A stretch of DNA of 34,359 nt from an uncultured Mycobacteriaceae bacterium (GTDB lineage Bacteria > Actinomycetota > Actinomycetes > Mycobacteriales > Mycobacteriaceae). The notes under the pieces are model-generated. The model saw only the letters and a program-made list of their open reading frames with translations. It had not been told where the DNA came from and did not search any database. The position numbers were made by a program, and so were the translations under genes. Positions 1-34,359 of this stretch are shown one piece after another. Within the stretch, counting starts at the first letter, position 1; each line of letters starts with the position of its first letter. The stretch is taken from contig CADEGF010000063.1 of assembly GCA_902826815.1 (NCBI GenBank), positions 1 through 34,359 of the forward strand, given 5' to 3'.

Positions 1-214
1 TGGCATCGCAACCTCCCAAATCCATGGATGTTGCATTGACCGTATGAATCCGCCTGTATCAACTGCGCCCTGTGCGCAGAGTCAACGCGCGCAAAAGTGA
101 CCGCACAGTCGCCGTCAGCCCCGCGGTCCTTTCAACCGGCGATCGGACACCGCGGGCGCGGTGATGCCGTGAACTGGTCCAGCATGGCGCGGCTCATTGC
201 GTCGTCAGCGCAGA
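1..214. other. Left edge, no gene recognised
   Basis: No open frame here has a recognisable product. The only structure seen is a short hairpin at 63-79: arms CTGCGC and GCGCAG are perfect complements around a 5-nt loop CCTGT. It has no T-tract. It could end transcription of a gene outside the window or be chance. Confidence 0.4.
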
Positions 215-850
215 CTAGATCTTCTTGAGGGCTTGGACCAACGCCTCGCCGACGACCGTGCCGGACTGCGGGTTCTGGCCCGTGATCAGCCGACCGTCGA
301 CGACGAGCTTGGACTGCCATGGATCTGTCGCCTCGTAGAGGGCACCTTCTTCGCGCAGCGCGGCCTCGAGGTCGAACGGCACGTCGTCCTGGGCGTAACC
401 TCTTCCGCCGCCGAGAAGGACGTGAGTTTTCGGCCCCGGACCAACGGTGAACCGTCGTCGAGGGCGACGCCGAGAAACGCCGACGGGCCGTGGCATACGG
501 CGGAGACGATCATGCCGGCATTCCAGACCTTGATGACCATGGGGCCGAGCCCGCCCGGGAAGAAGACCGCGTCATAGTCGAGCACGTCGACGTCCGACAG
601 TTTGCGGCTTCGTGACAGACGACGGTATGCCTTGCTGTTCAGGAAAGCGGTCTGCTCTTCGTCATCGGCGTCGAACCCGTCCTCGGGCGGCTTGCCACCT
701 AATGGTGACGCGAACTCGACCGCGATGCCTGCACGGTCGAGCACTCATACGGGGTGTGCAATTTTCGGGGAAGAAGAATCCTGTGGGCCGGTTGTTCGGC
801 CCGATCACCGCGGCGTTGGTCGGGACGACAAGGACGTAGGGGACATTCAC
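215..850 (-). pseudogene. Decayed DJ-1/PfpI (Hsp31-like) glutamine amidotransferase-fold protein
   Basis: Three stretches of one DJ-1/PfpI protein lie in more than one minus-strand frame. The start is a GTG at 848-850 with a GAGGAG ribosome site six bases upstream, giving MNVPYVLVVPTNAAVIGPN and then PTGFFFPE. The frame breaks near 745-760: an in-frame TGA precedes VLDRAGIAVEFASPLGG. The second part keeps FFPGGLGPMV and the nucleophile-elbow motif AVCHGPSAF. A further shift near 400-405 leads into GYAQDDVPFDLE and the usual end VVDGRLITGQNP. About a dozen residues normally found between GPMV and KVWNAG also seem to be missing, in frame. Family members are roughly 220-230 residues and act as glyoxalase III or chaperone-like proteins. 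With two frameshifts and a deletion this copy should be inactive. Sequencing error could explain a single shift but hardly all three. Confidence 0.8.
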
Positions 851-1024
851 GACGTTCTCCTCGGGGTACGGGTCGACGTCATCGGACCATATGGCCGCCG
901 ACGGCGGTGGGTCGGTGAATTCATTCGCGCGGAATGGACAACTACCAGTCACGAATGCGCTACCCGTGCGCGATGAACCTAGGGAAATATTTTCAGCCCC
1001 CACGCGGTTCTACCCGCTGCGATG

Positions 1025-1047
1025 CTTATGTAACGTCGTTCCATAAG
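1025..1047. promoter_or_regulatory. Palindromic operator upstream of the hydrolase-TetR pair
   Basis: A 23-bp near-perfect palindrome: left arm CTTATGTAACG, central T, right arm CGTTCCATAAG, with 10 of 11 pairs matching. It ends 31 bp before the hydrolase ATG and overlaps a possible -10 element TAAGAT (1044-1049). Size and symmetry fit a TetR-family dimer site. The obvious candidate repressor is the TetR gene at the end of the same two-gene operon (inference). Confidence 0.65.
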
Positions 1048-1078
1048 ATATGTCATCGCCCGAGAGACAGGAACCGCC

Positions 1079-1879
1079 ATGACCAACGTCGTTTTCATCC
1101 ACGGGCTGTGGATCTCCAACACCGCCTGGCAGCCGTGGATCGAACACTTCGCCGCACAAGGCCATCACGCCATCGCCCCGGCCTGGCCCGGCGAACTCGC
1201 CACCGCAGAAGAGACCCGCCTTCACGCCGCCGATCAAGCGGGGTTCGGCATCGATGCGCTGACCGAACACTTCGCCGAGGTCCTCGAACAGTTCGACACC
1301 CCACCGGTGGTGATCGGCCACTCCTTCGGCGGCCTCATCGCCCAGAAGCTGTTGGGGCAGAACAAAGCCGCGGCAGCGATCGCGATCGATCCGGCTCCGA
1401 TCAAGGGCGTCAAGCCGCTCCCGTTCGCTCAGTTGCGTTCGGCCTTCCCAGTATTGGGCAACCCGCTCAACCGCGGACGCGCCAAGGGGCTGACCGAAGC
1501 GCAGTGGCGCTACGGCTTCGGTAATGCGTTGGCCGTCGAAGAGTCCGACGCCCTCTGGGAGCAGTGGTCCATTCCGTCCCCCGGCAAGCCGTTGTTCGAA
1601 GCCGCGGCGGCGAACTTCTCCCCGAACTCGCCTGCCAAGGTCGACACCGCCAACAGCACGAGAGGACCGTTGCTCATCACCGGTGGCACCGCCGATCACA
1701 CCGTGCCTTTCGTATCGGCGAAGGCCACCCACGGTCTGTACAAGAAGTCGGATGCCGTAACCGATTTCCACGAGTTCGAGGGACGCGGACACTCGCTGAC
1801 CATCGACCATGGTTGGCGCGACGTCGCTGACACCACTCTCGCGTGGTTGGCCCAACGGCAGGCTGATCTTCGGGCATGA
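1079..1879 (+). CDS. Alpha/beta hydrolase
   Basis: This 266-residue protein has the alpha/beta-hydrolase fold. The N-terminal strand VVFIHGLW carries the oxyanion-hole HG, and the nucleophile elbow GHSFGG places Ser82. Asp206 (GGTADHTVP) and His238 (GRGHSLT) complete the catalytic triad. There is no signal peptide, so it should be cytosolic. The substrate cannot be read from sequence; relatives include esterases, C-C hydrolases and haloperoxidase-like enzymes. The ATG follows GAGAGACAGGAACC, a plausible ribosome site. The stop overlaps the start of the TetR gene by four bases (ATGA), so the two are probably co-translated. The palindrome at 1025-1047 suggests control by that regulator, and perhaps induction by the hydrolase substrate. 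Confidence 0.88.
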   Translation: MTNVVFIHGLWISNTAWQPWIEHFAAQGHHAIAPAWPGELATAEETRLHAADQAGFGIDALTEHFAEVLEQFDTPPVVIGHSFGGLIAQKLLGQNKAAAAIAIDPAPIKGVKPLPFAQLRSAFPVLGNPLNRGRAKGLTEAQWRYGFGNALAVEESDALWEQWSIPSPGKPLFEAAAANFSPNSPAKVDTANSTRGPLLITGGTADHTVPFVSAKATHGLYKKSDAVTDFHEFEGRGHSLTIDHGWRDVADTTLAWLAQRQADLRA

Positions 1880-2460
1880 CGGTCCGTCGTCGCACCGCCA
1901 GTCATCAGGTCTCGGCCGTGTTACTCAACGCGGCCGAGGCCGTGCTGGATCGCGATGGGATCGACGGCGTGGCCGTGCGTGCCGTCGCGCATGAAGCCGC
2001 GGTGTCACCGATGAGCGTCTACAACAGGTTTGACAACAAGGAAGGCTTGATCGTCGCGCTGGCCATGCGGGCGTTGGAGCAACTTGCCGAAGCCATCGAC
2101 GTACCCGATGACGTCGAGCCGATTGAGCGCTTTCGCCGGGCATGCCGAAGCTATCGGGAATTCGCCCTCCGCCATCCCTCTCGATACTCGTTGATATTCG
2201 GGGCAGGCAGCCCGCTCGAAGACCAATCGTCAGACGTGGCCCGCTCAGGTCAGGAGGTGTTCGCCGTCCTGGTCGAGCTGATCGACGCGATGAGAAAGCC
2301 GACGCCCGAATGGGATTCGATCGAGGACGCACAGATCGTCTGGAGCGCCCTTCATGGCGCCGTCACCATCGAACAGGCCGGCAGAGGCAGGACACCCGAC
2401 GCCGCCGCCACGTTCGAGCACCTGCTCGACCTCTTCACCAACAGCCTCGCGCGCGCTTGA
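1876..2460 (+). CDS. TetR/AcrR family transcriptional regulator
   Basis: This 194-residue one-domain repressor starts with a typical TetR DNA-binding region. A helix-turn-helix lies at about residues 34-53 (VRAVAHEAAVSPMSVYNRF), followed by the characteristic F-x-NKEGL. The helical C-terminal ligand-binding part (residues about 75-190) has no sequence feature that identifies the ligand. The ATG overlaps the hydrolase stop as ATGA, so it is the second gene of a two-gene operon. The most likely target is the palindrome at 1025-1047 ahead of that operon (inference). The stop lies six bases from the convergent end of ligD, with no room for a terminator between them. Confidence 0.88.
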   Translation: MTVRRRTASHQVSAVLLNAAEAVLDRDGIDGVAVRAVAHEAAVSPMSVYNRFDNKEGLIVALAMRALEQLAEAIDVPDDVEPIERFRRACRSYREFALRHPSRYSLIFGAGSPLEDQSSDVARSGQEVFAVLVELIDAMRKPTPEWDSIEDAQIVWSALHGAVTIEQAGRGRTPDAAATFEHLLDLFTNSLARA

Positions 2461-2466
2461 TGAGCG

Positions 2467-4758
2467 CTACTCCCACACGACTTCGTCGGGCACCTTGTCG
2501 GACCTCAGCCCTCGCCAACTCGGCTGACGTAGACGGTCATCGGACGTGCGCTCGCTGTAGCGGACCTCCCCGACCAACTCCGGCCTGACGAACGTCACAC
2601 CCTTGGCGTCCTGCGTGGAAAGCCGCGCATTGAAAGGTGATTCGTCGGTCTCCAGCGGCTTGAGCACGCCCTTGAGCTTGGTCAGCTCCTTCTCGGTGAA
2701 GCCGGTGCCGACCCTGCCGACGAACTGCAGGCCGCCAGCCGGATCGCCCGGGTCGGGAATGCCGAGCATCAACGCGCCGATGCCGCTCGACCGGCCGCCC
2801 TCGCCTTGCCGCCAGCCACCGATCACCACTTCCTGGGTGTTCCAGATCTTGTCCTTGACCCACGACGACGACCGCCGGCCCGGCTGATAGGTCGAATCGC
2901 GCTTCTTGGCGATCACCCCCTCCCAGCGTTGCTTGCGCGCGTATTCGAGAGCCTCGGAGCCGTCGCCGGGCAGTTGGTCGCGAACGATGAGCCCGCCGCC
3001 GTCTGCCAACGCCTCCAGAAGGCGCCTGCGGTCGGAGTACTTGGCGCGCAACAGGGATCGGCCGTCCAGCTGCAGAATGTCGAACGCCCAGAACTCGACA
3101 CGGGTCGAGCGCGCACGGTTCTGCATCTCGCCAAAACTGGGCACACCGTTGGCGTCGAGCGCCACCGCCTCGCCGTCGAGGATGACGTGGTGGTCGGCGA
3201 GATCGGCCGCGATCGCTCGGAATTGCGGATACTCGTCGGTGACATCACGGCCGCGGCGGGAGCGCAACTTGAGCGTGCCGTGGTCGGCGTCGAGCAGCAC
3301 CCGGTAACCGTCCCACTTGCCTTCGAAAGCCCACTGCGTCTTCTTCAACTTCTCGACGGATCCTTCGGTCGACAGCATCGGCGCGAGATCGCCTGCAGTG
3401 GGCCGCTTCTGCTCCTTCATCCGATGGGCCAGCCAGTTCTTGCCATCGGTCTGGATCAGCGCATAGCGCCCGTCGATCCTGTCGCCGTGCAGGGTGACGA
3501 TCACCTCGCCGCCCTTTTCCGGGCCGTCGGGACCGTTGTCGTTGAACTTCTCGGTCTCATAGGTGCCGGAGTCCCAGATGATGACCTTGCCGCCGCCGTA
3601 CTCGCCCTTGGGAATCGACCCTTCGAACGTCCCGTATTCAAGGGGATGGTCTTCGGTGTGCACGGCGAGGTGGTTGACCGCCGGGGTGTCCGGCAGGTTC
3701 TTGGGCACCGCCCATGAGACCAGCACGCCGTTGCGTTCCAGCCGGAAGTCGTAGTGCAGGCGACGGGCATGGTGTTCCTGGATGACGAACCTGTCGTCGT
3801 TGCCCGTCTTGGGTGCCTTCTTCGGCACCGGCTCAGGGGTTTTCGCTGCATCGCGCATGCTGCGGTACGTCGTCAGGCTGTCCGACTCGGGTACCGCTTC
3901 GTCGAGGCCCGCCAGCAGGTCGCCCATCTCGGCGACGCGCTCGAGCACCTCGTCGTAGCGCAGATGCCGCAGCTTGGGATCCTCGATCTCGTCCCAAGTC
4001 CGCGGTGCGGCGACGGTCGGATGTTCGCGGCCGCGAAGCGAATACGGTGCGATCGTCGTCTTCGCGGAGCTGTTCTGGCTCCAGTCCAGGAACACCTTGC
4101 CGGTGCGCAGGCTCTTCGTCATCGTCGCCGTCACCCGTTTAGGCATCGACTTCTCCAGCTGCTGTGCAACGCGTTTGGCCAGCACGGAGGCGCCACGGGA
4201 ACTGATCGGCTCGTTCAGCGGCACGTACAGATGCAGTCCCTTGCTGCCGCTCGTCAGCGGATAGGTGGTCAGCCCGATGTCAGCGATGAGATCGCGGACC
4301 TCATGTGCGACCTCGCACAGTTGGCGGAACGTGACGTCATCGCCGGGATCGAGGTCGAACACGATGCGGGTCGCGGGTCCCGGTTTTCCGTCGACGAATC
4401 GCCACTGCGGAACGTGGACCTCGAGTGCGGCCTGCTGGCCGATCCATGCCAGCCCCTCGACGGTGTCGATGACCGGGTAGGTCGTGGTGCCGGACCGATG
4501 TGTGACGCTCTCTCGGTCCAACCAGTCGGGTGCGGAGCTGGCTAGCTGCTTTTCGAAGAAGGATGGCTCGTCGACGCCGTTGGGCCAGCGCTTGCGGGTC
4601 ACCGCACGGCCGATGATATGCGGGATCATTGCGTCGGCGATGTTGACGTAGTAGTCGAACACCTCGGCTTTTGTGACGGCCTTTCGTCGTCCACCCGTCG
4701 CCGGGTACAGCACTTTGTCCGGGTTTGTCAGCGTCACCCGGCCGATTCGATCCACCAC
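2467..4758 (-). CDS. ligD: Multifunctional NHEJ DNA ligase LigD (POL-PE-LIG)
   Basis: ATP-dependent DNA ligase of bacterial non-homologous end joining, 763 residues, with domains in the mycobacterial order. The primase-polymerase domain is about 1-290, with metal-binding Asp135 and Asp137 (FDLDPGD) and Asp225 (VFLDWSQN). The 3'-phosphoesterase is about 320-450, with the HHARRLHYDFRLE block (His329/330, His335, Asp337) and HTEDHPLEYGTFEG. The ligase is about 455-763. The adenylated lysine is Lys481 in EGKWDGYR, the same number as reported for the M. tuberculosis enzyme. Later ligase motifs are visible as ILDGEA, WAFDIL, EGVIAKK and WVKDK. LigD fills gaps, trims and seals ends brought together by Ku, encoded at 19.7 kb in this window. 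The start is a GTG (4756-4758) followed directly by a second GTG. Only 31 bp separates it from the divergent secreted-protein gene. Confidence 0.97.
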   Translation of the reverse strand: MVDRIGRVTLTNPDKVLYPATGGRRKAVTKAEVFDYYVNIADAMIPHIIGRAVTRKRWPNGVDEPSFFEKQLASSAPDWLDRESVTHRSGTTTYPVIDTVEGLAWIGQQAALEVHVPQWRFVDGKPGPATRIVFDLDPGDDVTFRQLCEVAHEVRDLIADIGLTTYPLTSGSKGLHLYVPLNEPISSRGASVLAKRVAQQLEKSMPKRVTATMTKSLRTGKVFLDWSQNSSAKTTIAPYSLRGREHPTVAAPRTWDEIEDPKLRHLRYDEVLERVAEMGDLLAGLDEAVPESDSLTTYRSMRDAAKTPEPVPKKAPKTGNDDRFVIQEHHARRLHYDFRLERNGVLVSWAVPKNLPDTPAVNHLAVHTEDHPLEYGTFEGSIPKGEYGGGKVIIWDSGTYETEKFNDNGPDGPEKGGEVIVTLHGDRIDGRYALIQTDGKNWLAHRMKEQKRPTAGDLAPMLSTEGSVEKLKKTQWAFEGKWDGYRVLLDADHGTLKLRSRRGRDVTDEYPQFRAIAADLADHHVILDGEAVALDANGVPSFGEMQNRARSTRVEFWAFDILQLDGRSLLRAKYSDRRRLLEALADGGGLIVRDQLPGDGSEALEYARKQRWEGVIAKKRDSTYQPGRRSSSWVKDKIWNTQEVVIGGWRQGEGGRSSGIGALMLGIPDPGDPAGGLQFVGRVGTGFTEKELTKLKGVLKPLETDESPFNARLSTQDAKGVTFVRPELVGEVRYSERTSDDRLRQPSWRGLRSDKVPDEVVWE

Positions 4759-4789
4759 GCCAACGTAATACCCGCTGTACCGTTGACTA

Positions 4790-5017
4790 GTGACGCGTTT
4801 TGTCGTGGCGTGCCTGGTTGCCGTGGCCGCTGTGCTCGGTTCGGCACCGCATGCCGTGGCCGACCCCGCTGACCTTGTGCCCTACTGCTCCGGCGATCAG
4901 ACTCCGATGGACGACAACTGCAGGCAGATGGCACACCAGACCTTCACGCACGGTTCGTCGGGCGCAAACCCGGAGACACCGTTCGGCACCAACCCTGGCG
5001 TCGAACCCGTCACCTGA
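4790..5017 (+). CDS. Small secreted mycobacterial protein
   Basis: This is a 75-residue exported protein. The first 25 residues form a signal peptide: a basic start (TR), then a hydrophobic core VVACLVAVAAVLG and a likely cleavage site after AVA in HAVADPAD. The 50-residue mature part has two cysteines (PYCSGDQ and DDNCRQM), which may form a disulfide. It resembles the many short Cys-pair secreted proteins of mycobacteria. No enzymatic motif is seen and the function is unknown. The start is a GTG close to the divergent ligD start, so the two genes must share a very short promoter region. Confidence 0.7.
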   Translation: MTRFVVACLVAVAAVLGSAPHAVADPADLVPYCSGDQTPMDDNCRQMAHQTFTHGSSGANPETPFGTNPGVEPVT

Positions 5018-5023
5018 TTACCG

Positions 5024-5080
5024 CGATTTCTGCACCAGGGTCGCGATTCCAAGTTATCCACAGCCCAGGTGCAGAACTCG
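5024..5080. repeat. Palindromic repeat copy A, upstream of the AbiEi/PD-(D/E)XK gene
   Basis: Imperfect inverted repeat. The left arm 5024-5040 reads CGATTTCTGCACCAGGG and the right arm 5064-5080 reads CCCAGGTGCAGAACTCG, pairing at 15 of 17 positions around a 23-nt centre. The centre holds TTATCCACA (5054-5062), identical to the classical DnaA-box sequence. Copy B follows the same gene, and a half-copy lies at 21084-21106. Confidence 0.75.
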
Positions 5081-5126
5081 GCGTCTGAGTTGCCAATTCG
5101 TCGGTACCAGCAGCCACGATCCGGAC

Positions 5127-5990
5127 ATGCCGGACCCATTCATCGGCGCCGAGGCCCTACGGAACGGCGCGCTGACCCGCGGACAATTGCGCTGGAATCA
5201 CAGCGCAGTGCTCCCACGCGTGTACCAGGACAAGGCCGCCGAGCGAACCCTCTACGAGAACACTTTCGCGACTTGGCTATGGACCGCTCGCAGGGGCGTG
5301 ATAGCCGGACGAGCAGCCGCGGCACTGCACGGAGCGAAATGGGTCGACGCCTCGACGCCCATCGAAGTCATCGCCGACCACACACGCCGTCGCAGAGGCG
5401 TCATCGTCCACGAAGAACGGATCGCCGCCGATGAGATTGTCTACGTGGGCGAACTGCCCGTCACGAGTGTTGCGCGCACTGCGCTCGACATCGCCCGTCA
5501 TCTGCCTCGAGACATCGCAGTCGCGCACCTCGACGCTTTGTCGGCGGCGACGGGCGTCACCACCGTTGACGTATTGGCCCTCGCCGAGAAGTACCGCGGC
5601 GCTCGTGGCGTCCGACGGGCACGAATCGCACTGGCGCTGATGGACGCAGGCGCGCAGTCGCCAGGGGAAACGCGATTGCGGCTGATCCTCATTGACGATG
5701 GGTTGCCCCCGCCGCGAACGCAGATCAGAGTGGCCGATGGCCACCAGGAGGCATTCCTCGATATGGGCTATGACGAGCCGATGGTCGGACTGGATTACGA
5801 GGGCTCTCACCACAGCGAGGTTCGCGGGCACTATGTGTACGACATCGGCCGCGCCGAGTTCATCGAGCGTGAGGGCTGGCTAGATATTCGCGTCGTCAAG
5901 GAGCACAGCAAGCGCTTCATCCTTCACCGGGTGCGCGAAGCGTTCGCACGGCGAGGCTGGACACCTCCGAGTTCTGCACGAGGGTCGTGA
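5127..5990 (+). CDS. AbiEi-like domain fused to a PD-(D/E)XK (Vsr/DUF559-like) nuclease domain
   Basis: This protein has 287 residues. Residues about 10-125 resemble AbiEi-type antitoxin or regulator proteins: a short winged-helix-like start (GALTRGQLRW), then GVIAGRAAAALHG and GELPVTSVARTALDIAR, the usual 'glPVTs-aRTalDla' block. Residues about 178-280 match the Vsr/DUF559 endonuclease fold: Glu181 (GETRLR), DGLPPPRTQI, Asp212 (AFLDMGY), Asp223-Tyr-Glu225 followed by Gly and His228 (LDYEGSHH), and a GWLDIRVV strand. The catalytic (D/E)-x-K position carries Glu instead of Lys, which is common in this family. No gene for an AbiEii toxin adjoins it. I chose ATG 5127 because the frame upstream runs through palindrome A and over the secreted-protein gene. 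Its last eight codons lie inside palindrome B. The family assignment is by motif only and the function is unknown. Confidence 0.75.
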   Translation: MPDPFIGAEALRNGALTRGQLRWNHSAVLPRVYQDKAAERTLYENTFATWLWTARRGVIAGRAAAALHGAKWVDASTPIEVIADHTRRRRGVIVHEERIAADEIVYVGELPVTSVARTALDIARHLPRDIAVAHLDALSAATGVTTVDVLALAEKYRGARGVRRARIALALMDAGAQSPGETRLRLILIDDGLPPPRTQIRVADGHQEAFLDMGYDEPMVGLDYEGSHHSEVRGHYVYDIGRAEFIEREGWLDIRVVKEHSKRFILHRVREAFARRGWTPPSSARGS

Positions 5991-6025
5991 AATTCGACGT
6001 CGACCAGCCTTGGCGCAGAACTCGG
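5967..6025. repeat. Palindromic repeat copy B, overlapping the 3' end of the nuclease-like gene
   Basis: The left arm 5967-5979 CCGAGTTCTGCAC pairs at 12 of 13 positions with the right arm 6013-6025 GCGCAGAACTCGG, across a 33-nt centre. The left arm and following GAGGGTCGTGA encode the C-terminal SSARGS and the stop codon of the gene at 5127-5990. The arm shares the TTCTGCAC core and AGGGTCG continuation with copies A and C. Confidence 0.72.
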
Positions 6026-6045
6026 CGAGCGCAGTGTCAAAGCCG

Positions 6046-7311
6046 CTAGTCCTCGAGTTCGATGGCGGGCAGCGGCGCCGTCGGCACCTCGGCGATGGCC
6101 AACTTGGCAGCGGAGTCGGTGGGGATGACATCGCCCCGCAGGGCCGCCAGCGCAGCGTTCGTCCCGACGTCATGGCTGGCCTTCTCGCTGAGCAGCCACC
6201 GCACTTCCAGTAGATCGCAGTAAGCCTGGATGGCGGTGCCCCTGTTGTTCACCGCGGCGTGCGCCAGGTGCTCGTACGGCGTCACCACCTCGATCACCCA
6301 GAGCCGCGCGGCGGTCGACTCGTCGACGTCGTGGCCCACCTCCCGACACAACTGCGCCTGATATGCCTGCAGGTCGCCGAGCAGAATCTGCGCCTGCCCC
6401 TCCCCGACATCCAGACCGGTGAGCTTCCGCAGACGCTGCGCGTGGTATCGGCGATCGCCAACGGCGACATGGATTCTGAGCTGGCTGGGCTCATCGGGGA
6501 CCGGCTGCAGCGAGACCTCTTCGACCGCGAAACCCAACTCGTTGAGGCGGCGGACGGTGCCCTCCACGCGGTAGCGGTCCGCGAAGCCGAAGACCGGTTC
6601 AGCAGTCAGGACATCCCACAGCGCCGTGTACCGGTCGCGCAGATGCTCAGCCTCGGCGATCAGCGTGTCCTGCAACTCCTCCGGTTGCTCGATTCGCTCG
6701 GCGAGATCGACCAGGCCCATCGCGACGTTCTCCACCATGATCTCGATGTCGTGCTGCCGCTGCCCGCGGCTCAGCGTCGGGTGCACCTCGGACGTCTCCG
6801 CGTCGACGAGCCACGCCTGCAGCGTTTGGCCGTCGCGCGAAAACAAGGTGTTCGCCAGCGAGCAGTCGCCCCAGAACACGCCGTGGCGGTGCAGCTCCAC
6901 CAGCAGGCCGGCCATCCCGTCCAGCAGCCGGGCCCGATGTTTCGGCTCGTCCGGCGGCAGCCGCATGAACAGTCGGCGGTACTGCCATGACCCCTCGAGG
7001 TATCGCGTGACCAGGATCGCGGTGTCGAACTCAGGCTGTAGCACCAAGCCGGCCGGTCGCACAGCGGGCAACTCCATCTCCTCGAGCCGCCGCAGAACGT
7101 CGTACTCTTTCGCCGCGAGCCGCGCGGGCATGTCTTTCACCGCCCACAGTGCGTCGTCGGCCTCGACGAACTTCACCAGGTGACGGCTGGGTCCGACGGC
7201 GAAGTCGCGCAGTGGAACATCAGGGACATTCCACTGCGACAACGGCCGGTCCCACGGGAGCGCGAGCAACCCCGGCGTCGACGCCCGGAGTCGAAACTCC
7301 GGTGCATTCAT
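6046..7311 (-). CDS. DUF4032 protein with a protein-kinase-like fold
   Basis: This 421-residue cytosolic protein is recognised as the DUF4032 family, whose N-terminal half resembles lipopolysaccharide or eukaryotic-type kinases. Visible kinase-like elements are AVKDMPARLAAKEYDVLRRL (candidate VAVK lysine and helix-C glutamate), the hydrophobic hinge stretch ILVTRYLEG, a catalytic-loop-like HGVFWGDCSLANTLF and a DFG-like WLVDAETSE. The C-terminal half is the DUF4032 domain proper. No biochemical role is known to me. The ATG lies one base after the stop of the ABC-transporter ATPase gene, so it is the last gene of the sugar-uptake operon. That position suggests it modifies a sugar or regulates uptake (inference). 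Confidence 0.75.
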   Translation of the reverse strand: MNAPEFRLRASTPGLLALPWDRPLSQWNVPDVPLRDFAVGPSRHLVKFVEADDALWAVKDMPARLAAKEYDVLRRLEEMELPAVRPAGLVLQPEFDTAILVTRYLEGSWQYRRLFMRLPPDEPKHRARLLDGMAGLLVELHRHGVFWGDCSLANTLFSRDGQTLQAWLVDAETSEVHPTLSRGQRQHDIEIMVENVAMGLVDLAERIEQPEELQDTLIAEAEHLRDRYTALWDVLTAEPVFGFADRYRVEGTVRRLNELGFAVEEVSLQPVPDEPSQLRIHVAVGDRRYHAQRLRKLTGLDVGEGQAQILLGDLQAYQAQLCREVGHDVDESTAARLWVIEVVTPYEHLAHAAVNNRGTAIQAYCDLLEVRWLLSEKASHDVGTNAALAALRGDVIPTDSAAKLAIAEVPTAPLPAIELED

Positions 7312-7312
7312 G

Positions 7313-8392
<1,080 letters not shown>

Positions 8393-8423
8393 GGTGTTTC
8401 CGTTCTCTTGGTGAAGTGAGGGG

Positions 8424-9293
8424 TTACTTGATCGCGCCGAACGAGAGCCCGCGCACCAGCTTGTTCTGAGCGAACCACCCGCAGAGGATCACGGGCAGCG
8501 CCGCCATGGTTGCGGCCGCCGACAACACGGCCCAGTACTGACCCTCACCGGCGATGAAGCCGACGAGGTACACCGGCATCGTCTGAGCGTTCACCGCAGT
8601 GAGGTTCACCGCGAGGAAGAACTCGTTCCAGGCGAAGATGACGCAGATCAGCGCGGTGGCGGCGATGCCAGGCGAGACCAACGGCAGGATCACCTCACGC
8701 ACCGAGCGCCACAGACTGGCGCCGTCGAGGCTGGCGGCTTCGAGCAGTTCGCCCGGTACCTCGAGGAAGAACGAGCGCATCATCCAGACGGCGATCGGCA
8801 GGTTCATCGACGTGTAGAGGACGACCAGAGCCCAGATATTGTCCAGCAGACCCAGATTGGAAACGATCACGTAGAGCGGCAGGATCGCAGCCACCACGGG
8901 CAGCATCTTGGTGCTCATGAAGAAGAACAACGCATCCTGTGTCTTGCGCACCGGCCGCAGCGACAACGCGAACGCCGCGGGTACGCCGAGTAGCAGGACC
9001 AGAAGCGTCGACATGAGGGTAGCGAAGATGGAGTTCAACATCGCAGGCCCGATGCCCTGACTGAAGACGGCCGAGAATTGATCCAGCGTCGGCTTGAAGA
9101 AGAACGTCGGCGGGTTGGTCGCCGCGTCGCTCTCCTGCTTGAACGCCGTCAGCACCATCCAGAGCACGGGGAAGAAGAAGCCGAGGCCGACGAGCCAGGC
9201 CACCACGCCCCACGGGCTGAACTTCTTGGTCTTCTTCTTGCGCACCGGGGTGGCATCATCTGCCGGCGTTGTTCTTTCGACAGTTGTAGTCAT
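8424..9293 (-). CDS. Carbohydrate ABC transporter permease, MalG type
   Basis: A 289-residue inner-membrane protein of the binding-protein-dependent transport family, with about six membrane segments after a cytosolic N-terminus rich in lysine (RKKKTKKFSP). The EAA loop that docks on the ATPase reads EAASLDGASLWRSVREVILP, with the conserved EAA and the following G-x(9)-P spacing. It pairs with the MalF-like permease whose stop overlaps this ATG (ATGA at 9290-9293), so the two are translationally coupled. Short length and lack of a long periplasmic loop fit MalG/UgpE-like subunits of polyol and oligosaccharide importers. Confidence 0.93.
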   Translation of the reverse strand: MTTTVERTTPADDATPVRKKKTKKFSPWGVVAWLVGLGFFFPVLWMVLTAFKQESDAATNPPTFFFKPTLDQFSAVFSQGIGPAMLNSIFATLMSTLLVLLLGVPAAFALSLRPVRKTQDALFFFMSTKMLPVVAAILPLYVIVSNLGLLDNIWALVVLYTSMNLPIAVWMMRSFFLEVPGELLEAASLDGASLWRSVREVILPLVSPGIAATALICVIFAWNEFFLAVNLTAVNAQTMPVYLVGFIAGEGQYWAVLSAAATMAALPVILCGWFAQNKLVRGLSFGAIK

Positions 9294-10276
9294 CAGGCTG
9301 CCTCTTCCTTGCCGGAGAATGATTTGAAGATCAATCGAAGCGCGAAGCTGGCGATGATCATCGTGAAGATGACGACCACCACGCCCATCGCCGCGGCCTG
9401 GCCCATGTCGAATCCGAGGAACGCGCGCTGATAGATGTAGAACGGCAGGTTCGCACTGGCAACACCGGGTCCGCCTTGGGTCATCATGAAGATCGCGTCG
9501 AAGGTGTTGACCAGATAGACCGCGCCGAGCACGACGCCCAGTTCGATGAAGCGACGTAGGTGCGGCAGCGTCAACTCGCGGAAGAGTTGAAACGCCGTTG
9601 CGCCGTCCACCCGGCCCGCCTCGAGTTGGTCACGGGGCATGGACGTCAGGCCGGCGAGGATCAGCAGCATCATGAACGGCGTCCACTGCCAGATCAACTC
9701 GACCATCACCATGGAGAGCGGGAACTGGCCGATCCAGTCGACGGGGCCGATCCCGACCAGCGACAGCACCCAGTTGAGGATGCCGTTGTTCGGGTCGAGG
9801 ATCGTCGTCTTCCAGATCAGCGCTCCCGCAACGGGTGTGATGAGGAACGGTGTGATGAGCAGCGTTCGCACCACACCTCGGCCGAGGAATGCGCGATCCA
9901 GTAACAGGGCGATGAGCAAGCCGAGCAGCGCGGAGATCAGCACGACCCCGACGATCAGGATGACGGTGTTGCCCGCGACCGACCAGAACTGACTGTCCTG
10001 AACGACTGCCACATAGTTGTTCAAACCGATGAACTGCCGCGAGCCGGGACGCACCAGGTTCCACGACAACGTCGAGTAGTACAGCGTGAACAAGAACGGC
10101 ACCTGTGTCACCGCGATCATGAAGATCAGCGCAGGCAGCAGCGGCCCACGCCGTCGCCATCCCTCGGCTCGGCTCACGCCGACGTCTTGCGACTCCTTGA
10201 TTTTGCGAACCCGTTCGGCGACGGCTTTCTCATCGGCTTCGGCCGTGGTGTCAGCGGTTAGCGAAGTTGAAGTCAT
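9293..10276 (-). CDS. Carbohydrate ABC transporter permease, MalF type
   Basis: A 327-residue integral membrane subunit of the sugar importer. A cytosolic N-terminal tail of about 45 residues leads into the first membrane helix (LLPALIFMIAVTQVPFLFTLYY). The EAA loop is EAGRVDGATAFQLFRELTLP, the contact point for the ATPase. The preferred start is ATG 10276, whose A is the last base of the upstream TGA stop and which has AGGAG five bases ahead. A GTG one codon earlier is possible. It should form the translocation pore with the MalG-like subunit downstream. Confidence 0.93.
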   Translation of the reverse strand: MTSTSLTADTTAEADEKAVAERVRKIKESQDVGVSRAEGWRRRGPLLPALIFMIAVTQVPFLFTLYYSTLSWNLVRPGSRQFIGLNNYVAVVQDSQFWSVAGNTVILIVGVVLISALLGLLIALLLDRAFLGRGVVRTLLITPFLITPVAGALIWKTTILDPNNGILNWVLSLVGIGPVDWIGQFPLSMVMVELIWQWTPFMMLLILAGLTSMPRDQLEAGRVDGATAFQLFRELTLPHLRRFIELGVVLGAVYLVNTFDAIFMMTQGGPGVASANLPFYIYQRAFLGFDMGQAAAMGVVVVIFTMIIASFALRLIFKSFSGKEEAA

Positions 10277-11652
10277 CACTTCTCCTGGTAGCTCTTGCCG
10301 ACGACCTCGGCATACAACTGTGCTTGCTCCATCGCGGCGTCGACGGACTTCTGCCCGGCGATCGCCGCACTGATCTGCTGGCTCACCCGCGTCCCCAGAT
10401 CCTGGAACTCGGGAATCCCGACGAACTGCACACCGGTGTACGGCACCGGCTGCACGGTGGGCTTGTTCGGCGTCGCGTTGGTGATCGACTGCAACGTCAG
10501 AGGACCGTACGATTTCGAAATCGCCTCGTACTCGGGCAGTTCGGTGTAGGTGGAGGTCCTACTACCCGGTGGGACGCGTGCCCAGCCGAGTTGCTCGCCG
10601 ACCAGCTTCATGTAGTTCTTGCTGGTCATCCACGAGATGAACTTCCATGCCCCGTCGGGGTTCTTGGCCGCCTTCGGGATGCCGAGAGCCCAGGTGTAGA
10701 GCCAACCCGAGTTGGGCTTCTCGACGATCGGGGCGGGCAGATAGCCGATCTTGCCGACCAGGTCCGGGTATGTCTTCGGGTCCTCGAGGACCGAGACCGC
10801 CGACGTCGCGTCGTACCACATCGCCGTCTGGCCCTGGCCGAACAGGTTGGCGCACTCCTGGAAACCGGTTGAGGACGCGCCCAACTCACCGGATTCCTTG
10901 ATCGTGTTGACGTAGAAGTTGACGGCCTCCTTCACCTCGGGGCTGTTCAGTTGCGCGTTCCACTTGTCGTCGAACCAGCGGCCGCCGAAGGTGTTGATGA
11001 CCGTGTCCAGCGGTGCGAGTACCTCGCCCCAGCCGGGCTTGCCGCGCAGGCAGATACCCGCGTCGGAGAGTCCCTTGTTCTTGATGGTCTTGGCCCAGTC
11101 CGCGACTTCCTGCCACTGCGGCTGGTAGTTCGGATTCTGGTCGACCTTGATACCCGCTTGTTCGAAGAGGTCCTTGCGGTACATCAGGAACGACGACTCA
11201 CCGTAGAACGGGACCGAGTACATGTTGCCCTCGTAGGACAACGACTCGCGTAGCGACGGGATGAAGTCGTCCTCGTCGTAGCCGGGGGTGTTCTTCGCGT
11301 ACTCCGAGAGGTTCTGCAGCCAACCATCCTTGGCCCACTGCGGCGTTTCGAAATTGCTGATCATCACGACGTCGAACTGACTCCCGCCCATCGCCGTCGA
11401 CATCGTGATCTTCGCGCGCGCCTGGTTCTCCGACAGCGAGATGAACTTCAGCTTGACGCCAGGATTCTCCTTCTCGAACTCCGATGACAGCTTCTGAGCA
11501 TCTGTCATCTGCGAGTTGGACACCAGGGCGATCGTCACCTCGTTCGCCGACTCCCCCAGGCTGCCCGCACCCGCACAACCGGCGGTGAGGACGAGCCCCG
11601 TCGCGGCTGCACACAGCGCCAATCGGTGCACTGTTCTCCGTAAAGCTTTCAC
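10276..11652 (-). CDS. Sugar ABC transporter substrate-binding lipoprotein
   Basis: This 458-residue extracellular solute-binding protein (family 1, MalE-like) captures the sugar or polyol outside the cell and delivers it to the permeases. The chosen start is GTG 11652, because AAAGGTGAGG lies just upstream and the product then begins with a clean lipoprotein signal: basic MKALRRTVHR, a hydrophobic stretch and lipobox LTAGC with acylated Cys26. Starts further upstream would give an unlikely signal. The mature part has the usual two-lobe features, for example FDVVMISNFETPQW, YSVPFYGESSFLMYRKDLF and AWKFISWMTS. It follows the SorC regulator by 14 bp, so regulator and transporter form one transcript. 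Context suggests a hexitol ligand, but the binding-site residues cannot be read reliably. Confidence 0.93.
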   Translation of the reverse strand: MKALRRTVHRLALCAAATGLVLTAGCAGAGSLGESANEVTIALVSNSQMTDAQKLSSEFEKENPGVKLKFISLSENQARAKITMSTAMGGSQFDVVMISNFETPQWAKDGWLQNLSEYAKNTPGYDEDDFIPSLRESLSYEGNMYSVPFYGESSFLMYRKDLFEQAGIKVDQNPNYQPQWQEVADWAKTIKNKGLSDAGICLRGKPGWGEVLAPLDTVINTFGGRWFDDKWNAQLNSPEVKEAVNFYVNTIKESGELGASSTGFQECANLFGQGQTAMWYDATSAVSVLEDPKTYPDLVGKIGYLPAPIVEKPNSGWLYTWALGIPKAAKNPDGAWKFISWMTSKNYMKLVGEQLGWARVPPGSRTSTYTELPEYEAISKSYGPLTLQSITNATPNKPTVQPVPYTGVQFVGIPEFQDLGTRVSQQISAAIAGQKSVDAAMEQAQLYAEVVGKSYQEK

Positions 11653-11666
11653 CTTTGCCTCACCTT

Positions 11667-12680
11667 TCACTGTGCCAATAGCCAACGAGCACAATCGATG
11701 TCACAAACCAATAGTCGGGCGAGCTTTCCTCGGAGCGCGCCGAGTGTGGCGTGGTGCTTGGCCGCACCGCTGGAGATCAGGATCGTCTTCTGGCAGGCCT
11801 TGACGTCCTCGAGCGGAACCGACACCGCGCGATGCTGCAGTTCGGTGTTGACGGCCTCGCCGTCGGCGTCGAAGAACCGACCGCCGATCTCACCGACCGC
11901 ACCCCGCGAAACAAGGTCGTCGAGCATCCGGGTGTCGAGGTAGCCGCCTTCGAACAGAGTGCCCGCAGTCGAAGCGGCACCTACTCCGAACAGCATGATG
12001 TCGGCGCGCCGACCCGCCTCCAATGTCCGGGATATCACCGAGTCGCTCTGCATCGACGCCACCGTCGACGCATCGGCATACAGCGGCGCCGGCAGCCGGA
12101 TGGTCTCCGCCCGAAGGACATCCGCGCAGCGTCCGATAATGAACTCCGTACCGGTCTGGTATGCCGCGGTCGACATCGCGCCGTCGAGTTGAACGACGAC
12201 GCGGCAGCTCGCGGCGCCGGGCGACAGCGCGGTGGCCACCGCTACTTGTTCCGGGCCCCAGGTGAAGCCCATGACGTCCGTCGGCGTCAGGCGGCGCATG
12301 AGCAGTGCGGCCGCGGCGCGACCGACACTGGCGTAGGCGGCGACGCGTCCCGGTGCGCCGACGTCGATGCCGCTTCCGGCCACGACGGCTTCGGTCAATC
12401 CGAAGCGCAGTTCGAGCTCGCGTTCCTCATCGGCGTGCAGGTTGTCGCGGAGGTCGGGCGGTACGACGACCTCGATGCGAACCAGGCCCTTGGCCTTGGC
12501 GCGTGCAATCAGTCGTCCGGCGGTCGGCCGCGAGACTCCGAGTCGGCTGGCGATCTCGGCCTGGGTCAGGCCGTCGAGGTAGTAGAGGGTCGCCGCGCGC
12601 AGTGCCAGCCGAAGGTCCTCGGGTGCAGCAGCCGGTGCGGCCACACTCTCGGTCGACGTCGACACGTGCAGGTCCGCCAA
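11667..12680 (-). CDS. SorC/DeoR-family sugar-binding transcriptional regulator
   Basis: This 337-residue regulator has an N-terminal helix-turn-helix at about 38-61 (LTQAEIASRLGVSRPTAGRLIARA). A long C-terminal sugar-phosphate-isomerase-like effector domain follows, about 90-337 (VGRAAAALLMRRLTPTDVMGFTWG, DIMLFGVGAAS). SorC relatives sense phosphorylated sugars or sugar alcohols and control the adjacent catabolic operon. The start is a TTG (12678-12680) with AAGAGA just upstream; no better in-frame ATG is present. It heads the transporter operon and faces the dehydrogenase-kinase operon across 54 bp, so one operator region can control both. The perfect inverted repeat at 12691-12704 is the natural binding site. 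The inducer is probably a polyol or fructose phosphate (inference). Confidence 0.88.
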   Translation of the reverse strand: MADLHVSTSTESVAAPAAAPEDLRLALRAATLYYLDGLTQAEIASRLGVSRPTAGRLIARAKAKGLVRIEVVVPPDLRDNLHADEERELELRFGLTEAVVAGSGIDVGAPGRVAAYASVGRAAAALLMRRLTPTDVMGFTWGPEQVAVATALSPGAASCRVVVQLDGAMSTAAYQTGTEFIIGRCADVLRAETIRLPAPLYADASTVASMQSDSVISRTLEAGRRADIMLFGVGAASTAGTLFEGGYLDTRMLDDLVSRGAVGEIGGRFFDADGEAVNTELQHRAVSVPLEDVKACQKTILISSGAAKHHATLGALRGKLARLLVCDIDCARWLLAQ

Positions 12681-12690
12681 TCTCTTGCCG

Positions 12691-12704
12691 TGAGCATTTG
12701 CTCA
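12691..12704. promoter_or_regulatory. Perfect inverted repeat in the divergent polyol promoter
   Basis: TGAGCA-TT-TGCTCA is a perfect 6+6 inverted repeat. It starts 11 bp from the TTG of the SorC regulator and 31 bp before the dehydrogenase ATG. It is the only strong symmetric element in the 54-bp intergenic space, and its position suits autoregulation plus control of both operons. Confidence 0.6.
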
Positions 12705-12734
12705 GGGGTGCGAGTAGATGTTCATCACGCTAGC

Positions 12735-13775
12735 ATGGCAAGTGTGACGTACACAACACTCTCGCCAGATACCCAAATGCGGGTCGCCGTACTCGTTGAA
12801 CCAGGTCGAATCGAGATGGAGCAGCGTCCCGTACCGAGACCGGCACCGGGTGATGTGGTGATTCGGGTGTCGTCGGTCGGAATCTGCGGATCCGATACGC
12901 ACTACTACCGGCACGGCCGGATCGGCAGCTACGTCGTCGACGCTCCGTTGGTACTGGGCCACGAAGCGGCGGGGACGATCGTCGGCGTCGGTGAGTCGGT
13001 TGACCCGTCGCGCATCGGTCAGCGGGTGTCGATCGAGCCGCAGCGCCCCGATCCGGACAGCGCGGAGACCCGCCGCGGCGACTACAACCTGTGTCCGCAC
13101 ATGCGGTTCTTCGGCACCCCGCCGATCGATGGGGCCCTGTGCGATTACGTGACGATCGGCGCGACGTTCGCACACCAGGTACCGGACACCGTGTCCGACG
13201 ACGCCGCCGCGCTGTGCGAACCGTTATCGGTCGGCATCGCCGCGCTTCGCAAGGCAGGCATCGGCGAAGGCGCGAAAGTACTCGTCGCCGGTGCCGGACC
13301 CATCGGCATCGTGGTGGCCCAGCTCGCCCGCGCCTACGGCGCATCCGAAATCGCCGTGTCCGATCTCGACGAATCGCGCCGTAACCAGGCACGGACCAAC
13401 GGCGCCACCGTCACACTCGATCCCGTGGCGGACGAGCTGGGCGACGATTTCGATGCGTTCATCGACGCCTCCGGCGCGCCCGCCGCCGTGACTGCGGGCA
13501 TCCGCGCGCTGCGGCCAGGCGGAACGGCTGTGCTGGTCGGCTCGGGGGCCGAGTCGATGGATCTGCCAACGCAGTTGATTCAAAACCGCGAACTCACCCT
13601 GACCGGTGTGTTCCGCTATACCAACACCTGGCCAGAGGCCATTGCGCTCGTCGAGTCCCGCCGGGTCGATCTGGACTCCATGGTCACTGGACGATTCCCG
13701 CTCGAGAGGACCGCCGAGGCCCTCGACTCCGACCGCACGCCGGGTAGCGTCAAGACGGTGGTGGCCGTGTCATGA
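12735..13775 (+). CDS. Zinc-dependent polyol (sorbitol/xylitol-type) dehydrogenase
   Basis: A medium-chain dehydrogenase/reductase of 346 residues. Catalytic zinc ligands are Cys51 (GICGSDTHYY), His76-Glu77 (LGHEAAG) and probably Glu162 (LCEPLSVG). The nucleotide fold has GAGPIG (186-191), and an acidic residue in VSDLDES that favours NAD over NADP. The motif RRGDYNLCPHMRFFGTPPIDG is typical of sorbitol and xylitol dehydrogenases. The segment that normally carries the structural-zinc cysteines has only Cys120 left, so the structural zinc is probably absent. It likely oxidises a polyol such as sorbitol to fructose. ATG 12735 is used; ATG 12777 would give the more usual short N-terminus (MRVAVLVEPG). 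The stop overlaps the next gene as ATGA. Confidence 0.85.
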   Translation: MASVTYTTLSPDTQMRVAVLVEPGRIEMEQRPVPRPAPGDVVIRVSSVGICGSDTHYYRHGRIGSYVVDAPLVLGHEAAGTIVGVGESVDPSRIGQRVSIEPQRPDPDSAETRRGDYNLCPHMRFFGTPPIDGALCDYVTIGATFAHQVPDTVSDDAAALCEPLSVGIAALRKAGIGEGAKVLVAGAGPIGIVVAQLARAYGASEIAVSDLDESRRNQARTNGATVTLDPVADELGDDFDAFIDASGAPAAVTAGIRALRPGGTAVLVGSGAESMDLPTQLIQNRELTLTGVFRYTNTWPEAIALVESRRVDLDSMVTGRFPLERTAEALDSDRTPGSVKTVVAVS

Positions 13776-15196
13776 AGCTGAGCAGTTCGACCTTGGCGCA
13801 AATTCCGATCAGCAAGCCGTCCTACGATCGCGATGAAATCGGAATCGGGATAGTGCATTTCGGGGTCGGCGGCTTTCATCGGGCTCACCAGGCGATGTAC
13901 ATCGACCGGCTACTGGAGAATGGCGGCGCCAACGAGTGGGGTATCTGCGGGGTCGGCGTCATGCCGTCCGATCGCAAGATGGCCGACGTCCTCGACGCCC
14001 AGGACGGCCTGTACACGCTGGTGCTCGAGAAGCCCGACGGCACCCGCGAGGCGCGGGTGATCGGGTCGATCGTCGACTATCGATACGCGCCGGACGATCC
14101 CGAGTCGGTGATCGAGCTGCTTGCCGCGCCGACCACCAGGATCATCTCGCTGACCATCACCGAGGGCGGCTACAACATCGAGGGCATCAAGCCCGGCGAT
14201 GTGAGTGTGTTCGGACTCGTGGCCGAGGCGCTCGCGCGGCGCCGGGACCGCGGCATCCCGTCCCCGACGATCGTGTCGTGCGACAACATCGAGGGCAACG
14301 GCGAGGTCGCCCGGCAGACGTTCACCAGCTTCGCCGAGCGGGTGCACCCCGGGCTGGCGGAGTGGATCTCCACCAACACCCGGTTCCCGAACTCGATGGT
14401 GGACCGGATCACGCCTGCCACCACGCCCGAGGTGATCGAGAACTTGAAGAACGAGTTCGGCGTCGAGGATCAGTGGCCGGTGGTCGCCGAACCGTTCACC
14501 ACATGGGTGCTCGAGGACGACTTCTCCGACGGCCGACCACCGCTCGAGGATGCCGACGTGCTGATGGTCGACGATGTGCGGCCCTACGAGCTGATGAAGC
14601 TGCGGCTGCTCAACGCCAGCCACCAAAGCCTCGCCTACTTCGCCTATCTCGCCGGCTACCGATTGGTGCACGACGCCGCGGGCGATCCGCTGTTCGCCGA
14701 GTTCCTGATGCGGTACATGGATGACGAAGGCACCCCGACACTGTTGCCGGTCCCCGGGATCGACCTGCCCGACTACAAGCGGACGCTGATCGAGCGGTTC
14801 GCGAACCCCGGTGTGCGCGACACCATTGTGCGGCTCTGCTTCGGCTCGTCGGACCGCATCCCCAAGTGGTTGCTGCCCGTGATCCGCGCGAACCTGGCCT
14901 CCGGCGGCCCAATTCAGCTGTCGGCGGCGACGGTGGCGAGCTGGGCGCGCTACGCCGAGGGCGTCGACGAGAACGGCGAACCGATCGACGTTGAGGACCA
15001 GTTGGCGGACACCCTCGTTCCGCTGGCCCGCTCGCAACACGCCAATCCGACCGCATTCATCGAAAACACCGAAGTATTCGGGGATCTCGCGTCATCCGAA
15101 CGATTCGTCGAGGCGTACCTGTGGGCACTCGACTCGCTGCACAGCGACGGAGCCAGGGCGACGCTGGAGAAATTGATGAAGGCGGACCGGGCATGA
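13772..15196 (+). CDS. Mannitol dehydrogenase family (long-chain polyol) dehydrogenase
   Basis: This 474-residue enzyme belongs to the polyol-specific long-chain dehydrogenases, which oxidise mannitol, arabitol or related polyols to ketoses with NAD(P). The nucleotide-binding start is HFGVGGFHRAHQ (29-40). The signature K-x4-N-x2-H is present in KLRLLNASH as Lys276, Asn281 and His284, the residues that in the Pseudomonas mannitol 2-dehydrogenase act in catalysis. Other family blocks include TEGGYN and SCDNIEGNG. Length fits the family. It overlaps the upstream and downstream genes by four bases each, so three enzymes are co-translated. Mannitol to fructose is the simplest reading given the kinase that follows; D-arabitol is an alternative. 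Confidence 0.92.
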   Translation: MKLSSSTLAQIPISKPSYDRDEIGIGIVHFGVGGFHRAHQAMYIDRLLENGGANEWGICGVGVMPSDRKMADVLDAQDGLYTLVLEKPDGTREARVIGSIVDYRYAPDDPESVIELLAAPTTRIISLTITEGGYNIEGIKPGDVSVFGLVAEALARRRDRGIPSPTIVSCDNIEGNGEVARQTFTSFAERVHPGLAEWISTNTRFPNSMVDRITPATTPEVIENLKNEFGVEDQWPVVAEPFTTWVLEDDFSDGRPPLEDADVLMVDDVRPYELMKLRLLNASHQSLAYFAYLAGYRLVHDAAGDPLFAEFLMRYMDDEGTPTLLPVPGIDLPDYKRTLIERFANPGVRDTIVRLCFGSSDRIPKWLLPVIRANLASGGPIQLSAATVASWARYAEGVDENGEPIDVEDQLADTLVPLARSQHANPTAFIENTEVFGDLASSERFVEAYLWALDSLHSDGARATLEKLMKADRA

Positions 15197-16140
15197 ACCA
15201 ACGCGCGCTCGTCATCGGTGAGGCATTGATCGACATCGTCGAGCGGGACGGCAAGATACTCGGTGAGCACGTCGGCGGCAGCCCGCTCAACGTCGCCGTC
15301 GGTCTGGCGCGGCTCGGGCGTGGCGTCGACTTCCTCACCCACATCGGCGAGGACGCCCGCGGCCGACGCATCACCGAGTACGTGAAGAGCTCTGGCGTGG
15401 AACTGGTTTCGGGCAGTGGCACCGCCGACCACACGCCCACCGCGCTGGCCACGTTGGATGAGAACGGAAAGGCCCAGTACGTCTTCGACATCGACTGGGA
15501 ACTGTCGGGCACGCCGGAGGTGGCGCCGCCGTTGGTGGCGCACACAGGGTCCATCGCGACGATCCTCGAGCCTGGATGCCGTGCAACGGCAGCGTTGCTC
15601 GACGCGTATCACCTGTCGGCCACGATCAGTTTCGACCCGAATGTGCGACCCGCGTTGATCGAGGACGAGGAGCAGGCGCGCACCCGCATCGACCGGCTCG
15701 TCGAGAAATCCGATGTGGTCAAGGTCAGCGATGAGGACCTGCACTGGATCGATCCCAAGCGCACCCCCGAACAGGTCGCGCAGACCTGGCTGAGCCTCGG
15801 TCCCGCTCTCGTGGCGGTGACGATGGGCGAGCAAGGCGCGTTCGCGATATGTGAGGCCGGGATCGCCCGTGTGCAGGCGCGGCCGGTGGACGTCGTCGAC
15901 ACCCTGGGCGCTGGCGACGCGTTCATGACGGGCTTGATCGATGCGCTGTGGACGCTGGGTCTGCTCGGCGCCGAGCATCGCGCCGGGTTGCGGCGCATCA
16001 ACGTCGACACCCTGACCGGTGTGTTGCAGACCGCCGCGTTGTCGTCGGCGCTGACGGTCGCGCGGGCGGGGGCGGACCTACCGGATCGGGCCACAAGGGA
16101 CGCCGCAGAAGCAGCGCAGAGCAACACGGGAACGCGTTGA
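15193..16140 (+). CDS. PfkB-family carbohydrate kinase (probable fructokinase)
   Basis: A sugar kinase of 315 residues in the ribokinase/PfkB fold. The first PfkB signature lies at 28-42 (GGSPLNVAVGLARLG). The second is DTLGAGDAF (236-244), with Asp242 as catalytic base and GAGD as anion hole. FDPNVRP (147-153) and VKVSDEDL are also typical of fructokinase-like members. The ATG overlaps the stop of the mannitol-dehydrogenase gene (ATGA at 15193-15196). Both upstream dehydrogenases can yield fructose, so conversion of fructose to fructose phosphate is the coherent role. Substrate choice within this family cannot be settled by eye. Confidence 0.9.
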   Translation: MNQRALVIGEALIDIVERDGKILGEHVGGSPLNVAVGLARLGRGVDFLTHIGEDARGRRITEYVKSSGVELVSGSGTADHTPTALATLDENGKAQYVFDIDWELSGTPEVAPPLVAHTGSIATILEPGCRATAALLDAYHLSATISFDPNVRPALIEDEEQARTRIDRLVEKSDVVKVSDEDLHWIDPKRTPEQVAQTWLSLGPALVAVTMGEQGAFAICEAGIARVQARPVDVVDTLGAGDAFMTGLIDALWTLGLLGAEHRAGLRRINVDTLTGVLQTAALSSALTVARAGADLPDRATRDAAEAAQSNTGTR

Positions 16141-16828
16141 AGTTCGTCACCGGTCCCGTTGCGGCAACGCACGTTGTCAGAATTTTATTGTCGCGTTCCG
16201 CGGGGCCGTTTCGGCAACCGCTAGAAGTCTTTGGGTCGCGCGACCGCGCAGGCAGAGGCCATAGGAGTGCTCGTAAATTGCTCACTCGTTGAGGAATAGC
16301 CAGAATCCATTCGGCTATCAATATTACAATTTGGCCGTATTTGCTGAGATATTCAAGTTTAAGTCTGCGCGGCAATCTCTATTGGCAGATCAACGAACTC
16401 ATTGGCGACGACGGCGATGCGTCGCGTGAGTCGACGGCGACGTCGGCGCGGAGCCTCGGCATCACCCATCGAAGTGAACGCGTGTCTAGATTGACATTCG
16501 ATCAGCGAACGATCAGCAACAAGCAGAGCAGTCCGTATACGAGAAAACATGCACGTCAAAGCAGATTTTTCTCGCGTATAGCAAGCGGTGGAACCTGTTG
16601 CAGAACTACCGGTCAGTAATTGCAAACGCAAAGAGTCTGGTTGCGACATTAGTTAACCGGTCGTTGGCATAGGACTATCTGAACAGCTACTTTCAGCGAA
16701 AGCGGCCCGCGACGCATTCGCTCCGATATACGCGAGCGTCAATTGTTTGCGAAATGCATCTTTCTCAGCTTGCCTTAAGGTAATTTGCCGTGTGTCCGGC
16801 CTCACAACGTTCGATTAGGGAGTCGTTT
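16141..16828. other. AT-richer non-coding stretch upstream of the GjpA-like gene
   Basis: About 690 bp with no convincing gene on either strand and visibly lower GC than its neighbours. It contains a 6-bp stem AATAGCC/GGCTAT at 16295-16318 and a palindromic TTGCCTTAAGGTAA (16770-16783, core CCTTAAGG). From 16602 onward there is a leader that is duplicated at 18865. It probably holds the promoter and a long untranslated leader of the GjpA-like gene. Confidence 0.5.
16157..16187 (+). terminator. Possible terminator after the polyol catabolic operon
   Basis: CGTTG-CGG-CAACG forms a short perfect stem at 16157-16169, followed after about 13 bases by a T-rich run TTTTATTG. The stem is short and the gap long, so this is a weak candidate. 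Confidence 0.3.
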
Positions 16829-16890
16829 ATGCATGCAGCTCTGCGCCCATACGCAACGGCGGGTATCGCCTTGGTGGGAGCCAGCGCCAT
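16602..16890 (+). repeat. Leader repeat copy 1 (5' region of the GjpA-like gene)
   Basis: This segment begins AGAACTACCGGTCAGTAATT and aligns through the first codons of the GjpA-like gene with 18865-19149. Both copies share GTAATTGCAA, CATTAGTT, AAGCGAAAGC, ATTCGCT, GGTAATTT, GGGAGTCGT and the start codon. Distance from the common start to the ATG is 227 bp here and 225 bp in copy 2. Confidence 0.75.
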
Positions 16891-18145
16891 CGCTGTATCA
16901 CCCATCGCCCCACCCATGCCCGATCTCCAGTAAGCCGCCACGCGCGCCGTCTCCGACGCCCAGGTGGAGTTGTCGGCGCTGGTCAATCCCATCGAGGCAT
17001 GGGCGCAGGTCTTCCAGACGGCCTTCGCGAACACGGCCAACATCGGATCCATGATCGCCGCGGACCCAGCGCCGATTTTGAGCACCATAGGCGAAAACCA
17101 ACTCCTCAGCACTCAGTTCCTGGCTGCGTTCGCCGAGGGGTTCGCCTCGGGCTACTTGACGGCGGTGGGCCAGATACCGGCCACCGTCGAGGCTGCCATC
17201 GCACAGATCCAGAACGGCCAAATCGACCAGGGCTTCGCCAACCTGCTCCTCGGGACGACGGTGAATCCGTTCGTCGCGGCGATTTTTGGCCAGTTCGCAT
17301 CTCTTGCTTATCTTCCGGGTGTCCTCAGCAACCCAGCTCAGAACGTCGCCAACGTGATCGCAACGGCGACCAACATCGGAACGTTGGTCCCGCTCATCGG
17401 GGTGCTTACGGGAGTATTGGGACCAGTACTGCAGATCGGTTTCACCGGCCAAGAGATCTACAACGCGATCGAGGCCGACGACGTCGAAGCAGCCCTCAAT
17501 GCAGTGATCAACTTCCCAGCCGACCTCGTGAACACCACCCTCAACGGCAATCCCGCGATCCCAAGTGGCGGACTTCTCGGCCCATACAACCCCGCCGAAG
17601 TGAGCGGCGTCATCACGGCACTCCTCAGCCTGCGCCCGGTCATCGCCGACGTGATCAACCCACCGGCCCTCCCGTCGGCAGCCAAGATGTCGATGACGTT
17701 TACGCCCGATGCGGCCAACGAGACCGGGATCGAAGGACTGGGGATTACGCTTCCGGCCGAAGAAGGTTCTCCGTCCCCGGGACCAGGCGAGGGTGAGGTC
17801 GACGACGCGGCCAAAGTCGCAGCAGTGGAAACGACGAAGGATAGCGACAAGGTCACGAACAAGGGCGCTGTGTTGCCCTTCCTCAACCGCAGCGGCACGT
17901 CATTGGCGGGCAGCAATGGCGCAAGTTCTCACAAACCCGGCCAGCGTCTCCAGGCCGCGTTCGAGGGCACCGTCGACCGAATCGAGAAGGGGTTCAAGGA
18001 CGCAGCCGATGGCATCGATAAGGCGTTCAAGAGCCTGGGCAATCGCGACAAGAAGGATGACGGTGCCGGCGCATCCGGTGCGGATGCCGGCGCCGGTTCC
18101 GGTTCCGGTTCCGGTGCCGGCGCAGGAGCCGCCGCCGCTAGCTGA
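16829..18145 (+). pseudogene. GjpA-like outer-membrane protein gene with an in-frame TAA
   Basis: The frame starts at ATG 16829, after an AGGGAGTCG ribosome site. It encodes a typical exported N-terminus, MHAALRPYATAGIALVGAS and AIAVSPIAPPMPDLQ. Codon 35 is TAA (16931-16933). The same frame then stays open for 403 codons: VELSALVNPIEAWAQVF, ADPAPILSTIGENQ, NLLLGTTVNPFVAAIFGQFA. It ends in an acidic-to-basic tail and a Gly/Ala/Ser-rich C-terminus. The sequence resembles mycobacterial proteins annotated as outer-membrane porin GjpA. Restart at GTG 16964 would give a protein with no signal peptide. Either the gene is freshly inactivated, the stop is read through, or it is a sequencing error. The undamaged downstream frame argues for a recent event. 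A large hairpin follows at 18193-18239. Confidence 0.7.
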
Positions 18146-18192
18146 CGTCGTCCGGGTCGCCGCCCCCCGTCGACTCGGAACGGTGTAGGAAA

Positions 18193-18239
18193 CGATTGGC
18201 CCCCTCTCGTCCTTCCCCTGGACGGCAGGGGGCCAATCG
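18193..18239 (+). terminator. Strong hairpin after the GjpA-like gene
   Basis: Perfect 13-bp inverted repeat: CGATTGGCCCCCT (18193-18205) and AGGGGGCCAATCG (18227-18239) around a 21-nt loop, 48 bp past the stop codon. There is no U-tract, as is common for mycobacterial terminators. A second small hairpin, GGGG-ATA-CCCC, follows at about 18247-18257. Confidence 0.7.
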
Positions 18240-18541
18240 GCTGTCGGGGATACCCCCCAACTGAGAGAAACGTCGCGGTTATCCACAGCGCAGAGCAACA
18301 TTGCGACGCGTAGAAATTCCCCGGGCATGGGCGGTTGCCAGCCGAACGCGGCGGCGGTAGTGGCGACGGTCGTAGACCCACTCCCCATCCGAGCCCGAAC
18401 ACCGCGTACATCAGTCCCGTTCGCAGGACGGCGAGTGACGGGCATGGCCGAGGGGCGCGCTGTGCCGATTCAGTCAGTGTCTGCCAATTATTTGCGATGA
18501 GCGCTTACGCAGGCAGGAGCCATCGGGCGCACGCAAATTAC

Positions 18542-18556
18542 TTAGATACTGTCTAA
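18542..18556. promoter_or_regulatory. Operator-like inverted repeat
   Basis: TTAGA-TACTG-TCTAA is an inverted repeat with perfect 5-bp arms and near-symmetric centre. It is followed four bases later by the ribosome-site-like AGGAAAGG and then a GTG at 18572. This arrangement resembles the autoregulated start of TetR-type genes, but no regulator follows. Confidence 0.4.
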
Positions 18557-18571
18557 ATAAGGAAAGGCAAC

Positions 18572-18616
18572 GTGATCACTGTTAGAGCCTTTCATGGAAA
18601 TTTGCTGGACTACTGA
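18572..18616 (+). CDS. Possible 14-codon mini-ORF or remnant gene start
   Basis: A GTG start with AGGAAAGG five bases upstream encodes MITVRAFHGNLLDY and then TGA. The good ribosome site and the operator-like repeat just before it suggest a real translation start. The product could be a leader peptide, or the first codons of a regulator lost by deletion. No homology is recognisable. Confidence 0.2.
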   Translation: MITVRAFHGNLLDY

Positions 18617-18864
18617 TGAGTAGATCGCTGCGCGAATTTCCGACGCCGTACCAACCAACCAGTTGACAACACCTCGACGGTCGCGGCGTCAGCGTCACAC
18701 GGTTGTCCAGTTCGGGATCAAGCCATCCGGGCCTACCGACTCGATGTCTAAAGAGGTCGTTGGTGAGCGAATCCGACAGCAAAGTCCAGCAAATGTGTCT
18801 ATGCAGCCGAACATCGTTCTCATGCAGGTCCACGTGCTAGTTGGCAAACATTGAAACTCGTTCT

Positions 18865-19149
18865 AGAACTACCAGTGGGTAATTGCAATCGCAAATAGTT
18901 CACTAGAGGCATTAGTTTGCCCGCCCACCACTAAGGGTTACCTGAACTGCGGCTTCAAGCGAAAGCAGCCGTGACCGGATTCGCTATACATCTAGGGGTC
19001 CGTCAATAGTTTGCGATACACGCGACTAATGCGTTGCGCTGCGGTAATTTTCCGAGTGTCTGACATCACACGCATCGAGGGAGTCGTAAATGCACCCAGC
19101 TCTACGTCCATATACCACGGCGGGGGTAGCTCTGATCGGCGCCGGCTGA
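18865..19149 (+). repeat. Leader repeat copy 2
   Basis: Diverged second copy of the 16602-16890 segment, beginning AGAACTACCAGTGGGTAATT, including the AGGGAGTCG ribosome site and the first codons of a GjpA-like frame. Spacing from the repeat start to the ATG is conserved to within two bases, so the leader has been kept as a unit. Confidence 0.72.
19090..19149 (+). pseudogene. Truncated 5' end of a second GjpA-like gene
   Basis: ATG 19090 encodes MHPALRPYTTAGVALIGAG followed by TGA (19147-19149). It parallels MHAALRPYATAGIALVGAS of the gene at 16829. Nothing after the stop resembles the rest of the protein. The sequence passes directly into a GC-rich tandem repeat and the Lsr2-like gene, so only the exported start remains, probably after a deletion. 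Confidence 0.7.
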
Positions 19150-19167
19150 CCGGTAGGTCGATGCCGC

Positions 19168-19206
19168 CGCCCCGCCCCCGCCCTGTTCGCCCCGCCCCCG
19201 CCCTGT
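19168..19206. repeat. Two tandem copies of a 19-bp GC-only-type repeat
   Basis: CGCCCCGCCCCCGCCCTGT occurs at 19168-19186 and again, identical, at 19188-19206, separated by one T. It sits at the junction between the truncated GjpA-like fragment and the Lsr2-like gene. It may mark the deletion or insertion joint. Confidence 0.8.
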
Positions 19207-19275
19207 ATGGGAGGGGGCCAAGCGTCTGCGTCGCATGCTCTCCTCCCGGCGCGAAACTTGAAAGGACGTCAAGCA

Positions 19276-19620
19276 TTGGCGCTGAACGTTGTGTTCACCG
19301 ATGACGTCGACGATTCGGTGACGGCCGATGAAACGGTCGAGTTCGAAATCGACGGCGTCAGGTATGAAATCGACCTTGCCCGCGAGAACGCCATGCAGTT
19401 GCGCGGCGACTTCCAGACCTGGATCAACGCCGCCCGGCGCGTCGGCGGTCGGCGACGACTGCGTCGTTCTTCGAGCGAACCACCCGGCCAAGCGACGATC
19501 GCCACCGATCGACGCGCCGCCATCCGGGCGTGGGCGCGCAACAACGGCCACGGCGTTGCCGTGTTCGGCCGAATCCCCCGCGACGTGCTGGAGGCGTACA
19601 CCGCTGCCGTCAACCGGTAG
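19276..19620 (+). CDS. Lsr2-family nucleoid-associated protein (paralogue)
   Basis: This 114-residue protein follows Lsr2 throughout. The dimerisation domain (1-58) reads FTDDVDDSVTADETVEFEID and YEIDLARENAMQLRGDFQTW. A basic linker follows (RRVGGRRRLRR), then the C-terminal DNA-binding domain IRAWARNNGHGVAVFGRIPRDVLEAY. Lsr2 bridges AT-rich DNA and silences it, like H-NS. In canonical Lsr2 the minor-groove hook is Arg97-Gly-Arg99; here residues 97-99 are Phe-Gly-Arg, so binding may differ. The preferred start is TTG 19276, with AAAGGA nine bases ahead and a length close to Lsr2 (112). Longer readings from ATG 19207 add repeat-derived residues. It ends 36 bp before ku, in the same direction, so the two may be co-transcribed. 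Confidence 0.85.
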   Translation: MALNVVFTDDVDDSVTADETVEFEIDGVRYEIDLARENAMQLRGDFQTWINAARRVGGRRRLRRSSSEPPGQATIATDRRAAIRAWARNNGHGVAVFGRIPRDVLEAYTAAVNR

Positions 19621-19656
19621 CTGTTTCGCCCATCCTGCGTGGGCCATACTGGCCTT

Positions 19657-20586
19657 ATGCGTTCCATCTGGAAGGGCTCGATCTCGTTCGGACTGGTGAA
19701 CGTCCCGGTCAAGGTCTACAGCGCGACCGAAGACCACGACATCAAGTTCCATCAGGTCCACGCGAAGGACAACGGACGCATCCGCTACAAGCGGGTGTGC
19801 GAGGTGTGCGGCGAGGTCGTCGAGTACCGCGACATCGCGAAGGCCTTCGAATCCGATGACGGCCAGATGGTGGTGATCACCGACGAGGACATCTCCACGC
19901 TTCCGGAGGAACGCAGCCGCGAGATCGAGGTCGTCGAGTTCGTGCCTGCGAGCGATATCGACCCGCTGATGTACGACAAGAGCTACTTCCTGGAGCCAGA
20001 AGGCAAGTCGTCGAAGTCCTATGTGCTGCTGGCCAAGACGCTGGCCGAAACCGACCGGGTCGCCATCGTGCATTTCGCGCTGCGCAACAAGACCCGGCTA
20101 GCGGCGTTGCGGGTCAAGGACTTCAGCAAGCGCGACGTGATGGTCATCCACACGCTGCTGTGGCCCGACGAGATCCGTGACCCCGACTTCCCGGTGCTGG
20201 ACAAGGAAGTAGAGATCAAGCCTGCCGAACTGAAGATGGCCGGACAGGTCGTCGAGTCGATGACCGACGACTTCCACCCCGAGCGGTTCGAGGACACCTA
20301 TCAAGAGCAGCTCAAGGAGCTGGTCGAAGCGAAACTCGAAGGCGGCGAGGCCTTTACCACCGAAGATGCAGAGCCGAAGGAACTCGACGAGACTGAGGAT
20401 GTCTCGGACCTGCTGGCCAAACTCGAAGCCAGCGTGAAAGCGCGCCGCGGCGGCGGCAGCTCATCGGACGACGGTCAGGCCAAGAAGGCCGCTAAGAAAG
20501 CACCCGCCAAAAAGACCGCAGCCAAAAAAGCCGCTAAGAAAGCACCCGCCAAGAAGACGGCCAAGAAGGCTGCCGCCAAGAAGTGA
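19657..20586 (+). CDS. ku: NHEJ DNA end-binding protein Ku
   Basis: Bacterial Ku homodimer subunit, 309 residues. It threads onto double-strand ends and recruits LigD (2467-4758). The core starts MRSIWKGSISFGLVNVPVKV and contains the family blocks FHQVHAKDNGRIRYKRVCEVCGE (two adjacent cysteines), SYFLEPEG, VLLAKTL and TLLWPDEIRDP. After about residue 260 comes a lysine/alanine tail made of repeated AAKKAPAKK units, encoded by an almost identical DNA repeat at 20488-20510 and 20530-20552. Such tails occur in fast-growing mycobacteria (for example M. smegmatis) and bind DNA; M. tuberculosis Ku is shorter (about 273). ATG 19657 is chosen because homologues begin at MRSIWKG. Confidence 0.97.
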   Translation: MRSIWKGSISFGLVNVPVKVYSATEDHDIKFHQVHAKDNGRIRYKRVCEVCGEVVEYRDIAKAFESDDGQMVVITDEDISTLPEERSREIEVVEFVPASDIDPLMYDKSYFLEPEGKSSKSYVLLAKTLAETDRVAIVHFALRNKTRLAALRVKDFSKRDVMVIHTLLWPDEIRDPDFPVLDKEVEIKPAELKMAGQVVESMTDDFHPERFEDTYQEQLKELVEAKLEGGEAFTTEDAEPKELDETEDVSDLLAKLEASVKARRGGGSSSDDGQAKKAAKKAPAKKTAAKKAAKKAPAKKTAKKAAAKK

Positions 20587-20596
20587 TCAGCAGGCG

Positions 20597-20917
20597 TCAG
20601 CAGCCGAGGTGATTGATCGCGGCGATGGTGACTTCGTAGGCCGCAGAAACTGACATGCCGTAGTTGTTCACCAGCATCGGAACGATGTCCGAGGCGGGCA
20701 TACCGCTACGGGTGGCGGAGCACACCGAGTTGCCTGCCGATGTCAGCTGCGATGCGCTCATCGACGTATACCGGGGCTGAACGCTCTGGAGATAGCTGCC
20801 GCTGTCGGCAGACGCGGGCGCCGCAAGGCCGGTGGCCGCGGCCGCTGACAGAGCGCCGAGGGCGAACGCCCCGGTGACCCACCTTGAAGCGGATGCGGTT
20901 CTAGCTTGCTTGCCCAC
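20597..20917 (-). CDS. Secreted DUF732 protein
   Basis: A 106-residue exported mycobacterial protein. The start is a GTG with AGGAG nine bases upstream. Residues 1-37 form a signal peptide (basic start, hydrophobic [17 protein letters not shown], cleavage near ASADS). The mature domain is DUF732: [26 protein letters not shown] through the terminal cysteine in INHLGC. The two cysteines probably form a disulfide. Its role is unknown. It is convergent with ku, the stops being 10 bp apart. Confidence 0.88.
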
Positions 20918-21083
20918 GCGAATTACTCCTATCCAGTGTGCGAACGGTACGGATTCCGTCGCCTTTATTTAACGTTAGCACTAATTTCGCACAGAAATTG
21001 GCCTCACCTGGGCTTTTTCGTCTGTCTGTGATGGAAATAACTTTGCTATCCGCAGTGATCTGCGCCTCACATTCTTCGGCCGC

Positions 21084-21106
21084 CGACTTCTGCACCGGGG
21101 TCGCGA
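21084..21106. repeat. Half-copy C of the palindromic repeat
   Basis: CGACTTCTGCACCGGGGTCG plus CGA matches the left arm and following bases of copy A (5024-5046) at 21 of 23 positions. No matching right arm is seen within about 80 bp. It lies in the promoter region of the SDR gene, 23 bp ahead of the KstR-type site and far from any nuclease-like gene. Confidence 0.65.
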
Positions 21107-21128
21107 CGGACCACCGCCTTAGATCAAC

Positions 21129-21142
21129 TAGAACGTGTTTCA
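21129..21142. promoter_or_regulatory. KstR-type operator upstream of the SDR gene
   Basis: TAGAACGTGTTTCA fits exactly the TnnAACnnGTTnnA palindrome described for KstR, the TetR repressor of mycobacterial cholesterol and lipid catabolism. It lies 65 bp before the GTG of the SDR gene, a normal operator distance. Binding is inferred. Confidence 0.55.
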
Positions 21143-21207
21143 GAAACGCGGCATGTCGTCAGCGCGGCCTTGTTACGGTGTCGCCCGGCAACGGAAGAGA
21201 GGCTGAC

Positions 21208-21999
21208 GTGATTCTCGATAGATTTCGGCTTGACGACCAAGTCGCGGTGGTGACAGGAGCGGGTCGCGGGCTGGGCGCGGCGATGGCGCTGGCATTCGCA
21301 GAAGCGGGTGCGGACGTGGTCATAGCGTCTCGAACGCAGTCGCAACTCGAAGAGGTCGCCGAACAGATCAAGGCCGTGGGGCGGCGTGCACACATCGTCA
21401 CCGCCGACCTCGCACACCCGGAGGACACCGCCAAGCTCGCCGGCACCGCCATCGAGGCGTTCGGCAAACTAGACATCGTCGTGAACAACGTCGGCGGGAC
21501 GATGCCGAACACCCTCATGACCACATCCACCAAGGATCTGCGGGACGCATTCACCTTCAACGTCGCGACAGCGCACGCCCTGACCACGGCGGCAGTGCCG
21601 TTGATGCTCGAACACGGCGGCGGCGGCAGCATCATCAACATCACCTCGACCATGGGTCGGCTCTCGGCCCGCGGATTCGCCGCCTACGGCACCGCAAAGG
21701 CCGCCCTCGCCCACTACACGCGGCTGTCCGCCCTCGACCTGTGCCCGAAGATCCGGGTCAACGCGATCGCGCCCGGTTCGATCCTCACCTCAGCCCTCGA
21801 TGTCGTCGCTTCCAACGACGACCTGCGCGAGCCGATGGAGACCGCGACTCCGATGCGCCGACTTGGCGATCCGCTCGACATCGCCGCCGCCGCCGTCTAT
21901 CTCGCCTCGCCCGCGGGCAGCTTCCTGACCGGCAAGACGCTCGAGGTCGACGGCGGCCTCACCTATCCCAACCTCGACCTGCCCATCCCCGATCTGTGA
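21208..21999 (+). CDS. Short-chain dehydrogenase/reductase (Rv0927c-like)
   Basis: Classical SDR of 263 residues, close to M. tuberculosis Rv0927c in length and motifs. The cofactor loop is TGAGRGLG (TGxxxGxG), with Arg in IASRTQSQ that can accept NADPH. The NNVGG motif replaces NNAG, and the catalytic Ser (NITSTMG), Tyr and Lys (YGTAKAA) follow. [12 protein letters not shown] is the substrate-lid start, and the C-terminus is [11 protein letters not shown]. The start is the GTG at 21208, with AGAGAGG just upstream; the product begins [10 protein letters not shown] as in homologues. Substrate is not known. The KstR-type site at 21129 suggests a sterol or lipid intermediate (inference). Confidence 0.9.
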
Positions 22000-22081
22000 G
22001 CAGACAACTTGGCCCTGATTACTGGGAATGGGTTGTACGCTGGCCATGAGTCGGGCTGAACCCAATCGAAGGAATATGCCT

Positions 22082-22405
22082 ATGCGGACGGCCATGCGCT
22101 ACCTGATACCGGTCCTGGCTGCGGCCGGTGCCGCCGCAGCTGTCGCTGCCGCGCCCATCGCGGCGGCCGATCCGGACAATTCGACCCTGCCCCAGTGCGA
22201 GAGCGTCGGCGGCGACCAGTCAGTCGGCACCGCGACGACCGAGTGCGCGACGCCCGGCAACGTCCAACTCAATGCCACCGCACCCGACGTGCCCGCCTAC
22301 GCCTACCCGTGGGACGACGAGTTCTACGGCCCCGCTCTGATCATGGGCGGCGGCGTCTGGGGAAACCACGGCATGGGTGGCGGCGGTGGCGGCGGCCACC
22401 GTTAG
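22082..22405 (+). CDS. Small secreted protein with Gly/His-rich tail
   Basis: A 107-residue exported protein. ATG 22082 is preferred because GAAGGA lies eight bases ahead; ATG 22076 is too close to it. The signal peptide runs MRTAMRYLIPVLAAAGAAAA with cleavage near IAAADPD. The mature part has two cysteines (LPQCESVGG and TTECATPGN), a tyrosine- and proline-rich middle, and ends HGMGGGGGGGHR. It is related to the next gene in the pattern of a Cys pair followed by T/N-G-x-x-Q and an aromatic-Gly tail. Function unknown. Confidence 0.7.
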   Translation: MRTAMRYLIPVLAAAGAAAAVAAAPIAAADPDNSTLPQCESVGGDQSVGTATTECATPGNVQLNATAPDVPAYAYPWDDEFYGPALIMGGGVWGNHGMGGGGGGGHR

Positions 22406-22447
22406 CCCGCATTTTTCGCATTTCTTGGCCGATCGAGGAGGCCAACC

Positions 22448-22684
22448 ATGAGCATCAAAGCTCGTTATCTGACAACGCTTTTGGCGACGACGGCCGCTTC
22501 CGCGGCGATCGGCGTCGCACCCGTCGCGGCTGCCGCGCCGCAATGCACGAACACCGGGCCGAACACCACCCAGTGTGAGACCAACGGCAGCGCGCAGATC
22601 GTCACGTCACCACCGCCCAACAACAATTACGGCTACTGGGGCTACCCGATCATCGGATTCGGCGGGTGGGGCTTCGGTTGGTGA
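22448..22684 (+). CDS. Small secreted protein with aromatic Gly-rich tail
   Basis: This 78-residue product starts at an ATG preceded by GAGGAGGCCAACC. Signal peptide MSIKARYLTTLLATTAASAA is followed by a cleavage region VAAAAPQ. The mature chain has CTNTGPNTTQCETNGSAQ, then a tail of Tyr, Trp, Gly and Phe (YGYWGYPIIGFGGWGFGW). Two cysteines nine residues apart probably pair. It is a shorter paralogue of the preceding gene. A possible terminator follows, before mntH. Confidence 0.72.
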   Translation: MSIKARYLTTLLATTAASAAIGVAPVAAAAPQCTNTGPNTTQCETNGSAQIVTSPPPNNNYGYWGYPIIGFGGWGFGW

Positions 22685-22691
22685 CACCGGT

Positions 22692-22733
22692 GTAGCCACC
22701 GCGACACCGTTTCGGCTACCCTAACTTTTCTAT
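22692..22733 (+). terminator. Possible intrinsic terminator before mntH
   Basis: GTAGCC (22692-22697) pairs with GGCTAC (22714-22719), and a T-rich tract CTAACTTTTCTATT follows. The loop is 16 nt. It would end the small secreted-protein transcript. The same bases could overlap an mntH operator. Confidence 0.4.
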
Positions 22734-22762
22734 TCGACAACCCGGATAGAAGGTGGGGTCAG

Positions 22763-23989
22763 TTGCTGCGCGATTCCGAGACGCGGTTGCGTCCGAGTTG
22801 GCTATTGCTCGGTCCGGCGTTCGTGGCCGCCATCGCCTACGTCGACCCGGGCAACGTCGCGGCCAACATCAGTGCGGGCGCGCAGTTCGGCTTCCTGTTG
22901 GTGTGGGTCATCTTCCTGGCCAACGCGATGGCCGGGCTCGTGCAGTATTTGTCGGCCAAACTCGGACTGGTCAGCGGGCGCACCCTGCCGGAAGCCGTCG
23001 CCGACCACGCCAGAACACCGACAAGGATCGCCTACTGGCTGCAAGCCGAAATGGTTGCCATGGCAACCGATCTCGCCGAAGTTGTCGGCGGTGCAATCGC
23101 GCTGCACCTGTTGTTCGACCTCCCGCTTCTGGTGGGCGGCATCATCACCGGCGCGGTGTCGCTGCTGCTGCTGGCGGTGCAGAACCGTCGCGGACAACGC
23201 ACGTTCGAGCGGGTGATCAGCGGCCTGCTGCTCGTCATCGCGATCGGATTCCTGACGAGTCTGTTCGTCGAACCGCCGCCGCTGGCCGACGCCGCCGAGG
23301 GTCTGGTCCCGCGCTTCGACGGCGCCGAGAGCGTGCTGCTGGCCACCGCGATGCTCGGCGCGACCGTGATGCCGCACGCCGTCTACCTGCACTCCGGTCT
23401 CGCTCGCGACCGGCACGGCCACCCCGAACCAGGCCCACAGCGCCGCTGGCTGCTCAAGGTCACCCGCGTCGACGTCGGGTTGGCAATGCTGGTGGCCGGG
23501 GCGGTCAACCTGTCGATGGTGCTCATCGCCGCCACCAACCTGCAGGGTCGCGACAACACCGACTCCATCGAAGGTGCGCACGCGGCCGTCCGCGACACCC
23601 TCGGGCCCACCGTCGCCCTGTTCTTCGCCATCGGACTTCTCGCCTCGGGCCTCGCATCGACATCCGTCGGCGCCTACGCCGGCGCGATGATCATGCAGGG
23701 CCTGCTGCGGCGCACTTATCCGCTGCTGGCGCGTCGCCTGGTCACCCTGATTCCAGCGCTGGCGATCCTGGCGATCGGCATCGATCCCAGCCGCGCGTTG
23801 GTGATCTCCCAAGTCGTGCTGTCATTCGGCATACCATTCGCCCTGGTCCCGCTGATACGGCTGACCAGCAATCGAACGCTGATGGGCGACGACACCAACC
23901 ACCGCGTCACGACGCTGCTCGGCTGGCTCGTCGCGGCGATGATCATCGTGCTCAACGTGGTGCTGATCTACCTCACCGTCGCAAGCTGA
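22763..23989 (+). CDS. mntH: NRAMP-family Mn2+/Fe2+ transporter
   Basis: Proton-coupled divalent-metal importer of 408 residues with about 11 membrane helices. Metal-site motifs are DPGN in helix 1 (28-31, YVDPGNVAAN) and MPH in helix 6 (203-205, TVMPHAVYLHS). The consensus transport loop region reads VGAYAGAMIMQGLLRR. Length fits bacterial MntH and M. tuberculosis Mramp (Rv0924c). The start is a TTG at 22763 with AAGGTGGGG ahead; no better in-frame start is present. The region upstream contains TTTCGGCTACCCTAA, which only loosely resembles an IdeR-type box, so metal control is possible but not shown. The gene ends 22 bp before the next one. Confidence 0.95.
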   Translation: MLRDSETRLRPSWLLLGPAFVAAIAYVDPGNVAANISAGAQFGFLLVWVIFLANAMAGLVQYLSAKLGLVSGRTLPEAVADHARTPTRIAYWLQAEMVAMATDLAEVVGGAIALHLLFDLPLLVGGIITGAVSLLLLAVQNRRGQRTFERVISGLLLVIAIGFLTSLFVEPPPLADAAEGLVPRFDGAESVLLATAMLGATVMPHAVYLHSGLARDRHGHPEPGPQRRWLLKVTRVDVGLAMLVAGAVNLSMVLIAATNLQGRDNTDSIEGAHAAVRDTLGPTVALFFAIGLLASGLASTSVGAYAGAMIMQGLLRRTYPLLARRLVTLIPALAILAIGIDPSRALVISQVVLSFGIPFALVPLIRLTSNRTLMGDDTNHRVTTLLGWLVAAMIIVLNVVLIYLTVAS

Positions 23990-24011
23990 CGCACGATATA
24001 CGCTGGATTGA

Positions 24012-25097
24012 ATGCTTGTCGGACGCCACAGCTACTTCGCGTACGGGTCGAACCTCTGTATCGACCAGATGGCGCGACGCTGCCCCAGCGCCGCCAACCC
24101 CCGCCCTGCGACGCTGGCCGACCACGACTGGCTGATCAACGAGCGGGGCGTGGCGACCGTCGAACCGTTCGACGGGTCGCAGGTCCACGGTGTGGTGTGG
24201 CAACTCGACGACCACGACCTCGCCACCCTGGACAGCGCCGAGGGAGTGCCGGTGCGGTACCGCCGCGACCGGCTCACCGTGCACACCGACGCGGGACCGT
24301 CCGAGGCCTGGGTGTACATCGACCATCGCGTCGACCCCGGTCCTCCGCGGCCGGGCTATCTGGAGCGCATCATCGACGGTGCGCTGCACCACGGCCTGTC
24401 GCATCGCTGGGTCGAGTTCCTCCGCCGATGGGATCCGGCGCAGTGGCCGGTGCCGAAGGACAACTCGAGTGCAGATGCGCCGCAATCGCTTTCGGCACTG
24501 CTCGGCGACCCCGCGGTGCAAGAGGAGAGCACTCTGCGGTCGCGCTTCGGCTTCATGGCAATCCACGGCGGCGGCCTGGAGCAGATGACCGACGTCATCG
24601 CCGAACGCGCAGCCGATGCCTCTGGCGCCTCTGTGTATCTGCTGCGTCATCCTGAGGACTACCCGCATCATCTGCCGTCGGCGCTCTACCGGGCCGAGGA
24701 ATCGGAGCGGCTCGCAGAGTTCCTCGACCACGTCGAGGTCGTCGTCTCGCTGCACGGCTACGGCCGATTGGGCCGCAGCACCCAACTGCTCGCGGGCGGC
24801 GGTAACCGGGCACTCGCCGACCACGTCGCCGGCCACTTCGAGGTGCCGGGTTATCACGTCATCACCGACCTCGACGCGATGCCCCGCGAACTGCGCGGCC
24901 TGCATCCGGACAACCCGGTGAACCGTGTGCGCGGCGGCGGAACCCAGCTCGAGCTGTCGCCGCGACTGCGCGGCATCAGCCCACGCAGCGCCCCTGCTGC
25001 CGAAGACGGCCTGTCGCCACCGACATCCGCTCTGATCCAGGGGCTCGTGGCGGCCGCGCACAGCTGGAAACTACCGTCGGCTCAGTGCCCAAAATAA
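24012..25097 (+). CDS. Gamma-glutamylcyclotransferase domain fused to poly-gamma-glutamate hydrolase domain
   Basis: This is a 361-residue two-domain protein. Residues about 6-140 are a gamma-glutamylcyclotransferase-like fold: the substrate loop FAYGSNL (9-15) and the likely catalytic Glu77 in LDSAEGVPVRY. Residues about 165-330 match the poly-gamma-glutamate hydrolase/PghP family: FGFMAIHGGGLEQMTDVIAE with His185 and Glu190 as probable zinc ligands, and a further His248 in VSLHGYG. Both domains would cut gamma-glutamyl bonds, which makes the fusion meaningful. M. tuberculosis has a gene of similar length next to mntH (Rv0923c). No signal peptide is seen. The end overlaps the following serine-hydrolase gene by 13 bases. 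Confidence 0.82.
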   Translation: MLVGRHSYFAYGSNLCIDQMARRCPSAANPRPATLADHDWLINERGVATVEPFDGSQVHGVVWQLDDHDLATLDSAEGVPVRYRRDRLTVHTDAGPSEAWVYIDHRVDPGPPRPGYLERIIDGALHHGLSHRWVEFLRRWDPAQWPVPKDNSSADAPQSLSALLGDPAVQEESTLRSRFGFMAIHGGGLEQMTDVIAERAADASGASVYLLRHPEDYPHHLPSALYRAEESERLAEFLDHVEVVVSLHGYGRLGRSTQLLAGGGNRALADHVAGHFEVPGYHVITDLDAMPRELRGLHPDNPVNRVRGGGTQLELSPRLRGISPRSAPAAEDGLSPPTSALIQGLVAAAHSWKLPSAQCPK

Positions 25098-26170
25098 TTC
25101 TTGCGGTCCTCCTCGTGATGGGTTTGACGGCCGCCCCCGCATCAGCCCAACCACCGGCAATCGACGAGGCGTTAAACCGTGTCGTGGTCGCCGACGACCT
25201 TGCCGGCGGCATCGCCGTCGTCCGCAACGGAGCAGACCTCACCCGCTACGCAGCCGGATACTCGGACCTCGAAACCAAGGCGGGATTTGCGCCCAACACC
25301 CATATCCGTGCGGCCAGCATCACGAAAACCTTTGTCGCCGCGACCATTCTGCAGCTCGTTGCTGAGGGCAAGGTCGATCTCGACGCACCCATCGAGACCT
25401 ACCTGCCCGGCCGCATCCGCGGACAGGGCATCGACGCCAACGACATCACGGTGCGTCAGCTGCTGCGCCACCAGAGCGGGCTGCCGGAGTATTTCGACCC
25501 CGCCACCCCGGTACCGGTCGAACCGGCCACCGGCGATCAGCTTCTCGATACGGCCTTGGCCCACCATGCCCTGTTCGCACCCGGTGCGGCGCTGAAATAC
25601 ACCAACACCAACTACGTTGTCGCGGGCCTGCTCATCGAAGCCGTCACCGGGCGGCCGGCCACCGAGGAGGTCACCCGACGCGTCATCGCGCCGTTGGGTC
25701 TGGTCGACACCTACTTCCCCGCGCCGGGGGACACCGGGCTACGGGCACCGTTCGCGCACGGGTACGAAATCGAGGACAGCAGTCGCACCGACGTGACGGC
25801 CTTCAATGCGTCCGCGGCAGGAATGTCGGGCAACCTGGTATCGACCAACGAGGACATCTCGACGTTCATCACCGCCCTCCTCGACGGGCAGGTGGTTCCG
25901 CGCGCGCAGCTGGACCAGATGATGCAGACCGTCCCCATGCCCGACGGCGACGGACTCTTGAGTTACGGACTCGGGCTCGGCAAGGTGTCGCTACCGTGCG
26001 GCGTCACGGCCTGGGGACACGGCGGCGACATCGACGGCTATCACAGCTACGTCGCTAAACCTGTGGATGGGCCAGCCATTTCGATGACGCTGACTCAGGT
26101 ACCGGATGCCTCGAGGCCGTCGGAGGACCCCCGCGGCGACATCCTTTGGGAGCTCTACTGCGAGGTGTAG
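25085..26170 (+). CDS. Exported serine hydrolase (beta-lactamase/DD-peptidase-like)
   Basis: A 361-residue penicillin-binding-protein-like hydrolase (class C beta-lactamase fold). Signal peptide: MPKIILAVLLVMGLTAAPAS with cleavage near SAQPP. Catalytic motifs are Ser78-x-x-Lys81 (ASITKTFVA), Tyr172-x-Asn (KYTNTNY) and the third-motif HGG (GHGGDIDGYHS). RQLLRHQSGLPEY is the family signature before the active-site tyrosine. Members act as D,D-carboxypeptidases, esterases or D-aminopeptidases; which applies here cannot be told. The GTG start lies within the end of the preceding gene, so the two are probably coupled. Confidence 0.88.
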   Translation: MPKIILAVLLVMGLTAAPASAQPPAIDEALNRVVVADDLAGGIAVVRNGADLTRYAAGYSDLETKAGFAPNTHIRAASITKTFVAATILQLVAEGKVDLDAPIETYLPGRIRGQGIDANDITVRQLLRHQSGLPEYFDPATPVPVEPATGDQLLDTALAHHALFAPGAALKYTNTNYVVAGLLIEAVTGRPATEEVTRRVIAPLGLVDTYFPAPGDTGLRAPFAHGYEIEDSSRTDVTAFNASAAGMSGNLVSTNEDISTFITALLDGQVVPRAQLDQMMQTVPMPDGDGLLSYGLGLGKVSLPCGVTAWGHGGDIDGYHSYVAKPVDGPAISMTLTQVPDASRPSEDPRGDILWELYCEV

Positions 26171-26212
26171 GCAGCGCCCATCCGGAGGCACGTCGGCTCC
26201 GAATACCTCGAT

Positions 26213-27529
26213 GTGGAACCAATTGAGCAAAGCGGACGCTCCATCGCCGTCATCGGCAGCGGCGTCGCCGGGCTGACAGCCGCCTACCTGCTGTCGGGCA
26301 GGGACCGGGTCAGCCTGTTCGAGGCGGACAACCGGATCGGCGGACATGCCCATACCCATTACCTCGACCGCGGTGACGGCATCATGGTCGGCGTCGACAG
26401 CGCCTTCCTTGTCCACAACGACCGCACGTACCCCACGCTGTGCCGGCTCTTCGACGATCTGGGGGTCGCCACCCAGGAGACCGACATGTCGATGTCGGTG
26501 CGCGATGACGGCAGCGGACTCGAGTACGCGGGCGCCCGTGGTGTCGGCGGGCTGTTCCCGTCCTGGGCGGCCCTGACCCGGCCGCGATATCTGGCGATGC
26601 TGGCCGAGGTCAAGCGATTCCACCGGGTCGCGACTCGGCTGCTCGGCGACTGCGATGACGGCTCCGGCGACGCCGGCGAAACACTTGCCTCGTTCCTCGA
26701 CCGGCACGGCTTCTCGCAGTACTTCATCGATTACTTCATGACGCCTCTCGTCGCCGCCGTATGGTCGTCGCGGCCAGGCGATGCCATGCGCTACCCGGCC
26801 CGCTACCTTTTCGTCTTCCTCGAACACCACGGGATGCTGTCGGTGTTCGGCTCGCCGACGTGGCGCACCGTGACCGGAGGATCCGCGACCTACGTCGAGG
26901 CGATCATGATGCGGATCCACGAGGTCGCCGCAGGCCGTCCTGTCACCTCGGTGCAACGGACACCCGAGGGGGTGGCGGTCTCCGTGGGCGGCGACCGTCC
27001 GCGACTGTTCGACGCCGCCGTCATCGCCACCCATCCGGACCAGGCGCTGACGATGCTCGCCGAGCCGACGACCGCCGAACGCATGGTGCTCGGCGCGATC
27101 CCGTACACCACCAACCGAGCACAGCTGCACACCGACGAATCGGTACTGCCGCGGCACCACCGCGCGCGGGCGTCATGGAACTACCTGATGGCACCCGGGG
27201 GCGACGACGTTCTGGTCACCTACGACGTGACGCGGCTGATGCGGCTGACAGGCAAGCATCGGTTCCTGGTCACGCTCGGCGGCCGGGACCGGGTCGACCA
27301 GTCGACCGTGCTCGCGGAGATGACGTACGAGCATCCGCTGTACACACCGGAATCCGTTGCCGCCCAGGGTCGTCTACCCGAACTCGAGGACCACAGGATC
27401 GTCTACGCGGGCGCCTACCACGGGTGGGGGTTCCACGAAGACGGTGCGGCGTCGGGGCTCGCCGCAGCCCAGCGCCTCGGCGCGACATGGCCTAGTCGCA
27501 CTCGGCGAAGGGAGGCCGTCCCGTGCTGA
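26213..27529 (+). CDS. FAD-dependent oxidoreductase of the CFA-linked family (Rv0449c-like)
   Basis: A 438-residue flavoprotein with an N-terminal dinucleotide fold: IAVIGSGVAGLTAAYLL (GxGxxG at 15-20), acidic Glu37 and RIGGHAHT (41-48), as in amine-oxidase and desaturase-like enzymes. The C-terminal FAD contact is in IVYAGAYHGWGFHEDGAASG. It starts at a GTG (26213) and heads a run of genes that matches Rv0449c-Rv0448c-Rv0447c-Rv0446c-Rv0445c-Rv0444c in order. Next to a cyclopropane-synthase-type methyltransferase, it probably oxidises or reduces the modified acyl chain (inference). The stop overlaps the DUF1365 start by seven bases. Confidence 0.9.
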   Translation: MEPIEQSGRSIAVIGSGVAGLTAAYLLSGRDRVSLFEADNRIGGHAHTHYLDRGDGIMVGVDSAFLVHNDRTYPTLCRLFDDLGVATQETDMSMSVRDDGSGLEYAGARGVGGLFPSWAALTRPRYLAMLAEVKRFHRVATRLLGDCDDGSGDAGETLASFLDRHGFSQYFIDYFMTPLVAAVWSSRPGDAMRYPARYLFVFLEHHGMLSVFGSPTWRTVTGGSATYVEAIMMRIHEVAAGRPVTSVQRTPEGVAVSVGGDRPRLFDAAVIATHPDQALTMLAEPTTAERMVLGAIPYTTNRAQLHTDESVLPRHHRARASWNYLMAPGGDDVLVTYDVTRLMRLTGKHRFLVTLGGRDRVDQSTVLAEMTYEHPLYTPESVAAQGRLPELEDHRIVYAGAYHGWGFHEDGAASGLAAAQRLGATWPSRTRRREAVPC

Positions 27530-28260
27530 CGCCCGCTCTGTACCGCACACGCATCACACATCTGCGCCGCGCACCGGTGCATCACTACTTCGAACACCGA
27601 AGCTACAGCTGGTATGTCGACATCGACGCGCTACCGGAACTGCCGCGGTGGTTGCGGCCGTTCGCCCGCTTCGAAGCCAGCGACCACCTCGACGGCGACC
27701 CGAATGCCACACTGCGCCAACGCATCGAGAGCTATCTCGCCGAACGCGACATCGACCTCGGCGGCGGCAAGATCACTGCTCTGTTGCAGGCGCGCGTCCT
27801 GGGCTACGTGTTCAACCCGCTGACGCTGTACTGGTGCCACGACGCCGAAGGAGAACTGCGGCATGTGATCGCCGAGGTGCACAACACCTACGGCGGCAGG
27901 CACGCCTACCTGCTTCCGCCGGACACCGGTCAGCCCGCGATGGTGATGAAGAAGCTCTACGTCTCGCCGTTCAACGATGTCAGCGGCTACTACCTGGTGC
28001 GCGCGCCGCGACCGGATTCCGCACTCGCCGTGACGGTCTCGCTGCACCGTGAGAACCAGCCCGCGTTCGTCGTGACGATGCGTGGCGACAGGCTGCGGGT
28101 CGGCATCGGTCAGATCCTGCGCTTACAACTGGTGGCGCCGCTGGCCCCGTTGATGGGGTCGGCGGCGATTCGCGCCCAGGGCATCACCCTGTGGCTGCGC
28201 CGGGTTCCTGTGGTGCCGCGGCCGAAGGTCGCCGATAAGGAGAGGGTCGAACAACTGTGA
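27523..28260 (+). CDS. DUF1365 protein (Rv0448c-like)
   Basis: This 245-residue protein of family DUF1365 is almost always found beside cyclopropane-fatty-acid-synthase-like genes. Conserved blocks visible are HYFEHRSYSWYVDIDALPEL, GGKITALLQARVLGYVFNPLTLYWCHDAEG and AEVHNTYGGRHAYLL, then KKLYVSPFNDVSGYY. No transmembrane segment or known catalytic motif is evident. It starts with a GTG overlapping the oxidoreductase stop and ends with GTGA, shared with the next gene. Genetic context points to a step in acyl-chain modification. The biochemical function is unknown to me. Confidence 0.9.
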   Translation: MLTPALYRTRITHLRRAPVHHYFEHRSYSWYVDIDALPELPRWLRPFARFEASDHLDGDPNATLRQRIESYLAERDIDLGGGKITALLQARVLGYVFNPLTLYWCHDAEGELRHVIAEVHNTYGGRHAYLLPPDTGQPAMVMKKLYVSPFNDVSGYYLVRAPRPDSALAVTVSLHRENQPAFVVTMRGDRLRVGIGQILRLQLVAPLAPLMGSAAIRAQGITLWLRRVPVVPRPKVADKERVEQL

Positions 28261-29531
28261 GTCTCGACGTGGCCCGACTGGCCAGCACGACGATCTGCCC
28301 CGAACGGTGGCCGGATGTCGCGCGGGTTCCTGCGGGACGGCTCAGCGCCCTGACGGCTCCGATAGCAGAGCGCCTGTTCCGCAATGCCGCCGCGCGGCTT
28401 CCGCTGCGGATGGTCTATCCCGACGGAACGGTGGTCGGAGCGGCCGACCCGACGCTGCCGACGATGACGATCCATCGCCCCCGACGGCTGGCCCGACGCA
28501 TCGGCCGCTACGGCCTGATCGGCTTCGGCGAGTCGTACATGGCAGGCGAATGGAGCTCCGACGACCTCGCCGGCGTGCTCACCGAGTTCGCGAGGTCGAT
28601 GGACAACCTCATCCCGCGCTCGCTTCAGTGGTTCCGGCCGATCGCCGTAGTCCGCCAACCACGTTCGCAGTTCAACAGCCGCGAACAGGCTCGTCAGAAC
28701 ATCTCCGAGCACTACGATCTGTCCAACGAGTTGTTCGGGCAGTTCCTCGACGAGACGTTGACCTACTCCAGCGCCTTGTTCGACACGTTGCCTGCCAGCC
28801 GATCGCAATTGGCCGAAGCCCAGCACCGCAAGATCGACCGCTTGCTCGACACCGCGCAGGTCGGGCCCGGCAGTCGCGTGCTGGAGATCGGCACCGGCTG
28901 GGGCGAGCTGTGCATCCGCGCCGCCGCACGCGGTGCGCAAGTCCGATCGGTCACGCTGTCGGCCGAGCAGCAGCAGTTGGCCCGCGAGCGGGTCGCCGCC
29001 GCGGGTCTGTCGGACCGGGTGCAGATCGATCTGCTCGACTACCGCGATGTCGACGGCTGCTACGACGCCGTCGTATCCGTTGAGATGATCGAGGCGGTCG
29101 GCTACCAATTCTGGCCGACGTACTTCAAGGCCCTCGACCGTCTGTTGTCGCCGGGTGGCCGCATCGCCATTCAGGCCATCACGATGCCCGACAGCCGAAT
29201 GCTGGCGTCGCGCAACACCTATACCTGGATCCAGAAGTACATCTTCCCCGGCGGCCTGCTGCCGTCCGTTGAGGCGATCCTCGGCATCACCGAACGGCAG
29301 ACACGGCTTCGCACCGTCGACATGACGTCCATCGGCCCGCACTACGCCGAGACGTTGCGGCTGTGGCGAGAACGCTTTCTGCAACAGCGAGAGACGGTGT
29401 CCGCGTTGGGCTTCGACGAGGTCTTTCATCGCATGTGGGAGCTGTACCTGGCATACTCGGAAGCCGGGTTCCGGTCGGGCTATCTCGACGTGTACCAGTG
29501 GACCTTCGCCCCCGCGGGAGGTGCGCGATGA
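28257..29531 (+). CDS. ufaA1: SAM-dependent fatty-acid methyltransferase, UfaA1/cyclopropane-synthase type
   Basis: A 424-residue methyltransferase that adds a methylene or methyl group to unsaturated phospholipid acyl chains. The N-terminal lipid-binding part (1-145) contains GFGESYMAGEW (89-99). The catalytic part has the family block EHYDLSNELFGQFLDETLTYSSALF (151-175), SAM motif I VLEIGTGWGEL (208-218), and the E-M-I-E-A motif in VSVEMIEAVG. The M. tuberculosis counterpart Rv0447c (UfaA1) has been linked to tuberculostearic-acid synthesis. Whether this enzyme makes a 10-methyl or a cyclopropane product cannot be read here. The start is a GTG sharing GTGA with the upstream stop. Confidence 0.9.
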   Translation: MSLDVARLASTTICPERWPDVARVPAGRLSALTAPIAERLFRNAAARLPLRMVYPDGTVVGAADPTLPTMTIHRPRRLARRIGRYGLIGFGESYMAGEWSSDDLAGVLTEFARSMDNLIPRSLQWFRPIAVVRQPRSQFNSREQARQNISEHYDLSNELFGQFLDETLTYSSALFDTLPASRSQLAEAQHRKIDRLLDTAQVGPGSRVLEIGTGWGELCIRAAARGAQVRSVTLSAEQQQLARERVAAAGLSDRVQIDLLDYRDVDGCYDAVVSVEMIEAVGYQFWPTYFKALDRLLSPGGRIAIQAITMPDSRMLASRNTYTWIQKYIFPGGLLPSVEAILGITERQTRLRTVDMTSIGPHYAETLRLWRERFLQQRETVSALGFDEVFHRMWELYLAYSEAGFRSGYLDVYQWTFAPAGGAR

Positions 29532-29559
29532 GCGCTTGCGCGAAGAGCAGAGGGATCAG

Positions 29560-30345
29560 ATGAGCATTCTTCTCGTCACTGCGGCATCCCTTGCGGTGCT
29601 GCTTTTCATGCACGGCATCACATTCGCCGTCGGTCGCAGCATCGGCCGCTACAACGTCGTCGACGTGACGTGGGGCCTTGGCTTCGTCGGCGTTGCCGTC
29701 GTCGCCGCAGTGCTGGGCCCGGGCGACCTCTTACGGCGAATCCTGTTGCTCGCCATGGTTGGAGTCTGGGGTCTCCGGCTGGCCTGGCACATGGTGCGGA
29801 AGTCGGCGGGCAAGGGCGAAGATCCACGATATGAGGCATTACTGCGCGGCGACTTCTCCGCGGGCACGGTGGTGCGAAAGATCTTCCTCATCCAGGGCGC
29901 CGCAACCTGGTTCGTATCGCTGCCGCTTCAGGTCTCGGCCGTTCTCGGGCCGACACCGACAACATTGCTTCCGGTTTTGATTGCAGGCGTGGCGCTTTGG
30001 TGCGTCGGACTGTTCTTCGAGGCGGTCGGCGACTACCAGTTGCAGCGGTTCAAGGCCGATCCGGCCAACAAGGGCGTGGTGATGGACCGCGGCCTGTGGG
30101 CATGGACGCGGCATCCCAACTACTTCGGCGACACTGCCGTGTGGTGGGGGCTCTGGCTGGTGTCGATCGCGGGGTGGGTTTCGCTGCTGACCGTGCTGTC
30201 GCCGGCCCTCATGACGTACTTCCTGGTGTATGCAACCGGCGCGCGCCTACTCGAGAAACATATGAAGGACCGGCCGGGTTTCCGTGAATACTGTTCTCGT
30301 ACATCGTTTTTCATCCCGCGACCGCCCAGATCGCGAATACCGTGA
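29560..30345 (+). CDS. DUF1295 membrane protein, steroid-reductase-like (Rv0446c-like)
   Basis: An integral membrane protein of 261 residues and about six helices. The C-terminal half is typical of DUF1295 and isoprenylcysteine-methyltransferase/steroid 5-alpha-reductase-like proteins: GDYQLQRFKADPANKG, then GLWAWTRHPNYFGD, the conserved RHPNY motif, and a final LEKHMKDRPGFREY. ATG 29560 is used because AGAGGG precedes it and the membrane region begins at once; an upstream in-frame GTG at 29521 adds a charged stretch and is less likely. Such enzymes reduce carbon-carbon double bonds with NADPH, which suits an acyl-chain modification pathway (inference). Its stop overlaps sigK by GTGA. Confidence 0.88.
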   Translation: MSILLVTAASLAVLLFMHGITFAVGRSIGRYNVVDVTWGLGFVGVAVVAAVLGPGDLLRRILLLAMVGVWGLRLAWHMVRKSAGKGEDPRYEALLRGDFSAGTVVRKIFLIQGAATWFVSLPLQVSAVLGPTPTTLLPVLIAGVALWCVGLFFEAVGDYQLQRFKADPANKGVVMDRGLWAWTRHPNYFGDTAVWWGLWLVSIAGWVSLLTVLSPALMTYFLVYATGARLLEKHMKDRPGFREYCSRTSFFIPRPPRSRIP

Positions 30346-30923
30346 CGATCACGGCGCCGGTGGCTAGGCTACCGCTCGTGACCAACGACCTGGCCGCGCT
30401 GTTGCACCAGGTGGCTCAGCGGGATGCCGACGCGTTTGCCACCTTCTATGACCTCACCCGGGCTCGGGTGTTCGGTCTGGTGACCCGCGTGCTGCGCGAC
30501 CCCGGATACAGCGAGGAGACCACGCAGGACGTCTACCTGCAGGTATGGCGTTCGGCGGCCAACTACGACCCGAACGCGGGCTCGCCGTTGGCGTGGCTGC
30601 TCACCGTGGCGCACCGGCGTGCAGTGGACCGCGTGCGGGCCGAGCAGGCGGCCGGCCAGCGCGAGTCCCGGTACGGGGCGGCCAACGTCGAGCCGCCCGC
30701 CGACCACGTCGCAGATGCGGTCATCCTGCGCGACGAACGTCAGCAGGTCACCGACTGTCTTGACTCGCTGACCGACGTGCAACGGGAAGCCATCCAGCTC
30801 GCCTATTACGACGGGCTGACCTACGTGCAGGTCTCGGAGCGGCTGTCGGCCAACCTCGCCACCATCAAGTCGCGGATGCGCGACGCCATCCGCGGCCTAC
30901 GCAGATGTCTGGGGCTGACATGA
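30342..30923 (+). CDS. sigK: ECF RNA polymerase sigma factor SigK
   Basis: ECF sigma factor of 193 residues. Region 2 (about 32-98) contains FYDLTRARVFGLVTRVLRDP, EETTQDVYLQVW and AWLLTVAHRRAVDRVR. Region 4 (about 135-190) contains DSLTDVQREAIQLAYYDGLTYVQVSERLS and IKSRMRDAIRGLRR. Cys139 and Cys189 are 50 residues apart, the same spacing as the Cys133-Cys183 pair reported to form a redox-sensing disulfide in M. tuberculosis SigK. The GTG start shares GTGA with the upstream stop, and the end shares ATGA with rskA. Its activity should be held by RskA and released by regulated proteolysis. SigK in M. tuberculosis drives mpt70/mpt83; neither gene is in this window. Confidence 0.93.
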   Translation: MTITAPVARLPLVTNDLAALLHQVAQRDADAFATFYDLTRARVFGLVTRVLRDPGYSEETTQDVYLQVWRSAANYDPNAGSPLAWLLTVAHRRAVDRVRAEQAAGQRESRYGAANVEPPADHVADAVILRDERQQVTDCLDSLTDVQREAIQLAYYDGLTYVQVSERLSANLATIKSRMRDAIRGLRRCLGLT

Positions 30924-31657
30924 CCAACCCGATCACTCCCGATGTCCTCGAGCTGGCAACGCCCTACGCGCTGCACGCGACGACCGACGCCGAACGCGCC
31001 GAGATCGAACGCCAGGTGGCCGCCGCGCCGCCCGAGGTGGCCGAGCAGTTCTTCGCACAGGTGCGCGCCGTCCACGAGACGATGGCGACGATCTCCGCCG
31101 CGACGGCCGTCGAGCCACCGCCGAGTATGCGCGAGCGCCTGCTGGCAACGGTCGTCGACGAGTCGCAGGGACGCGAGCAGGCGGCGGTGCGCCGGCTACC
31201 GGCGCAGCGCGCGAATCGCTGGCGCACAACGATTTTGGCTGCGGCCGCAGTGCTCGCGATCGGGCTCGGCGCCCTCGGAGTTGGAATCGCAATGCGTCCG
31301 GCACCGACAGAGTCCACCGCCGAGCAGGTGTTCGCGGCGTCCGACGTGCAGACCGTGTCGAGCCCGATCGCCAGCGGCGGCACGGCGACGTTGGTGTTCT
31401 CGCATTCAAAGGACGCGGGCGTGTTGGTGATGAACAACGTCCCGCCGCCACAACCGGGCACCGTGTATCAGATGTGGTTGGTCGGCGAGGGCTCCCCGAA
31501 GTCGGCAGGGACGATGGACGCGACGTCCGTCGCACCATCGACCACAGCGGTGCTGCCCGACCTCGGGACGTCAAGCGCGCTGGCGTTCACCGTCGAACCG
31601 GGCAGCGGCTCCGAGCAACCGACCAGCCCGGTCTTCGCCCAACTGGCACTGACCTGA
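30920..31657 (+). CDS. rskA: Anti-sigma-K factor RskA
   Basis: A 245-residue membrane anti-sigma factor. The cytosolic N-terminus (1-100) carries an anti-sigma domain: DVLELATPYALHATTDAERAEIERQV, then ERLLATVVDE. One membrane helix lies at about 104-125 (ILAAAAVLAIGLGALGVGIAM). The extracytoplasmic domain (126-245) is RskA-type: TATLVFSHSKDAGVLVMNNVPPP, VYQMWLVGEGSPKSAGTM and ALAFTVEPGSGSEQPTSPVFAQLALT. RskA binds SigK at the membrane and is cut by proteases in M. tuberculosis. ATG 30920 overlaps the sigK stop. It is convergent with the next gene. Confidence 0.92.
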   Translation: MTNPITPDVLELATPYALHATTDAERAEIERQVAAAPPEVAEQFFAQVRAVHETMATISAATAVEPPPSMRERLLATVVDESQGREQAAVRRLPAQRANRWRTTILAAAAVLAIGLGALGVGIAMRPAPTESTAEQVFAASDVQTVSSPIASGGTATLVFSHSKDAGVLVMNNVPPPQPGTVYQMWLVGEGSPKSAGTMDATSVAPSTTAVLPDLGTSSALAFTVEPGSGSEQPTSPVFAQLALT

Positions 31658-31683
31658 CAAGCGCCTGCCCTTACGCGTGCGCG

Positions 31684-32739
31684 CTACTCCAGCGTCGCGG
31701 CGGCGGCCTCGGTGAGCACATCGCCCATGTCGTGCCCGCGCAGCCACGCTCGCCGTTGCCGCATCGCCCCGTTTCCGTGCTCGGCGATGCGAGTGAGCTC
31801 AGAACGCACCATCTCGTAGTCGCCGACCGCCTCCAGCGCGGGCCGCACATGGTCGACGAGACCGTCGAGGAGGTCGACGGCGGCCTCGAGGCCGTAGCGC
31901 GCCGACTTCCAGTACGCGGCCCGCAAGGCATGCGGCGCCAGTGGCGCAAGGGTTTCGCCGCTCTGCTCGGCGTCGAGCGCCGTCATCACACACCCCCGGA
32001 CCAAGGCCGCCAGCAGAACGGTCTCTGCGACGGTGGCAGGAACGTCGGCCACCCGCACCTCGATCGTCGGGAAGTTCGCCGACGGCCGGACGTCCCAATA
32101 GACCATCCCGTCGTCGAGCATCGCGCCGCTGTCCAGTAGCGCCGTGACGACGGCGTCGTACTCGTCTGCGGATTCGAACTGCGGCGGCGGCCCCGCGCTC
32201 GGCCAACGCTGCCAGAGAATGCTGCGCCAGCTTGCGTAGCCGGTGTCGGTGTTGCGGTAGATCGCCGAGTTGGCGGTCACCGCCAACAGAAGCGGCAGCC
32301 ACGGCCGCATCCGATTGCTCACCTGGATCGCGGTGTCGCGGTCGGGGATGGCGACGTGCACGTGGCAGCCGCAGATGCCCTGTTCGTGGGCGATCATGCC
32401 GAACCGCTCCGCGATCCTGCGGTACCGCGGGTTGTCGGTGATCGGGAACTCCTGCGGCACCGTCGGCGGCAGCCCGACGGCAAGCAGCCGCGCACCGGCG
32501 GCCTCGGCGGCATGGGCGACGGTATGGCGCAACCGACCCAGCTCGGCACGGAGTTCGTCGCTGGTGTCGGCGACCTCGGTCGTCGTCTCGACCTGGCAGC
32601 TGGTCAACTCGAGTTGCAGCTCCACCCCTCGCGCTTCGGCGTGCGCGGCGACGACCTCGTTGCGGGCCACAGGTTCGCCGGTATCCGGGTCGACGAGCAG
32701 GAATTCCTCCTCGACTCCGACGGTGGGGTGGCTGGCCAC
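31684..32739 (-). CDS. YbdK-type carboxylate-amine ligase / glutamate-cysteine ligase
   Basis: A 351-residue ATP-dependent ligase of the GCS2/YbdK family, which joins an amino group to the gamma-carboxyl of glutamate. The N-terminal motif TVGVEEEFLLVD starts the fold. ELTSCQVETTTEV, ICGCHVHVAIPD and SRPSANFP-like WDVRPSANFPTIEVRVAD are family blocks with metal and substrate ligands. GTG 32739 is chosen because GGAGG lies six bases upstream and homologues begin near here; an upstream ATG would add 38 unconserved residues. The physiological product is not known, as many YbdK proteins have weak glutamate-cysteine ligase activity. It is convergent with rskA. Confidence 0.88.
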   Translation of the reverse strand: MASHPTVGVEEEFLLVDPDTGEPVARNEVVAAHAEARGVELQLELTSCQVETTTEVADTSDELRAELGRLRHTVAHAAEAAGARLLAVGLPPTVPQEFPITDNPRYRRIAERFGMIAHEQGICGCHVHVAIPDRDTAIQVSNRMRPWLPLLLAVTANSAIYRNTDTGYASWRSILWQRWPSAGPPPQFESADEYDAVVTALLDSGAMLDDGMVYWDVRPSANFPTIEVRVADVPATVAETVLLAALVRGCVMTALDAEQSGETLAPLAPHALRAAYWKSARYGLEAAVDLLDGLVDHVRPALEAVGDYEMVRSELTRIAEHGNGAMRQRRAWLRGHDMGDVLTEAAAATLE

Positions 32740-32919
32740 AGTGCCTCCAAATGTGGATCCGGCCCGTCGGGAGATCTCACGACGGACCGGATCACGCGAT
32801 GGCTCGTTTGCGGTACTGACCCGCCGGGCCGACAAGTCTGGCGGCTGTTTCATTGCCCGAACTGCTCGCCGCCAAACATCGGATTCGGACGCGGGATTTC
32901 ACCGGCATACGATCGCGGA

Positions 32920-33741
32920 GTGACCAAGGAGTTCCGATTCGGTTTCGGCCTGCGCGCCGCCAAATCGCTGGCGTCGGTAACGGATGAGGCGCGACGGGCC
33001 GAGGCCCTCGGTTTCGATGTGCTGCATCTTCCCGACCACATCGGCGCGCCCGCACCGTTCCCGACGTTGATGGCGGCCGCCGCGGCGACGACCACGTTGC
33101 GGATGGGCACCTTCGTGCTGAACGCCTGCTTTTACAAGCCCGCCCTGCTGGCGCGCGATGTGCAGGCGTTGCACGACCTCTCCGGCGGACGCTTCGAATT
33201 GGGGATGGGCGCGGGCTATGCGGAGCACGAGTTCCGGGCCGCCGAGCTGCGCTACCCGAGCGCCGGCGAGCGAGTCGAATACCTGGCACATGTCACCGAG
33301 TACATGGGTGAGCATCTGCCGGATGTGCCGGTGCTGATCGCGGGCAACGGCGACAAGCTGCTGACGGTCGCGGCGCGGCAGGCGAACATCATCGGGCTCA
33401 CCGGCGGTCAGCCGATCACCGAGACGACGAACCCGCTCGCTGAGCGGATCGAGTTCGTCCGTCGCGCGGCAGGCGACCGCTTCGACGAACTCGAGCTGAA
33501 CATCGCGATCACGGGACTACCGCGCGACGGGTCAGGTGAGCCCGATCTGTCGATCACCCGGCGCGCGCTTCCGAACATGTCCGATGAGGAACTGTTGGCG
33601 ACGCCCGCCGTTCTCTCGGGGTCGACGCAGGACGTCGCCGACACCATTCGCGGCTACCGCGACACCTACGGGGTGAGCTATGTGATCGTTCAGGACAAGC
33701 ACGCCGAAGCGTTCTCGAAGGTCATCGCCGAACTGCGGTGA
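32920..33741 (+). CDS. LLM-class F420-dependent oxidoreductase
   Basis: A 273-residue luciferase-like monooxygenase-fold enzyme. It opens RFGFGLRAAKSLASVTDEAR and continues ALGFDVLHLPDHIG, TTLRMGTFVLNACFYKPALLARDVQALHDLSGGRFELGMGAGY, the usual (beta/alpha)8 core of F420-dependent proteins. The end (TIRGYRDTYGVSYVIVQDKHAEAFSKVIAEL) is also typical. F420 rather than FMN is inferred from the mycobacterial setting and the TIGR03621-like layout. The GTG at 32920 is preferred: the frame upstream is antisense to the divergent ligase gene. Substrate is unknown. Confidence 0.87.
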   Translation: MTKEFRFGFGLRAAKSLASVTDEARRAEALGFDVLHLPDHIGAPAPFPTLMAAAAATTTLRMGTFVLNACFYKPALLARDVQALHDLSGGRFELGMGAGYAEHEFRAAELRYPSAGERVEYLAHVTEYMGEHLPDVPVLIAGNGDKLLTVAARQANIIGLTGGQPITETTNPLAERIEFVRRAAGDRFDELELNIAITGLPRDGSGEPDLSITRRALPNMSDEELLATPAVLSGSTQDVADTIRGYRDTYGVSYVIVQDKHAEAFSKVIAELR

Positions 33742-34315
33742 CGATCGGTGCGACCGACGGGCTAGTACCGGCGGCTGATCCTAAGGATCGACCGGTCGAT
33801 CATTGTGATCCGCACCACATATTGGGCGTTATGTGAAATCTCTCATACACCCGGAGATTTTGGAGCTAGCTAACTACTTGGCTGTTGCCACTCTCCAGTA
33901 TTCGGCACCCGCGTTCAGGATTTTCGGTTTATGCGACTCGGGCGACTGGTGGTCACGATGGGCGAGAATCCCACTGGTGACGCACCTCGACGAGGAAGGA
34001 CGCACCAGCTGCCGCGGCGGCCGAACCCCGTTTTTCACCAGCGAACGATCGCGACCGCACGGTGTCGCTCGAACCGCCGCCACACCCGTGACATCGTTGG
34101 GCAAACTCGACCGCGCGCGCCGTGATGCTCACCGCGACCTCGAGCATCTTGTTGCCGCCCTTTTGAATGCAAGCTATGTTCCCTGTGCTTTGAGTTAAAG
34201 AAAGCTGTGAACGCGCTTGTCCCGCGTCTCGAGGTTTTCTTGCCTCGTCTGATCCGCCGTCGAGCCAGACGCATAGCAAAGCGAGCCGATGCCGCTACGG
34301 AGAACTAGGGAGAAC
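33742..34315. other. Gene-poor stretch with nested palindromes
   Basis: About 570 bp with no convincing gene. GATCC-TAA-GGATC (33777-33789) overlaps a perfect 16-bp palindrome GATCGACCGGTCGATC (33786-33801). The open frame at 33833-34198 has no family resemblance and poor composition. The right end probably holds the promoter of the gene starting at 34316. Confidence 0.5.
33777..33801. promoter_or_regulatory. Two overlapping perfect palindromes
   Basis: GATCC/GGATC with a TAA centre (33777-33789) shares four bases with the perfect GATCGACC/GGTCGATC (33786-33801). They lie 36 bp after the LLM gene stop. No T-tract follows, so an operator is at least as likely as a terminator. Confidence 0.4.
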
Positions 34316-34359
34316 ATGAAGGCAATCAGTCGGATGCTCATCGCGATGGTGGTGGCGAT
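34316..34359 (+). CDS. Start of an exported protein, cut by the window edge
   Basis: ATG 34316 follows AGGGAG at a good distance (AACTAGGGAGAAC). The first 14 codons read MKAISRMLIAMVVA, a basic start and hydrophobic stretch typical of a signal peptide. Nothing more can be said about the product. Confidence 0.6.
   Translation, partial: MKAISRMLIAMVVA

Follow-up and report, generated by a model that had tools for sequence, protein, structure and literature searches.

Units in which a gene lies between two copies of the palindrome specific to its enzyme are known from the REP/RAYT systems (REPtrons). The accessible portions of PMC2817692 and PMC3733652 describe these flanking palindromes, their solo and tandem copies and the co-variation of enzyme and palindrome. 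According to the same portions, the palindromes of a pair are inverted and HUH RAYTs are the single class of enzyme to which REP spread is attributed; the available text of PMC3733652 assigns no enzyme to the CGTC repeat family. The second system of reference is the EDxHD homing endonuclease I-Bth0305I, which, according to the accessible part of PMC3943268, forms a dimer on a target site just under 60 bp long.

The DNA analysed here (the window, 34,359 nucleotides) is one contig (C63) of the genome of an uncultured Mycobacteriaceae bacterium, which counts 6.87 Mb in 141 contigs. It carries a unit with the layout palindrome–nuclease gene–palindrome (Table 1). The unit shares with REPtrons the position of the gene between two copies of its specific palindrome, dispersed solo palindromes, some of them in tandem, co-variation of enzyme and palindrome, and maintained palindromicity. 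It differs from them in its enzyme, which is composed of an AbiEi-like domain and a Vsr/EDxHD nuclease instead of a HUH/tyrosine transposase, in its palindrome of 62–63 bp without GTAG head (20–40 with GTAG head for the REPs of RAYTs), and in its occurrence, here in Actinobacteria. Its pairs, unlike the inverted pairs of RAYTs, are direct by best score in 43 of 66 loci and inverted in 23, an assignment that is ambiguous for near-perfect palindromes. The EDxHD catalytic residues and the predicted Vsr-like fold are common to I-Bth0305I, but in the present unit the gene is flanked by two whole copies of a target that is not split, the DNA-binding domain is a different one and the window protein has no match in the phage collection. 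The gene of I-Bth0305I sits in an intron, unlike the window gene. The N-terminal AbiEi-like domain and the cognate palindromes distinguish the protein from the Vsr mismatch endonuclease, and the fusion of the AbiEi-like domain to a nuclease distinguishes it from the type IV toxin-antitoxin AbiE. The palindrome–nuclease unit fails a defining feature of both REP/RAYT units and EDxHD homing endonucleases; we regard it as a new class, with a logic convergent with that of REPtrons. The open-access literature, in which subscription papers and preprints are hardly covered, has no description of such a link, and for the "PATE" element it gave only a Haloquadratum paper. The accessible part of PMC10117815, on mycobacterial rep-PCR, holds nothing relevant to the link.

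Table 1. Features of the palindrome–nuclease unit and of its surroundings in the window.
Feature	Positions	Strand	Basis
LigD gene, left neighbour, insertion-site marker	2467–4758	-	Pfam
Small gene, 75 aa, directly left of the unit	4790–5017	+	sequence reading; homologous stretches aligned
Copy A, upstream palindrome, 63 bp, type TTCTGC	5021–5083	+	inverted-repeat and covariance-model scans, folding
TTATCCACA, DnaA-box-like 9-mer within copy A, ~70 bp 5' of the start codon	5054–5062	+	sequence reading
Nuclease gene, 287 aa	5127–5990	+	ORF, alignments, predicted fold
Copy B, downstream palindrome, 63 bp, contains the stop codon of the nuclease gene	5965–6027	+	repeat and covariance-model scans
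DUF4032/kinase-like gene, right neighbour, convergent	6046–7311	-	Pfam
Left-half palindrome, type as copies A and B, without right arm	21081–21107	+	pattern and half-copy scans

The left edge of the insertion site is the stop codon of the 75-aa small gene. The DUF4032/kinase-like gene on the right is patchy in the genus, being matched in 16 of 60 genomes including the own one. Ku (19639–20586) is encoded 15 kb from LigD, the pair being the two end-joining proteins; the unit adjoins LigD, and the half-palindrome lies ~0.5 kb past Ku. With LigD next to the unit and Ku about 14 kb from it, the genome has the means for end joining.

The first-pass annotation had proposed that two inverted repeats with a common core flank the nuclease gene. 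Both were recovered, with arms at 5024–5040/5064–5080 in copy A and 5967–5984/6008–6025 in copy B, and the two copies share the direct repeat 5061–5083/6005–6027. A covariance model of 63 bp, for which 23 copies including A and B were used, scores each of these two at 64 bits. In the own genome, TTCTGCR-N15-45-YGCAGAA matches 15 times as a forward pattern (two matches are nested at one place) versus 2 times when reversed. Copies folded as single-stranded DNA have z-scores of -3.65 to -5.35 relative to shuffles, one of the four folds being equalled by 1 of 200 shuffles. The terminator scan of 4900–6150 found no terminator-like site, and terminators were rejected as the identity of the palindromes. 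The lone 21-of-23 match to the left end of copy A, pointed out 16 kb away, stands as described: it has 2 mismatches to the first 23 bases of copy A when read from 21084, 1 mismatch to an 18-base pattern, and no right arm 3' of it. A half-copy scan of the own genome with up to 3 mismatches yields 44 places versus 15 in the reversed control, and these places are mostly background.

The palindromes include type 1 (TTCTGC, TTCTAC, TTCGAC) and type 2 (AACGTGAACCCACTGCGA and similar); a 62-bp cut around each centre was the analyst's choice. Their arms change in compensation. Among the 23 sequences of type 1, columns 12/52 hold an A-T pair in 11 and a G-C pair in another 11. Changes affecting both arms amount to 50 cells in type 1 (30.6 ± 5.4 shuffled) and 69 in type 2 (27.9 ± 4.4 shuffled), with far lower values for slid-partner versions of either type; note that kinship among sequences can by itself beat shuffles, no structure being needed. 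Type 1 copies had to pass a motif and length filter, to which their uniform length is partly due. The ends are mostly CGNNGA...TCNNCG in the two aligned types. Selection for symmetry could act on hairpin formation or on a pair of half-sites bound by a dimer.

The 287-aa protein has an AbiEi-like region (residues 1–173) followed by a Vsr/EDxHD nuclease region (178–278), in which we take E181, D212, H229 and D239 to be the motif residues. Its AlphaFold model (pLDDT 94) has the homing endonuclease I-Bth0305I as best fold match. The fold comparison agrees with the AbiEi-like and Vsr-like domains that had been called by eye, and the protein is predicted to adopt a Vsr-like nuclease fold with the EDxHD motif intact. 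The whole-length Foldseek search gave no confident match, the best among the matches listed being 1zel (TM 0.40). Pfam and NCBIfam have nothing for the window protein alone, a HUH/tyrosine transposase being absent up to E 1. The family alignment comprises the window protein and 55 of 61 intact relatives, six near-duplicates being dropped. Among its 56 members Pfam matches REase_MTES_1575 in 32, AbiEi_1 in 23 and DUF559 in 10, the window protein itself having no match, and finds no HUH tyrosine transposase at E ≤ 0.01; PADLOC AbiEi models match 56 of 56. The nuclease gene is under purifying selection (dN/dS 0.13–0.17 relative to four relatives).

The own genome has 19 protein matches, read as about 16 gene places. 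Most of these paralogues carry their own, different palindrome, whose core varies from one paralogue to another, yet the two sides of one gene agree. The twelve closer paralogues have palindromes on both sides in 7 cases and on one side in 4 (including C25, which ends at a contig end, and the broken C31b, whose upstream flank was poorly assessed), while C24 has none strong. The pairing extends to the named loci, which are from Mycobacteriaceae plus one Prescottella and one unplaced actinomycete MAG. Of 70 loci, 69 entered the comparison with permuted pairs (the partial L156 was left out) and 3 lack full flanks; 52 of the resulting 66 are at or above the 95th percentile. Complete pairs around homologues, which the first-pass annotation had suggested looking for, were found in loci longer than 12 kb with full flanks: at score 40, 39 of 57 relatives have matched flanks versus none of 114 control genes of the same loci, and at score 32 the counts are 46/57 versus 2/114. 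Chance pairing of the flanks was ruled out by these control genes and the permutations. The stop codon lies inside the palindrome in 38 of the 44 relatives that have a downstream palindrome near it.

Palindrome type goes with clade in the protein tree, from which the own paralogues C8c, C9, C59, C52 and C31b were left out, as were loci whose reading frame is broken. The similarity of the upstream palindrome of one element to the downstream palindrome of another rises from 13.6 at 25–45% protein identity to 46 above 85% (7 pairs), and the within-element value (48) is barely above the latter. The relation between palindrome sequence and protein kinship is reached by 0 of 999 Mantel permutations (50 elements). 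In the more distant own relatives C59, C52 and C9 (L022–L024) the palindrome at the stop codon is of another sequence, GAGCAGACGC or GTGAGCGTGCG; similar-looking solo palindromes occupy the LigD/kinase site in other species (L045, L054).

Solo copies are dispersed. The type 1 covariance model (R1), counted per strand, has matches in 53 of 60 genomes; the own genome has 17 type 1 places at E ≤ 0.1, the two flanking copies among them, G011 has 29 (three weak places, E 0.003–0.05, set aside) and G020, at E ≤ 0.001, has 59, including four at the gene. Twenty-seven copies of G011 were read; they keep the 63-bp frame to within a base or two in unrelated flanks, and some are in tandem at ~94–104 bp spacing. 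Five palindromes lie upstream of the gene and one downstream at G011:C1:158900-162700 (L260), some near-tandem at ~100-bp spacing, an arrangement that resembles the BIMEs of enterobacteria. Nine of 19 G011 sites are between convergent genes by GC3 reading. Solo sites crowd near the gene in G011 (within 100 kb, 6 of 21 sites where 0.7 would be expected, a density reached by 0.7% of random anchors) and in G020 (within 200 kb, 10 of 53 sites where 3.5 would be expected, reached by 3.8% of anchors), a crowding that is not unusual at some other radii.

The presence of solo palindromes follows the cognate enzyme, with exceptions in both directions (G002, G004). In 24 genomes, the own genome G000 being dropped as its proteins were the queries, the rank correlation between best protein score and palindrome hit count is rho 0.61 for clade 1 with type 1 and rho 0.71 for clade 2 with type 2, the E cut-offs differing between the two hit counts; the crosswise values are -0.11 and 0.11, and the clade–abundance link has a permutation p of 0.0004. 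This tracking suggests an ongoing linkage of palindromes with the nuclease. The REP/RAYT-like association of a palindrome family with a Vsr-like nuclease, which had been put forward from the layout, is supported by matched flanks, cognate abundance and kinship, the opposite of a palindrome widespread without link to this protein family.

The history of the site was read, with junctions judged by eye, in 20 regions fetched after a search for the surrounding DNA in 396 genomes of the genus; G083 was unread and G306, G153, G039 and G195 were left unclassified. Empty, half, solo and other-type states are all found at the LigD site. No palindrome stands between LigD, small gene and kinase gene in G405, G271, G320, G346, G178 and G386. 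The unit is present at this site in G388 and G028, whose syntenic genes have both palindromes, so that these orthologues are not devoid of it; it has another right neighbour in G080, G117, G119 and G316. G159 and G186 hold only the left half of the palindrome, G137 an apparent degenerate solo palindrome where G080, whose right neighbour is the same, holds the full unit, G013, at this very place, a protein of another type flanked by a distinct palindrome pair of its own, and G054 (L045) a solo palindrome of yet another type. The three half-copies known from the window and the 28 chosen loci scanned (window, G159, G186) end near the palindrome centre; a fourth match of the scan, in G011, is a shortened copy retaining the outer right end. 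In a 53-protein tree made by a quick method, the G011 element branches among LigD-site elements (support 96 and 93) and is located at another site. In L116 and L106, two loci of the second site, the neighbouring genes resemble those of a mannosyltransferase and an arginine deiminase, as judged by reading the sequence. Occupancy of the second site requires 12 changes on the tree, 6 of them forced by well-supported branches, and its clustering does not exceed that of shuffled labels, 126 of 500 shuffles being as low. It seems, then, that units are gained and lost at a few favoured sites, and paralogues may also exchange with one another.

Outside Mycobacteriaceae, matched flanks (scores 56–95) accompany 6 of 7 relatives, three from Tsukamurella and three from Arthrobacter, each with another palindrome sequence; a palindrome close to the gene scored upstream as well as downstream in 4 of the six and on one side in 2. 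The Nonomuraea relative has no matched flanks (score 22). A phage or plasmid element was rejected: the window protein has no match in 50,697 phage records, none of the 67 stretches of viral contigs fitting a pattern was confirmed as its relative, and plasmid matches come from Tsukamurella, Arthrobacter and Nonomuraea only, two Tsukamurella "plasmids" having the housekeeping genes purB and gatA next to the match. The phage record MT837503.1 (hit H13; 6.7 kb, human faeces) codes for a 31% relative of the Arthrobacter protein.

The motif TTRTCCACA, which like TTATCCACA resembles a DnaA box, is found upstream in 22 of 68 relatives, mostly ~70 bp 5' of the start codon. Only 2 of 2499 control tiles contain it, and none of the 66 downstream flanks does. 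The upstream 9-mer was seen in relatives L089–L158 and L318–L320. TGTGGAT is present at -45 to -47, outside the palindrome, in all three Arthrobacter genes and upstream of none of the three Tsukamurella genes.

The unit most likely operates in the manner of REP/RAYT units, using homing-endonuclease chemistry, a reading to which we give a probability of about 0.6 and in which binding, dimerisation, central cutting and copying are inferred. The palindromes measure 62–63 bp and their centre is unpaired. A protein dimer would grip its own palindrome, with one AbiEi-like domain per arm, and the EDxHD/Vsr domains would cut it in its unpaired centre or close by. When the cut is repaired, by recombination with another copy or by end joining, the palindrome and sometimes the gene too would be copied. 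New copies would land in intergenic DNA, frequently where convergent genes meet and frequently near the parent copy; half-palindromes would be leftovers of failed repair, and solo palindromes remains after gene loss.

Plain homing, in which the nuclease cuts solo palindromes that spread earlier by other means and are mere landing sites into which recombination imports the gene, appears unlikely. The predicted homing-endonuclease fold and motif, the degenerate solo palindrome of G137 facing the full unit of G080 (by eye) and the use of the LigD site and of the second site by several lineages each are consistent with it, but the target is not split by the gene, both flanking copies are whole and the solo copies track the cognate clade. 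Regulation deserves little credence: the AbiEi-like domain would repress its own promoter through the upstream palindrome, as its N-terminal position, the upstream palindrome of most relatives and the enrichment of TTRTCCACA upstream might suggest, and solo palindromes would be a regulon or defence-response marks. This leaves unaccounted for the matching copy across the stop codon, the solo copies between convergent genes in G011, and the tandem and half-copies; moreover, the three neighbours scanned with Pfam (LigD, DUF4032/kinase, ABC transporter) include neither a recognised partner toxin nor an AbiEii-type gene, the sole row naming AbiEii being a below-cut-off AAA match of the ABC transporter. 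That the palindromes are ordinary terminators or gene-end signals, with a hairpin-processing nuclease beside them by chance, is hardly credible in spite of their position at gene ends and their folding, since the terminator scan was empty, control genes lack matched palindromes and palindrome sequence is specific to the protein clade.

The REP/RAYT-like reading with homing-endonuclease chemistry can be extended tentatively, at somewhat less than even odds, to the AbiEi–EDxHD nucleases as a large actinobacterial family. They would form a class unrelated in enzyme to RAYTs, each member maintaining and spreading its own ~62–63 bp palindrome. The DnaA-box-like site in or near the upstream copy would couple their expression or action to replication, and new types would arise as the binding domain diverges. 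The own palindromes of the unit and the differing ones of its relatives suggest an undescribed kind of selfish DNA unit. The REP/RAYT layout recurs here with an unrelated nuclease, many times in one genus and with many different partner sequences. This provides dozens of natural protein–site pairs for studying the co-evolution of a nuclease with a 60-bp target, and makes the family candidate long-site nucleases. The prediction is that each protein binds and cuts its own palindrome and not that of another. The units may account for a layer of repeats in mycobacterial intergenic DNA.
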